From Spirochaetales bacterium (lineage in GTDB: Bacteria; Spirochaetota; Spirochaetia; JABEVK01): a DNA stretch of 39,137 nt. Below are positions 1-39,137 of this stretch, piece by piece. The notes beneath the pieces are model-generated. The model was not told the origin of the DNA, ran no database searches, and saw nothing but the letters and a program-made list of their open reading frames with translations. The position numbers were made by a program, and so were the translations under genes. Numbering within the stretch: position 1 is the stretch's first letter; each line of letters starts with the position of its first letter. Location of the stretch: NCBI GenBank assembly GCA_947478845.1, contig CANJXC010000019.1:1-39137 (forward strand), in the 5' to 3' direction.

Positions 1-91
1 CCTCCACCATGCTCACGCCTTGGTACTAAAAGGTGACTCCTACCGTATGAAAGACCGGATCAGAAGCGGGGTCGTTGACTCCGAGTAGACA
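1..91. other. Left edge, no gene recognised
   Basis: This short stretch lies beyond the truncated nqrE stop codon, where the missing 3' end of nqrE and then nqrF would be expected. I see neither, and no ORF, terminator or repeat stands out. A 12-bp direct repeat AAAAGCGGAAGT (96-107 and 120-131) sits just inside the truncated gene. It supplies the odd LPLF...LPLF tail of that protein and may mark the rearrangement point. Confidence 0.4.
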
Positions 92-550
92 TCAAAAAAG
101 CGGAAGTAGCCCGTCGGCGAAAAGCGGAAGTTTGAAATCGGCGTTGACATGGCCGAAGTCATAGTTGCGGATTTCCATGAAGAGCACCACGCCCAAAATG
201 GCGCAGTTTGCAACAATCAGCGGCAGGTAGATTCCCAAGCTCATGTAGAGAGCAGGACTCACACGCTCGATGATCATCTCAAGGGCCTGAACTACCGCCG
301 CCACAATGATGATATATACGAACAAATCGAGGTAAATCATGTTGAACGGGATGAGCACGTAGTTAAGGATGGGCCAACTGATGGCCGAGCTCAGCACCAG
401 AACTACGATGACCGCAATGCCTAAGCCGTTGGAGGAACCAATGTCCTTAGAGATCGCGATGAACGAGCAGGTTCCCAAGAAATTGGAAAGAAGAATGTTC
501 GACGTGAAGATTGACGCGAACAGCAGGGTAATAGGATCAACGTAACTCAT
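92..550 (-). CDS. NqrE-like subunit, C-terminally truncated (second copy)
   Basis: This is a 152-residue homologue of NqrE, a membrane subunit of Na+-translocating NADH:quinone reductase. The complete copy at 5202-5795 has 197 residues. The two proteins match well up to the NYDF motif (about residue 132). The present one then ends in an unrelated 20-residue tail, so the last membrane helix or helices are lost. The two cysteines that help hold the [2Fe-2S] cluster between NqrD and NqrE in known structures are kept (LGTCSF, C28; VANCAI, C116). The ATG overlaps the nqrD-like stop (ATGA), as in the complete operon. No nqrF follows. It is either a non-functional remnant or, less likely, a short variant. 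The truncation is seen in the sequence; loss of function is inferred. Confidence 0.8.
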   Translation of the reverse strand: MSYVDPITLLFASIFTSNILLSNFLGTCSFIAISKDIGSSNGLGIAVIVVLVLSSAISWPILNYVLIPFNMIYLDLFVYIIIVAAVVQALEMIIERVSPALYMSLGIYLPLIVANCAILGVVLFMEIRNYDFGHVNADFKLPLFADGLLPLF

Positions 551-1206
551 GCCTCACCTCCAGCGGTAGCAGGCTTAGGCGCCTTGGCTGCCGCTTCAAT
601 TTTGAGAGCGCGGGTCTTGAACACCCAGAGAATGATCGCCAGCAAGAAGAAGGCGCTAGGCGCCATGATGGCGATCGTCCAGTTGTTGCCTGACGAGAGG
701 TATTCAGGGGGGAAGACAGGAATATCGAGGATGGTTCCGAAGGCCAAAGGTTCTCGGATCAGAGCCAATAGACCCAACACCAACATGTAGCCCAAGCCAC
801 TGGTAAATCCATCCCACCACGAGATTAAGGGCGGATTCGCAGGCGCGAAGGTCTCGGTGCGTCCCATAACAATACAGTTGGTAATGATCAAACCAACATA
901 AGGCCCTAGCGAGCGCGCAACAGCAGGCACAAAGGCATTCAAAATCAGCTGAAGCAAGACGACGTAGAAGGTGATGGCCAAAACCTGAAAAATCATACGC
1001 ACTCTTCGGGCAATCAGATGCCGTATCCACGAGAGCGTGTAGTTGGCGAACGCCGTTACCAGCGACACTCCAACGGTCATGATCAGCGTATTGGTCAGCT
1101 TGTTCGTAACAGCGAGGGTCGAACAAATGCCCAATACCTGTACCAGAACCGGGTTATTGAGATTGAGATTCTCGCGTGTAACCTGCTTGAAAGTGGGTGT
1201 GCTCAC
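547..1206 (-). CDS. nqrD: NqrD-like subunit (second copy)
   Basis: A 219-residue NqrD of full family length with about six hydrophobic segments. LGICSTLAVTN (C28) and GLIITNC (C111) carry the conserved cysteines that face NqrE and bind the inter-subunit iron-sulfur cluster in characterised Nqr. The C-terminal basic, alanine-rich tail is longer than in the copy at 5792-6418. By eye the two copies share well over half of their residues, so this is an old duplication or an acquired paralogue, not a recent copy. The start is GTG, directly abutting the nqrC-like stop. The frame is intact although the neighbours on both ends of this cluster are broken, so it may still be expressed. Confidence 0.88.
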   Translation of the reverse strand: MSTPTFKQVTRENLNLNNPVLVQVLGICSTLAVTNKLTNTLIMTVGVSLVTAFANYTLSWIRHLIARRVRMIFQVLAITFYVVLLQLILNAFVPAVARSLGPYVGLIITNCIVMGRTETFAPANPPLISWWDGFTSGLGYMLVLGLLALIREPLAFGTILDIPVFPPEYLSSGNNWTIAIMAPSAFFLLAIILWVFKTRALKIEAAAKAPKPATAGGEA

Positions 1207-2019
1207 TTAACTGCCTCCCTTTTGGGCGACGAAGGCCTTTAACAGTACCAGAGCCCGTTGATTGATGGTGTCTTTGATGGCAGCACTTGTGATGGTTGCC
1301 CCCGAGATGGCGTCAAAACCATTAGGAGCCGGCGTGCCGGGATGGTTGAAAACCAGCCCCACGTTCGAAGCAGGTTTGATCTTGTCGAACTGTGCGGTAA
1401 AGCCCGGCTCCTCGATGCGGCCTCCCAAGCCAGGAGTTTCCACGTTAAACAAGACCCGCATACCCGAAATCTCGGAGAGATCCGCATTAGATCCAACTGC
1501 AAGCGACACGTTGCCCCAGAGGCCAGGTCCCGTGAAGTCGCCACCAAAGCGTTTTTGTCCGTCAGCCTCGGTAACATAGAAGAATGCAGGAATGTTGCCA
1601 GTGTAACTGTTGTCCTGAAGGGCCTTGCTCACCACGTCGTCCATGGTCATTTTGGCTTCCGCGAGTGCCGCACGGTCACTGTCGGAGGGAAACAGGTGCA
1701 AGAGCGTCGGGTCTTTGGCTATGGCATCATAGTCAATCGTGTCGTAGACAACGATCAGCTTGCCCGCGCTATCTTTCGCCAACTTTCCAATGGTGTACTT
1801 GTCGAGCTTTTTGTATTCCTCGCGGGCCTTTTCCATGTTTTTCGCGTCGGCAGGTAGTCCCATCGAAGCGAGAGTCTTGATGACGTGCTGGTCGAGCCAG
1901 TAGGCGTCGGCAATGGGCTTAGTGCCCACATAAGCCAAAGTCAACGGAAACACCAGAACAACAGTCATGAAGAACGTGAAACTGATGGTAAAAATATGGC
2001 CGTCTTTGTTGATTTTCAT
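1207..2019 (-). CDS. nqrC: NqrC-like subunit (second copy)
   Basis: A 270-residue NqrC with one N-terminal membrane anchor (about residues 10-32) and a periplasmic FMN-binding domain. NqrC carries a covalently bound FMN in the Na+-translocating NADH:quinone reductase. The attachment motif SGATITS is at residues 239-245, with T244 the likely flavinylated threonine. It is about 43 residues longer than the second NqrC at 6415-7098, mainly from extra sequence in the middle of the domain, and the proteins are clearly diverged. It overlaps the nqrB fragment by 4 bp, as in a normal nqrBC junction. No flavin transferase (ApbE) gene is visible in the window. Confidence 0.88.
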   Translation of the reverse strand: MKINKDGHIFTISFTFFMTVVLVFPLTLAYVGTKPIADAYWLDQHVIKTLASMGLPADAKNMEKAREEYKKLDKYTIGKLAKDSAGKLIVVYDTIDYDAIAKDPTLLHLFPSDSDRAALAEAKMTMDDVVSKALQDNSYTGNIPAFFYVTEADGQKRFGGDFTGPGLWGNVSLAVGSNADLSEISGMRVLFNVETPGLGGRIEEPGFTAQFDKIKPASNVGLVFNHPGTPAPNGFDAISGATITSAAIKDTINQRALVLLKAFVAQKGGS

Positions 2020-2171
2020 TCCGCACCCCCTTCGGCGGTCTTGGCCTGGGCTGTGGCAAGCTTTGCGGGCCCCGCCTTGGCAGAAACTTTCTTCTTGTTC
2101 GCTGGCATCAGCTCATCTAGCAACGAAGCAAAGGTGTTGGCAGTCAGGATGGCGAAGCTCACACCTTCCGC
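2016..2171 (-). pseudogene. nqrB 3' fragment
   Basis: Only the last 50 or so codons of an nqrB gene remain. They encode AEGVSFAILTANTFASLLDE followed by a lysine- and alanine-rich tail, the same end as the complete NqrB at 7095-8360. Homology starts abruptly at about 2171. Upstream codons in this frame (to 2216) are unrelated and read antisense to the neighbouring fragment. The block 2136-2171 is identical, base for base, to 7191-7226, ending exactly at the breakpoint. That is far more similar than the rest of the two clusters. I read this as a deletion or recombination scar. Confidence 0.85.
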
Positions 2172-2186
2172 CTGCTGGCCCCAAGA

Positions 2187-2594
2187 ATGCTGTCTCTGAA
2201 AGGGGTTGTATCCCAAACAGACCCCGGACCGTTTGCTTCCATGACAACCCCGATGGAGTTCTACCGAACCCTTCTCAGGCTCCTCGCCACGGTTCCGCCA
2301 AGCTCCGCTTCACTCAAAGGAGTGCACAGACACGCCACCCTCGAAGCTCGCTTGTGGCTGGGTTCCAAGGTGAAGATTGGTTCCGGAGCCCGAGTGGGTC
2401 CCGATTCAATTCTCGCGCCAGGAGTCACCATCGGAAAGGGTGCCCAAGTCAGATCTACAATAATTCTCACAAAGGAGGTCATTGGAGCCGCTGTGGAGTT
2501 TGAGGGAAAGATCATTGTGGGAAATATGATCCTTGACCCCAACAGCGGCAGTGGACTTGCCATCGGTGAAAAGCAAATCCTACGCGTTCCTTGA
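2187..2594 (+). pseudogene. C-terminal fragment of a sugar nucleotidyltransferase (hexapeptide beta-helix)
   Basis: The readable part, from about MTTPMEFYRTLL onward, matches the end of NDP-sugar pyrophosphorylases such as mannose-1-phosphate guanylyltransferase. It has a degenerate GTP-x-EF linker, then left-handed beta-helix repeats of hexapeptide type (WLGSKVKIGSGARVG, ILAPGVTIGKGAQV and similar). The catalytic Rossmann-like domain that should precede it, about 250 residues with a GG-x-GTRL motif, is absent. Its place is taken by the nqrB scrap on the other strand. Two gene ends therefore meet with both 5' parts missing, which suggests an inversion or deletion junction, or an assembly chimera. 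Confidence 0.7.
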
Positions 2595-2619
2595 TTCCTT
2601 CTCAGTGTTACTTTAGAGT
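2591..2619 (+). promoter_or_regulatory. Putative sigma70 promoter of the antiporter gene
   Basis: TTGATT (2591-2596), a 17-bp spacer and TAGAGT (2614-2619). It overlaps the stop codon of the nucleotidyltransferase fragment and lies 33 bp before the antiporter ATG, leaving room for the AAGGAG ribosome binding site at about 2641-2646. Four of six bases match in each box. Confidence 0.5.
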
Positions 2620-2652
2620 GACTAAGAACAATTTTATCTCAAGGAGCTATTC

Positions 2653-3900
2653 ATGTCTTCCATCGATATTGCCAAGATGGACCTGCTTTCGGTCGCGATC
2701 ATCGTAGTAATTGGCCTCGTAGGCAGTGTCATCGCCAAAAAGATCAAGATTCCCGACATAGTGCTGTTTTTACTTTTGGGCATTTCCATAGGCCCGGCGG
2801 CCCTAAACCTGCTCAATGTTCCCGCCGACTCCACCATGAATCAACTGATCCTTACCATTGGTGCGTGCTTCCTTCTGTTTGACGGCGGTTCCACGTTGCG
2901 TTTCGCGGTGCTCAAAGAGATCTGGATAACGCTACTCGTCATCGCCACCATCGGCGTGTTGGTCACGGGAGCAGTGATGGCAGCCTTTGGTGTTTGGCTG
3001 GGTATCCCCGTCATGACGGCCATCCTTCTTGGAGCTGTTACCGCTTCGACTGACCCCGCAACTTTGGTGCCAATTTTTAAGCAGGTACCTATTAAAGACC
3101 GCGTGGCCCAAACCGTTATGAGCGAGTCAGCTCTCAACGACGCCATGGGAGCTATCGCCACCTTTGCGGTGGTAGGGGTCGTCCTTGGTGCTCAGAGCGG
3201 TGGCGAGAGCTTCAATATCCTTACTGCACTGGGTGACCTCGGCTGGGAGGCTGGGATAGGTCTGGCTGTGGGGGCTTTGGTAGGGTATGTGGCTATCGTC
3301 CTTGTAGGTCACAAAAAGCTTGCCGTGTTCCAAGATTTTGAGTCGTTTGTGGTCCTAATGTCGCTGATTGCGGCCTACCTTGGTGCCGACGCCCTTCACG
3401 CCTCAGGCTTCATGGCCGTATTCACCCTAGGCGTGATGTTCGGTAACAAGGATAGTTTTGGACTACCGCTACCCCACGTTAACCAAGAAAACTTCGAGCG
3501 CGACTTAGGCAACATCACGCTCTTGATGCGCACCTTTATATTTATTTTGCTGGGCAGTCAAGTCAGCTTCTCGCTATTGGCTCTCTACTGGTGGCAGGGA
3601 TTGGTTCTCCTCGTGGTCTTTATGTTCGTCGCCCGGCCTGCCGCAGTCTTCCTCTGCGCCGGACCCGACCGCAACGCTAAGTGGACATTGAAGGAACTCA
3701 TATTTATGAGTTGGACCAGAGAAACTGGTGTCATTCCAGCAGCTCTAGTTGGTATTTTGGTGGGCATGAAGGTCCCAGGAATGGACGTTGTAGGGTCGAT
3801 TACCTTCATTTTCATCTTGGGCACCATCCTTATCCAGGCCCCAACCACCGCTCCGCTAGCCAAGAAGCTGGGCTTACTCTTGGAGCCACATCAGAAATAG
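2653..3900 (+). CDS. CPA1-family Na+(K+)/H+ antiporter
   Basis: A 415-residue polytopic membrane protein with 11-12 hydrophobic segments and no large soluble C-terminal domain. It exchanges monovalent cations for protons across the cytoplasmic membrane. The CPA1 signature is present: a TDPA unwound-helix motif (about residue 136), then an ESALND motif (about residue 158) holding the ion-binding acidic residue. The start is ATG with a good AAGGAG ribosome binding site. It stands alone between the nqr remnant and the nqr operon, convergent with nqrF. With Nqr pumping Na+ outward, an antiporter here fits a sodium-linked energy economy, but that link is inferred from position. Whether Na+ or K+ is the substrate cannot be read from sequence. 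Confidence 0.88.
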   Translation: MSSIDIAKMDLLSVAIIVVIGLVGSVIAKKIKIPDIVLFLLLGISIGPAALNLLNVPADSTMNQLILTIGACFLLFDGGSTLRFAVLKEIWITLLVIATIGVLVTGAVMAAFGVWLGIPVMTAILLGAVTASTDPATLVPIFKQVPIKDRVAQTVMSESALNDAMGAIATFAVVGVVLGAQSGGESFNILTALGDLGWEAGIGLAVGALVGYVAIVLVGHKKLAVFQDFESFVVLMSLIAAYLGADALHASGFMAVFTLGVMFGNKDSFGLPLPHVNQENFERDLGNITLLMRTFIFILLGSQVSFSLLALYWWQGLVLLVVFMFVARPAAVFLCAGPDRNAKWTLKELIFMSWTRETGVIPAALVGILVGMKVPGMDVVGSITFIFILGTILIQAPTTAPLAKKLGLLLEPHQK

Positions 3901-3917
3901 GAGCACTAGCGTAATGG

Positions 3918-3948
3918 AAAAAAGGCCACCCTATAGGGTGGCCTTTTT
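3918..3948. terminator. Bidirectional rho-independent terminator
   Basis: Perfect stem GGCCACCC (3924-3931) and GGGTGGCC (3936-3943) with a TATA loop, flanked by A6 on the left and T5 on the right. It works in both directions and lies between the convergent antiporter (+) and nqrF (-) genes. Confidence 0.95.
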
Positions 3949-4046
3949 ACTTTTGTGGTAGCTAGATCTTTTCGGTATTGTAGCCACGAACGCCTCTAAC
4001 GTAGGTATCGTGGATTGCCGAGTTCTTTGGAACCCTCGACCAAGTT

Positions 4047-5186
4047 TTAAGCGAACTTGTCGAAGTAGATCCTTTCTTCTGGCATCTTGTTCTTCTTCAT
4101 CACTACCATACACGCATCGAGCATACCAGGGCTACCGCACAGGTACCCCTCCTTCTCCTCGGCGAGAGGAATTTTGGTCTGCATGTAGTCGTCTAGAACA
4201 ACGGTGATAAGACCAACCGGCCCTTTCCAGTCTTCATCGGGCCCGGGCTCGGAGAGAGCAGGGACAAAGTGAAAGTTCGGGTAATTGGCGTCGAGTTCCC
4301 ACAGCCAGTCGAGGTAAAACATGTCTTTCGTAGTGCGGGCACCAAAAAAGTACCAGATAGGCCGGTCGTTGAAGGTACCATTGGCAATTCTCTCATTGAA
4401 GATCGACTTCATAGGGGCCATTCCCGAACCACCGGCCACACAAATCATAGTCGCGGAATTGTCGTGCACGTAGAAGTCGCCCACGGGAGCTACCACGTTG
4501 ATTTTTTGTCCTACCTTGAGAAAAGAGTGGACATAGGTAGTAACCACGCCCCCTGGTACCAGGCGAATCAAAAACTCCAGTGTTTCCTTCTGTTGGGGGT
4601 GGCTGCTGAATGAATAGGCTCGGGCTGTGGGCTCCTTCATATCACCGTATGACGGCACCTCGAACTGGCCGTAGTTACCCGCAACGTAGTGCAAGTCGGT
4701 GCCCGCAGGCATCCGCACCGTGACTTCCTTGATGTCGTAGGTCAGAGGGACTATTCTCTCTACAATACAGTCGAGTTTCTTGATGTTGAACAACTCTTCG
4801 GGAATGTGGAGCTTAAGGTCTGTTTTGACCTTAACTTGGCACGAAAGGCGCACGTTGTCCAATTGTTCTTTTTCGGTTAGGTAAGGGATCTCCGTGGGCA
4901 GGTGCGGGCCTACATCGCTGATAACTTGGCACTTGCACGCTCCACAACTGCCACGCCCTCCGCAGGCTGAGGGAATGAAGATTCCCTCGGCAGCTAGTGT
5001 ACTCAAAAGCTTGCTGCCACCATTCACCTTGAGCACCCTCTTGCCCTCATTGATGTCAATGGTAACTTCACCATAGTTGTTGACAATTTTGTCTGTGAAA
5101 GCGATGAGCAGGCCTAGCACGGCGGTGAAAACTGCTACGATGAGCGCCGCCACAACGGCGCTAGTCAGAATAAAACCGATATCCAT
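4047..5186 (-). CDS. nqrF: Na+-translocating NADH:quinone reductase subunit F
   Basis: A 379-residue NqrF, the electron-input subunit that takes hydride from NADH. It has an N-terminal membrane helix (about 5-30), a plant-type [2Fe-2S] domain with C75, C81, C84 and C116, and a ferredoxin-reductase-like FAD domain (RAYS, 189-192). The NADH domain shows AGGSGMAPM (251-259) and a late CGSPGM motif. It is the last gene of the operon nqrBCDEF, 15 bp after nqrE, with a GAGGAG ribosome binding site. It is slightly shorter than the roughly 408-residue proteobacterial protein. No second nqrF accompanies the partial cluster at the left edge. Confidence 0.95.
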   Translation of the reverse strand: MDIGFILTSAVVAALIVAVFTAVLGLLIAFTDKIVNNYGEVTIDINEGKRVLKVNGGSKLLSTLAAEGIFIPSACGGRGSCGACKCQVISDVGPHLPTEIPYLTEKEQLDNVRLSCQVKVKTDLKLHIPEELFNIKKLDCIVERIVPLTYDIKEVTVRMPAGTDLHYVAGNYGQFEVPSYGDMKEPTARAYSFSSHPQQKETLEFLIRLVPGGVVTTYVHSFLKVGQKINVVAPVGDFYVHDNSATMICVAGGSGMAPMKSIFNERIANGTFNDRPIWYFFGARTTKDMFYLDWLWELDANYPNFHFVPALSEPGPDEDWKGPVGLITVVLDDYMQTKIPLAEEKEGYLCGSPGMLDACMVVMKKNKMPEERIYFDKFA

Positions 5187-5201
5187 CGTGTTCTCCTCGT
5201 C

Positions 5202-5795
5202 TTACTGTACCCGGACCATGCCCGAAAAGCCCACGAAGGCCATGGCCATGAATCCGATGGTGATAAAGGTGATGCCTGGGCCCTGAAGCCCGGCGGGTAC
5301 GTTCGACTTTTCGTACCTTTTGCGCATGGCCGCGAGCATCATGATGGCCATCCACCAACCGAGTCCCGAACCAATGGCGAACGAGAGCGACTGCCAAAAG
5401 TCATAATGGCGGATTTGCATGAAAAGCACGGCGCCCATGATGGCGCAGTTGACAGTGATCAGGGGCAAGAAGATTCCTAGGGTAAGGTAGAGCGCTGGCG
5501 ACACACGCTCGATTACCATTTCGAGAACCTGAACCACAGCGGCAATCACAATTATGAACACAATAAACGACAAGTACTCTAGCCCGGTTGGAATCAAAAG
5601 GTATTCTAGCACCACCCAACTGAGGGCCACGGTGATGGCCAGCACCACAGTAACAGCGATACCCAAGCCATTTGAAGAGTTCATGTCCTTCGAGATCGCA
5701 ATAAAAGAGCACATGCCCAGAAAGTTAGCCAGAAGGATGTTTGAAGTGAAGATTGAAGCAAAAAGCAAGGTCAGCGGATCAATGACGGGGGTCAT
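5202..5795 (-). CDS. nqrE: Na+-translocating NADH:quinone reductase subunit E
   Basis: A 197-residue, full-length NqrE with six hydrophobic helices. LGMCSF (C29) and TVNCAI (C117) carry the cysteines that, with those of NqrD, bind the membrane [2Fe-2S] centre in known Nqr structures. Its ATG overlaps the nqrD stop by 4 bp. It serves as the intact reference for the truncated copy at 92-550. The RnfA/RnfE family is homologous, but the covalent-flavin NqrB/NqrC and the NqrF partners in the same operon identify this as Nqr. Confidence 0.95.
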   Translation of the reverse strand: MTPVIDPLTLLFASIFTSNILLANFLGMCSFIAISKDMNSSNGLGIAVTVVLAITVALSWVVLEYLLIPTGLEYLSFIVFIIVIAAVVQVLEMVIERVSPALYLTLGIFLPLITVNCAIMGAVLFMQIRHYDFWQSLSFAIGSGLGWWMAIMMLAAMRKRYEKSNVPAGLQGPGITFITIGFMAMAFVGFSGMVRVQ

Positions 5796-6418
5796 TTGTT
5801 GCCTCCTGTTTTTTTCATTTGCAGTGTCTTAGAAACCCAAATGACAATTGCCACCAAGAAGAAGGCACTGGGAGCCATGACCATAATAGTCCAATTGTTT
5901 CCGCCGGCAGTGAAGTCGAGCGGGAGCACAGGAATATTCATCAGCGTACCGAAAGCGAGCACTTCACGAAACACAGCCAAACCGACAAGAACGATCATGT
6001 AGCCAAAGCCCGAAGTCAGGCCATCCCAGAAACTGATCACTGGACGGTTAGCCTGCGCAAAAGCCTCTGCCCGGCCCATAATGATGCAATTAGTGATGAT
6101 GAGACCCACATACGGGCCAAGGTTTTTGCTCACCTCGGGGGCATAGGCCCTTAAAACGATGTCGACGATGATGGTATAAAAACTGATGACCAGTACCTGC
6201 ACGATCATCCGTACCTTGCGGGGAATCCATGCGTTCATCAGCGACAGGGTCCAACTCGAGAACGCGGTAACGAGGGCTACGCCTACGGTCATTATGAGCG
6301 TATTCGAAATCAGGTTTGTAACCGCAAGAGTCGAACAGATGCCCAAAATCTGAACCAGAATCGGGTTATTTGTGATGACGTTTTCTTTGAGGTTAGCGAG
6401 ATACTTATTTTGGCTCAT
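5792..6418 (-). CDS. nqrD: Na+-translocating NADH:quinone reductase subunit D
   Basis: A 208-residue membrane subunit with LGICSTLAVTN (C28) and GLIITNC (C111), the two conserved cysteines facing NqrE. It is of normal family length and overlaps both neighbours by 4 bp (nqrC upstream, nqrE downstream), indicating translational coupling. It is a paralogue of the NqrD at 547-1206, differing at many positions and in its shorter C-terminal tail. Confidence 0.95.
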   Translation of the reverse strand: MSQNKYLANLKENVITNNPILVQILGICSTLAVTNLISNTLIMTVGVALVTAFSSWTLSLMNAWIPRKVRMIVQVLVISFYTIIVDIVLRAYAPEVSKNLGPYVGLIITNCIIMGRAEAFAQANRPVISFWDGLTSGFGYMIVLVGLAVFREVLAFGTLMNIPVLPLDFTAGGNNWTIMVMAPSAFFLVAIVIWVSKTLQMKKTGGNK

Positions 6419-7098
6419 TGAACCCCTCCGGTCAATTGCTTCATTTGAGCCACCGCACTGTTAACGGTGGCCACAAAGCCCTTGGTGGTGATTGTGGCGC
6501 CGGTTACGCCATCGACAGTGTCGTTTTCTTTGTCCGAGTCGCCGGCACCGCTTCCGTTAACGAAGGCAAGAGCCCCCGAAGACGGAACTTGCTGGCCCAA
6601 AAACTGATTTAAGAACCAAGGTTCCGCAACGCGGGCGCCGAGGCCAGGGGTCTCAACGTGGGCAATTACCTGCACCCCGGTGAACTTGCTAATCAATCCG
6701 TCAAAACCGACTGCGAGTACAAGGTTGCCCCACAACCCTTGTCCGGTGAAGGCGCCAGCCCAGGTTGCAAGATCGCCGCTTTTGGAGCGGAAGTACAACG
6801 GGTCGTAGGGTCGCTTGAGTCGTTCGGCTTCACGCACCTCAGAGGTCGTTACGGTTACAAGTTTGTCGCCCTCAAGCCTGAATTTATCAAGGGCGTCGAA
6901 AGTGGCAATGACTGATTTGGCGTCGTTCTTATCCGCTGGAATGGCCATGGCCTGCAGAATAGACAAAGCAGAAGCTACCTGCTGGTTCTCCTTCACTTTG
7001 TCTTTGGTGAGCTCGTTTGCTACCGAAAGTGGAAGGACCAACAAAAAGGTCACACCAAGGCTGAACAGCACGGTGTAAAGTACGCTGTCTTTGTTCAT
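6415..7098 (-). CDS. nqrC: Na+-translocating NADH:quinone reductase subunit C
   Basis: A 227-residue NqrC with an N-terminal membrane anchor (about 6-26) and a periplasmic FMN domain. The flavin attachment motif TGATITT is at residues 199-205, with T204 the expected covalent site. The domain also shows the conserved TGQGLWG and HVETPGLGARV stretches. It overlaps nqrB and nqrD by 4 bp each. It is shorter than the second copy at 1207-2019. Confidence 0.94.
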   Translation of the reverse strand: MNKDSVLYTVLFSLGVTFLLVLPLSVANELTKDKVKENQQVASALSILQAMAIPADKNDAKSVIATFDALDKFRLEGDKLVTVTTSEVREAERLKRPYDPLYFRSKSGDLATWAGAFTGQGLWGNLVLAVGFDGLISKFTGVQVIAHVETPGLGARVAEPWFLNQFLGQQVPSSGALAFVNGSGAGDSDKENDTVDGVTGATITTKGFVATVNSAVAQMKQLTGGVQ

Positions 7099-8360
7099 GC
7101 TTGGGCCTCCTGAGCTGCCACAACCTTGCCGGCGGGAGCTTTTTTCTTTTTGTTCGCCGGCATCAGCTCATCGAGCAACGACGCAAAGGCGTTGGCAGTC
7201 AGGATGGCGAAGCTCACACCTTCCGCGAAACCGGAGAATACCCGGATGGTAATTGTCAGGCCACCAATAAGAAAGCCATAAATCCACTGGCTTACGTTTT
7301 TCTTGGGGGCCGACACAGGGTCGGTGGACATGAACACGGCCGCAAACAGGATAGATCCTACCATCATGAAACTGAGGACGTCCATGATCTTCACGCCTAA
7401 GTCGGTACCGAGACGATGTTCACGGAAGACCGGGAAGCGAGTGTCCATGAGGCCACTGAAGTAATAACCCACGGTGAAAACCAACGCACCCGCAACCGTA
7501 AGAAGCACGAGGCGCCAGTTGGCAGTTTTGGTCATCAGCAGGTAGATACCCGCTAGAATGATGAGGAAGATCGCTCCCTCACCCATAGAACCGACTCTCA
7601 GGCCGAAAAAGAGGGCAAGCGGATCATTGTTCTCTAGCTGGATGTTCCATCCGAAGAACGAAATCGTGTGATGCCAATTGTTTTCTTTGGCCAAGCCACG
7701 AAACACCTCGATAGGGGTCGCCATCGCCACAGAGTCGAGCTCGTTAATAGCGATGCGCGTTCCCTTAGTGAAGGGGAAGGCGTAGGCGACTGCCACATTG
7801 AAAGCGATTACGGCCACCACGGCTAGCGCCACCGAAATGATAACCGCCTGTGTTTTGGCCTCTTTTTTGGTGATGTACCAGAATAGGGCGCCAACCAGAG
7901 CGAGCATCACGACAGCTTCGAGGGCCGTGCTACCCTGAATCAGGCGGTTCATACCGCCACCGAAGCCGAAACCGCCGGGAATCATCCAGGTGGTTTGGAG
8001 CATCAGTGGGAAGGAAATGTAACAGAACGTTCGTCCTGTGATGGAGGGGTTGAACATGTTGCGGCCGAAACCGCCATAAACCTCTTTACCAAAGATCACT
8101 GCAAACAATATGCCTACACCGGCAGCCCAGAAAGGTACCGCGGGCGGGAGCGAAATAGCAAAAAGTCCACAAGTGACCAACACGGCTTCACTGACTTTCT
8201 TGTTCTTACCCTTTTCAAACACATACTCTGCAAGAATACCGAGCAAATAAATGAAGGCGGTCATGGCGATAACACGCCAACCGTACAGGTACACCGACCA
8301 TAGGAAAATCGGAACTAGAGAATAAACGACCCGACGCATCGGATCCTGTTTAATGAACAC
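7095..8360 (-). CDS. nqrB: Na+-translocating NADH:quinone reductase subunit B
   Basis: A 421-residue NqrB, the multi-helix core that carries covalent FMN and riboflavin and takes part in Na+ translocation. About ten hydrophobic helices are visible. The FMN attachment threonine is probably T145 in IQGSTALEA, which stands where other NqrB proteins have SGAT; the motif is slightly unusual. The start is GTG with a strong AAGGAGG ribosome binding site (8366-8372, minus strand) 5 nt away. It is the first gene of the operon. NqrA, normally immediately upstream, is missing here, so the complex needs an NqrA from elsewhere in the genome or works without it. Confidence 0.94.
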   Translation of the reverse strand: MFIKQDPMRRVVYSLVPIFLWSVYLYGWRVIAMTAFIYLLGILAEYVFEKGKNKKVSEAVLVTCGLFAISLPPAVPFWAAGVGILFAVIFGKEVYGGFGRNMFNPSITGRTFCYISFPLMLQTTWMIPGGFGFGGGMNRLIQGSTALEAVVMLALVGALFWYITKKEAKTQAVIISVALAVVAVIAFNVAVAYAFPFTKGTRIAINELDSVAMATPIEVFRGLAKENNWHHTISFFGWNIQLENNDPLALFFGLRVGSMGEGAIFLIILAGIYLLMTKTANWRLVLLTVAGALVFTVGYYFSGLMDTRFPVFREHRLGTDLGVKIMDVLSFMMVGSILFAAVFMSTDPVSAPKKNVSQWIYGFLIGGLTITIRVFSGFAEGVSFAILTANAFASLLDELMPANKKKKAPAGKVVAAQEAQA

Positions 8361-8491
8361 TCTTCCCTCCTTGCTGCACAGACGAAGATCGCCACGATTC
8401 TAGACCGAGCTCGACCTCGTGTGCAACCGGAATATTCGATTAAAAGACAGGCATGCCACTCTGAAGATCCCAAAATGGAGTTTCCTTAGAG

Positions 8492-8520
8492 ATTGTAAAG
8501 TACGGTAGTACGGTTTGCAA
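8492..8520 (-). promoter_or_regulatory. Promoter of the nqrBCDEF operon
   Basis: Read on the minus strand: TTGCAA (8515-8520), a 17-bp spacer and TACAAT (8492-8497). The spacer is a perfect tandem copy of ACCGTACT (two 8-mers, 8499-8514) plus one base. A leader of about 120 nt precedes the GTG of nqrB. The repeated octamer between the two boxes could be an operator. Confidence 0.7.
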
Positions 8521-8555
8521 GCGATTACCGAACCACTTGCTAGGAAACCTGTATT

Positions 8556-9293
8556 CTAGCCTACCGCGGGCTTCCACCGGTTTAAAAACTCAGCCCGGGA
8601 CAGGATGCGGGCGCCCATTTTAACTTTATAGGGCATGTAGGGATGGCCTAGGTTCCAGAAAGCCACCCCGAGGTCCTGAAGCCGGTACGCCAGGAGTACC
8701 ATTTGCAGCTTGCCAAAGTTGTTCCAGCGGCGTTCGGTTCGGTTGAAAAAGCCCGTGAGGCTGGTGTAGGTGGCACCACAAAAGTACCCCAGTTCGCCTG
8801 CCACCAATTGGGTCGTGGAGGTTTCTCGCAGTTCGGTGGCGACAAGCCTGAAGTCTTCGCTCTGCAGTTTGGAAAGTGTCAGCATTAACTCCAAATAAGG
8901 GGGGTGCAGCCAGGAAGGTACATGAAAAGCTGAAATTGCCTCGAGGACGGGGCCGACTTCGCTAGTGAGAGAAAACTTGAGGTCTGTCCCCGATATCAGG
9001 GATCTCGCATTGAGGTCTGTCCCCGATATCAGAGAACGCACCGATCGGTCGACGTGAAGCCGGTCCCAATCGAGCACCGCGTACGAATCTTGGAGTTCCG
9101 GCAGCAACAGAAACGGGGGCCCCGAATATTCGATGGCGGTGCTAATGAACCCGGCCCGTGCCAGCGCCACATAAAACTCAGCAGACCAGTCGTCGCTCCA
9201 GTAAAGTGTCCTTGCGGTGTCGGCTTCGGCCTTCTCAAGCCACAGAGGTTGAGCGAGGTCCTTTGCCGTTATGCGGAAAATGGGGGTCTCCAT
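8556..9293 (-). CDS. Aat-like (leucyl/phenylalanyl-tRNA-protein transferase family) protein with repeat insertion
   Basis: A 245-residue protein whose second half follows the Aat pattern: GELGYFCGATYTSLTGFF, then LQMVLLAYRLQDLGVAFWN, then KMGARILSRAEFL near the end. In Aat the last block is SLGA-x-I-x-RAEFL. Aat attaches Leu or Phe to N-terminal Arg/Lys of proteins destined for ClpS/ClpAP. The catalytic region around Aat's LIDCQ reads FWNLG here and the GESMFS segment is not kept, so classical activity is doubtful. Residues around 88-105 contain RSLISGTDLNA followed by RSLISGTDLKF, an in-frame tandem insertion of the dispersed GAGGTCTGTCCCC repeat. The insertion falls between an RSLRR-like and an F-x-V-like stretch of Aat. 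It follows the ABC permease by 12 bp, apparently in the same operon. Confidence 0.65.
   Translation of the reverse strand: METPIFRITAKDLAQPLWLEKAEADTARTLYWSDDWSAEFYVALARAGFISTAIEYSGPPFLLLPELQDSYAVLDWDRLHVDRSVRSLISGTDLNARSLISGTDLKFSLTSEVGPVLEAISAFHVPSWLHPPYLELMLTLSKLQSEDFRLVATELRETSTTQLVAGELGYFCGATYTSLTGFFNRTERRWNNFGKLQMVLLAYRLQDLGVAFWNLGHPYMPYKVKMGARILSRAEFLNRWKPAVG
8977..9042 (-). repeat. Tandem 33-bp unit carrying two copies of the dispersed 13-mer
   Basis: Two adjacent 33-bp units (8977-9009 and 9010-9042), each with GAGGTCTGTCCCCGATATC on the plus strand (cores at 8979-8991 and 9012-9024). They lie in frame inside the Aat-like gene and encode an 11-residue repeat. The GATATC extension is shared by these two copies only. 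Confidence 0.9.
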
Positions 9294-9305
9294 GCGGATG
9301 GTAGC

Positions 9306-10100
9306 TTAGCGCATGAACAGCCAGGTGAGGCGGCGGGTGGTAGCTGTGAGCCCTAGGACGATCATAACCGCAAAGTAACCCACGTGGGTCAGCATCCCCC
9401 AATTGAGGGCTCCCAGGGTGAGTCCTCGAATGAGTTCAACGCCGTGCCAGAGAGGAAAGCACATGATGAGCGCCTGAATGGCGGGAGGATACACCGACAA
9501 AGGGTAAAACGTCGCAGAGAACAGAAACATGGGCAACAGGAGAAAGTTGATCCAGTCCATTTCCTGAAAGCTTCGCATGTAGCTGGTAAGGGCCATCCCG
9601 CAGGAGGCAAACGCAAAAGCGATCAGGCTCGCAGCCGCAACCGCAAGGAAGCCCCAAGGAGACAAGATGAGCCCCAAGGCATACATCACGACCATGAACC
9701 CCAACGAATAAACCAGCCCACGGAGAAGAGCATACGCAATTTCGCCTAGGGCGATGTCGAAAGTTCCCAGCGAGGTGGCAACCATGCCCTCGTAGAGCTT
9801 GGCAAACTTGAGTTTGAAAAACACGTTCCACGTTGAGTCGTAAATGGCGCCATTCATAGCCGAGGTGGCCAGCAGAGCTGGGGCGATGAAGGCCGCATAA
9901 GGTACCGGGGTACCGTCGGGGCCGTTAACCGTGCCAATCAGGCCCCCGAGGCCCAGGCCAAAGCTCATGAGGTAGAACACAGGCTCGAAAAAACCCGACA
10001 GTACCACACCCCAGGTGGAACTCTTGACGGCGTAAAGCGACCTTAGCACCACAGTGTGGGCACGGCCGGAGTACATACTGCGCAAAGAAAACCCACTCAT
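9306..10100 (-). CDS. ABC-2 type permease (NodJ-like), second of two
   Basis: A 264-residue integral membrane protein with six hydrophobic segments, in the ABC-2 exporter family (NodJ, DrrB and relatives). It has the family's long loop after the second helix and a PLWHGVELIRG motif before the last helix; that PLWH block recurs in the other permease here. Its start overlaps the upstream permease stop by 4 bp. Together with the ATPase at 10945-11871 and the permease at 10097-10948 it should form an exporter. The substrate, perhaps a polysaccharide, lipid or drug, is not identifiable from sequence. Confidence 0.85.
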   Translation of the reverse strand: MSGFSLRSMYSGRAHTVVLRSLYAVKSSTWGVVLSGFFEPVFYLMSFGLGLGGLIGTVNGPDGTPVPYAAFIAPALLATSAMNGAIYDSTWNVFFKLKFAKLYEGMVATSLGTFDIALGEIAYALLRGLVYSLGFMVVMYALGLILSPWGFLAVAAASLIAFAFASCGMALTSYMRSFQEMDWINFLLLPMFLFSATFYPLSVYPPAIQALIMCFPLWHGVELIRGLTLGALNWGMLTHVGYFAVMIVLGLTATTRRLTWLFMR

Positions 10101-10948
10101 CGCGATAACCTGCGGGCGAAAATGCGGAACGCCATCATTAGTCCGAAAACCGAAAGCACTAATAGATAGGCGAAATGGACCAGCACCAGCCAGAGTTCGA
10201 TGGGATGCCCGTAGCTCAGCCAGCGCCCGAGTTCAGTGGCGTGCCAAAGCGGTGAAATCCAACCGATGAGCTGAAGAAACCAAGGCAGACCCGTGAGGGG
10301 AAAGAAGGTGCCGGAGAAAAGGAACATTGGAGCCACCACAAAGCGCCCGATGAGCGCGAAGTAGCCGTCGTCGTCTTCCAGGCTCGCTGCAAAGGCCATG
10401 ACCGGGGTGCCAAAGGCGAGCCCTGCTAGCATAGTGGCCGGAACAGCCAGGAGCCCGTAGGGCGAAGGAGTGGCTCCAAAGGCGGCTAGGATGGCCCAAA
10501 AAACCGCCACGGTGAACGTGGTTCGGAACATGGACGACAAGACAACCCCCAGCACAATTTGTTTGGCGCTGATGGAAGTCGCGTTCATCGCGTAGAACTC
10601 GCGGCTCCATTTAAAGCCCCCCATTACCGGAAAAGAAGTTTCCTCAAAGGTGACGGTGATGGCGGCTGAAGCCAGAAGCGCCGGGCCGACAAAGGTGATG
10701 TAGTTCACACCGTCCACGCCTTTGGCTCCGGTGTTGGCATCGATAAGGGCACCAAGACCCACCCCTAAAGAAAAAAGATAGAAGAACGGGGTTCCCACGC
10801 TGCCCATCAAAATTGACCAGAGGTAGGCTCTCATTGTGCGTAGGCGGTGCTCGGTGGTGTACCACCAACCCCATAAGCGTGCTCGGGAAGCCCGGTCGGT
10901 GCCCAAATGCTCCTGTGCGCCAATCAGAGCAGTTTTTTCGAGGCTCAT
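10097..10948 (-). CDS. ABC-2 type permease (NodJ-like), first of two
   Basis: A 283-residue membrane protein with a soluble N-terminal stretch of about 30 residues, then six hydrophobic helices of the ABC-2 permease fold. The FPLTGLPWFLQ... PLWHATELGRW segment before the last helix is the family's conserved region and is related to that of the next gene. Both ends overlap the neighbouring genes by 4 bp. Two different permeases imply a heterodimeric membrane part, in contrast to the NodJ homodimer. Confidence 0.85.
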   Translation of the reverse strand: MSLEKTALIGAQEHLGTDRASRARLWGWWYTTEHRLRTMRAYLWSILMGSVGTPFFYLFSLGVGLGALIDANTGAKGVDGVNYITFVGPALLASAAITVTFEETSFPVMGGFKWSREFYAMNATSISAKQIVLGVVLSSMFRTTFTVAVFWAILAAFGATPSPYGLLAVPATMLAGLAFGTPVMAFAASLEDDDGYFALIGRFVVAPMFLFSGTFFPLTGLPWFLQLIGWISPLWHATELGRWLSYGHPIELWLVLVHFAYLLVLSVFGLMMAFRIFARRLSR

Positions 10949-11871
10949 TCGACGAGGCTCCGTCCGGTGAGGCGCAGAAACACATCCTCCAGGCTGGAAC
11001 GGCGCACCAGCGAGGTCATCGGGTGAAGCCCCTGGTGGGCCAAAGTCTCCAATACGGCCTCGCCCTCAGCAGTGTAGATGAGTATGCGGTCGGGAAGCAC
11101 TTCGAGCCGGTCGCCAAGACCCTGCAAACGGGGAGCAATTTCGGCGTTTTTGTCGCTGCCGAAGCGCACCTCAACCACCTCACGGCTCGAGTAGCGGGAA
11201 ATCAGGTCGGAAGGGGTACCTTCGGCCATGATTTTGCCCTTGTCCATGACCACCAAGCGGTCGCACAATTGTTCTGCTTCGTCCATGTAATGCGTTGTAA
11301 TTACAAGGGTTACGCCCTCTTCCTTGAGCCGGAAGAGCCGGTCCCACAGGATGTGACGGGCTTGGGGGTCAAGGCCCGTGGTCGGTTCATCTAGCAGCAA
11401 AATGTCCGGCTCGTTCACCAGAGCGCGGGCGATAGTCAGTCGCCGTTTCATACCGCCGGATAGGTTATCCACCTTGGTCTTGGCCTTGTCGGTGAGCTGG
11501 GCAAACTCCAACAGCTCATCGGCCTTCTTGGTGAGAAACTTGTGGGGCAGGCCGAAGTAGCGGCCGTACACAATGAGGTTCTCGCGGACTTTTAGCTCGA
11601 CGTCGAGGTTGTCTTGCTGGGGCACCACACCGAGGTGGGCGCGTATGTCGGGTCCGCGGTGGTTGGGGTCCATTCCCAAAATGGAAAGCTCGCCGGAGGT
11701 ACGTTTGGATACGCTGGCCACCATGCGCATGGTGGTCGACTTGCCGGCGCCGTTGGGGCCAAGAAGGCCGAAAGATTCGCCCTTTTTGACTTCGAAATCG
11801 ATGCCATCCACGGCCTTGAAATCGCCGTAGGTTTTGGAGAGGCCTGAAGCCACAATCATAGTTGAGTTCAC
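10945..11871 (-). CDS. ABC exporter ATP-binding protein (NodI/DrrA-like)
   Basis: A 308-residue ATPase with Walker A GPNGAGKST (38-46), Q-loop GVVPQQDNL, signature LSGGMKRR (137-144), Walker B ILLLDEPTTGLDP and switch H194 in ITTHYMDEAE. A C-terminal extension of about 80 residues is typical of DrrA/NodI ATPases. It powers the two ABC-2 permeases encoded directly downstream. The start is GTG at 11871, with no ribosome binding site but 6 nt from a possible -10 box, as expected for a leaderless message. An internal ATG at 11859, preceded by GGGGTGA, is an alternative start and would shorten the protein by four residues. Confidence 0.9.
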   Translation of the reverse strand: MNSTMIVASGLSKTYGDFKAVDGIDFEVKKGESFGLLGPNGAGKSTTMRMVASVSKRTSGELSILGMDPNHRGPDIRAHLGVVPQQDNLDVELKVRENLIVYGRYFGLPHKFLTKKADELLEFAQLTDKAKTKVDNLSGGMKRRLTIARALVNEPDILLLDEPTTGLDPQARHILWDRLFRLKEEGVTLVITTHYMDEAEQLCDRLVVMDKGKIMAEGTPSDLISRYSSREVVEVRFGSDKNAEIAPRLQGLGDRLEVLPDRILIYTAEGEAVLETLAHQGLHPMTSLVRRSSLEDVFLRLTGRSLVE

Positions 11872-11877
11872 CCCGGC

Positions 11878-11906
11878 AGTTTCAGGCAGCAGGGGGCGAA
11901 TGTCAA
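11878..11906 (-). promoter_or_regulatory. Putative promoter of the ABC exporter operon
   Basis: Minus strand TTGACA (11901-11906), 17-bp spacer, GAAACT (11878-11883), then 6 nt to the GTG. The -35 box is perfect and the -10 box is weak (three of six). Confidence 0.45.
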
Positions 11907-11916
11907 TCCGCGAAGG

Positions 11917-11929
11917 GAGGTCTGTCCCT
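11917..11929 (+). repeat. Dispersed 13-mer GAGGTCTGTCCCC (12 of 13)
   Basis: Intergenic copy ending CCCT. It sits between the divergent promoters of the ABC exporter and the EamA-type gene. Confidence 0.75.
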
Positions 11930-11947
11930 GGAGCGAATTATGCGGGG

Positions 11948-11976
11948 ATGACTTCCGGCGCTACATCTGATATTTT
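11948..11976 (+). promoter_or_regulatory. Putative leaderless promoter of the EamA-type gene
   Basis: ATGACT (11948-11953), 17-bp spacer and TATTTT (11971-11976), with an upstream TGA giving an extended -10. The ATG follows 6 nt later and no Shine-Dalgarno sequence is visible. Confidence 0.45.
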
Positions 11977-11982
11977 GGTTCG

Positions 11983-12843
11983 ATGCTCGTCGCTACGGCC
12001 CTTCTGGTTACGGCCATTTGGGGCTTCAACTTTGTTATTATCGAGCTCGGGGTCCGCGAGGTGCCACCGCTATTTCTTGTTTGTCTACGTTTCGTTTTTT
12101 CCGCGTTTCCTGCCCTGCTTTTTGTGAAAAAGCCCGCTATTAGCTGGATATACCTCGCCCTCTATGGCGTTCTCATAGGCGTAGGTGAGTTCGGCTTTTT
12201 GTTCACGGCGATGAAAATTGGCGCTCCGGCGGGGCTCTCGTCGGTTGTGTTGCAATCGCAAGCCTTCTTTACAGCACTGCTTGCAGTGGTGTTTCTGGGA
12301 GAGAAGTTCCGCTGGAACCATGCCGTTGGCCTACTTGTGGCCGGCGCGGGACTGGTGCTTATGGGCGTTCTGCACAGTAGCAATGGCGAGGTGTCGATGC
12401 CCTGGCTGGCGCTCGTGTTCATCCTCCTCGCCGGTTTGGCCTGGGCCGCCGCCAACATTGTCGCTCGAAAGATTGGCCCGGTCGATGCGCTGGGCCTCAT
12501 GGTGTGGTCGAGCCTGTTTTCACCGGTTCCCCTGTTGGCCTTGTCTTGGTTCTTCGAGGGCCAGGACGCAATTTGGCAGGCTCTGACCCACCTGAGTATG
12601 CTTTCCTTGGGCTCCATAGCCTATTTGGCGGTCCTCTCCACGTTAGTGGCCTATGGACTTTGGAATGCCCTCATTGCTCAGCGAGGTGCCTCCGCGGTGG
12701 CCCCGTTTTCGCTGATGGTGCCCGTGTTTGGGCTCACATCGGCGTGGCTTCTGCTGGGGCAATCTCTGACTTTGGGGCATGCACTGGCTGCTGTTCTCAT
12801 CTTGGGCGGGCTGGTGGTCCATGTATTTGGTAACAAGGCGTGA
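11983..12843 (+). CDS. eamA: EamA/DMT-family transporter
   Basis: A 286-residue protein of ten hydrophobic helices formed by two repeated EamA domains. The first half (AIWGFNFVIIELGVREVPPL, LRFVFSAFPALLF, PAGLSSVVLQSQAFFTALLA) follows the E. coli EamA (YdeD) pattern closely. That protein exports O-acetylserine and cysteine pathway metabolites. The drug/metabolite transporter superfamily is broad, so the substrate is only suggested. It is divergent from the ABC exporter and convergent with the transposase gene. The symbol rests on recognisable similarity, not on genetic context. Confidence 0.8.
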   Translation: MLVATALLVTAIWGFNFVIIELGVREVPPLFLVCLRFVFSAFPALLFVKKPAISWIYLALYGVLIGVGEFGFLFTAMKIGAPAGLSSVVLQSQAFFTALLAVVFLGEKFRWNHAVGLLVAGAGLVLMGVLHSSNGEVSMPWLALVFILLAGLAWAAANIVARKIGPVDALGLMVWSSLFSPVPLLALSWFFEGQDAIWQALTHLSMLSLGSIAYLAVLSTLVAYGLWNALIAQRGASAVAPFSLMVPVFGLTSAWLLLGQSLTLGHALAAVLILGGLVVHVFGNKA

Positions 12844-12912
12844 AATGTATGAGGGTGTGTAAAAAACTTAGTTTCGTGAGTCTCAGACTTGAGCAAGGGT
12901 TGAAGATTCAGA

Positions 12913-13431
12913 CTACGTGATGGAACGTAAACGATGCGAGGGAAAGAAGAGTTGCAGCCAGCCCGGCAGCGGTTGGAGCCAGGGCGGAGGTCCGTTTCGC
13001 CTAAGTCCGATCCCTCCCCATTTCCACAACTCTGGAGACGAGACGAGCTCCGCGCGAACAGGGTTGTTGTCAACATAATCGAACACGCGAAGGAACTCAC
13101 TGAAGCTCGGGATTATCCACGAGAAGAACCGGTCTCCCCAAAAATGACCCCAGAGTCCGTTGGTCTTATTGTAGCGGATCGCGAAAGTTTGAAGAATCCA
13201 TTTCATGATTTCCGATAGGCTTGAGCTGCCGATCGGCTGGATAATCAGGTGAAAATGGTTTCCCATGATGACAAAATTGTCGATGTGAAAGTCAAACTTT
13301 TTGTGAGCTCGGGCTAGCACATCCAGAAACATCTGCTTCACGGTGTCGTTCTCCATCAGGAGCTTTTTGTGGTTGGCGCGGGCGATAACGTGGTACTTCG
13401 CGCCCTCTCGGGTGATGCGGGGCCGTCTCAT
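12913..13431 (-). CDS. REP-associated tyrosine transposase (RAYT, Y1/HUH family)
   Basis: A 172-residue single-domain HUH nuclease of the IS200-like/RAYT type. It has REGAKYHVIARANHK near the N-terminus, the metal-binding HUH pair H59-x-H61 in NHFHL, the likely catalytic Y87 in AIRYNK, then GHFWGDRFFS and YVDNNPVRAELV. All are hallmarks of RAYT proteins, which act on short REP palindromes instead of being bounded by insertion sequence ends. No IS ends or target duplication are visible. Three copies of the 13-mer repeat lie within 170 bp upstream of its start, and a short hairpin CCTAA-CACGA-TTAGG (13438-13452) sits right before the ATG. I infer that it once mobilised the repeat family described here. 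Confidence 0.88.
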   Translation of the reverse strand: MRRPRITREGAKYHVIARANHKKLLMENDTVKQMFLDVLARAHKKFDFHIDNFVIMGNHFHLIIQPIGSSSLSEIMKWILQTFAIRYNKTNGLWGHFWGDRFFSWIIPSFSEFLRVFDYVDNNPVRAELVSSPELWKWGGIGLRRNGPPPWLQPLPGWLQLFFPSHRLRSIT

Positions 13432-13497
13432 ACTGAACCTAACACGATTAGGAGCGTCCCTACTTCAGAAATCAGGAAGTAATGAACCTGTAAAACT

Positions 13498-13528
13498 GAG
13501 GTCTGTCCCCGATTTCGGGCGTACAGAC
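13498..13528 (+). repeat. REP-like element with nested hairpin
   Basis: An exact GAGGTCTGTCCCC (13498-13510) continues into a palindrome: outer stem GTCTGT (13501-13506) with ACAGAC (13523-13528), inner stem CCCGA (13508-13512) with TCGGG (13515-13519). This is the best-folded member of the family and lies 67 bp upstream of the RAYT start, as expected for a transposase-linked REP. Confidence 0.85.
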
Positions 13529-13567
13529 AGTTCGAGGGAATTGCGGTGCTTGGTTTCTTTTAGTCTC

Positions 13568-13580
13568 GAGGTCTGTCCCC
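13568..13580 (+). repeat. Dispersed 13-mer, exact copy
   Basis: GAGGTCTGTCCCC followed by TCCAGATCA. Intergenic, between the RAYT and DUF1566 genes, 10 bp before the next copy. Confidence 0.85.
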
Positions 13581-13589
13581 TCCAGATCA

Positions 13590-13602
13590 GAGGTCTGTCC
13601 AC
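13590..13602 (+). repeat. Dispersed 13-mer, variant copy
   Basis: GAGGTCTGTCCAC, one mismatch. It forms a close pair with the copy at 13568-13580 (22-bp offset) upstream of the DUF1566 promoter. Confidence 0.75.
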
Positions 13603-13621
13603 TCAAGAGCCGCTTCCTCCG

Positions 13622-13650
13622 TTGACCTTAGTTTCTGACAATCCTAGAGT
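13622..13650 (+). promoter_or_regulatory. Putative leaderless promoter of the DUF1566 gene
   Basis: TTGACC (13622-13627), 17-bp spacer, TAGAGT (13645-13650), then 5 nt to an ATG with no ribosome binding site. Confidence 0.55.
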
Positions 13651-13655
13651 GAGGC

Positions 13656-14294
13656 ATGGAAAGGTTGTTCGGGCAGAGAAATCTAGATCAGATATTAAGT
13701 GCTTTTTTCCAAGCACTTGACTTGGCCCGTGATGTCATCAGCGCGGGTTCGCAGTTGGTCCGCGCTTCACTTGCCCTACTTTTGTTTTCATGCACAGTCT
13801 TTTTGCTCAACGCCGAGCGGGTTTACAAAGTCGGCGACCGCGGGCCAGCTGGGGGAATCGTGTTCTACGATAAGGGTGAAATCACCGAGGGTTGGCGCTA
13901 CCTAGAAGCCGCACCAGGGGATGCAAGCAAGGGAATCTCGTGGGCAATCGGTGACGCTGACGTCAAGGTCAATACCGAAAACGCCATCGGCACCGGCAAG
14001 GCCAATACCAAGGCCATCATTGAGGCGCAGGGCGAAGGAGTTTACGCGGCCCTGTTGTGCCGCAACTTGACCACAGGCGGTTACAACGACTGGTTTCTCC
14101 CTAGTAGAGCCGAACTGGAACTGCTCTGGACTGTACTGGCCAAGAATGGGCTTGGGGGCTTCGATAAGAAGTGGTATTGGTCGTCCACACGTGGAAAAGC
14201 CGGCTCGGTCGCTTGGTACCAGTTTTTTCTTGATGGCGATCACATCGGAAGCAGGAATCTAAAGCTCAACGTGCGAGCGGTTCGGAGTTTTTGA
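13656..14294 (+). CDS. DUF1566/Lcl-domain protein, possible lipoprotein
   Basis: A 212-residue protein with a hydrophobic stretch ending in LLLFSC (about residues 38-46), then an extracytoplasmic domain. The domain carries VGDRGPAGGIVFYDKG, GWRYLEAAP, GYNDWFLPSRAEL and WYWSSTR, the hallmarks of the DUF1566/Lcl C-terminal domain common in spirochaete surface proteins. Its function is not established. The cysteine after LFS could be a relaxed lipobox. If so, translation might instead begin at TTG 13755, giving a normal signal peptide, but the leaderless promoter favours ATG 13656. Copies of the dispersed repeat flank the gene on both sides (13568/13590 and 14297), so it could have travelled as a repeat-bounded unit. 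Confidence 0.75.
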   Translation: MERLFGQRNLDQILSAFFQALDLARDVISAGSQLVRASLALLLFSCTVFLLNAERVYKVGDRGPAGGIVFYDKGEITEGWRYLEAAPGDASKGISWAIGDADVKVNTENAIGTGKANTKAIIEAQGEGVYAALLCRNLTTGGYNDWFLPSRAELELLWTVLAKNGLGGFDKKWYWSSTRGKAGSVAWYQFFLDGDHIGSRNLKLNVRAVRSF

Positions 14295-14296
14295 GG

Positions 14297-14309
14297 GAGG
14301 TCTGTCCCC
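14297..14309 (+). repeat. Dispersed 13-mer, exact copy
   Basis: GAGGTCTGTCCCC directly after the DUF1566 stop codon and 22 bp before the promoter of the moxR operon. Confidence 0.85.
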
Positions 14310-14331
14310 GTAACGTCTAATTACCCGCTCC

Positions 14332-14360
14332 TTGACCCACGGTAGCGCCTTCGTTACAAT
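14332..14360 (+). promoter_or_regulatory. Promoter of the zinc-ribbon/moxR operon
   Basis: TTGACC (14332-14337), exact 17-bp spacer, TACAAT (14355-14360): five of six bases match the consensus in each box. It is followed at 14374-14379 by an AAGGAG ribosome binding site and ATG 14385. Confidence 0.8.
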
Positions 14361-14384
14361 GTTAGGCGCACTTAAGGAGCCATT

Positions 14385-14549
14385 ATGTCGAAAGCCCATC
14401 GGGGAAAACCCCTCCGTGAAACCCCTAATAGCAGTCGTGGGTCGTGCCCCTCGTGCAAGCGTACAGGTATCAAGGTCGTTTACGACCTTGAAGTGGCCGG
14501 TGCCAAGACCAAGGTCTGCAAGCAGTGCAAGGCCAAAGCCAAGACCTGA
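14385..14549 (+). CDS. Small zinc-ribbon protein, 54 residues
   Basis: This short ORF begins at an ATG with an ideal ribosome binding site (AAGGAG, 5 nt spacing) behind a strong promoter. The product starts MSKAHRGKPLRE, has two Cys pairs (CPSC at 21-24 and CKQC at 45-48) that would bind one zinc as a ribbon, and is very basic. I recall similar small SKAHRGK proteins from spirochaetes but know no function. A role in RNA or ribosome binding is possible from its charge. It overlaps the start of moxR by 25 bp in another frame, so it heads that operon and may be translationally coupled to it. Confidence 0.75.
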   Translation: MSKAHRGKPLRETPNSSRGSCPSCKRTGIKVVYDLEVAGAKTKVCKQCKAKAKT

Positions 14550-15463
14550 ACTGCGCCCAACGCCTCGTCCAGCAGTTGTCCCGGGTGATCCTGGGTAAGG
14601 ACGAGCTCTTGCGGCGCGTGGCTCTGGCTGTAGTGGTCGGAGGTCATGTGCTCATTGAGGATGTTCCGGGTGTAGGAAAAACCACCCTAGCTAAGGCGCT
14701 CGCCCAGACTTTGGGCGCGAAGTTTCGCCGCATCCAGTTCACTCCCGATCTGTTGCCCTACGACGTTACTGGTTTCGAGGTGTTTCACCCTGAAAACCGA
14801 ACCTTTGATTTTCATCCAGGTCCCATTTTTGCCCAGGTGGTTTTGGCAGATGAGATCAACCGGGCCACACCCAAAGTACAAGCCGCCCTCCTCGAAGTGA
14901 TGGAGGAACAGCAGGTGACCAGTGGTGGTACCACCCGCCTGATGGATGAGTTTTTTTTGGTGCTGGCTACCCAGAACCCCTTTGGAACCGAAGGAACCTA
15001 CCCCCTTCCGTCGGCTCAGCTAGACCGCTTCTTCCTTCGGTTGTCGATAGGCTACCCGACGGCAGAGGCTGAGCGGGCGGTCTGGCTTAACGATCCAGGA
15101 CACCATTTCCGAGACCTGATTAAACCTTCTGTCGACGTGGCAGAAGTTCTGGCTCTGCGAGGCGGCCTGAGCGCCGTATACGTGGCCCCAGCCCTCCTCG
15201 ACCTCATCGGGGCCCTTCTATCCCGCACGCGTCAACATCCATCCATCAGGCTGGGCCTCTCACCGCGTGCGGGGGTACACCTTGTGAAGGCCATCCGCGC
15301 TTGGGCTTGCCTCGCAGGCCGTGACTACGCGACCGCCCACGACGTGGCCGACTTGGCTCTGGACGTGCTTAGTCACCGCCTTGAACTTCGCGATGAGAGC
15401 CAGGATCACCGCCAATTGCTGAAATCCCTTCTTGACGAGGAATTGACCAGCCATGAAGCCTAA
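14525..15463 (+). CDS. MoxR-family AAA+ ATPase
   Basis: A 312-residue MoxR ATPase with Walker A DVPGVGKTT (46-54), Walker B VVLADE (D109, E110), sensor LATQNPF (about 148-153) and the C-terminal lid domain with a SPRAG motif. MoxR proteins act as chaperones that mature or activate partner complexes. Here the partners are encoded directly downstream (DUF58, transglutaminase, TPR), the common arrangement for this family. The start is GTG, overlapping the zinc-ribbon gene by 25 bp. It is preceded by no strong ribosome binding site, so translational coupling is likely. Its stop overlaps the ATG (15453) of the following DUF58 reading frame. Confidence 0.93.
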   Translation: MQGQSQDLNCAQRLVQQLSRVILGKDELLRRVALAVVVGGHVLIEDVPGVGKTTLAKALAQTLGAKFRRIQFTPDLLPYDVTGFEVFHPENRTFDFHPGPIFAQVVLADEINRATPKVQAALLEVMEEQQVTSGGTTRLMDEFFLVLATQNPFGTEGTYPLPSAQLDRFFLRLSIGYPTAEAERAVWLNDPGHHFRDLIKPSVDVAEVLALRGGLSAVYVAPALLDLIGALLSRTRQHPSIRLGLSPRAGVHLVKAIRAWACLAGRDYATAHDVADLALDVLSHRLELRDESQDHRQLLKSLLDEELTSHEA

Positions 15464-15532
15464 CCCAGCGGGAAAACGCTCCTACCCGCTCACGGGTTTG
15501 GGCACCGCTTTTTTTTTGCCTCGACATCCTTA
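15453..15532 (+). other. N-terminal piece of the DUF58 gene, split by a T9 run
   Basis: From ATG 15453 (overlapping the moxR stop) the frame reads MKPNPAGKRSYPLTGLG and ends at a stop a few codons after a run of nine T (15509-15517). Re-reading one T, or adding one T, joins this frame to the DUF58 frame. The result is AFFFASTSLVTIGFWHG with no stop and a typical DUF58 N-terminus (YPLT-x-x-G followed by a membrane helix). Either the true run is T10 or the gene uses -1 slippage at this slippery stretch. Confidence 0.65.
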
Positions 15533-16561
15533 GTGACCATAGGGTTTTGGCACGGTGAGCTGGCCTCGCTTCTGTGGGGATCATTGTTCGGCTGCTTGGT
15601 ATTCTATACTCTAGCCGTTTCGCTGGCGTTGCGCTGGCGGGCGCCCACTTTCTCATTGCGCCAGGCTCTGCCTCATTCGACGGCCCCCGAACCGACTCAG
15701 CTGGTCATTAGGGTGAACTCTTTACCACTACGGCCTCCGTTGTTTCGGTGGCACTTGGTTGTCGATGCACACCATTCGCTGTACCGCAGCGCCCAGACGC
15801 ATTTGACCATTGACCGAGCCGACAACGTGGTGATGTGGCGACTCCCCCGTGGTCGCTATGCGGCTACTGCACGCTGGGAACTTCGTGACGCACTAGGTCT
15901 GTCCCTGTGGAGACCTCGGAACTGTGTAAATGCAACCCTACTCGTGGGACCGGGTAAAGACCACCGCAAAACTCCGGTTCCCACTGCTCGGTCAAGCAGT
16001 GATGCTGATTCGAATCCGGCGATCCGCCGCGAGGGTGAAACCTTCGACGTGCGTTCCTACCAGCCCGGAGACGACTTCCGGCGGATTCATTGGCCGTTGT
16101 GGGCCCACTCTGGCGAAACCTGGGTGCGGATTCCTGACCTTTCGCCACCACCCACCGGCCAGCAAGTGTGGCTTCTCGACCTTAGTGTTCCCGAGGCTAC
16201 TACCGATGAACTCAAGGAGGCGGTGCTCGACGTCCGTGTCGCCTGCCTAAAACACTGGCTGGGACCCGAGAGTTCTTGGGCCTTATTGGTCCCTGCGCTG
16301 GGAGTTCGGTGCACAGTAGCTGCAGAACTCGACGCCTTTCTGGCCGGCCTGTCGGTGTCAGCTCCGCTACCCCGCTTTCTGCCGGAAGACCATTGGAGTC
16401 ACGCCTTGCCCTCCGAGGTGCTGGTGGTATCGGGAGCAGGAAGCCCGGGCCTTCAGGCGATGGCCAACGCCTTAACATTCCGTTGCCGGGTCCGCCCGGT
16501 GCTGGTCGAGTTGCCTTCCCCGCCGCCCCTTACCCCCAGCTTCTGGTGGAATCGAAAATGA
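15533..16561 (+). CDS. DUF58-domain protein
   Basis: A 342-residue frame with N-terminal membrane segments and the DUF58 core VRSYQPGDDFRRIHWPLWAHSG (about residues 175-196), followed by a von Willebrand A-like fold. Members partner with MoxR ATPases. The annotated GTG start has no ribosome binding site and cuts into the first membrane helix. The natural protein probably begins at 15453 and crosses the T9 run by frameshift, giving about 369 residues. Codons at 15894-15906 contain a copy of the dispersed repeat (TAGGTCTGTCCCT), read as LGLSL, followed by AGACCT, which makes a small inverted repeat. The gene overlaps the transglutaminase gene by 4 bp. Confidence 0.85.
   Translation: MTIGFWHGELASLLWGSLFGCLVFYTLAVSLALRWRAPTFSLRQALPHSTAPEPTQLVIRVNSLPLRPPLFRWHLVVDAHHSLYRSAQTHLTIDRADNVVMWRLPRGRYAATARWELRDALGLSLWRPRNCVNATLLVGPGKDHRKTPVPTARSSSDADSNPAIRREGETFDVRSYQPGDDFRRIHWPLWAHSGETWVRIPDLSPPPTGQQVWLLDLSVPEATTDELKEAVLDVRVACLKHWLGPESSWALLVPALGVRCTVAAELDAFLAGLSVSAPLPRFLPEDHWSHALPSEVLVVSGAGSPGLQAMANALTFRCRVRPVLVELPSPPPLTPSFWWNRK
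15894..15906 (+). repeat. Dispersed 13-mer variant inside the DUF58 gene
   Basis: TAGGTCTGTCCCT, 11 of 13 bases matching. AGGTCT at its start pairs with AGACCT 10 bp downstream. Confidence 0.5.
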
Positions 16562-18621
16562 CGCTTGCGCTGCGTTTGTTTTCACTGTGCTTTCTCACCT
16601 GGCATTTAGGGCTCTATTTTCCGAGCCTGCTTGAGCCCCAAATGATGGTGGTATTGGTTGCTCTGGCTTTTTCCGGCGGAATTGTGACTTCTCGATTCCG
16701 AGGGCTCGTTTCTTCCCTGCTCGCTGTTGCCTTTTGGCTGTCCCTACGCTTGCTTCTAGTGGCTTTGCCGCAAGCTGCGAGCACTTTTTTGCCGGAGAAC
16801 CTAGTCTGGGACACCGTTCCTCTTTGGGCCGATCGACACCTTTTTTTCACTCTTCCCACTTTGGCACTGGCCTGGGCGCAAGGCTGGTGGGTTCGCCCCG
16901 GGAAGCAACTCTTGGGAGCGGAGCGCCTACTAAATGCAGCGGTCCTTGTCGGCCTTTTCTGGGCTCAGGGACCGTTTCACTTGACTCTCTACTCCTCACC
17001 ATTTCTTTTTGCTTTGGTACTCCTTCCGTATTTGGCCAGTGAAGCACTCCTTTTGATCACTGACTTCCGTGGTGTTTCGAGGGCCACCTTGAGCGGGCTT
17101 GCGGGACTTTTGGCCCTGTTGCTTTCCCTCGGAGCGCTGCTTTGGAGCCAGTTTGATACCTATGAAGAGCTTTCCACGGCCTCGGGCGGCGGTTTGATGA
17201 AGCCCGATCTCTTTCAGTTTGACTTCTCTCCTCTAGTTCGGCTCGAAAGCGAGATTTCTCTGAGCGACCACCTCGTATTGCTCTACCGAGAACCGGGTCC
17301 CGAAGCCAAGCGTTACCTGCGAAGGTTTGTCCTGTCGGGCTACGACCCTGCCAAGGGTTTCTTTGTGGACCCGCCAACTGGTGGAAGCGAAGAACTTACG
17401 CCTCCTGTGGGGCGAAAGTCCCTTCATTTCCCTGCCAATGAGAAATACCAAGACCGGCAGCTCGTTTCCCAGCAATACTATTTGGTCAATCTCGATCCCA
17501 GCTCGCTTTTGGCGCTCAACGCTCCCACCCTAGTTCAACCTTACGCCAAATGGAATAAATCGTCGTTTGTAAACGCCTACCGGGTCGAGTCGCGAGTGCC
17601 AAACGACCTGTATTGGGAACTCGCCGATGCAACCTCCGACGGCCTTGGCGAGGCCGAGCGGAAACATGACCTTTTTTGGGGGACAGACCTCGAATTAAAG
17701 GCGCTCGCCCTAAAAATCACAAAGCAGGCCACAAACCCCTACGAAAAAGCTGTGGCGATTCAGAACTGGCTCAAGAGCAACTACATGTACTCCCTCAAAC
17801 CCGGCTCGCCTGGGCCGGAGGGTGCACTCAAACACTTCCTGTTTGTTTCGAAGAAGGGCTACTGCAGCTACTTTGCCTTTTCGATGGCCTTGCTGCTGCG
17901 CAGTGTGGGAATCCCAGCCCGTGTAAGCGTGGGTTTTTTTACGAACCCACAGGAGAAACTCCTCGACTTCTACCCGGTGAGGGCCTTTCAGGCCCATGCC
18001 TGGGTGGAGGTGCCCTTTGAAAACTTCGGCTGGATAGAGTTTGACCCCACCAGCGAGACTCTGGCTCCCGGTGAAGGTCTGTCCCCACCCAAGGCCATGG
18101 ACCCCAACGAGATGAACCGAATGATAGGGGAGATTCTCCAGGCGCAAGCGCAGCCGCTTACCGAAACGGCAGAGATCTCTCCACTAGGCACGCCGGATTC
18201 GGCCCTGAAGCAACTGGGAAACTGGGCCTCTCAGTTCGGCGTTTTGTTCAGTTTTCTGGCGGCGCTCCTTGTGCAGGAGGGGTACCGGTATCGCTACCGA
18301 CTCTCCGCTCTGGTTGCCGGACCCCGGCATCGGGCCCTCTCAGCGTGGCGGGAACTACGATGGAGGGCCCTCCAAGCCGGACGAGGACCTCTTGTTGCCG
18401 AAACTCCTTCCCATTGGGCCCAAAGGACTGGCTTGGCACTTGAAGTCGCGGTATTGACGGAAAAAGCTCGCTACGCAGAAGCCTTCTCAGACCAGCAAGC
18501 GAGCCAGACCTGGCAGTATGCACGAATGGCCCGAAACCACTTGCGAGCCAAGCAGTCACTCCCGAGGCGCTGGCTTTATGCGTTGTTTCCCTGGTGGCCA
18601 GCTCCGAGGCAAACCCCATGA
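16558..18621 (+). CDS. Membrane-bound transglutaminase-like protein (TgpA/DUF3488 type)
   Basis: A 687-residue protein with six or seven N-terminal hydrophobic helices (to about residue 205) and an extracytoplasmic transglutaminase-like domain. The catalytic triad is C436 (KKGYCSYF), H480 (FQAHAWVEV) and D496 (WIEFDP). A further helix (about 560-580) and a basic cytoplasmic tail follow. The start was chosen at ATG 16558 because it overlaps the DUF58 stop (ATGA); the open frame runs further upstream only as a shadow. Two copies of the dispersed repeat lie inside, at 17679-17691 (reverse, read GTDL) and 18074-18086 (read EGLSP). The family acts on envelope proteins or peptides; the actual substrate is unknown. 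Confidence 0.9.
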   Translation: MTLALRLFSLCFLTWHLGLYFPSLLEPQMMVVLVALAFSGGIVTSRFRGLVSSLLAVAFWLSLRLLLVALPQAASTFLPENLVWDTVPLWADRHLFFTLPTLALAWAQGWWVRPGKQLLGAERLLNAAVLVGLFWAQGPFHLTLYSSPFLFALVLLPYLASEALLLITDFRGVSRATLSGLAGLLALLLSLGALLWSQFDTYEELSTASGGGLMKPDLFQFDFSPLVRLESEISLSDHLVLLYREPGPEAKRYLRRFVLSGYDPAKGFFVDPPTGGSEELTPPVGRKSLHFPANEKYQDRQLVSQQYYLVNLDPSSLLALNAPTLVQPYAKWNKSSFVNAYRVESRVPNDLYWELADATSDGLGEAERKHDLFWGTDLELKALALKITKQATNPYEKAVAIQNWLKSNYMYSLKPGSPGPEGALKHFLFVSKKGYCSYFAFSMALLLRSVGIPARVSVGFFTNPQEKLLDFYPVRAFQAHAWVEVPFENFGWIEFDPTSETLAPGEGLSPPKAMDPNEMNRMIGEILQAQAQPLTETAEISPLGTPDSALKQLGNWASQFGVLFSFLAALLVQEGYRYRYRLSALVAGPRHRALSAWRELRWRALQAGRGPLVAETPSHWAQRTGLALEVAVLTEKARYAEAFSDQQASQTWQYARMARNHLRAKQSLPRRWLYALFPWWPAPRQTP
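17679..17691 (-). repeat. Dispersed 13-mer, exact copy, reverse orientation
   Basis: GGGGACAGACCTC on the plus strand, inside the transglutaminase gene and read as W-GTDL-EL. It is the only copy in the window in this orientation. Confidence 0.75.
18074..18086 (+). repeat. Dispersed 13-mer, 12 of 13
   Basis: AAGGTCTGTCCCC in the transglutaminase gene just after the catalytic Asp region, in a linker read as GEGLSPPK. Confidence 0.65.
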
Positions 18622-20417
18622 CCGCTTCGAAATACAAACCTCTTGGACTTCTGGTTGTCGCAATGATTGGGCTAAGTTCAGCCCCGTCTGCTCATGCTTC
18701 CGTCGTGGACGATTTGCTCGCCCAAGGCCGTGAAGCTCAAAGGGCCGAAAACTACCAGCAAGCCATCGAGAACTACCAGAAGGCCGCCAAAGCCGACCCC
18801 TCCTCTTCGGAGCCATCCAGGGCACTTGCGCTTCTGTATGCCTCTCAGGGCTTGAATCGGCTCGCCCTCCCAGCCTGGGAGGACGTGCTGACCAAGACTC
18901 CGGAGGACCAAGAGGTTTGGTTGCAAGTAGCTGAGACCTATGGACTTCTCAATGAGGACAACCAGGCCGTCGCTGTTTACGAAAGAGCACTGGAGCGTTT
19001 CCCCAAAGACCTTGAGCTCGCCCAGTCGATGGCCTGGATGCTGTTCAAGACCGAGGATTTCCCCCGGGGGATAGCACTTCTGGAGCAACTAAAAGCCACC
19101 GAGGGTACAACCGCTGGGGTTGAGATGGTGCTGGGCACCCTTTACTCTAGCCTATTCGACGAGGCTCAGGCGCGGGTCCATTACCTACAGTCGATTGCTC
19201 TCACTACCGGTGCCACGACCACCGCACGGGCGTTCCGCTCCATAGCTTGGTACAACCTCAGTTTACTCGACAAAGATTTCTATCATTTTGACGCCTCTGC
19301 CGAGGATTTGGCCCATTCGCTAGAAGAACAGGAACGGTCTTCTAACCACCTGGCCCTAGGGGAGCTCCAGCAGGACGCGCTCAAAGAACGCGAGGCCCGT
19401 GGTTCGTTTGAAAAGGCCTTGGAGACCGACGACACGCCCCTGAGCCTTTTCGACTTGGCAAAGCTGGAGCAGATCTTTGGGCACCTGGATCAGGCGATGG
19501 CCCGGGCGCGGCAGGTGGCCGATTTCCGGGACGAGTCGTGGATTTTCAACTTTGGCGTCACCCGAGATAAGTTTCTCCGGGATCAAGCGGAATTGGCCGC
19601 CGACATTCATCACAGCGCCTGGCTCCTGTTGGATTTTCGCGCCCGGGAAACTCCCTGGGACTGGCTGGTTTGGCTTTTTGACAAGATCAGCGAGGGGCTT
19701 CAGTGGTTTTACTACGACCAGCAATGGAAGAACCTCCTCGTGAAAACAGGCAAAGTCTCGTTAGAAGTCAGAAACTCTCCAGAGGCTTGGGTCAACCTTA
19801 CTCTTGCCCACCGCGACCTTCCTTCTATCGGTCTCAAGTACCTTAACTTGAGCCTTCAGCACGAGTTGCCCCGCAACCCGCTGTCGAGGGCAAGCTACCT
19901 GGTTGAGGAAGGTCTGATCGCTCATGACGAAAGTCTTCTCAGCAGAGCCCTTGCGCTGCTTCAGGTTCCAGGAGAGAACTCAGACAGGGCCCGGGCTCTG
20001 ACAAAGCTGGCCCGCCTGCGCCACGACCGCGGGGCCGTCGCACAGGCACGGAAGTCTCTCAATGATCTTTATTTGCTGGCACCGGGGTATATGCCGGCCC
20101 AAGGCTTGGCCGTTCCTGTCGAGTCGAGTTGGTTTGGAGCCGACAAAGCGGAGTTGGAGGCCTGGAAAACTATCGAGCGAGCCTTCGCTTGGCAAAGCGG
20201 TTGGGATATCGCAGAGCAGACCCGTCCCGGGGTTAGTTATAACCTCGATTTTCAGGTGTTTGGCAGCAAAATCGGTATTAAATCACCACTACAGTTGTTC
20301 TGGAACCTACGGGATGCCAATGGAACGGTCGTCAAAACAGGGCATCTGGACTATGATCCGGGCAAGCGTATGGTCACGCTGGCGAACATCTTTCTCCAGC
20401 TCCACACCTCAAATTAG
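18618..20417 (+). CDS. Secreted TPR-repeat protein
   Basis: A 599-residue protein starting at ATG 18618, which overlaps the transglutaminase stop (ATGA). A signal peptide ends at about residue 27 (SAPSAHA before SVVDD). Several tetratricopeptide repeats follow, clearest in the first 150 residues (AENYQQAIENYQKAAKADP, then NQAVAVYERALERFPKD). The middle holds tryptophan-rich stretches (TPWDWLVWLFDKI) and the end is beta-rich with no recognised domain. As the last gene of the moxR operon it is probably a periplasmic scaffold for the complex. MoxR-DUF58-TPR clusters are frequent in Gram-negative bacteria. Its 3' end overlaps the possible gene on the opposite strand. Confidence 0.85.
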   Translation: MTASKYKPLGLLVVAMIGLSSAPSAHASVVDDLLAQGREAQRAENYQQAIENYQKAAKADPSSSEPSRALALLYASQGLNRLALPAWEDVLTKTPEDQEVWLQVAETYGLLNEDNQAVAVYERALERFPKDLELAQSMAWMLFKTEDFPRGIALLEQLKATEGTTAGVEMVLGTLYSSLFDEAQARVHYLQSIALTTGATTTARAFRSIAWYNLSLLDKDFYHFDASAEDLAHSLEEQERSSNHLALGELQQDALKEREARGSFEKALETDDTPLSLFDLAKLEQIFGHLDQAMARARQVADFRDESWIFNFGVTRDKFLRDQAELAADIHHSAWLLLDFRARETPWDWLVWLFDKISEGLQWFYYDQQWKNLLVKTGKVSLEVRNSPEAWVNLTLAHRDLPSIGLKYLNLSLQHELPRNPLSRASYLVEEGLIAHDESLLSRALALLQVPGENSDRARALTKLARLRHDRGAVAQARKSLNDLYLLAPGYMPAQGLAVPVESSWFGADKAELEAWKTIERAFAWQSGWDIAEQTRPGVSYNLDFQVFGSKIGIKSPLQLFWNLRDANGTVVKTGHLDYDPGKRMVTLANIFLQLHTSN

Positions 20418-20738
20418 GTGCAAATGGGCCGCCTCACATTTGGGAAGGTAGGGTTGCAGGCGTTGAGTCAATGCGGCCATTCGTGATGGTAGTTGGGTTT
20501 CAGCTCCACTTTTGGTTTTGTCCAAAAGCTTCAAGACAAATGCGGAAAGCGAAATAGACACCGAGACCAAGGATTTTTTTCTTCGTCGATTTCTTGCAGC
20601 GAGTTCTCCGTATCTTTGGCCAGCTGCAGGATTTCCATGGCAACCGTCTCAAAGTCTCGCCCCTCTCTTGCATCCTTGCCGAGTGGCAGAAGGCCTGTTG
20701 CGCTGAGTCAGTCAGTTTCTCAGATGGTCTTGATCCCT
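20409..20738 (-). pseudogene. Possible small gene broken at an A7 run, downstream of fabH
   Basis: No intact ORF fills this gap. On the minus strand, however, one frame reads DAREGRDFETVAMEILQLAK, then TENSLQEIDEEK, up to a run of seven A (T7 at 20574-20580 on the plus strand). If one A is added, it continues KKSLVSVSISLSAFVLKLLD and onward to a stop at 20409-20411 that overlaps the TPR gene tail to tail. The joined frame is about 95 residues, acidic and helical first. I do not recognise the family, and the start codon is unclear (TTG 20745 is in another frame). It is either a real small gene with a homopolymer error or a decaying one. Confidence 0.35.
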
Positions 20739-21704
20739 CTACCAAGTAAAAAGATTGGCGCCATAGGAAAGGCCCGCACCGAAGCCAACCGTTAGAACCA
20801 GATCACCCCGCGACAAAAGGCCCTTGGCGTCCATTTCGGCCAGTGCTAAGGGAATCGTTGCTCCCGAGGTGTTGGCGTAGTCTTCCATGTTGAGGTAAAA
20901 CCGGTCTAAGGGAAGCTCCAGCCTTTTGGCAGCCGAGTCTACGATGCGCACATTGGCCTGGTGGGGAACAATCCACTTGACCTCGTCGAGGCGACGTCCG
21001 TTTCGAGCCAGTACCTCGAGAATGCTGTCTTTTATCACCCGGATGGCAAACGCGTAGACGGCCCTTCCGTCCATAGCCACAAAGGAACTGTCGGGGCCAG
21101 TGCTCTTGGGGACCCGGGTTCCTCCAGTAGGCCGAAGCAGAGAAGAGCCGCCTTCGCCTTCGGAACGGAGGTAGGATGGATAGAACCCAGCATCGTCGGA
21201 GTGACCTAACAAAACGGCTCCTGCACCATCACCAAACAGGATGCAGGTGTTGCGGTCTTTCCAATTGACGATGCGGCTGAAGGTTTCTGCACCGATCACC
21301 AGCACGTGGCGAGCAGTTCCAGCGACAATGAAAGCCCGTGCGGTTTCGAGGGCATAAACGAAACCGGTGCAGGCTGCGGAGATATCAAATGCCCCTGCCT
21401 TGCTCGCTCCCAGACCATGTTGTACCAGGCTCGCGGTAGAAGGGAACCCTAGGTAATCAGGCGTACTCGTCGCCACCAGTACCAGATCGAGGTTTTCAGC
21501 AGGCAGTCCTGCCCGGATGAGAGCTTGTTCACCAGCCAAAACCGCCAAATCCGAGGTAGCTTGATGGTCAGCTGCGATTCTGCGGCGCCGGATTCCGGTG
21601 TGGCTGTAGATCCACTCGTCGGAGGTGTCTACAAGCCCCGAAAGCTCGTGGTTTTCCATGATGCGCTCGGGGACATACATCCCGGTAGACAGAACTCTTG
21701 GCAT
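20739..21704 (-). CDS. fabH: Beta-ketoacyl-ACP synthase III
   Basis: A 321-residue thiolase-fold enzyme that starts fatty acid synthesis by condensing acetyl-CoA with malonyl-ACP. The catalytic triad is complete: C112 (SAACTGF), H248 (VPHQAN) and N278 (YANTSGA). The N-terminal TSDEWIYSHTGIRRRR and the GDGAGAVLL motif are also family hallmarks. It is transcribed away from the tRNA gene. A TATAGT box on the minus strand (21728-21733), 23 nt from the ATG, may be its -10, but no good -35 is seen. No other fab genes are nearby, so it is apparently solitary here. It could also belong to a FabH-like group with another acyl substrate. Confidence 0.92.
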   Translation of the reverse strand: MPRVLSTGMYVPERIMENHELSGLVDTSDEWIYSHTGIRRRRIAADHQATSDLAVLAGEQALIRAGLPAENLDLVLVATSTPDYLGFPSTASLVQHGLGASKAGAFDISAACTGFVYALETARAFIVAGTARHVLVIGAETFSRIVNWKDRNTCILFGDGAGAVLLGHSDDAGFYPSYLRSEGEGGSSLLRPTGGTRVPKSTGPDSSFVAMDGRAVYAFAIRVIKDSILEVLARNGRRLDEVKWIVPHQANVRIVDSAAKRLELPLDRFYLNMEDYANTSGATIPLALAEMDAKGLLSRGDLVLTVGFGAGLSYGANLFTW

Positions 21705-21738
21705 GCAACCCCCGGTTTGATCCGGCTACTATAGGCGG

Positions 21739-21767
21739 TTGACAAAAAAAAATCCACTGGATATAGT
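21739..21767 (+). promoter_or_regulatory. tRNA-Ala promoter
   Basis: Perfect -35 TTGACA (21739-21744), 17-bp spacer starting with an A-run, and TATAGT (21762-21767), ending 12 bp before the tRNA. Confidence 0.88.
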
Positions 21768-21779
21768 GCCCATCGTTCT

Positions 21780-21852
21780 GGGGATATAGCTCAGTTGGTA
21801 GAGCACTACAATGGCATTGTAGGGGTCAGGAGTTCGAATCTCCTTATCTCCA
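21780..21852 (+). tRNA. tRNA-Ala (GGC)
   Basis: A 73-nt cloverleaf. The acceptor stem GGGGATA pairs with TATCTCC (one G-T) and the D stem is GCTC/GAGC. The anticodon stem CTACA/TGTAG encloses the loop ATGGCAT, giving anticodon GGC. The T arm is AGGAG-TTCGAAT-CTCCT and the discriminator base is A. The 3' CCA is not encoded (CTTT follows). Confidence 0.96.
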
Positions 21853-22258
21853 CTTTCTTCCGGTTTTCAGACAAATAAAAGTCCTCTGCCGGGCCGTTGT
21901 TGCCCAGGGAACCGGCCACCCAAGGCGTGTTCCGTAACCTTTTCCCTACCTAGTTGCCTCCCGAAACAACCACTTTACTCCTTCGGTTGAGACACATCAT
22001 CTGCTGTAAAAGTTAAGTCGCATGTGTTGGCATTACGGGCCATTTCACACCAAACGCCCCAGTTCTTCCCATTCATTTTTCATTTTTGCCTCAAAAAAAT
22101 AAGTATTACTTAACTTTTATGTACTTTGCAACATTTGTTAAGTTTTACTTGACGTCGTTTGGGATTCATGGGATTCTGACTTAACAAACACGGTCGATGA
22201 ACGCTTTTTTAGGGTAAATTGAGCGAATACTTAAGCAGTAATGGAATTGGAGGCGATA
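21853..22258. promoter_or_regulatory. Regulatory region of the sugar operon with repeated TTAAGT boxes
   Basis: About 400 bp without a gene. From 22007 it becomes AT-rich and holds repeated boxes: TAAAAGTTAAGT (22007-22018) with its exact inverse ACTTAACTTTTA (22108-22119), and TTTGTTAAGT (22134-22143) with its exact inverse ACTTAACAAA (22179-22188). A fifth ACTTAAG lies at about 22229-22235. The second pair brackets a promoter candidate: TTGACG (22149-22154), 17-bp spacer, GATTCT (22172-22177) with an upstream TGG extended -10. I infer that these are binding sites of the XRE-cupin regulator encoded next. Between 21853 and 22006 I see nothing specific. Confidence 0.6.
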
Positions 22259-22825
22259 GTGGAAGAAGTAGGACTTAAGATCAAGAAGCTCCGCAAGCAG
22301 AAAGATCTGGCGCTCAAGGACCTTGCGGCGCTCGTAGGCACCACGTCAAGCTTCTTGTCCCAGGTGGAGAACAATAAGACCGCTTTGTCGATCTCGGTGC
22401 TCAAACGGATTTCCGAAGCCCTGGACGTGAAGATGTCGTATCTGCTGGGGGAGGAGGCCGACCTTCCACCAGAGATCAAGTACCTGGTTGTTAAAAAAAA
22501 CGAGCGCAAGACCCTGCAAAACTTCGGTAACGGCATAAAGCTCCAGTTCCTAACCACCTTGGACAAGAACCACCTTCTTGAGCCGACCATCCACGTCCTC
22601 GCGCCCCGTGCTCTTTCGGGGATCCCCCCTTACAGCCATGGCGGACAGGAGATCATTTTCCTCCTCTCGGGCCGGATCATCCTTCACCTAGCCGATCGCG
22701 AGGTACCGCTTGAAGCCGGCGACAGCTGCTTCTTCAATTCCGAAGTAGAACATTCGTTCGAAAGTACCATGGACGTGGGGGAGACCGAAATCCTTTGCGT
22801 CTCATCACAAGTTTTCTTTGATTAA
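22259..22825 (+). CDS. XRE-family regulator with cupin domain
   Basis: An N-terminal helix-turn-helix (GLKIKKLRKQKDLALKDLAA, then TTSSFLSQVENNKTALSISVL) is followed by a C-terminal cupin_2 barrel (PYSHGGQEIIFLLSGRIILH, then DSCFFNSEVEHSF), about 188 residues in all. Such regulators bind DNA through the first domain and sense a small ligand with the cupin. The start was taken as GTG 22259 because GGAGG lies 5 nt upstream; the in-frame ATG at 22241 has no ribosome binding site. It is the first gene of the sugar operon and its promoter is flanked by inverted TTAAGT boxes, so autoregulation and control of the operon are likely. Confidence 0.88.
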   Translation: MEEVGLKIKKLRKQKDLALKDLAALVGTTSSFLSQVENNKTALSISVLKRISEALDVKMSYLLGEEADLPPEIKYLVVKKNERKTLQNFGNGIKLQFLTTLDKNHLLEPTIHVLAPRALSGIPPYSHGGQEIIFLLSGRIILHLADREVPLEAGDSCFFNSEVEHSFESTMDVGETEILCVSSQVFFD

Positions 22826-22838
22826 AAAGGAGGAGTTC

Positions 22839-23861
22839 ATGTTCGCCGCGAAAATCACGGGAAAGGAAACCGTGGAAATACAAGAGGTTCCCATCCCCAC
22901 CCTCGAGAAGGGTGAAGTACTGATCCGGATGAAGGCTTCGGCCCTCTGCCGAAGCGATCTGTACCGCTACCACGGTCAGGCGTTGTTCGACGAAACCGGG
23001 GCCGAAATCATCACCCCCGGTCACGAACCGGCCGGTGTGGTCGAAAAGCTCGGCGAAGGCGTCGACAAAGTGAAACTGGGAGACCGCGTTGCGATTTTCC
23101 TGGGGCTAGGCTGCCGCGAGTGCGAGCACTGCTTGCATGGCGAGGTCATCCTGTGTTCCAAGTTCAATTGCATCGGTTTCCAGCAAGACGGCGCTCACGC
23201 CGACTACATGGCGATACCGCAGGAAAACTGCCTGCCTCTCCCCGACAGTATGAGTTTTATCACCGGTGCGCTCTCGACCGATGTCGGGGGGACTTTGTAC
23301 ACCGCGTGCAAGCGGTTGGGCGTTAATGGAGCGATGACGGTGGTGATCTTTGGCGTCGGACCTATGGGCTGCGGCGGTGTGCTGATGGCCAAGGCCTTCG
23401 GAGCCCGGGTCATCGCCATCGACCTCGACGAAAAGCGCCTGGCACTGGCCACCGAACTCGGGGCCGATGTGGTGCTTAACGTCAAACAGGGCGATGTGGT
23501 GCCTCGCATCCGCGAATTGACCGGTGGCAAAGGCGCCGACCGCTGCATCGTTACCGGTGGGGGCAACACCCTCAACGACGCGCTGAACGCAGTCGCCAAA
23601 TACGGACAAGTGGGGGTCATCGCAGAATCGTCTTCGGCGACCATCAACCCGAGCGAGCAGTTCGTCCGCAAGTTGGTCAGCCTCACCGGTTGCTGGTACT
23701 TCAACCGCGGCGACTGGGACGAAATTGCGAGTTTCATCGTCGATAGGAACATCGCGCTCGAGAAGATTTCCACGCACACTTTCGGCATTCAGGACGCAAA
23801 AAAGGCGTTCTACCTCTTCGACCACCACGAGACTCAGAAAGTCGTGTTCGTCTGGGAATGA
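22839..23861 (+). CDS. Zinc-dependent medium-chain dehydrogenase
   Basis: A 340-residue MDR-family alcohol/polyol dehydrogenase. Catalytic zinc ligands are C37 (ALCRSD) and H62-E63 (GHEPAG); the structural zinc is held by C92, C95, C98 and C106. The Rossmann fold shows GVGPMGCGG (about 172-180). The start is ATG 22839 with AAAGGAGGAG just upstream; the longer frame from 22818 is less likely. It probably oxidises a sugar or polyol taken up by the transporter encoded next, using NAD(P)+. The substrate is not readable from sequence; relatives include sorbitol, threonine and inositol-type dehydrogenases. Confidence 0.9.
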   Translation: MFAAKITGKETVEIQEVPIPTLEKGEVLIRMKASALCRSDLYRYHGQALFDETGAEIITPGHEPAGVVEKLGEGVDKVKLGDRVAIFLGLGCRECEHCLHGEVILCSKFNCIGFQQDGAHADYMAIPQENCLPLPDSMSFITGALSTDVGGTLYTACKRLGVNGAMTVVIFGVGPMGCGGVLMAKAFGARVIAIDLDEKRLALATELGADVVLNVKQGDVVPRIRELTGGKGADRCIVTGGGNTLNDALNAVAKYGQVGVIAESSSATINPSEQFVRKLVSLTGCWYFNRGDWDEIASFIVDRNIALEKISTHTFGIQDAKKAFYLFDHHETQKVVFVWE

Positions 23862-23900
23862 GTTCAACAAACCAAGAAGAAAGGAGGATTCGGTAGAACG

Positions 23901-23955
23901 CGAGCCGCGTGCGGCTCGAAAACAAAGCAGATCGCCGGACCGTGCAGGGTCTGGC
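23901..23955 (+). promoter_or_regulatory. Intercistronic double hairpin
   Basis: Two stems lie between the dehydrogenase and the binding-protein genes: CGAGCC (23901-23906) with GGCTCG (23913-23918), and GCCGGACC (23934-23941) with GGTCTGGC (23948-23955, one G-T pair). Neither is followed by a T-run, so they are more likely mRNA-stabilising or processing elements than terminators. They could raise expression of the binding protein relative to its neighbours. Confidence 0.5.
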
Positions 23956-23975
23956 CAATCCACAAGGAGATTTTA

Positions 23976-25112
23976 ATGAAGATTGCAAAGACTGTCCATA
24001 TTTCGCTCGCGCTGCTGTTGATCAGCAGCCTCGTGGGGATGAGCTCCCTCTCGGCCCAGGCCAAGACCTACGCCCCGGTAAACCTCAACCCCACCCAGAA
24101 CTTTGGCGCGGGCCCCAACGGCGAGCGCGCTGCGTTGCCTTCCGAGTTCAGCCTCACCGACGCCGAAAAGGCCAAACTGAAGGCCGGGAACTACACTGTG
24201 GCCTTCTGTTACCACATTCAGAGCGACCAAGTGAACCAGACCAAGGTCAAGGCCGCCCAGGAGTTTCTCAAGGCCCTGAACATCAAGACCGTATCTGTCA
24301 CCGACGCCAACTTCAAGGTGGAGAAGCAGATTGCTGACATCGAGACCACCATGGCGCTCAAGCCCAGCGTGTTGTTTGTGATGCCTGTAGACCCCACGGC
24401 CACCGCAAAGACCCTGAAAAACGTTGCCGCCTCGGGCACGAAGATCGTCTTCATGGAAAACGCCGCCAAGGGCATGGTCGCCGGCAAGGACTACATTGGC
24501 CTTGTGAACTCCGACAGCTACGGCAACGGCAAGGCCGCCGCCGACATGATGGCGCAGCAACTTGGTTACAAGGGCGAAGTTGCCATGGTCTTCTTTGATG
24601 CGGCGTTCTTCGTCACCAACGAGCGAGACCGCGGCTTCGCCGAAACCATGACCAAGAACTACCCCGACATCAAGATTGTCAGCAAGGTTGGTTTCGCCGA
24701 CTCCAACAAGGTTGGAGAGGTAGCCGACGGCATTTTCGCGAACTTCCCCAACATCAAGGGAATCTACGCTAGCTGGGACATTCCGGGTGAAAGTGTCATC
24801 GCGTCGGCCAAGAGCGTTAAGCGCACCGACATCGTCATCACCACCATCGACATGAGCGACAATACCGCCCGTATGATCGCCACCGACGGTATCGTCCGCG
24901 GTACCGCCTCTCCCCGGTCCTGGGACCAAGGCGTGGCCGAAGCGATGATGGCGTGCTATGGCCTGCTGGGTAAGACTCCTCCCTCGACCTATGTTGCCAT
25001 ACCGACCCAGCCCACTATGAAGTCCAACGTGGTTCAGGCCTACAAGAACACCTATCACCTGACTGTCGAGCCCGACTGGCTGAAGACCGCCGTCGCTGCA
25101 GGTAAGAAGTGA
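23976..25112 (+). CDS. Ribose-type ABC transporter substrate-binding protein
   Basis: A 378-residue periplasmic sugar-binding protein (Peripla_BP_4, RbsB/XylF group). A signal peptide ends at about residue 29 (SAQA before KTYAP). The first lobe starts at NYTVAFCYHIQSDQ, followed by VLFVMPVDPTA, VVNSD-like GLVNSDSYGNG and IKGIYASWDIPGE. An extra segment of about 40 residues precedes the first lobe, longer than in RbsB. The ribosome binding site is AAGGAGA. It delivers the sugar to the permease and ATPase that follow. The ligand is unknown; neighbouring genes suggest a sugar or polyol that is later oxidised or epimerised. Confidence 0.9.
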   Translation: MKIAKTVHISLALLLISSLVGMSSLSAQAKTYAPVNLNPTQNFGAGPNGERAALPSEFSLTDAEKAKLKAGNYTVAFCYHIQSDQVNQTKVKAAQEFLKALNIKTVSVTDANFKVEKQIADIETTMALKPSVLFVMPVDPTATAKTLKNVAASGTKIVFMENAAKGMVAGKDYIGLVNSDSYGNGKAAADMMAQQLGYKGEVAMVFFDAAFFVTNERDRGFAETMTKNYPDIKIVSKVGFADSNKVGEVADGIFANFPNIKGIYASWDIPGESVIASAKSVKRTDIVITTIDMSDNTARMIATDGIVRGTASPRSWDQGVAEAMMACYGLLGKTPPSTYVAIPTQPTMKSNVVQAYKNTYHLTVEPDWLKTAVAAGKK

Positions 25113-25140
25113 CGAGGTGAGCCCGGAAGCGGGAGGAGCC

Positions 25141-26634
25141 ATGGAAGAAAACGCAATTTCGTTGAAAGAAATCTCCAAGTCCTTCGGCACGGTGAAAGTT
25201 CTCGACAACGTCGACTTTGACCTGAAGAAAGGCTCGGTCCACGCGCTTGTTGGCGGCAACGGAGCGGGTAAATCCACGCTGATGAAAATACTGACGGGGG
25301 TTTACTCCCATGATCAGGGGACCATCCTCGTCGATGGCAAACCAGCCGAGATGAAAACCTACTCCGACGCCGTGAACAAGGGAATCAGTTTGATCTTCCA
25401 AGAACTGAGCCTGATTCCGACCCTGTCCATCGTGGAGAACATCTTTTTGAACCGTGAGCTCTCTCGTTTCCGGGTACTCAGCAAGGCCAAAATGCGAACA
25501 CGCTCCCTCGAACTTTTGGCCGAGCTCGGGATCAGCGCCGATCCTTCGATGCTGATCAAAGACCTCGACGTCGGTGTCTGCCAGATGATCGAGATCGCCA
25601 AGGCGATGGCCGTGAACGCCAGGGTCATCATCATGGACGAGCCGACGGCCTCGCTGACCGAAAAGGAGACCGAGACTTTGTTCGGTCTGGTCGGTCAGCT
25701 CAAGAAAAAAGGGGTCTCGATCATCTACATTTCGCACCGCATGAACGAGGTCTTCAAGATCTGCGATGAGATCTCGGTGCTCCGCAACGGGAAGGTTGTC
25801 GCCCACAGGAAGACCGCCGACTACACGCTGGAGACCCTGATCGGTGACATCATTGGCAACAAGGAACGCAAGGCTTTCGTGCACACCTCCCGGGAAGACC
25901 AGATCAGCGACGAGACTCTTCTCGAGGTCCGTAACTTGTCGATGGGGTTAAGGCTCCAAGACGTGAGCTTTCGCTTGCGCCGAGGGGAAATCTTGGGGTT
26001 TGCCGGACTCATGGCTAGCGGCCGGACCGAAACCCTCGAAGCCCTTTTCGGGGTTCAACCCTCCGATTCGGGGACAGTCATCCTCGAGGGAACCCCGCGC
26101 CGGTTCCGAAGCGTCCAAGAGGCAATCCGGGCGGGGGTGGTCCTCATTCCCGAAGACCGGCGCCGCGAGGGGTTGGTGCTGGAACACTCGGTGCTCGAGA
26201 ACCTCTGTTTGCCCAATCTCAACGGGTTGATGAGGGGCTTCAAGCTCAACAGGCGACTGGCAGGCGAACTCGCTAGCGACAGCGTCGACGAGTTCAAGGT
26301 CAAGACCCCGAGCGTCCAGACGGTCATGGAGGACCTCTCGGGCGGAAACCAGCAAAAAGTGGTCATTGCTAAATGGCTCAAGACCAAGCCCAAGGTGCTC
26401 ATGATGGATGAACCTACAGCCGGTATCGACATCGGAGCCAAGGCCGAAATCATGCAACTGGTCCGCGATTTTGCCTCGAAGAAGAATGGGGTCATCTTCG
26501 TGTCTTCCGAACTGACAGAACTCATGGCCGTATGCGACCGCGTGCTGATTTTTCAAAAGGGCAGAATTGTCGGTGAGATGCTGGCGTCGCAGATTCAGGA
26601 CGAGGAGGTCCTCCAACATGCTATCCAACATTAA
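25141..26634 (+). CDS. Sugar ABC transporter ATPase (RbsA/MglA type, two NBDs)
   Basis: A 497-residue fusion of two ATPase domains, standard for the ribose/galactose family. The first has Walker A GGNGAGKST, a signature-like DVGVCQMIEIAKA and Walker B VIIMDEPTASLT. The second has a degenerate Walker A (GLMASGRTE), signature LSGGNQQKV and DEPTAGID. Degeneracy of the second site is normal in this family. The start is ATG 25141 with GGGAGGAG ahead; an upstream GTG at 25117 is in frame but poorer. It works with the binding protein at 23976 and the permease at 26618, whose gene it overlaps by 17 bp. Confidence 0.94.
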   Translation: MEENAISLKEISKSFGTVKVLDNVDFDLKKGSVHALVGGNGAGKSTLMKILTGVYSHDQGTILVDGKPAEMKTYSDAVNKGISLIFQELSLIPTLSIVENIFLNRELSRFRVLSKAKMRTRSLELLAELGISADPSMLIKDLDVGVCQMIEIAKAMAVNARVIIMDEPTASLTEKETETLFGLVGQLKKKGVSIIYISHRMNEVFKICDEISVLRNGKVVAHRKTADYTLETLIGDIIGNKERKAFVHTSREDQISDETLLEVRNLSMGLRLQDVSFRLRRGEILGFAGLMASGRTETLEALFGVQPSDSGTVILEGTPRRFRSVQEAIRAGVVLIPEDRRREGLVLEHSVLENLCLPNLNGLMRGFKLNRRLAGELASDSVDEFKVKTPSVQTVMEDLSGGNQQKVVIAKWLKTKPKVLMMDEPTAGIDIGAKAEIMQLVRDFASKKNGVIFVSSELTELMAVCDRVLIFQKGRIVGEMLASQIQDEEVLQHAIQH

Positions 26635-27580
26635 ACGCTTCGATCTGAGCAAATACATGGCCTACATCATCTTCGCACTTATCCTGGCCATCTTTGCCCT
26701 CTGGTTGGGCGAGCGGTTCTTTTCGGTCAACAACATCCTGAACATCACCCGCCAGACAGCAATGATCTCCATCATGGCCATGGCCATGACCTTCGTCATC
26801 GCTTCGGGCAACATTGACCTTTCCATCGGGGCTATCGCGGCTCTCAGCTCTCTGACGATGGCGCTCACTTTGCAAGCCACAGGAAATGTGGCGCTGGCCA
26901 TCGCCGCAGGCCTCGGAGTCGGTGCGTTGATCGGGTTCACCAACGGTTGGCTGGTGGCGAGCTTCGGTATCCCGTCGTTCTTGGTAACTCTCGGCGTGCT
27001 CAGTGCCGTCAAAGGTGCGGCCATGTGGAGCACGAACACCGCTGCGGTTCCCATCGAAAACGAGTGGTTCAACGAGGTCTTTGGTCTAGGAACTATCGCA
27101 GGCGTTGTCCCCGTGCTTTTGGTCTGGACTTTAGTGTCCACAGCCTTCGGGTACTTTGTACTGAACTATCTGCCCTTCGGCAAAAAGGTGCTGGCCACCG
27201 GCGGTAACGTAGTGGCGGCCAAGTACACCGGCATCAAGGTCAAAAACATCACGGTTTGGGTCATGGTGATCTCGGGCGTGGCCGCCAGTCTCGCCGGCAT
27301 GCTCTACGCCGGAAGAATGCAAACGGCCCGCTACACCTTCGGCGAAGGCGACGAGCTCAATGTCATCGCCGCGGTCGTTTTGGGCGGCACCGCCATGTCG
27401 GGGGGCAAGGGTAGCATCATTGGCGCGCTAATCGGGTCGCTTCTCATGGGAATGATCAGCAACGGACTGATTATCGGCGGCTTCAGTGTGAGCCAGCAGA
27501 TGATCATCCGTGGCGCCATCATTGTTCTCGCCGTCGTTCTCGGTTCTCTCGGAAACAAGAGGAAGATGGACAAGGCCTGA
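26618..27580 (+). CDS. Sugar ABC transporter permease (RbsC type)
   Basis: A 320-residue permease of the BPD_transp_2 family with 8-10 hydrophobic helices. It has the motif ASGNIDLSIGAIAALSS near residue 75 and GGTAMSGGKGSIIGALIG in the cytoplasmic coupling region. A single permease gene implies a homodimer, as in ribose transporters. The start is ATG 26618 with GGAGG 11 nt before it, inside the ATPase gene; the longer frame from 26567 is a shadow of that gene. Confidence 0.93.
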   Translation: MLSNIKRFDLSKYMAYIIFALILAIFALWLGERFFSVNNILNITRQTAMISIMAMAMTFVIASGNIDLSIGAIAALSSLTMALTLQATGNVALAIAAGLGVGALIGFTNGWLVASFGIPSFLVTLGVLSAVKGAAMWSTNTAAVPIENEWFNEVFGLGTIAGVVPVLLVWTLVSTAFGYFVLNYLPFGKKVLATGGNVVAAKYTGIKVKNITVWVMVISGVAASLAGMLYAGRMQTARYTFGEGDELNVIAAVVLGGTAMSGGKGSIIGALIGSLLMGMISNGLIIGGFSVSQQMIIRGAIIVLAVVLGSLGNKRKMDKA

Positions 27581-27638
27581 GCCTACCCTCCATCGCCCTC
27601 CCCTCTCACAAAACTTTTATTACCACAGGAGTCTTTAC

Positions 27639-28475
27639 ATGAAATACGCCTTCAATAGTTGGGTTTACAGCAGCTTCCCGTGTTGGGTTCCCGCTTATCC
27701 GCTGGCAGAAACCATCAAGCGTCTGGCCCGCATCGGCTACGACGGCATCGAGCTGGGGTGCACCTCTCCCCATGCGTGGCCGGCCTACCTCAGCCCGGAC
27801 CAACGAAAACAGACCAACAAACTCCTCAAGGACAACAACATCGTCATCAGCTCAGTACTGGCGGTGCCCGGTGGCGGACCCGGCGGCAACGTGGCCTCCG
27901 TAGACCCGGCTGAACTGGCTTGGACGAGGCAGCACCTTCGCGACGTGTGCGATTTGGCCGCCGATTTCGGCTGCAAGACCATGCTCTACGTGGCGGGCTG
28001 GTACATCTACGGCACCCGCAAGGCAACAGCGTGGCAAAACTCGCTCGACACCCTGAAAGGTTTGGCCGACTACGCTGGCGATAAGGGCATCAGCATCGTG
28101 GTTGAGCCCACAGCCCAGGACAGCAACCTCATCGAGAGCCTCGACGATGCGTTGACCCTGATGGAGCAAAGCGGCAAGAACAACGTCGGTGTGATGTTCG
28201 ACACCGCCCACGCGATGCACCGCGACGAGGTCCCTACCGATTACATCTACCAGGCCGGCAAGAATCTTAAACACATCCACCTCACCGACAACAACCGCGG
28301 GGCCATCGGCGCCGGTTCCATCGATTTTGTGGCAATCATGCGGGCCCTCAAGGATGTTGACTACCAGGGGTACGTCACGATGGAGAACGGTTTCAACTCT
28401 CGGGGAGTTCACCCGGATTCCGTGGCCCGGATCTCGCTGGAGGCCCTCAAGGCTATCGAGTCGAAGCTGAAATGA
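27639..28475 (+). CDS. Sugar epimerase/isomerase (xylose isomerase-like TIM barrel)
   Basis: A 278-residue AP-endonuclease-2/xylose isomerase-like TIM barrel. Its metal site matches the tagatose/psicose 3-epimerase group: E156 (VVEPTAQ), D188 and H191 (MFDTAHAMH), H212/H214 (HIHLTDNN) and E249 (VTMENGF). The start is ATG 27639 with AGGAGT upstream. It is preceded by a 58-bp gap with no terminator. It overlaps the oxidoreductase gene by 4 bp. In similar clusters such enzymes act on keto-sugars or sugar acids together with Gfo/Idh/MocA oxidoreductases; the exact reaction is unknown. Confidence 0.88.
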   Translation: MKYAFNSWVYSSFPCWVPAYPLAETIKRLARIGYDGIELGCTSPHAWPAYLSPDQRKQTNKLLKDNNIVISSVLAVPGGGPGGNVASVDPAELAWTRQHLRDVCDLAADFGCKTMLYVAGWYIYGTRKATAWQNSLDTLKGLADYAGDKGISIVVEPTAQDSNLIESLDDALTLMEQSGKNNVGVMFDTAHAMHRDEVPTDYIYQAGKNLKHIHLTDNNRGAIGAGSIDFVAIMRALKDVDYQGYVTMENGFNSRGVHPDSVARISLEALKAIESKLK

Positions 28476-29650
28476 ACAACGTGCTCCAAGCCGTTTTGGT
28501 CGGCGCTGGCTTTATTGGCCCTGCCCATCTCGAGGCCCTGCGGCGCCTGAACATCAATGTCCGCGGCTTGGTCGGCACGTCCCCCGAAAGCGCCCGGGAG
28601 CGCGCCGCGGCCTTGGGTATCGGCCACGCCTATCGTTCGCTCGAGGAGGCGTTGGCCGACCCACTGGCCGCCGTCTTTCACATCGCCGTGCCAAACGATC
28701 TCCACTATTGGATGGTGAAAAAAGTTCTCCTGGCCGGCAAGCACGTCGTCTGTGAAAAGCCCTTGGCCCTGAACTCACAAGAATCCAAGGAATTGTTGGA
28801 TTTGGCCCGAAAGTCAGGAGTCGTTCATGGAGTCTCCTATAACCTTCGCTTTTACCCGATGATTCGCGAGGCCCGAGACCACCTCAGGTCAGGCAAAGTG
28901 GGCAGGGTTTTTCTGATTCACGGCTCCTACTTGCAGGACTGGTTGCTGCACGACACCGATTGGAACTGGCGCCTAGACCCCAAAGTTGGGGGCCCTCTAC
29001 GGGCCGTGGCCGACATCGGCACCCACTGGATCGATATGGCCTGCCATGTAACAGGACTCAAGGTGGAGGCTGTTTTGGCATCGCTATCCACGGTTCATCC
29101 GGTACGCCAACGGCCCATGGCTGCCATAGAAACCTACCAAAGCACGCTCGGGACTGCGGTGGCCACCGAGGATGTATCCATCACCACCGAAGACGTGGCA
29201 ACGATGCTGTTTCGTTTCGAGGGCGGTGCTCTCGGCTCTCTGGTGGTCAGCCAGGTGAGCGCAGGTCAGAAAAACCGGCTCCGCCTTGAGGTCGACGGTT
29301 CCCAATCCTCGCTTTCGTGGGACTCCGAAGAGCCAAACCGCCTCGACATCGGGCACCGCGACAAGCCTAACCAAGTGTTTCTCAAAGACCCGCAGTTGCT
29401 TTCGCAGGCGGCCAAAGGGTACTCCTGGTACCCCGGTGGTCACCCGGAAGGCTTCCCCGACACCTTCAAGGGCCTTTTTCAGCAGGTGTATACCGCGGCC
29501 GCGCAGGCGCCGAACGTGCGTCCTGAGGCCGACTACCCCACCTTTGAGGATGGGCATACGGAGATGGTTGTGGTCGACGCAATCCTGAAAAGTGCTGCCC
29601 TGCAGACTTGGGTCAAGCTCGCAAACTTTGAGGCAGGAGAAAAAATATGA
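28472..29650 (+). CDS. Gfo/Idh/MocA-family oxidoreductase
   Basis: A 392-residue NAD(P)-dependent sugar oxidoreductase. The Rossmann fold begins VLVGAGFIGPAHLEAL (8-23), the catalytic lysine motif is EKPL (95-98), and the second half contains VADIGTHWIDMACHV with the D-x-x-x-H pair of active members. It sits after a TIM-barrel epimerase, an arrangement typical of inositol, glucoside-3-dehydrogenase and related sugar pathways. Translational overlap at both ends (ATGA in, 4 bp out) shows it belongs to the operon. The substrate is not known. Confidence 0.92.
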   Translation: MNNVLQAVLVGAGFIGPAHLEALRRLNINVRGLVGTSPESARERAAALGIGHAYRSLEEALADPLAAVFHIAVPNDLHYWMVKKVLLAGKHVVCEKPLALNSQESKELLDLARKSGVVHGVSYNLRFYPMIREARDHLRSGKVGRVFLIHGSYLQDWLLHDTDWNWRLDPKVGGPLRAVADIGTHWIDMACHVTGLKVEAVLASLSTVHPVRQRPMAAIETYQSTLGTAVATEDVSITTEDVATMLFRFEGGALGSLVVSQVSAGQKNRLRLEVDGSQSSLSWDSEEPNRLDIGHRDKPNQVFLKDPQLLSQAAKGYSWYPGGHPEGFPDTFKGLFQQVYTAAAQAPNVRPEADYPTFEDGHTEMVVVDAILKSAALQTWVKLANFEAGEKI

Positions 29651-29934
29651 TCACCATTGTTGCAAAACACACAGTCAGACCCGAGAACATCGAACGGTTC
29701 AAGGCCCTCGCCCTCCAAATGGTCGGTCCCACCCGCAAAGAACCTGGCTGCCACTTGTACGTTCTTCACCAAGGGGTGAAAGACCCGTGCGTGCTCACCT
29801 TCGTTGAGGACTGGGAGGATCAAGCTTCTCTCGATGCCCACGGGAAGACATCACACTTCACCACCATCGTCCCACAGTTTGCCGCTTTACTGGCGAGGGA
29901 ACCCGAAATCGACTTCTATCATTTGGTGGAATAA
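29647..29934 (+). CDS. ABM-domain (antibiotic biosynthesis monooxygenase-like) protein
   Basis: A 95-residue ferredoxin-like alpha/beta barrel of the ABM family (MITIVAKHTVRPENIERF, EPGCHLYVL, FVEDWEDQASLDAH, HLVE). The nearest well-known relatives in sugar operons are LsrG-type phospho-AI-2 isomerases and YgiN/RhaM-like enzymes. It is the last gene of the sugar operon, with AGGAG and a 4-bp overlap. It may isomerise or detoxify a reactive keto-sugar intermediate; this is inferred from its position. No lsrK or lsrF is present, so an AI-2 system is not supported. Confidence 0.85.
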   Translation: MITIVAKHTVRPENIERFKALALQMVGPTRKEPGCHLYVLHQGVKDPCVLTFVEDWEDQASLDAHGKTSHFTTIVPQFAALLAREPEIDFYHLVE

Positions 29935-29979
29935 AGAGGGCCTCAAGTACCACACAACACAGGCGGACTTTTTTGTCCC

Positions 29980-30008
29980 TAGACAGTGCGAAGCTCTTCG
30001 TTCAAAAT
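29980..30008 (+). promoter_or_regulatory. Putative leaderless promoter of the 540-residue protein gene
   Basis: TAGACA (29980-29985), 17-bp spacer, CAAAAT (30003-30008), then 8 nt to ATG 30017 with no ribosome binding site. The spacer contains the inverted repeat CGAAG-CT-CTTCG. Confidence 0.5.
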
Positions 30009-30016
30009 GATCTACC

Positions 30017-31639
30017 ATGAGCGATAAGTTTTCAGGCGACCTTGATCCGGATCTTGCGGCCCTTCTGAATGCGGGGGGCCCTCCTGCGGGCGCGCCGCAA
30101 TTCGACGACCTTTTCTCCTCCGGAACGCCCAGTGCCTCTGTTGCGATGGAAGCGCCCGACTTCGCCAAGAAGGGCTTTGAGCCGGTTAAGGTCTTCTCCG
30201 AGGCTCCGAAACCCTACTTTCAAAACCCCAAGTTCTACAACCTTGTCCTTGCCGACTTAGGAGAAGCCGCCACAAGGGTCCATCAGATTCTTACCGATCT
30301 TATGAATGCTCCCGACCCCGAGGCCCGGGGACAAGCCCGGCTCAAGTTCACTCCGGCCTGGTGGACTCTTCTCGACTTGCTGGTCAAGGATCTGTCTGCC
30401 TCTGCTCCCGAACCAAAACGTCTGGCCGTGCGCTATGGGGTGCTCCTTCCGACCCTTTTGGCTCCCGAACAGCGGGATCTGTTGGCGTCGATAATTTATG
30501 AGAATCGCACCGGTGAAGCCATCCACTACATCGATGAGTGGCTTCGTAAAGTGGGCAGCGGCGAGCTAGCCCCTTTGGCGACCGACGACGAAATCAAGAT
30601 TGTCAAAAAAGGTTCGGTTGACAACTCGGCTAACCTAGCCCGCTTTGAGAAAGCTCAGGGGCAGTTTCAAGCGCAGTCGAACCTGATCAATATGAAGTTC
30701 AGGGAAGTGAAGGAACTTGAGGCCGTGATTGCCAAAAGTTCGGTGGAGTTAGGGCGCCATGACGTGCACCCGAGTTTCGGCAACCTGCCCGACGTGTACA
30801 ACGGCACCCAAAAGGCGGCCATGATTGCCATTGGGGAAGCCATGAAGACTCTAGGCAGCCTCGACAAGGAACTCGCCCAGTATTTCCGCGACTTGGAACG
30901 AATGAAAAGCGACTTGGTGCGAGCCGAGGCTGCCGTCGGTGAATCCGGTGGGGTTGAGGTAGATGCAAAAGCTGTTCTCAAGGAACTCAGCTCTATCCGC
31001 CAGATGGCGAAGCTTTCTGTGGGCCGTCAAGGCAACCAATTCCCCGTGCTGATGAAGCAGTATATGCCTTCCCGCCTGGAAGACATCGCTACCCGGGAAA
31101 ATGTTCTATCGATTATGGGCGAGGTTGAGAGGCTCGACCCGGGACTTTTTCTGCGAGTGTTCAAGAGCAGCAGCAACCGCATAGTGCCCCACGTGATCTT
31201 GTTTCCCTCCTTTGGCGACCTTGGGGTCTGTTGGGAGCCTTTTGAGAAATCCAACCGGTCGACGAGCCGCGGCCGCATTGGTGTTCCCATGTACTCCAAG
31301 AACCTGAAGAATGCCGTGATGACCGCTCTGGCGGATTTCAGGTGGCAAAGCTCAAAAGAAAAAGGCGGCTACCGCTGGATGGAGGAAGGTCTCAGTGGCT
31401 GGTATTATCAAGCCTTTACCGAGGCCGGCCACCGCGGTGACGTGCGCGAGTTTTTCATTCAGGACTACATCCTATGGATCACAAAGGAAAGTGAAGGCAC
31501 GCAAAAGTTGGATAAGGAGATCCGTGGAATTTTTTGGCGAAACGTGCCCTTCCCTCACGAGGTTCGAGAACTGCTGCGCAACCGTGGATTTGTCTACAGC
31601 GAATTGTACAAAAAAGACCAGAACCGCGGGGTTTCGTAG
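30017..31639 (+). CDS. Unknown conserved-looking protein, 540 residues
   Basis: I do not recognise the family with certainty. The N-terminus is acidic and proline-rich (MSDKFSGDLDPDLAALLNAG). An alpha-helical region (about 65-180) follows, then a coiled-coil-rich middle (about 200-310, LARFEKAQGQFQAQSNLINM and onward). The C-terminus (about 350-530) is mixed, with a run of W/F-rich motifs (GYRWMEEGLSGWYYQAF, FFIQDYILWITKESEGT). There is no signal peptide or membrane helix, so it is probably cytoplasmic. It looks like a spirochaete-type housekeeping hypothetical. It is monocistronic and ends convergent with the lspA operon; the small palindrome GTAGGT-CAG-ACCTAC spans its stop codon. Confidence 0.7.
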   Translation: MSDKFSGDLDPDLAALLNAGGPPAGAPQFDDLFSSGTPSASVAMEAPDFAKKGFEPVKVFSEAPKPYFQNPKFYNLVLADLGEAATRVHQILTDLMNAPDPEARGQARLKFTPAWWTLLDLLVKDLSASAPEPKRLAVRYGVLLPTLLAPEQRDLLASIIYENRTGEAIHYIDEWLRKVGSGELAPLATDDEIKIVKKGSVDNSANLARFEKAQGQFQAQSNLINMKFREVKELEAVIAKSSVELGRHDVHPSFGNLPDVYNGTQKAAMIAIGEAMKTLGSLDKELAQYFRDLERMKSDLVRAEAAVGESGGVEVDAKAVLKELSSIRQMAKLSVGRQGNQFPVLMKQYMPSRLEDIATRENVLSIMGEVERLDPGLFLRVFKSSSNRIVPHVILFPSFGDLGVCWEPFEKSNRSTSRGRIGVPMYSKNLKNAVMTALADFRWQSSKEKGGYRWMEEGLSGWYYQAFTEAGHRGDVREFFIQDYILWITKESEGTQKLDKEIRGIFWRNVPFPHEVRELLRNRGFVYSELYKKDQNRGVS

Positions 31640-31662
31640 GTCAGACCTACCCTCACTACAGG

Positions 31663-31938
31663 TCAGTACAGCTTGCCCTTGAAGATGCGCGGGTCGAGGT
31701 AGCGGTCGAGGGGAAAACGATCGCGAATCAGTGCTAGCGCCCAGCGATAAGTGAACCAAGTGGCCAGCAGCGCCAACAGGAAAAGCCCCACCCAAAACCC
31801 GACCGCGACAAAGCCCGTACGTACGGGGAGAAAAATGCCAGCAATGCCATGAAAGGCTAGGTAGTAAAAAAACATCAGGATGAGGTTGAACAGGGTGGCT
31901 CCCGCCAGAAAGACAATGGTGTAGTGTTTGCGGGTCAT
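31663..31938 (-). CDS. Small membrane protein, downstream of lspA
   Basis: A 91-residue protein with two hydrophobic helices (about 8-30 and 40-65) and a basic, Asp/Arg-rich end (LIRDRFPLDRYLDPRIFKGK). The start was chosen at the ATG overlapping the lspA stop (ATGA, 31935-31938); the open frame continues upstream only inside lspA. The family is unknown. Coupling to lspA suggests a role at the membrane, perhaps in lipoprotein handling, but nothing in the sequence proves it. Confidence 0.7.
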   Translation of the reverse strand: MTRKHYTIVFLAGATLFNLILMFFYYLAFHGIAGIFLPVRTGFVAVGFWVGLFLLALLATWFTYRWALALIRDRFPLDRYLDPRIFKGKLY

Positions 31939-32429
31939 TTTTTGCGCATCCCCAGCAGAATTGACAACACGAAGAGAGACCCACCCACGGAAATACAAGC
32001 GTCCGCCACGTTGAAAATGGCAAACCGGTCCATTCCAAAGAGCCCGTAAAGCCGGAAACTCAGGAAGTCAACAACACCCTCGGGCCGAAAGATCCGGTCT
32101 ACTTGATTTCCTAACCCGCCAGAAACGATAAGGGCCAAGCTCCAGCGTTGCAGGGCAGTCAAGCTCGGATCGCGCCAGTAGAAGACGAGAAAGGCACCCA
32201 TTACCCCCAGAGGGATCACGATGAACAGCGCCATCCTGAGCCAGTCGGGAAGGTTGTTTCCCATCGAAAAAGCAACACCAAGGTTGCGCACGTGGACGAG
32301 CCAGAGGAAATCACCGGCAGACGCCCAGCCCACCGTGTTGATCGGTATCCAGGCCACCACGGCCAGCTTGCTCATCTGATCGGCCACCATCAGCACAGCG
32401 GCGACTACCAGGGGGAAAGCTCTTTTCAT
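31935..32429 (-). CDS. lspA: Lipoprotein signal peptidase
   Basis: A 164-residue, four-helix aspartic peptidase of the inner membrane that removes signal peptides from prolipoproteins. The two catalytic aspartates are D121 in GNQVDRIFRPEGVVDF and D143 in FNVADACISVG. The N-terminal VADQMSKLAV motif is also conserved. It lies 12 bp after the Nif3-family gene on the same strand and overlaps the small membrane protein gene. It fits with the putative lipoprotein at 13656. Confidence 0.94.
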   Translation of the reverse strand: MKRAFPLVVAAVLMVADQMSKLAVVAWIPINTVGWASAGDFLWLVHVRNLGVAFSMGNNLPDWLRMALFIVIPLGVMGAFLVFYWRDPSLTALQRWSLALIVSGGLGNQVDRIFRPEGVVDFLSFRLYGLFGMDRFAIFNVADACISVGGSLFVLSILLGMRKK

Positions 32430-32441
32430 GGGCCAAGGGTA

Positions 32442-33203
32442 TCACAAACCGGTAGGCAAATCCAGAAAGACCGTGGGTATGCCTTTGTCCCGCTGAAGGT
32501 GCTGGCCGAGCAGGCGCACACCCCAGGTTTCGGTAGCGTAATGGCCCCCCATGATCACGTTGAGGCCCGCCTCAAGAGCCGGATGATACCAGGTGTGGTC
32601 GGCATCACCGGTAATGAACAAATCTAGGCCTTGTTCGATGGCCTGAGAGGTTTCCCGGTTGCCGCCGCCGGAAACGAGGCCAACGGTAGTCACCCGCTCC
32701 TTACCGAAGGGGAGAGTCTGAAGGACGGCTTGCCGGCCGTGAAACAGAGTGTCGCAAATCTCTTCAAGACTAAGCGGGCTGGGCAGAACACCTTTGAGAC
32801 CAATCAGTTTGCCTTTGTACTGGCCAAAACCTTCCAGAGCGGTGAGACCCAAGGCGGCGGCCATGCCGGCGTTGTTCCCCAGAGTTGGGTGCGCATCGAG
32901 AGGCAGGTGGCTAGCGAAGAGGGCCAGGTCGTGGTCCATCAGATAGCGAATCCTCTGGTAATGGTCTCCCGAAAGGGCCAAAGGCTGACCCCAAAACAGC
33001 CCGTGGTGGACAACCAAAGCCTGGGCTCTAGCAGCTACCGCGCGTTCAAAAGTCTGCAGGCTGGCGTCAACGGCAAAAGCGACCCGGTGAAGGAGTTCCT
33101 CGCGGCGGGCTACTTGAAGGCCGTTCAACGAGAGGTCTGTCCCCATCCACGAACGGTGGTCGAGGGTTTCGGTAAGCCAGATATCAAGTTGGTTGAGCGT
33201 CAT
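32442..33203 (-). CDS. Nif3-like dinuclear metal centre protein
   Basis: A 253-residue Nif3/YbgI/YqfO-family protein. SLNGLQVARRE near the N-terminus is followed by VAFAVDAS, ALVVHHGLFWG, LPLDAHPTLGNN, LVSGGGNRE, LFITGDADHTWY and VIMGGHYATE. Together these supply the His and Asp/Glu ligands of a two-metal site. The biochemical role of the family is unsettled. The start is ATG 33203: no ribosome binding site, but a -10 box 8 nt upstream suggests a leaderless mRNA. Codons 19-22 (GTDL) are an exact copy of the dispersed 13-mer (33132-33144 on the plus strand). Confidence 0.88.
   Translation of the reverse strand: MTLNQLDIWLTETLDHRSWMGTDLSLNGLQVARREELLHRVAFAVDASLQTFERAVAARAQALVVHHGLFWGQPLALSGDHYQRIRYLMDHDLALFASHLPLDAHPTLGNNAGMAAALGLTALEGFGQYKGKLIGLKGVLPSPLSLEEICDTLFHGRQAVLQTLPFGKERVTTVGLVSGGGNRETSQAIEQGLDLFITGDADHTWYHPALEAGLNVIMGGHYATETWGVRLLGQHLQRDKGIPTVFLDLPTGL
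33132..33144 (+). repeat. Dispersed 13-mer, exact copy inside the Nif3-family gene
   Basis: GAGGTCTGTCCCC on the plus strand, antisense to the gene and read on the minus strand as GTDL. It is far from the main cluster at 9-18 kb. Confidence 0.65.
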
Positions 33204-33211
33204 GGGAGAGG

Positions 33212-33240
33212 AGTATAAATCTCGTTTTCTTGACAGACAA
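33212..33240 (-). promoter_or_regulatory. Putative leaderless promoter of the Nif3-family/lspA operon
   Basis: Minus strand TTGTCT (33235-33240), 17-bp spacer, TATACT (33212-33217), then 8 nt to ATG. It overlaps the divergent LonB promoter. Confidence 0.5.
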
Positions 33241-33258
33241 CAGGGGCGTCCGTATCCT
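33230..33258 (+). promoter_or_regulatory. Putative promoter of the LonB-like gene
   Basis: TTGACA (33230-33235), 17-bp spacer, TATCCT (33253-33258), and ATG 15 nt later behind GAGG. Its -35 box overlaps the -35 of the divergent promoter, so the two could compete for polymerase. Confidence 0.6.
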
Positions 33259-33273
33259 GAGTTTGAGGTCTCC

Positions 33274-35661
33274 ATGAATCCGTCCGTTTACGAGCTAGCT
33301 TATGAAGATCTCCGCTTTGAGTTTCCTTTTCCCGATGTTCCTTGGAATGAGACTCCCTCGAAAGACGTTATAGGCCAACCCCGGGCCATGCGCGCACTGG
33401 CCTTGGGCACTTCCATTCAGGCTCCGGGTTACAACATCTTCGTTTCGGGCCCTCCCGGTACCGGCCGCCAGACGGCCGTCAAGAAAATTCTTGGTCAACT
33501 TCCTCCCTCCACCACCTTGCTCGATTTGGTCTACGTCAATGCGTTTGCAAAACCAGACAACCCGCGTGCACTTCGCCTGCCCCAAGGCAAGGCCCCAGCT
33601 TTCAAACAGCGCCTCCACGAACTGATAGAACTCCTGAAGGCCAGAATCCGACAGGATTTGGCCAGCGAAGTGTATAAGAACCAGCGAGACCAACTGCTCA
33701 AAAAAACCGAGTTTGCAGAAACCCGTCAGGTTTCGCAGTTTGAGTCCAAACTTGCCTTACAAGGCTTCAAGATGACCCCCGTGGACGAGGAGGGCCCCGA
33801 ACCAGGCTCGATGGATATCGTACCCCTTTTCGAAGGCCAGCCGATCAGTTTTGACAACCTTCAGGAACAAGTCACCGCGGGCAAGATCCGGGAAGAGGAC
33901 TGGAACCGTACTCGGGAATCCTACTACCGCTTCATCGACGAAATGAAATCGCTGTTTGACCGCCTGCGAGAGGCCCGAGCTATGATGGAAAAAGACCTGC
34001 AAAAACTGCAGATCGCCAGCGTGCGCAAGCAAGTGCACCGGCAGATTGGCGCCGTATCGCGCAGTTTTCCCGACCCGCAAGTCAAGGACTGGCTGGCCTC
34101 GCTTGAAAAGGACATCGAAGCCAACCTTTTCCTTTTTACCAGCGACAAACCCCTGGAAGACGGCCAGGGCAACCCTGCACTCACCCGCTATGCCGTAAAT
34201 GTGCTGGTCGATCACGGCTGGGAACCCAAACTACCGGTGGTTATTGAAAACCGTCCCACTCCCTCGAATCTGTTTGGAACTATCGAGTCGAGGCCCGACC
34301 CTCAAGGCGAGAGTCGCTCAAGTTTCCTGCAAATCAAACCGGGTTCCATCCATCAGGCATCCGGTGGCTATCTGGTCCTTCGTGCCGAAGACATCCTCCA
34401 CCAAGAGGAGTCTTGGCCCCTGCTCAAGCAGACCCTCCAAACCCGACAAGTCGAAATCCAAGCTGCTACTGGGCCATTTGGTGCCACAAACCTCCTCAAG
34501 CCCCAGCCCGCGGAAGTCGACGTCAAAGTTATCATTATGGGCAATGAAGGGGTTTACGATTTCCTGATCCAAGAAGACCCCGAGTTCGGGCGCCTCTTCA
34601 AGATCAGCGCCGAGTTCGACTCGGTGATGGAACTTACCCCCGACACGGTTAAGGAATACCTTCGCTTTATGGACTCCCATCTGGCCCGGCACAAACTACT
34701 GCAAATCGACGATTCCGGGCGACGCGAGGTGCTGGAATACGGAGTCCGTCTGGCAGGTCACCGACGCAAACTCAGCACCGAGTTCAGCCGAATTGCCGAC
34801 CTTCTCACCGAAAGTTGCTACTGGGCCAAGCAGGAGAGCCAACCTTCCATTTCCAAAGAGTCGGTAGCCCGTGCGATAGCCGAACGCAAGTACCTTTTTT
34901 CTCTTCCCGAAGAGAAAATGGACGAGCAGGTCCACGAGGGCCAGATTCTTCTCAGCGTGCAAGGTACCGCCGTCGGACAGGTTAACGGCCTGGCAATTCT
35001 CGACCGGGGCTCCACTTCCTTCGGCAGGCCCATGCGCATCACCGCTGTCGCTGGCCCAGGGGATGATGGCATCGTGAACATCGAAGGCGAGGCCGGATTG
35101 TCGGGTGAGATTCACGACAAGGGTGTGCTCATCCTGCGCGGGCTCATCCGCAACTGGTTTGCCCGTGATTTCCCTCTCAGCCTGTCAGCGAGCGTCGGCT
35201 TCGAGCAGAGCTACGGCGGGGTAGACGGCGACAGCGCCAGTTCGACCGAAGTTTACGCCTTGCTTTCGGCAATCAGCGGAGTTGCTCTGCGCCAAGACCT
35301 CGCGGTTTCCGGTTCGGTCAATCAAAAAGGCGAGGTTCAACCGGTGGGCGGCATCACCGAGAAGGTGGAAGGTTTCTACTTGACCTGCAAGAAGCAGGGC
35401 CTTAGCGGTACCCAAGGTGTTATCGTGCCTTGGTCGAACATTCAAAATCTTGTACTGTCCAAGGAGCTTCAGGCGGTTGTCCGCGACAAAATGTTCCATA
35501 TCTACCCGGTGAAAACCATTGATGAAGGGTTGTTCTTGCTTTCTGGCCGAGAAATGGGGAAAATGAATACTGATGGTCATTATCCGAATCACACGCTCGG
35601 TTTCAAGATCGTCTCCACTCTTGAGCACATGCGGGAACTCGCTCATCCCAAACAGGAGTAA
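33274..35661 (+). CDS. LonB-like ATP-dependent protease (AAA_32 type)
   Basis: A 795-residue protein with an N-terminal AAA domain interrupted by a long helical insertion (about 115-255) and a C-terminal Lon peptidase domain. The catalytic dyad is S654 (GDSASS) and K697 (GITEKVEGF), 43 residues apart as in Lon. The P-loop is GPPGTGRQT (59-67), with Arg in place of the usual Lys. I recall this from the YcbZ/LonH-like subfamily, so weak or altered ATP use is possible. The start was set at ATG 33274, because the longer open frame (from 33193) would run through the promoter. It degrades unidentified proteins. It is followed directly by the HATPase-HDOD gene, whose ribosome binding site lies in its last codons. 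Confidence 0.88.
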   Translation: MNPSVYELAYEDLRFEFPFPDVPWNETPSKDVIGQPRAMRALALGTSIQAPGYNIFVSGPPGTGRQTAVKKILGQLPPSTTLLDLVYVNAFAKPDNPRALRLPQGKAPAFKQRLHELIELLKARIRQDLASEVYKNQRDQLLKKTEFAETRQVSQFESKLALQGFKMTPVDEEGPEPGSMDIVPLFEGQPISFDNLQEQVTAGKIREEDWNRTRESYYRFIDEMKSLFDRLREARAMMEKDLQKLQIASVRKQVHRQIGAVSRSFPDPQVKDWLASLEKDIEANLFLFTSDKPLEDGQGNPALTRYAVNVLVDHGWEPKLPVVIENRPTPSNLFGTIESRPDPQGESRSSFLQIKPGSIHQASGGYLVLRAEDILHQEESWPLLKQTLQTRQVEIQAATGPFGATNLLKPQPAEVDVKVIIMGNEGVYDFLIQEDPEFGRLFKISAEFDSVMELTPDTVKEYLRFMDSHLARHKLLQIDDSGRREVLEYGVRLAGHRRKLSTEFSRIADLLTESCYWAKQESQPSISKESVARAIAERKYLFSLPEEKMDEQVHEGQILLSVQGTAVGQVNGLAILDRGSTSFGRPMRITAVAGPGDDGIVNIEGEAGLSGEIHDKGVLILRGLIRNWFARDFPLSLSASVGFEQSYGGVDGDSASSTEVYALLSAISGVALRQDLAVSGSVNQKGEVQPVGGITEKVEGFYLTCKKQGLSGTQGVIVPWSNIQNLVLSKELQAVVRDKMFHIYPVKTIDEGLFLLSGREMGKMNTDGHYPNHTLGFKIVSTLEHMRELAHPKQE

Positions 35662-35664
35662 GTC

Positions 35665-37146
35665 GTGAAGTTCGAAAAATCGAAAGTACTTCATGCGGCC
35701 CGCAACGGCATTCCTCTGGTGATCAAAACGCATTCATTGCCTCCAGAAACCGAGGCCGACCTAGAGGAAATTCTGCAGCTCTACCTCGAAGAGCTCGGAC
35801 AGGATGCCATAAAGGATCACCTGGCTTATTGCCTCAAAGAACTGACGGTGAACGCGAAGAAAGCGAACACTAAACGGGTGTACTTCAAGGAAAAAGGGCT
35901 TAATCTCGACGATCCTGACGACTACGAGAAGGGCATGAAGACTTTCAAGCCAGATACTCTCGGAAATATCAAACACTACCTCGAACTTCAGGAGCAGCAG
36001 GACCTTTATATCAAGGTGACCTACCTCATCCGCAATAACGTGTTGCATTTCAGCGTTCGCAACAACTCGCCAATCAAGCCCAAGGAGCTAACCCGTGTAT
36101 ACGACCGGCTGGCACGCTCGAGGGCCTTTGAAAGCATGGAGGAGGCCTTTGCGGAAGTACTAGATGACACCGAGGGCGCCGGTTTGGGTATCGTTATCAT
36201 GATTCTGATGTTGCGCAAGATGGGACTTACGGAAAAATCGTTCGACCTCAATTCCCAGCATAACGAGACCGTGGCCTCCTTGGCGATTCCGATGAATAAG
36301 GTCAAGCTGGAAAAAGTTACCCAAGTAGCCGAAGAAATCATCAACGAAGTCGAGTCTTTGCCGCCCTTCCCCGAGAATCTGCGGCGTCTTCAAGCCTTGC
36401 TGAGCGACCCCGACGTCAAGTTTGAACAGTTGGCAAGCCAGCTTTCCAACGATCCTGCCATGGCCTCCGACCTTCTCCGGTACGTAAACTCGGCCAAGTA
36501 CGGCATGCGCAAGAAGATTGAGACCATTCAGGATGCAATTAAAATCGTCGGCATCCGCGGAGTCAAGGATATGATCTATCCTTACGGTGCTCATAAGCTG
36601 CTCGATAAGCACATGGAAAAACAGAGTGAACTATGGAAAAATGCCAGCCATGTTTCGGTGTACGCCTCTGAACTCGCGCGCCTCCAAAAGCTCAACAAGG
36701 AGGAGCAGAGCCAAGCCCAGACTGGCGGTATCCTGTACAATCTAGGGCAGATCATACTTAGCTTCATCAATCCCGAACAAAGCAAGAACATCATCGATTT
36801 TTGCCGAGCCAAAGGCTTCAGCATCGCAACCTTTGACGAGCTGACAAACGCCATCAATCCGACGGAAGTCGGCTACAGGATTGCCCAGAAGTGGGACTTC
36901 CCCGAGGATCTTGTCAACATCATCCGGCACCAGAATCAGCCTCAATTAGCTGAGCCCAAGCTGCAGCACATTGTCTGCATCATTCATCTCGCTGGAAGCT
37001 TGCTCGCAGTAGAGCACGACTTGTTGTCCTATTTCCAGATTAATTCGGTGGTGCTAAAGGCTCTGGGATTGACCGACTTAGAAAAGCTGGAGGAACTGCA
37101 CAATCTGATCAAGGCAAACTACGAGAAGGCGTTGGGCTCCTCTTAG
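35665..37146 (+). CDS. HATPase-like domain fused to HDOD domain
   Basis: A 493-residue protein. The first half resembles a GHKL/histidine-kinase ATPase domain without a phosphoacceptor: an N-box-like KELTVNAKKAN (58-68) and a glycine box DTEGAGLGIVI (168-178). The second half is an HDOD domain (about 225-430; LPPFPENLRRLQALLSDPDV, QLSNDPAMASDLLRYVNSAK), a catalytically silent relative of HD phosphodiesterases used in signalling. The start is GTG with AGGAG 7-8 nt before it. I infer a regulatory ATP-binding switch. It is probably co-transcribed with the LonB-like protease and bpt. Confidence 0.82.
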   Translation: MKFEKSKVLHAARNGIPLVIKTHSLPPETEADLEEILQLYLEELGQDAIKDHLAYCLKELTVNAKKANTKRVYFKEKGLNLDDPDDYEKGMKTFKPDTLGNIKHYLELQEQQDLYIKVTYLIRNNVLHFSVRNNSPIKPKELTRVYDRLARSRAFESMEEAFAEVLDDTEGAGLGIVIMILMLRKMGLTEKSFDLNSQHNETVASLAIPMNKVKLEKVTQVAEEIINEVESLPPFPENLRRLQALLSDPDVKFEQLASQLSNDPAMASDLLRYVNSAKYGMRKKIETIQDAIKIVGIRGVKDMIYPYGAHKLLDKHMEKQSELWKNASHVSVYASELARLQKLNKEEQSQAQTGGILYNLGQIILSFINPEQSKNIIDFCRAKGFSIATFDELTNAINPTEVGYRIAQKWDFPEDLVNIIRHQNQPQLAEPKLQHIVCIIHLAGSLLAVEHDLLSYFQINSVVLKALGLTDLEKLEELHNLIKANYEKALGSS

Positions 37147-37147
37147 C

Positions 37148-37843
37148 GTGCGCCTTGACGGACCGCCTCGACTTGCCCAACCTGTTGCTTGCCCGTATCT
37201 AGACGGCCGGGAGTTTGTTCAGGAATATTTCTTCGGTGATCAAGTTTCGGCGCAGGAGACCGGTTCCCTCCTCGAGGCCGGCTGGCGGCATTTCGGCTCC
37301 TTCTTCTTTCGGCCGTCCTGTGGTGTATGCACGGCGTGTGAACCGCTACGCATCGACGTCCAACGACTTAAACCCACTGAAAGTCAGCGCCGAGTTCTTC
37401 GGAAAAATGCCGACGTCGAGTTACGCAGGGTGCCGCCTGTGTACAAACCCGAGTACTTTGCCCTGTATCAGGAACACAGCCAGGAACGCTTTCAAAAAGA
37501 CAGTGATGCAACCGACTTTGAGGCCAGCTTCTTTTACCCGGCTGTCCCTTCGTTTCTCACCGAATACCGTCTTGATGGTGAATTGGCGGCACTAGGGTTC
37601 TGCGACGAATCTGCGGTGGGCCTCAGCTCGGTCTACTTTGTGTTCAGCCAGAAGTTTGCCTCCAGAAGCCTGGGAATCTACAGCGTGCTTCGCGAGTGCC
37701 AATTAGCCCGGGAAATGGGCTTGAAGTGGTACTTTCTCGGTTTTTATGTGCGCGGAAACTCTGCCATGGCGTACAAGGGTAGGTTCTTCCCCAGGCAGAT
37801 TCTCGACTGGCAATCGGGGGAATGGAATTACCGGGAAGACTGA
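37148..37843 (+). CDS. bpt: Aspartate/glutamate leucyltransferase (Bpt/Ate1 family)
   Basis: A 231-residue N-end-rule transferase that puts Leu on N-terminal Asp or Glu of proteins, marking them for ClpS/ClpAP. Family motifs seen are the N-terminal C15, C58-x2-C61-x2-C64 (SCGVCTACEPLRIDV), QRRVLRKNAD, and LSSVYFVF followed by SLGIYSVLRECQLARE and WYFLGFYV. The GTG start lies 1 bp after the HDOD-gene stop and has no clear ribosome binding site, so it is probably translated by coupling. Its 3' end overlaps the convergent dehydrogenase gene by 16 bp. The window also holds an Aat-like protein, the other leucyl-transfer family. Confidence 0.9.
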   Translation: MRLDGPPRLAQPVACPYLDGREFVQEYFFGDQVSAQETGSLLEAGWRHFGSFFFRPSCGVCTACEPLRIDVQRLKPTESQRRVLRKNADVELRRVPPVYKPEYFALYQEHSQERFQKDSDATDFEASFFYPAVPSFLTEYRLDGELAALGFCDESAVGLSSVYFVFSQKFASRSLGIYSVLRECQLAREMGLKWYFLGFYVRGNSAMAYKGRFFPRQILDWQSGEWNYRED

Positions 37844-38688
37844 ATCAGGGTCGCTAGGACAGCTTCTGACTCGTCCCACAAACGGCCGCCTGCTTCGACC
37901 GTAGCCCGCCGGGAGGGAGTTTTGGGGTTTTTCTGGTACCAATACAGCCCGTTTGAGGTACCGCCTTCGGGGCTTTCGGCCAAAAAAAGTGCAGTTTCGG
38001 CACCCTTGTCAGGACTGATTCCAAACGCGACAGCGAACAGAAAGGCGTTGTGGTACAAAGCGTCGGCTCCCGAGCCAAAGTTTGTCTTCACGAAGCCCGG
38101 GTGAAAAGCATGCGCGGTTACGGTACCACCCGAATGACGGCGCGCGAACTCCTGCACAAACAGAAGGTTGGCCAATTTGGACTGGCCGTACATACCCAGG
38201 GTGGGGTAGCGACCGGGGGGCGAGTCGAGCCAGCGGGGAATAGCGCGGGGGGCTGCGGAATGGATAGACGAACTGGTGAACACGATGCGCCCTTGGGGGG
38301 CAGCTTGGAGGGCAGGGAATAGGTGATGCGCGAGGGCAAAGCCCGCAAGATGGTTAACCGCCATTTGCCATTCCACACCTTGGGCGGACAGAATCCGTTT
38401 CGAAACCTGTCCACCGGCGTTGTTCCACAACAGGTTGAGTGAAGGCGCCAGAGCGCTCATGCGTTGTGCCAATTCAGCTACGGCAATGAGGGAAAATAGG
38501 TCCGCTGAAACAGGTTGGAAGGACCCCTGTGGGACTTCGGCCCGAAGCCGAGCTGCCGCTCGATCTGCCTTTTCGGGAGTCCGCCCGTGAACGAAAACGC
38601 GCCAGCCCCGCCGGCCCAACTCCCGAGCCCCGGCAAAACCGATGCCGGAAGTGGCTCCCGTAATCAAAGCCGTCTTTTGAGTTGCCAT
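37828..38688 (-). CDS. Short-chain dehydrogenase/reductase
   Basis: A 286-residue classical SDR with the NADP-binding TGATSGIG near residue 10, NNAGG, catalytic S (TSSSIHS) and YGQSK (Y-x3-K). It resembles retinol-dehydrogenase/WW-domain-oxidoreductase-like bacterial SDRs (HPGFVKTNFG). The start was set at ATG 38688, which has no ribosome binding site but lies 7 nt after a TATCCT box; the longer frame from 38751 would include the promoter. The substrate is unknown. The tandem repeat array begins within 60 bp upstream of its start and could influence its expression. Confidence 0.87.
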   Translation of the reverse strand: MATQKTALITGATSGIGFAGARELGRRGWRVFVHGRTPEKADRAAARLRAEVPQGSFQPVSADLFSLIAVAELAQRMSALAPSLNLLWNNAGGQVSKRILSAQGVEWQMAVNHLAGFALAHHLFPALQAAPQGRIVFTSSSIHSAAPRAIPRWLDSPPGRYPTLGMYGQSKLANLLFVQEFARRHSGGTVTAHAFHPGFVKTNFGSGADALYHNAFLFAVAFGISPDKGAETALFLAESPEGGTSNGLYWYQKNPKTPSRRATVEAGGRLWDESEAVLATLIQSSR

Positions 38689-38695
38689 AAGCGAG

Positions 38696-38724
38696 AGGAT
38701 AGGCTTTCCCCATCCCTCAAGCAA
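38696..38724 (-). promoter_or_regulatory. Putative leaderless promoter of the SDR gene
   Basis: Minus strand TTGCTT (38719-38724), 17-bp spacer, TATCCT (38696-38701), then 7 nt to ATG. The -35 box is weak (three of six). Confidence 0.4.
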
Positions 38725-38744
38725 TGGCTTCCCAGTTGCCCCCT

Positions 38745-39137
38745 CCAACAACGAGCAAAGCGAAGTTGCCCGCTAGCCGTTCGCAACGAACGAAGTGACG
38801 TTGCCCGAGTACCCTCTCCGCAACCAGCGAAGCGAAGTTGCTCGGCGGCCGTTCGCAACGAGCGAAATGACGTTGCCAGGTTGCCATTCGCAACGAACGA
38901 AGTGATGTTGCCCGAGGGCCCTCTCCGCAACCAGCGAAGCGAAGTTGCTCGGCGGCCGTTCGCAACGAGCGAAATGACGTTGCCAGGTTGCCATTCGCAA
39001 CGAGCGAAGTGATGTTGCCAGGTAGCCGTTCGCAACGAACGAAGTGATGTTGCCGGGTTGCCATTCGCAACGAACGAAGTGATGTTGCCGGGTTGCCATT
39101 CGCAACGAACGAAGTGATGTTGCCGGGTTGCCATTCG
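38745..39137. repeat. Tandem minisatellite array, 35-bp unit with 33- and 39-bp variants
   Basis: Eleven full units and one partial unit run off the right edge. Boundaries: 38745, 38778, 38817, 38850, 38885, 38924, 38957, 38992, 39027, 39062, 39097 and 39132. The typical unit is 35 bp with CGCAAC at the start and GTTGCC in the second half, an inverted repeat around GAACGAAGTGAT. A higher-order 107-bp block (33+35+39 bp) starting at 38817 is followed at 38924 by a second 33+35-bp pair, and the last units are nearly identical. All three minus-strand frames are open through it, but as a by-product of the repeat. It lacks unique spacers, so it is not CRISPR. Confidence 0.92.

Follow-up and report, generated by a model that had tools for sequence, protein, structure and literature searches.

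The window analyzed here (39,137 nt) is the whole of contig 19 in an assembly of 22 contigs and 2.99 Mb that is 99.75% complete. Two nqr units lie adjacent to each other in identical orientation. On the side of unit 2 the order is NT1, X, nqrF2-E2-D2-C2-B2, and on the side of unit 1 it is NT2, exchanger, nqrF1-E1-D1-C1-B1. In unit 1 the genes for B, C, D, E and F are all present and complete on the minus strand, namely nqrF1 (4047-5186), nqrE1 (5202-5795), nqrD1 (5792-6418), nqrC1 (6415-7098) and nqrB1 (7095-8360), and reading their translations revealed the expected cofactor motifs. A Na+/H+ exchanger gene on the plus strand (2653-3900) separates both clusters, and the gap between it and nqrF1 contains a strong terminator-like hairpin (3919-3948). 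Outside the nqrB tail block described below, the DNA identity between the two clusters is 47-70%. Synonymous sites are mostly saturated when unit 1 is compared with unit 2; as this applies nearly everywhere, events can be dated only relative to each other. A short direct repeat (TTGAGGTCTGTCCCCGATATCAG) at 8976-9034, within a 245-aa ORF upstream of nqrB1, resembles an inserted repeat unit.

The start of the window carries, on the minus strand, the nqrB2 stub followed by nqrC2, nqrD2 and nqrE2. Both nqrC2 (1207-2019; 270 aa, with the FMN-attachment motif SGAT kept) and nqrD2 (547-1206; 219 aa) are complete. They were originally predicted to be intact and diverged from the other copies, in agreement with amino-acid identities between copy 2 and copy 1 of 30% for NqrC and 62% for NqrD, and we verified the open frames and the stop/start overlaps in unit 2. 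The loss of the end of nqrE2 that had been postulated was ruled out, because the missing part was found on contig 18. Only the first ~133 codons of nqrE2 lie in the window (150-550, minus strand), and the remaining codons are located at the end of contig 18 (approximately C18:54326-54520). Codons 134-152 of the ORF listed at 92-550 are the sequence of a mobile element, whose repeated end (TGTCAACGCCGATTTC...) is inserted in nqrE2 and occupies positions 1-149 on the minus strand up to the contig edge. A target-site duplication of 5 bp, GGCCA, is found at 150-154 on the same strand, with its second copy on contig 18 at the far side of the element, where GGCCAGTCTATC... follows the element; in the window ...TTCGGCCA precedes it. 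In-silico excision of the element together with one GGCCA restored an NqrE2 of 196 aa with 93% identity to its counterpart in the same-genus relative G002, a Spirochaetaceae MAG (JAHFSN01). Therefore, the apparent loss of the end reflects an insertion combined with an assembly break. Past the element, contig 18 continues with the rest of nqrE2, an intact nqrF2 (374 aa), X (158 aa), NT1 and an LplA-like gene.

The element ends are of the form TGTCA...TGACA, read TGTCAACGCCGA... and TGTCAGCACCGA..., and each runs for 147-149 bp to a contig edge. Contigs 8 and 20 both begin with an exact copy of positions 6-149 of the window; contigs 18, 2 and 1 end, and contig 11 begins, with the opposite end of the element. 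Over 144-149 bp of their ends the copies are 100% identical to each other, so the insertion was probably late. Together with the intact frames, this supports the earlier argument against old decay in unit 2, whose disruption looks recent. For other copies of the element, duplications of CTCAG or CTCAGC seem to pair the contig ends 1/20 and 2/8, which suggests that these contigs are joined in the genome. Based on its TG...CA ends, internal repeated motifs and short target duplication we regard the element as a candidate member of the IS21 type. Its interior is absent from the assembly, so this assignment is drawn from the ends. The only match to a model of IstB was partial and fell within a frame of 461 aa on contig 3 that is not adjacent to any element end, and a search of plasmids with the element end returned zero matches.

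At the other end of unit 2, nqrB2 is reduced to a stub of its last 51 codons without a start of its own (about 2016-2171, minus strand), largely as predicted. The stub abuts NT2 (2172-2594, plus strand), the 3' remnant of a hexapeptide-repeat nucleotidyltransferase of which the 5' half is missing. The match to NT1, the complete nucleotidyltransferase on contig 18, reaches about 2163, and the match to nqrB1 reaches 2171; since the two overlap, the deletion junction (2164-2172) holds a few bases common to both (CCGC/TTCCGC). The original prediction had proposed to search the genome for the missing parts and had considered a complete second operon elsewhere, of which only half was found: the 3' part of nqrE and an intact nqrF2 are present on contig 18, and a second nqrB 5' part is absent from the assembly. 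The NqrB/RnfD family has three members in this genome, among which nqrB1 is the only complete nqrB. A complete second nqrB elsewhere was ruled out, as the two other family members (contigs 7 and 4) sit among Rnf-type genes. On contig 4 (L046:3899-6766) RnfC-, RnfD- and RnfA-like genes follow each other without B, G and E, and an Rnf-type cluster is also located on contig 7. Besides, contig 15 (1455-1769; L014) contains a weak match to the Rnf-Nqr membrane subunit with an internal stop.

Within the stub, an 84-bp block (2088-2171, minus strand) is 94% (79/84) identical to 7143-7226 in nqrB1. It includes the 36 identical bases at 2136-2171 and 7191-7226 that had been noticed before, and these abut the breakpoint. 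In this tail 23 of 28 codons are identical, the highest value of all 28-codon windows when every pair of copies and relatives was scanned. Moreover, synonymous differences amount to 4/26 as opposed to a pooled 351/590 (59%) in C to F (P about 5e-6 per window). The match is therefore beyond chance and beyond protein conservation, and exchange between the clusters, as previously proposed, is supported for the nqrB tail; it is also visible in the 3' part of nqrF. Judged from these substitution patterns, the block is probably a remnant of gene conversion. Such a drop in synonymous differences relative to the flanking sequence is the expected mark of gene conversion between paralogues.

The comparison with relatives showed which unit is native. 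G002 and two members of the same family (G003 and G005) possess one operon each, nqrB-C-D-E-F-X, and it is of the unit 2 type. The proteins of unit 2 are 92% (NqrD2), 93% (NqrE2) and 87% (NqrF2) identical to those of G002, and the corresponding values for unit 1 are 62%, 71% and 73%. In the trees of C, D and E, unit 2 groups with G002, G003 and G005 at 100% bootstrap, and a clade of unit 1 and unit 2 was rejected for all three genes (AU p 2e-5, 2e-19 and 1e-3). As the single operon of the genus and family is of type 2, the broken unit 2 is the native one, and we regard its status as the genus-native Na+-NQR-type operon as settled. The original prediction, which took unit 2 for an incomplete second copy and unit 1 for the main one, thus has the roles reversed, and the trees of nqrC, nqrD and nqrE rule out that unit 1 is the native operon. 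Whether selection on unit 2 is relaxed was assessed with a relative-rate test, the result of which depended on the outgroup (p 0.0016 for G003 and 0.62 for G005). The operon shares no neighborhood synteny with G002-G005. In G001, G002 and G005 nqrB has a GGDEF/EAL gene as its neighbor; a search of this genome at E 1e-40 did not recover that gene, and synteny is accordingly no guide to the ancestral locus.

Unit 1, in turn, is of mixed derivation. The genes nqrC1, nqrD1 and nqrE1 fall outside the native clade, and NqrD1 has its highest identity (70%) to another family of the class, where the best value for NqrC1 is 43%; no close match that could indicate a donor of C1-D1-E1 was obtained among 395 genomes. 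In contrast, nqrB1 is nested in the native clade, from which its exclusion was rejected (p 0.003). For nqrF1 a placement outside the native clade was not rejected (p 0.19), and its affinity shifts along its length. Codons 1-105 encode 36 private residues versus one common only to NqrF2, as well as a one-residue insertion in common with another family. Codons 245-385 encode 19 residues common only to NqrF2 versus three private ones, and three common only to G002. About 105 codons at the 5' end of nqrF1 are hence of the outside type and about 135 at the 3' end are common with nqrF2. Taken together, the native-like nqrB1, the shifting nqrF1 and the outside position of C, D and E identify unit 1 as a mosaic.

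We propose, with a probability of roughly 65%, a history of tandem duplication, block replacement and gene conversion followed by recent inactivation of the native unit 2. An old tandem duplication of a nucleotidyltransferase-nqr unit would have occurred in this lineage, which fits the identity of 69% between NT1 and NT2 and of only 39-41% between either of them and same-genus homologues. The C-D-E-F5' part of unit 1 may then have been replaced by a block of another origin. Homologous recombination between the units could have led to conversion in the nqrB and nqrF 3' parts, and the 84-bp nqrB tail would be the leftover of one such exchange. Subsequently, a deletion over the unit boundary would have taken out the 5' region of nqrB2 along with the promoter presumed to lie there, the intervening DNA and the 5' half of NT2. 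The mobile element entered nqrE2 with its 5-bp target duplication, probably late in this history, and the assembly broke there. Unit 2 would thus have been inactivated by two separate events, a deletion and an insertion.

A serious rival, albeit an unlikely one, is a one-sided additive insertion, in which a foreign fragment, C1-D1-E1-F1-exchanger-NT2 tail, entered the native B-C2-D2-E2-F2-X operon at the 3' end of nqrB. One of its sides would have been joined through homologous crossover and the other through microhomology. The 84-bp nqrB tail would have been duplicated, and nqrB1 would be the native nqrB in a displaced position, having lost nothing by deletion. The gene order suits an insert between nqrB1 and nqrC2 with the nqrB tail as flanking direct repeat, and the nested position of nqrB1 in the native clade, the few-bp homology at the junction and the differing nqrB tips past the common block are all in line with it. 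However, nqrB1 is not nearer to its same-genus homologue (pN 0.187) than the genes of other family members are (0.19-0.20), unlike D2, E2 and F2, and this distance together with the native 3' end of nqrF1 weakens the insertion model, since such an end is unexpected in a purely foreign insert. The same holds for a nucleotidyltransferase tail that is 69% identical to NT1. An additive event would leave unchanged that unit 2 is native and that nqrE2 carries an insertion. That unit 2 is native, interrupted by the element and devoid of its own nqrB 5' part is therefore common to both leading models and can be considered settled.

With nqrB2 reduced to a stub and nqrE2 split, the B to F set of unit 2 is incomplete, and from its gene content unit 2 alone cannot form a complete pump. 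We consider it quite improbable that unit 2 is retained as a partial operon that still functions by supplying its C, D and F subunits to a complex with B1 and E1. The frames of C2, D2 and F2 are intact and their cofactor motifs are kept, but the disruptions look recent enough to account for this. Moreover, unit 2 lacks a B subunit, its E is truncated, its presumed promoter is deleted, and a terminator-like hairpin and genes on the opposite strand lie upstream. Least credible of all is a misassembly in which repeats gave rise to both the stub and the boundary between the clusters as chimeras: the contig ends in a repeat and the nqrB joint carries an 84-bp near-repeat, so that an assembly join is possible in principle, yet the junction lies 2.2 kb inside the contig and connects nqrB to the nucleotidyltransferase instead of one nqrB copy to the other, the two nqrB tails differ at 5/84 bases, and no further nqrB or nucleotidyltransferase copy is able to complete either half.

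Returning to the proposed duplication and replacement, a tentative reading of the gene set is that unit 1 may be a working chimeric pump, in which homologous recombination placed a foreign-lineage C-D-E-F5' block between a native nqrB and a native nqrF 3' part, the resulting hybrid having displaced the native operon. If true, the membrane core of NQR-type pumps would be exchangeable as a block. A single model for NqrA (PF05896) gave no hit in this genome and none over the Pfam cut-off in G002-G006, G052, G068 and G102. A 2014 study of nqr evolution described NqrA as highly variable and without catalytic function (PMC4014512), so divergence past this model is possible. The operons in this genome and eight relatives start at nqrB and usually end in the 158-aa gene X. 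This gene (~158 aa, no Pfam family; L043:6703-7176 on contig 18) lies 3' of nqrF and is absent from unit 1. It also follows nqrF in the genus, the family and another family with 52-79% identity.

In kind, the case is one of ordinary genome decay, and its recombination history is instructive. The general processes are already well known, and the intact operon, with its chimeric make-up, is of more interest. The separate events by which a native respiratory operon was inactivated beside a mosaic copy can still be told apart, and blocks of an NQR-type pump that may be exchangeable become visible. As a caution, what looks like gene loss at the edge of a contig may turn out to be an insertion. In the literature searched we found no paper that describes the disruption of an nqr operon by an insertion sequence. 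Both clusters share the gene order B-C-D-E-F and the family matches of the Na+-NQR (NqrBCDEF), and the paired cysteines of NqrD/E, the SGAT/TGAT motif of NqrC and the ferredoxin and FAD/NAD domains of NqrF are present; unit 2 differs by its missing nqrB 5' part and its split nqrE. The element resembles IS21-type insertion sequences in its short target-site duplication (GGCCA at nqrE2, CTCAG-type at other copies), but it is known from its ends, its transposase genes being absent from the assembly, and another kind of TGT...ACA element with a 5-bp duplication is conceivable. Finally, an intact copy beside a decaying one, a conversion tract and a boundary deletion are features of operon inactivation after takeover by a paralogue, and all of them are present at this locus. 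Here, however, the copy that stayed intact is mosaic, its middle block being of different derivation.
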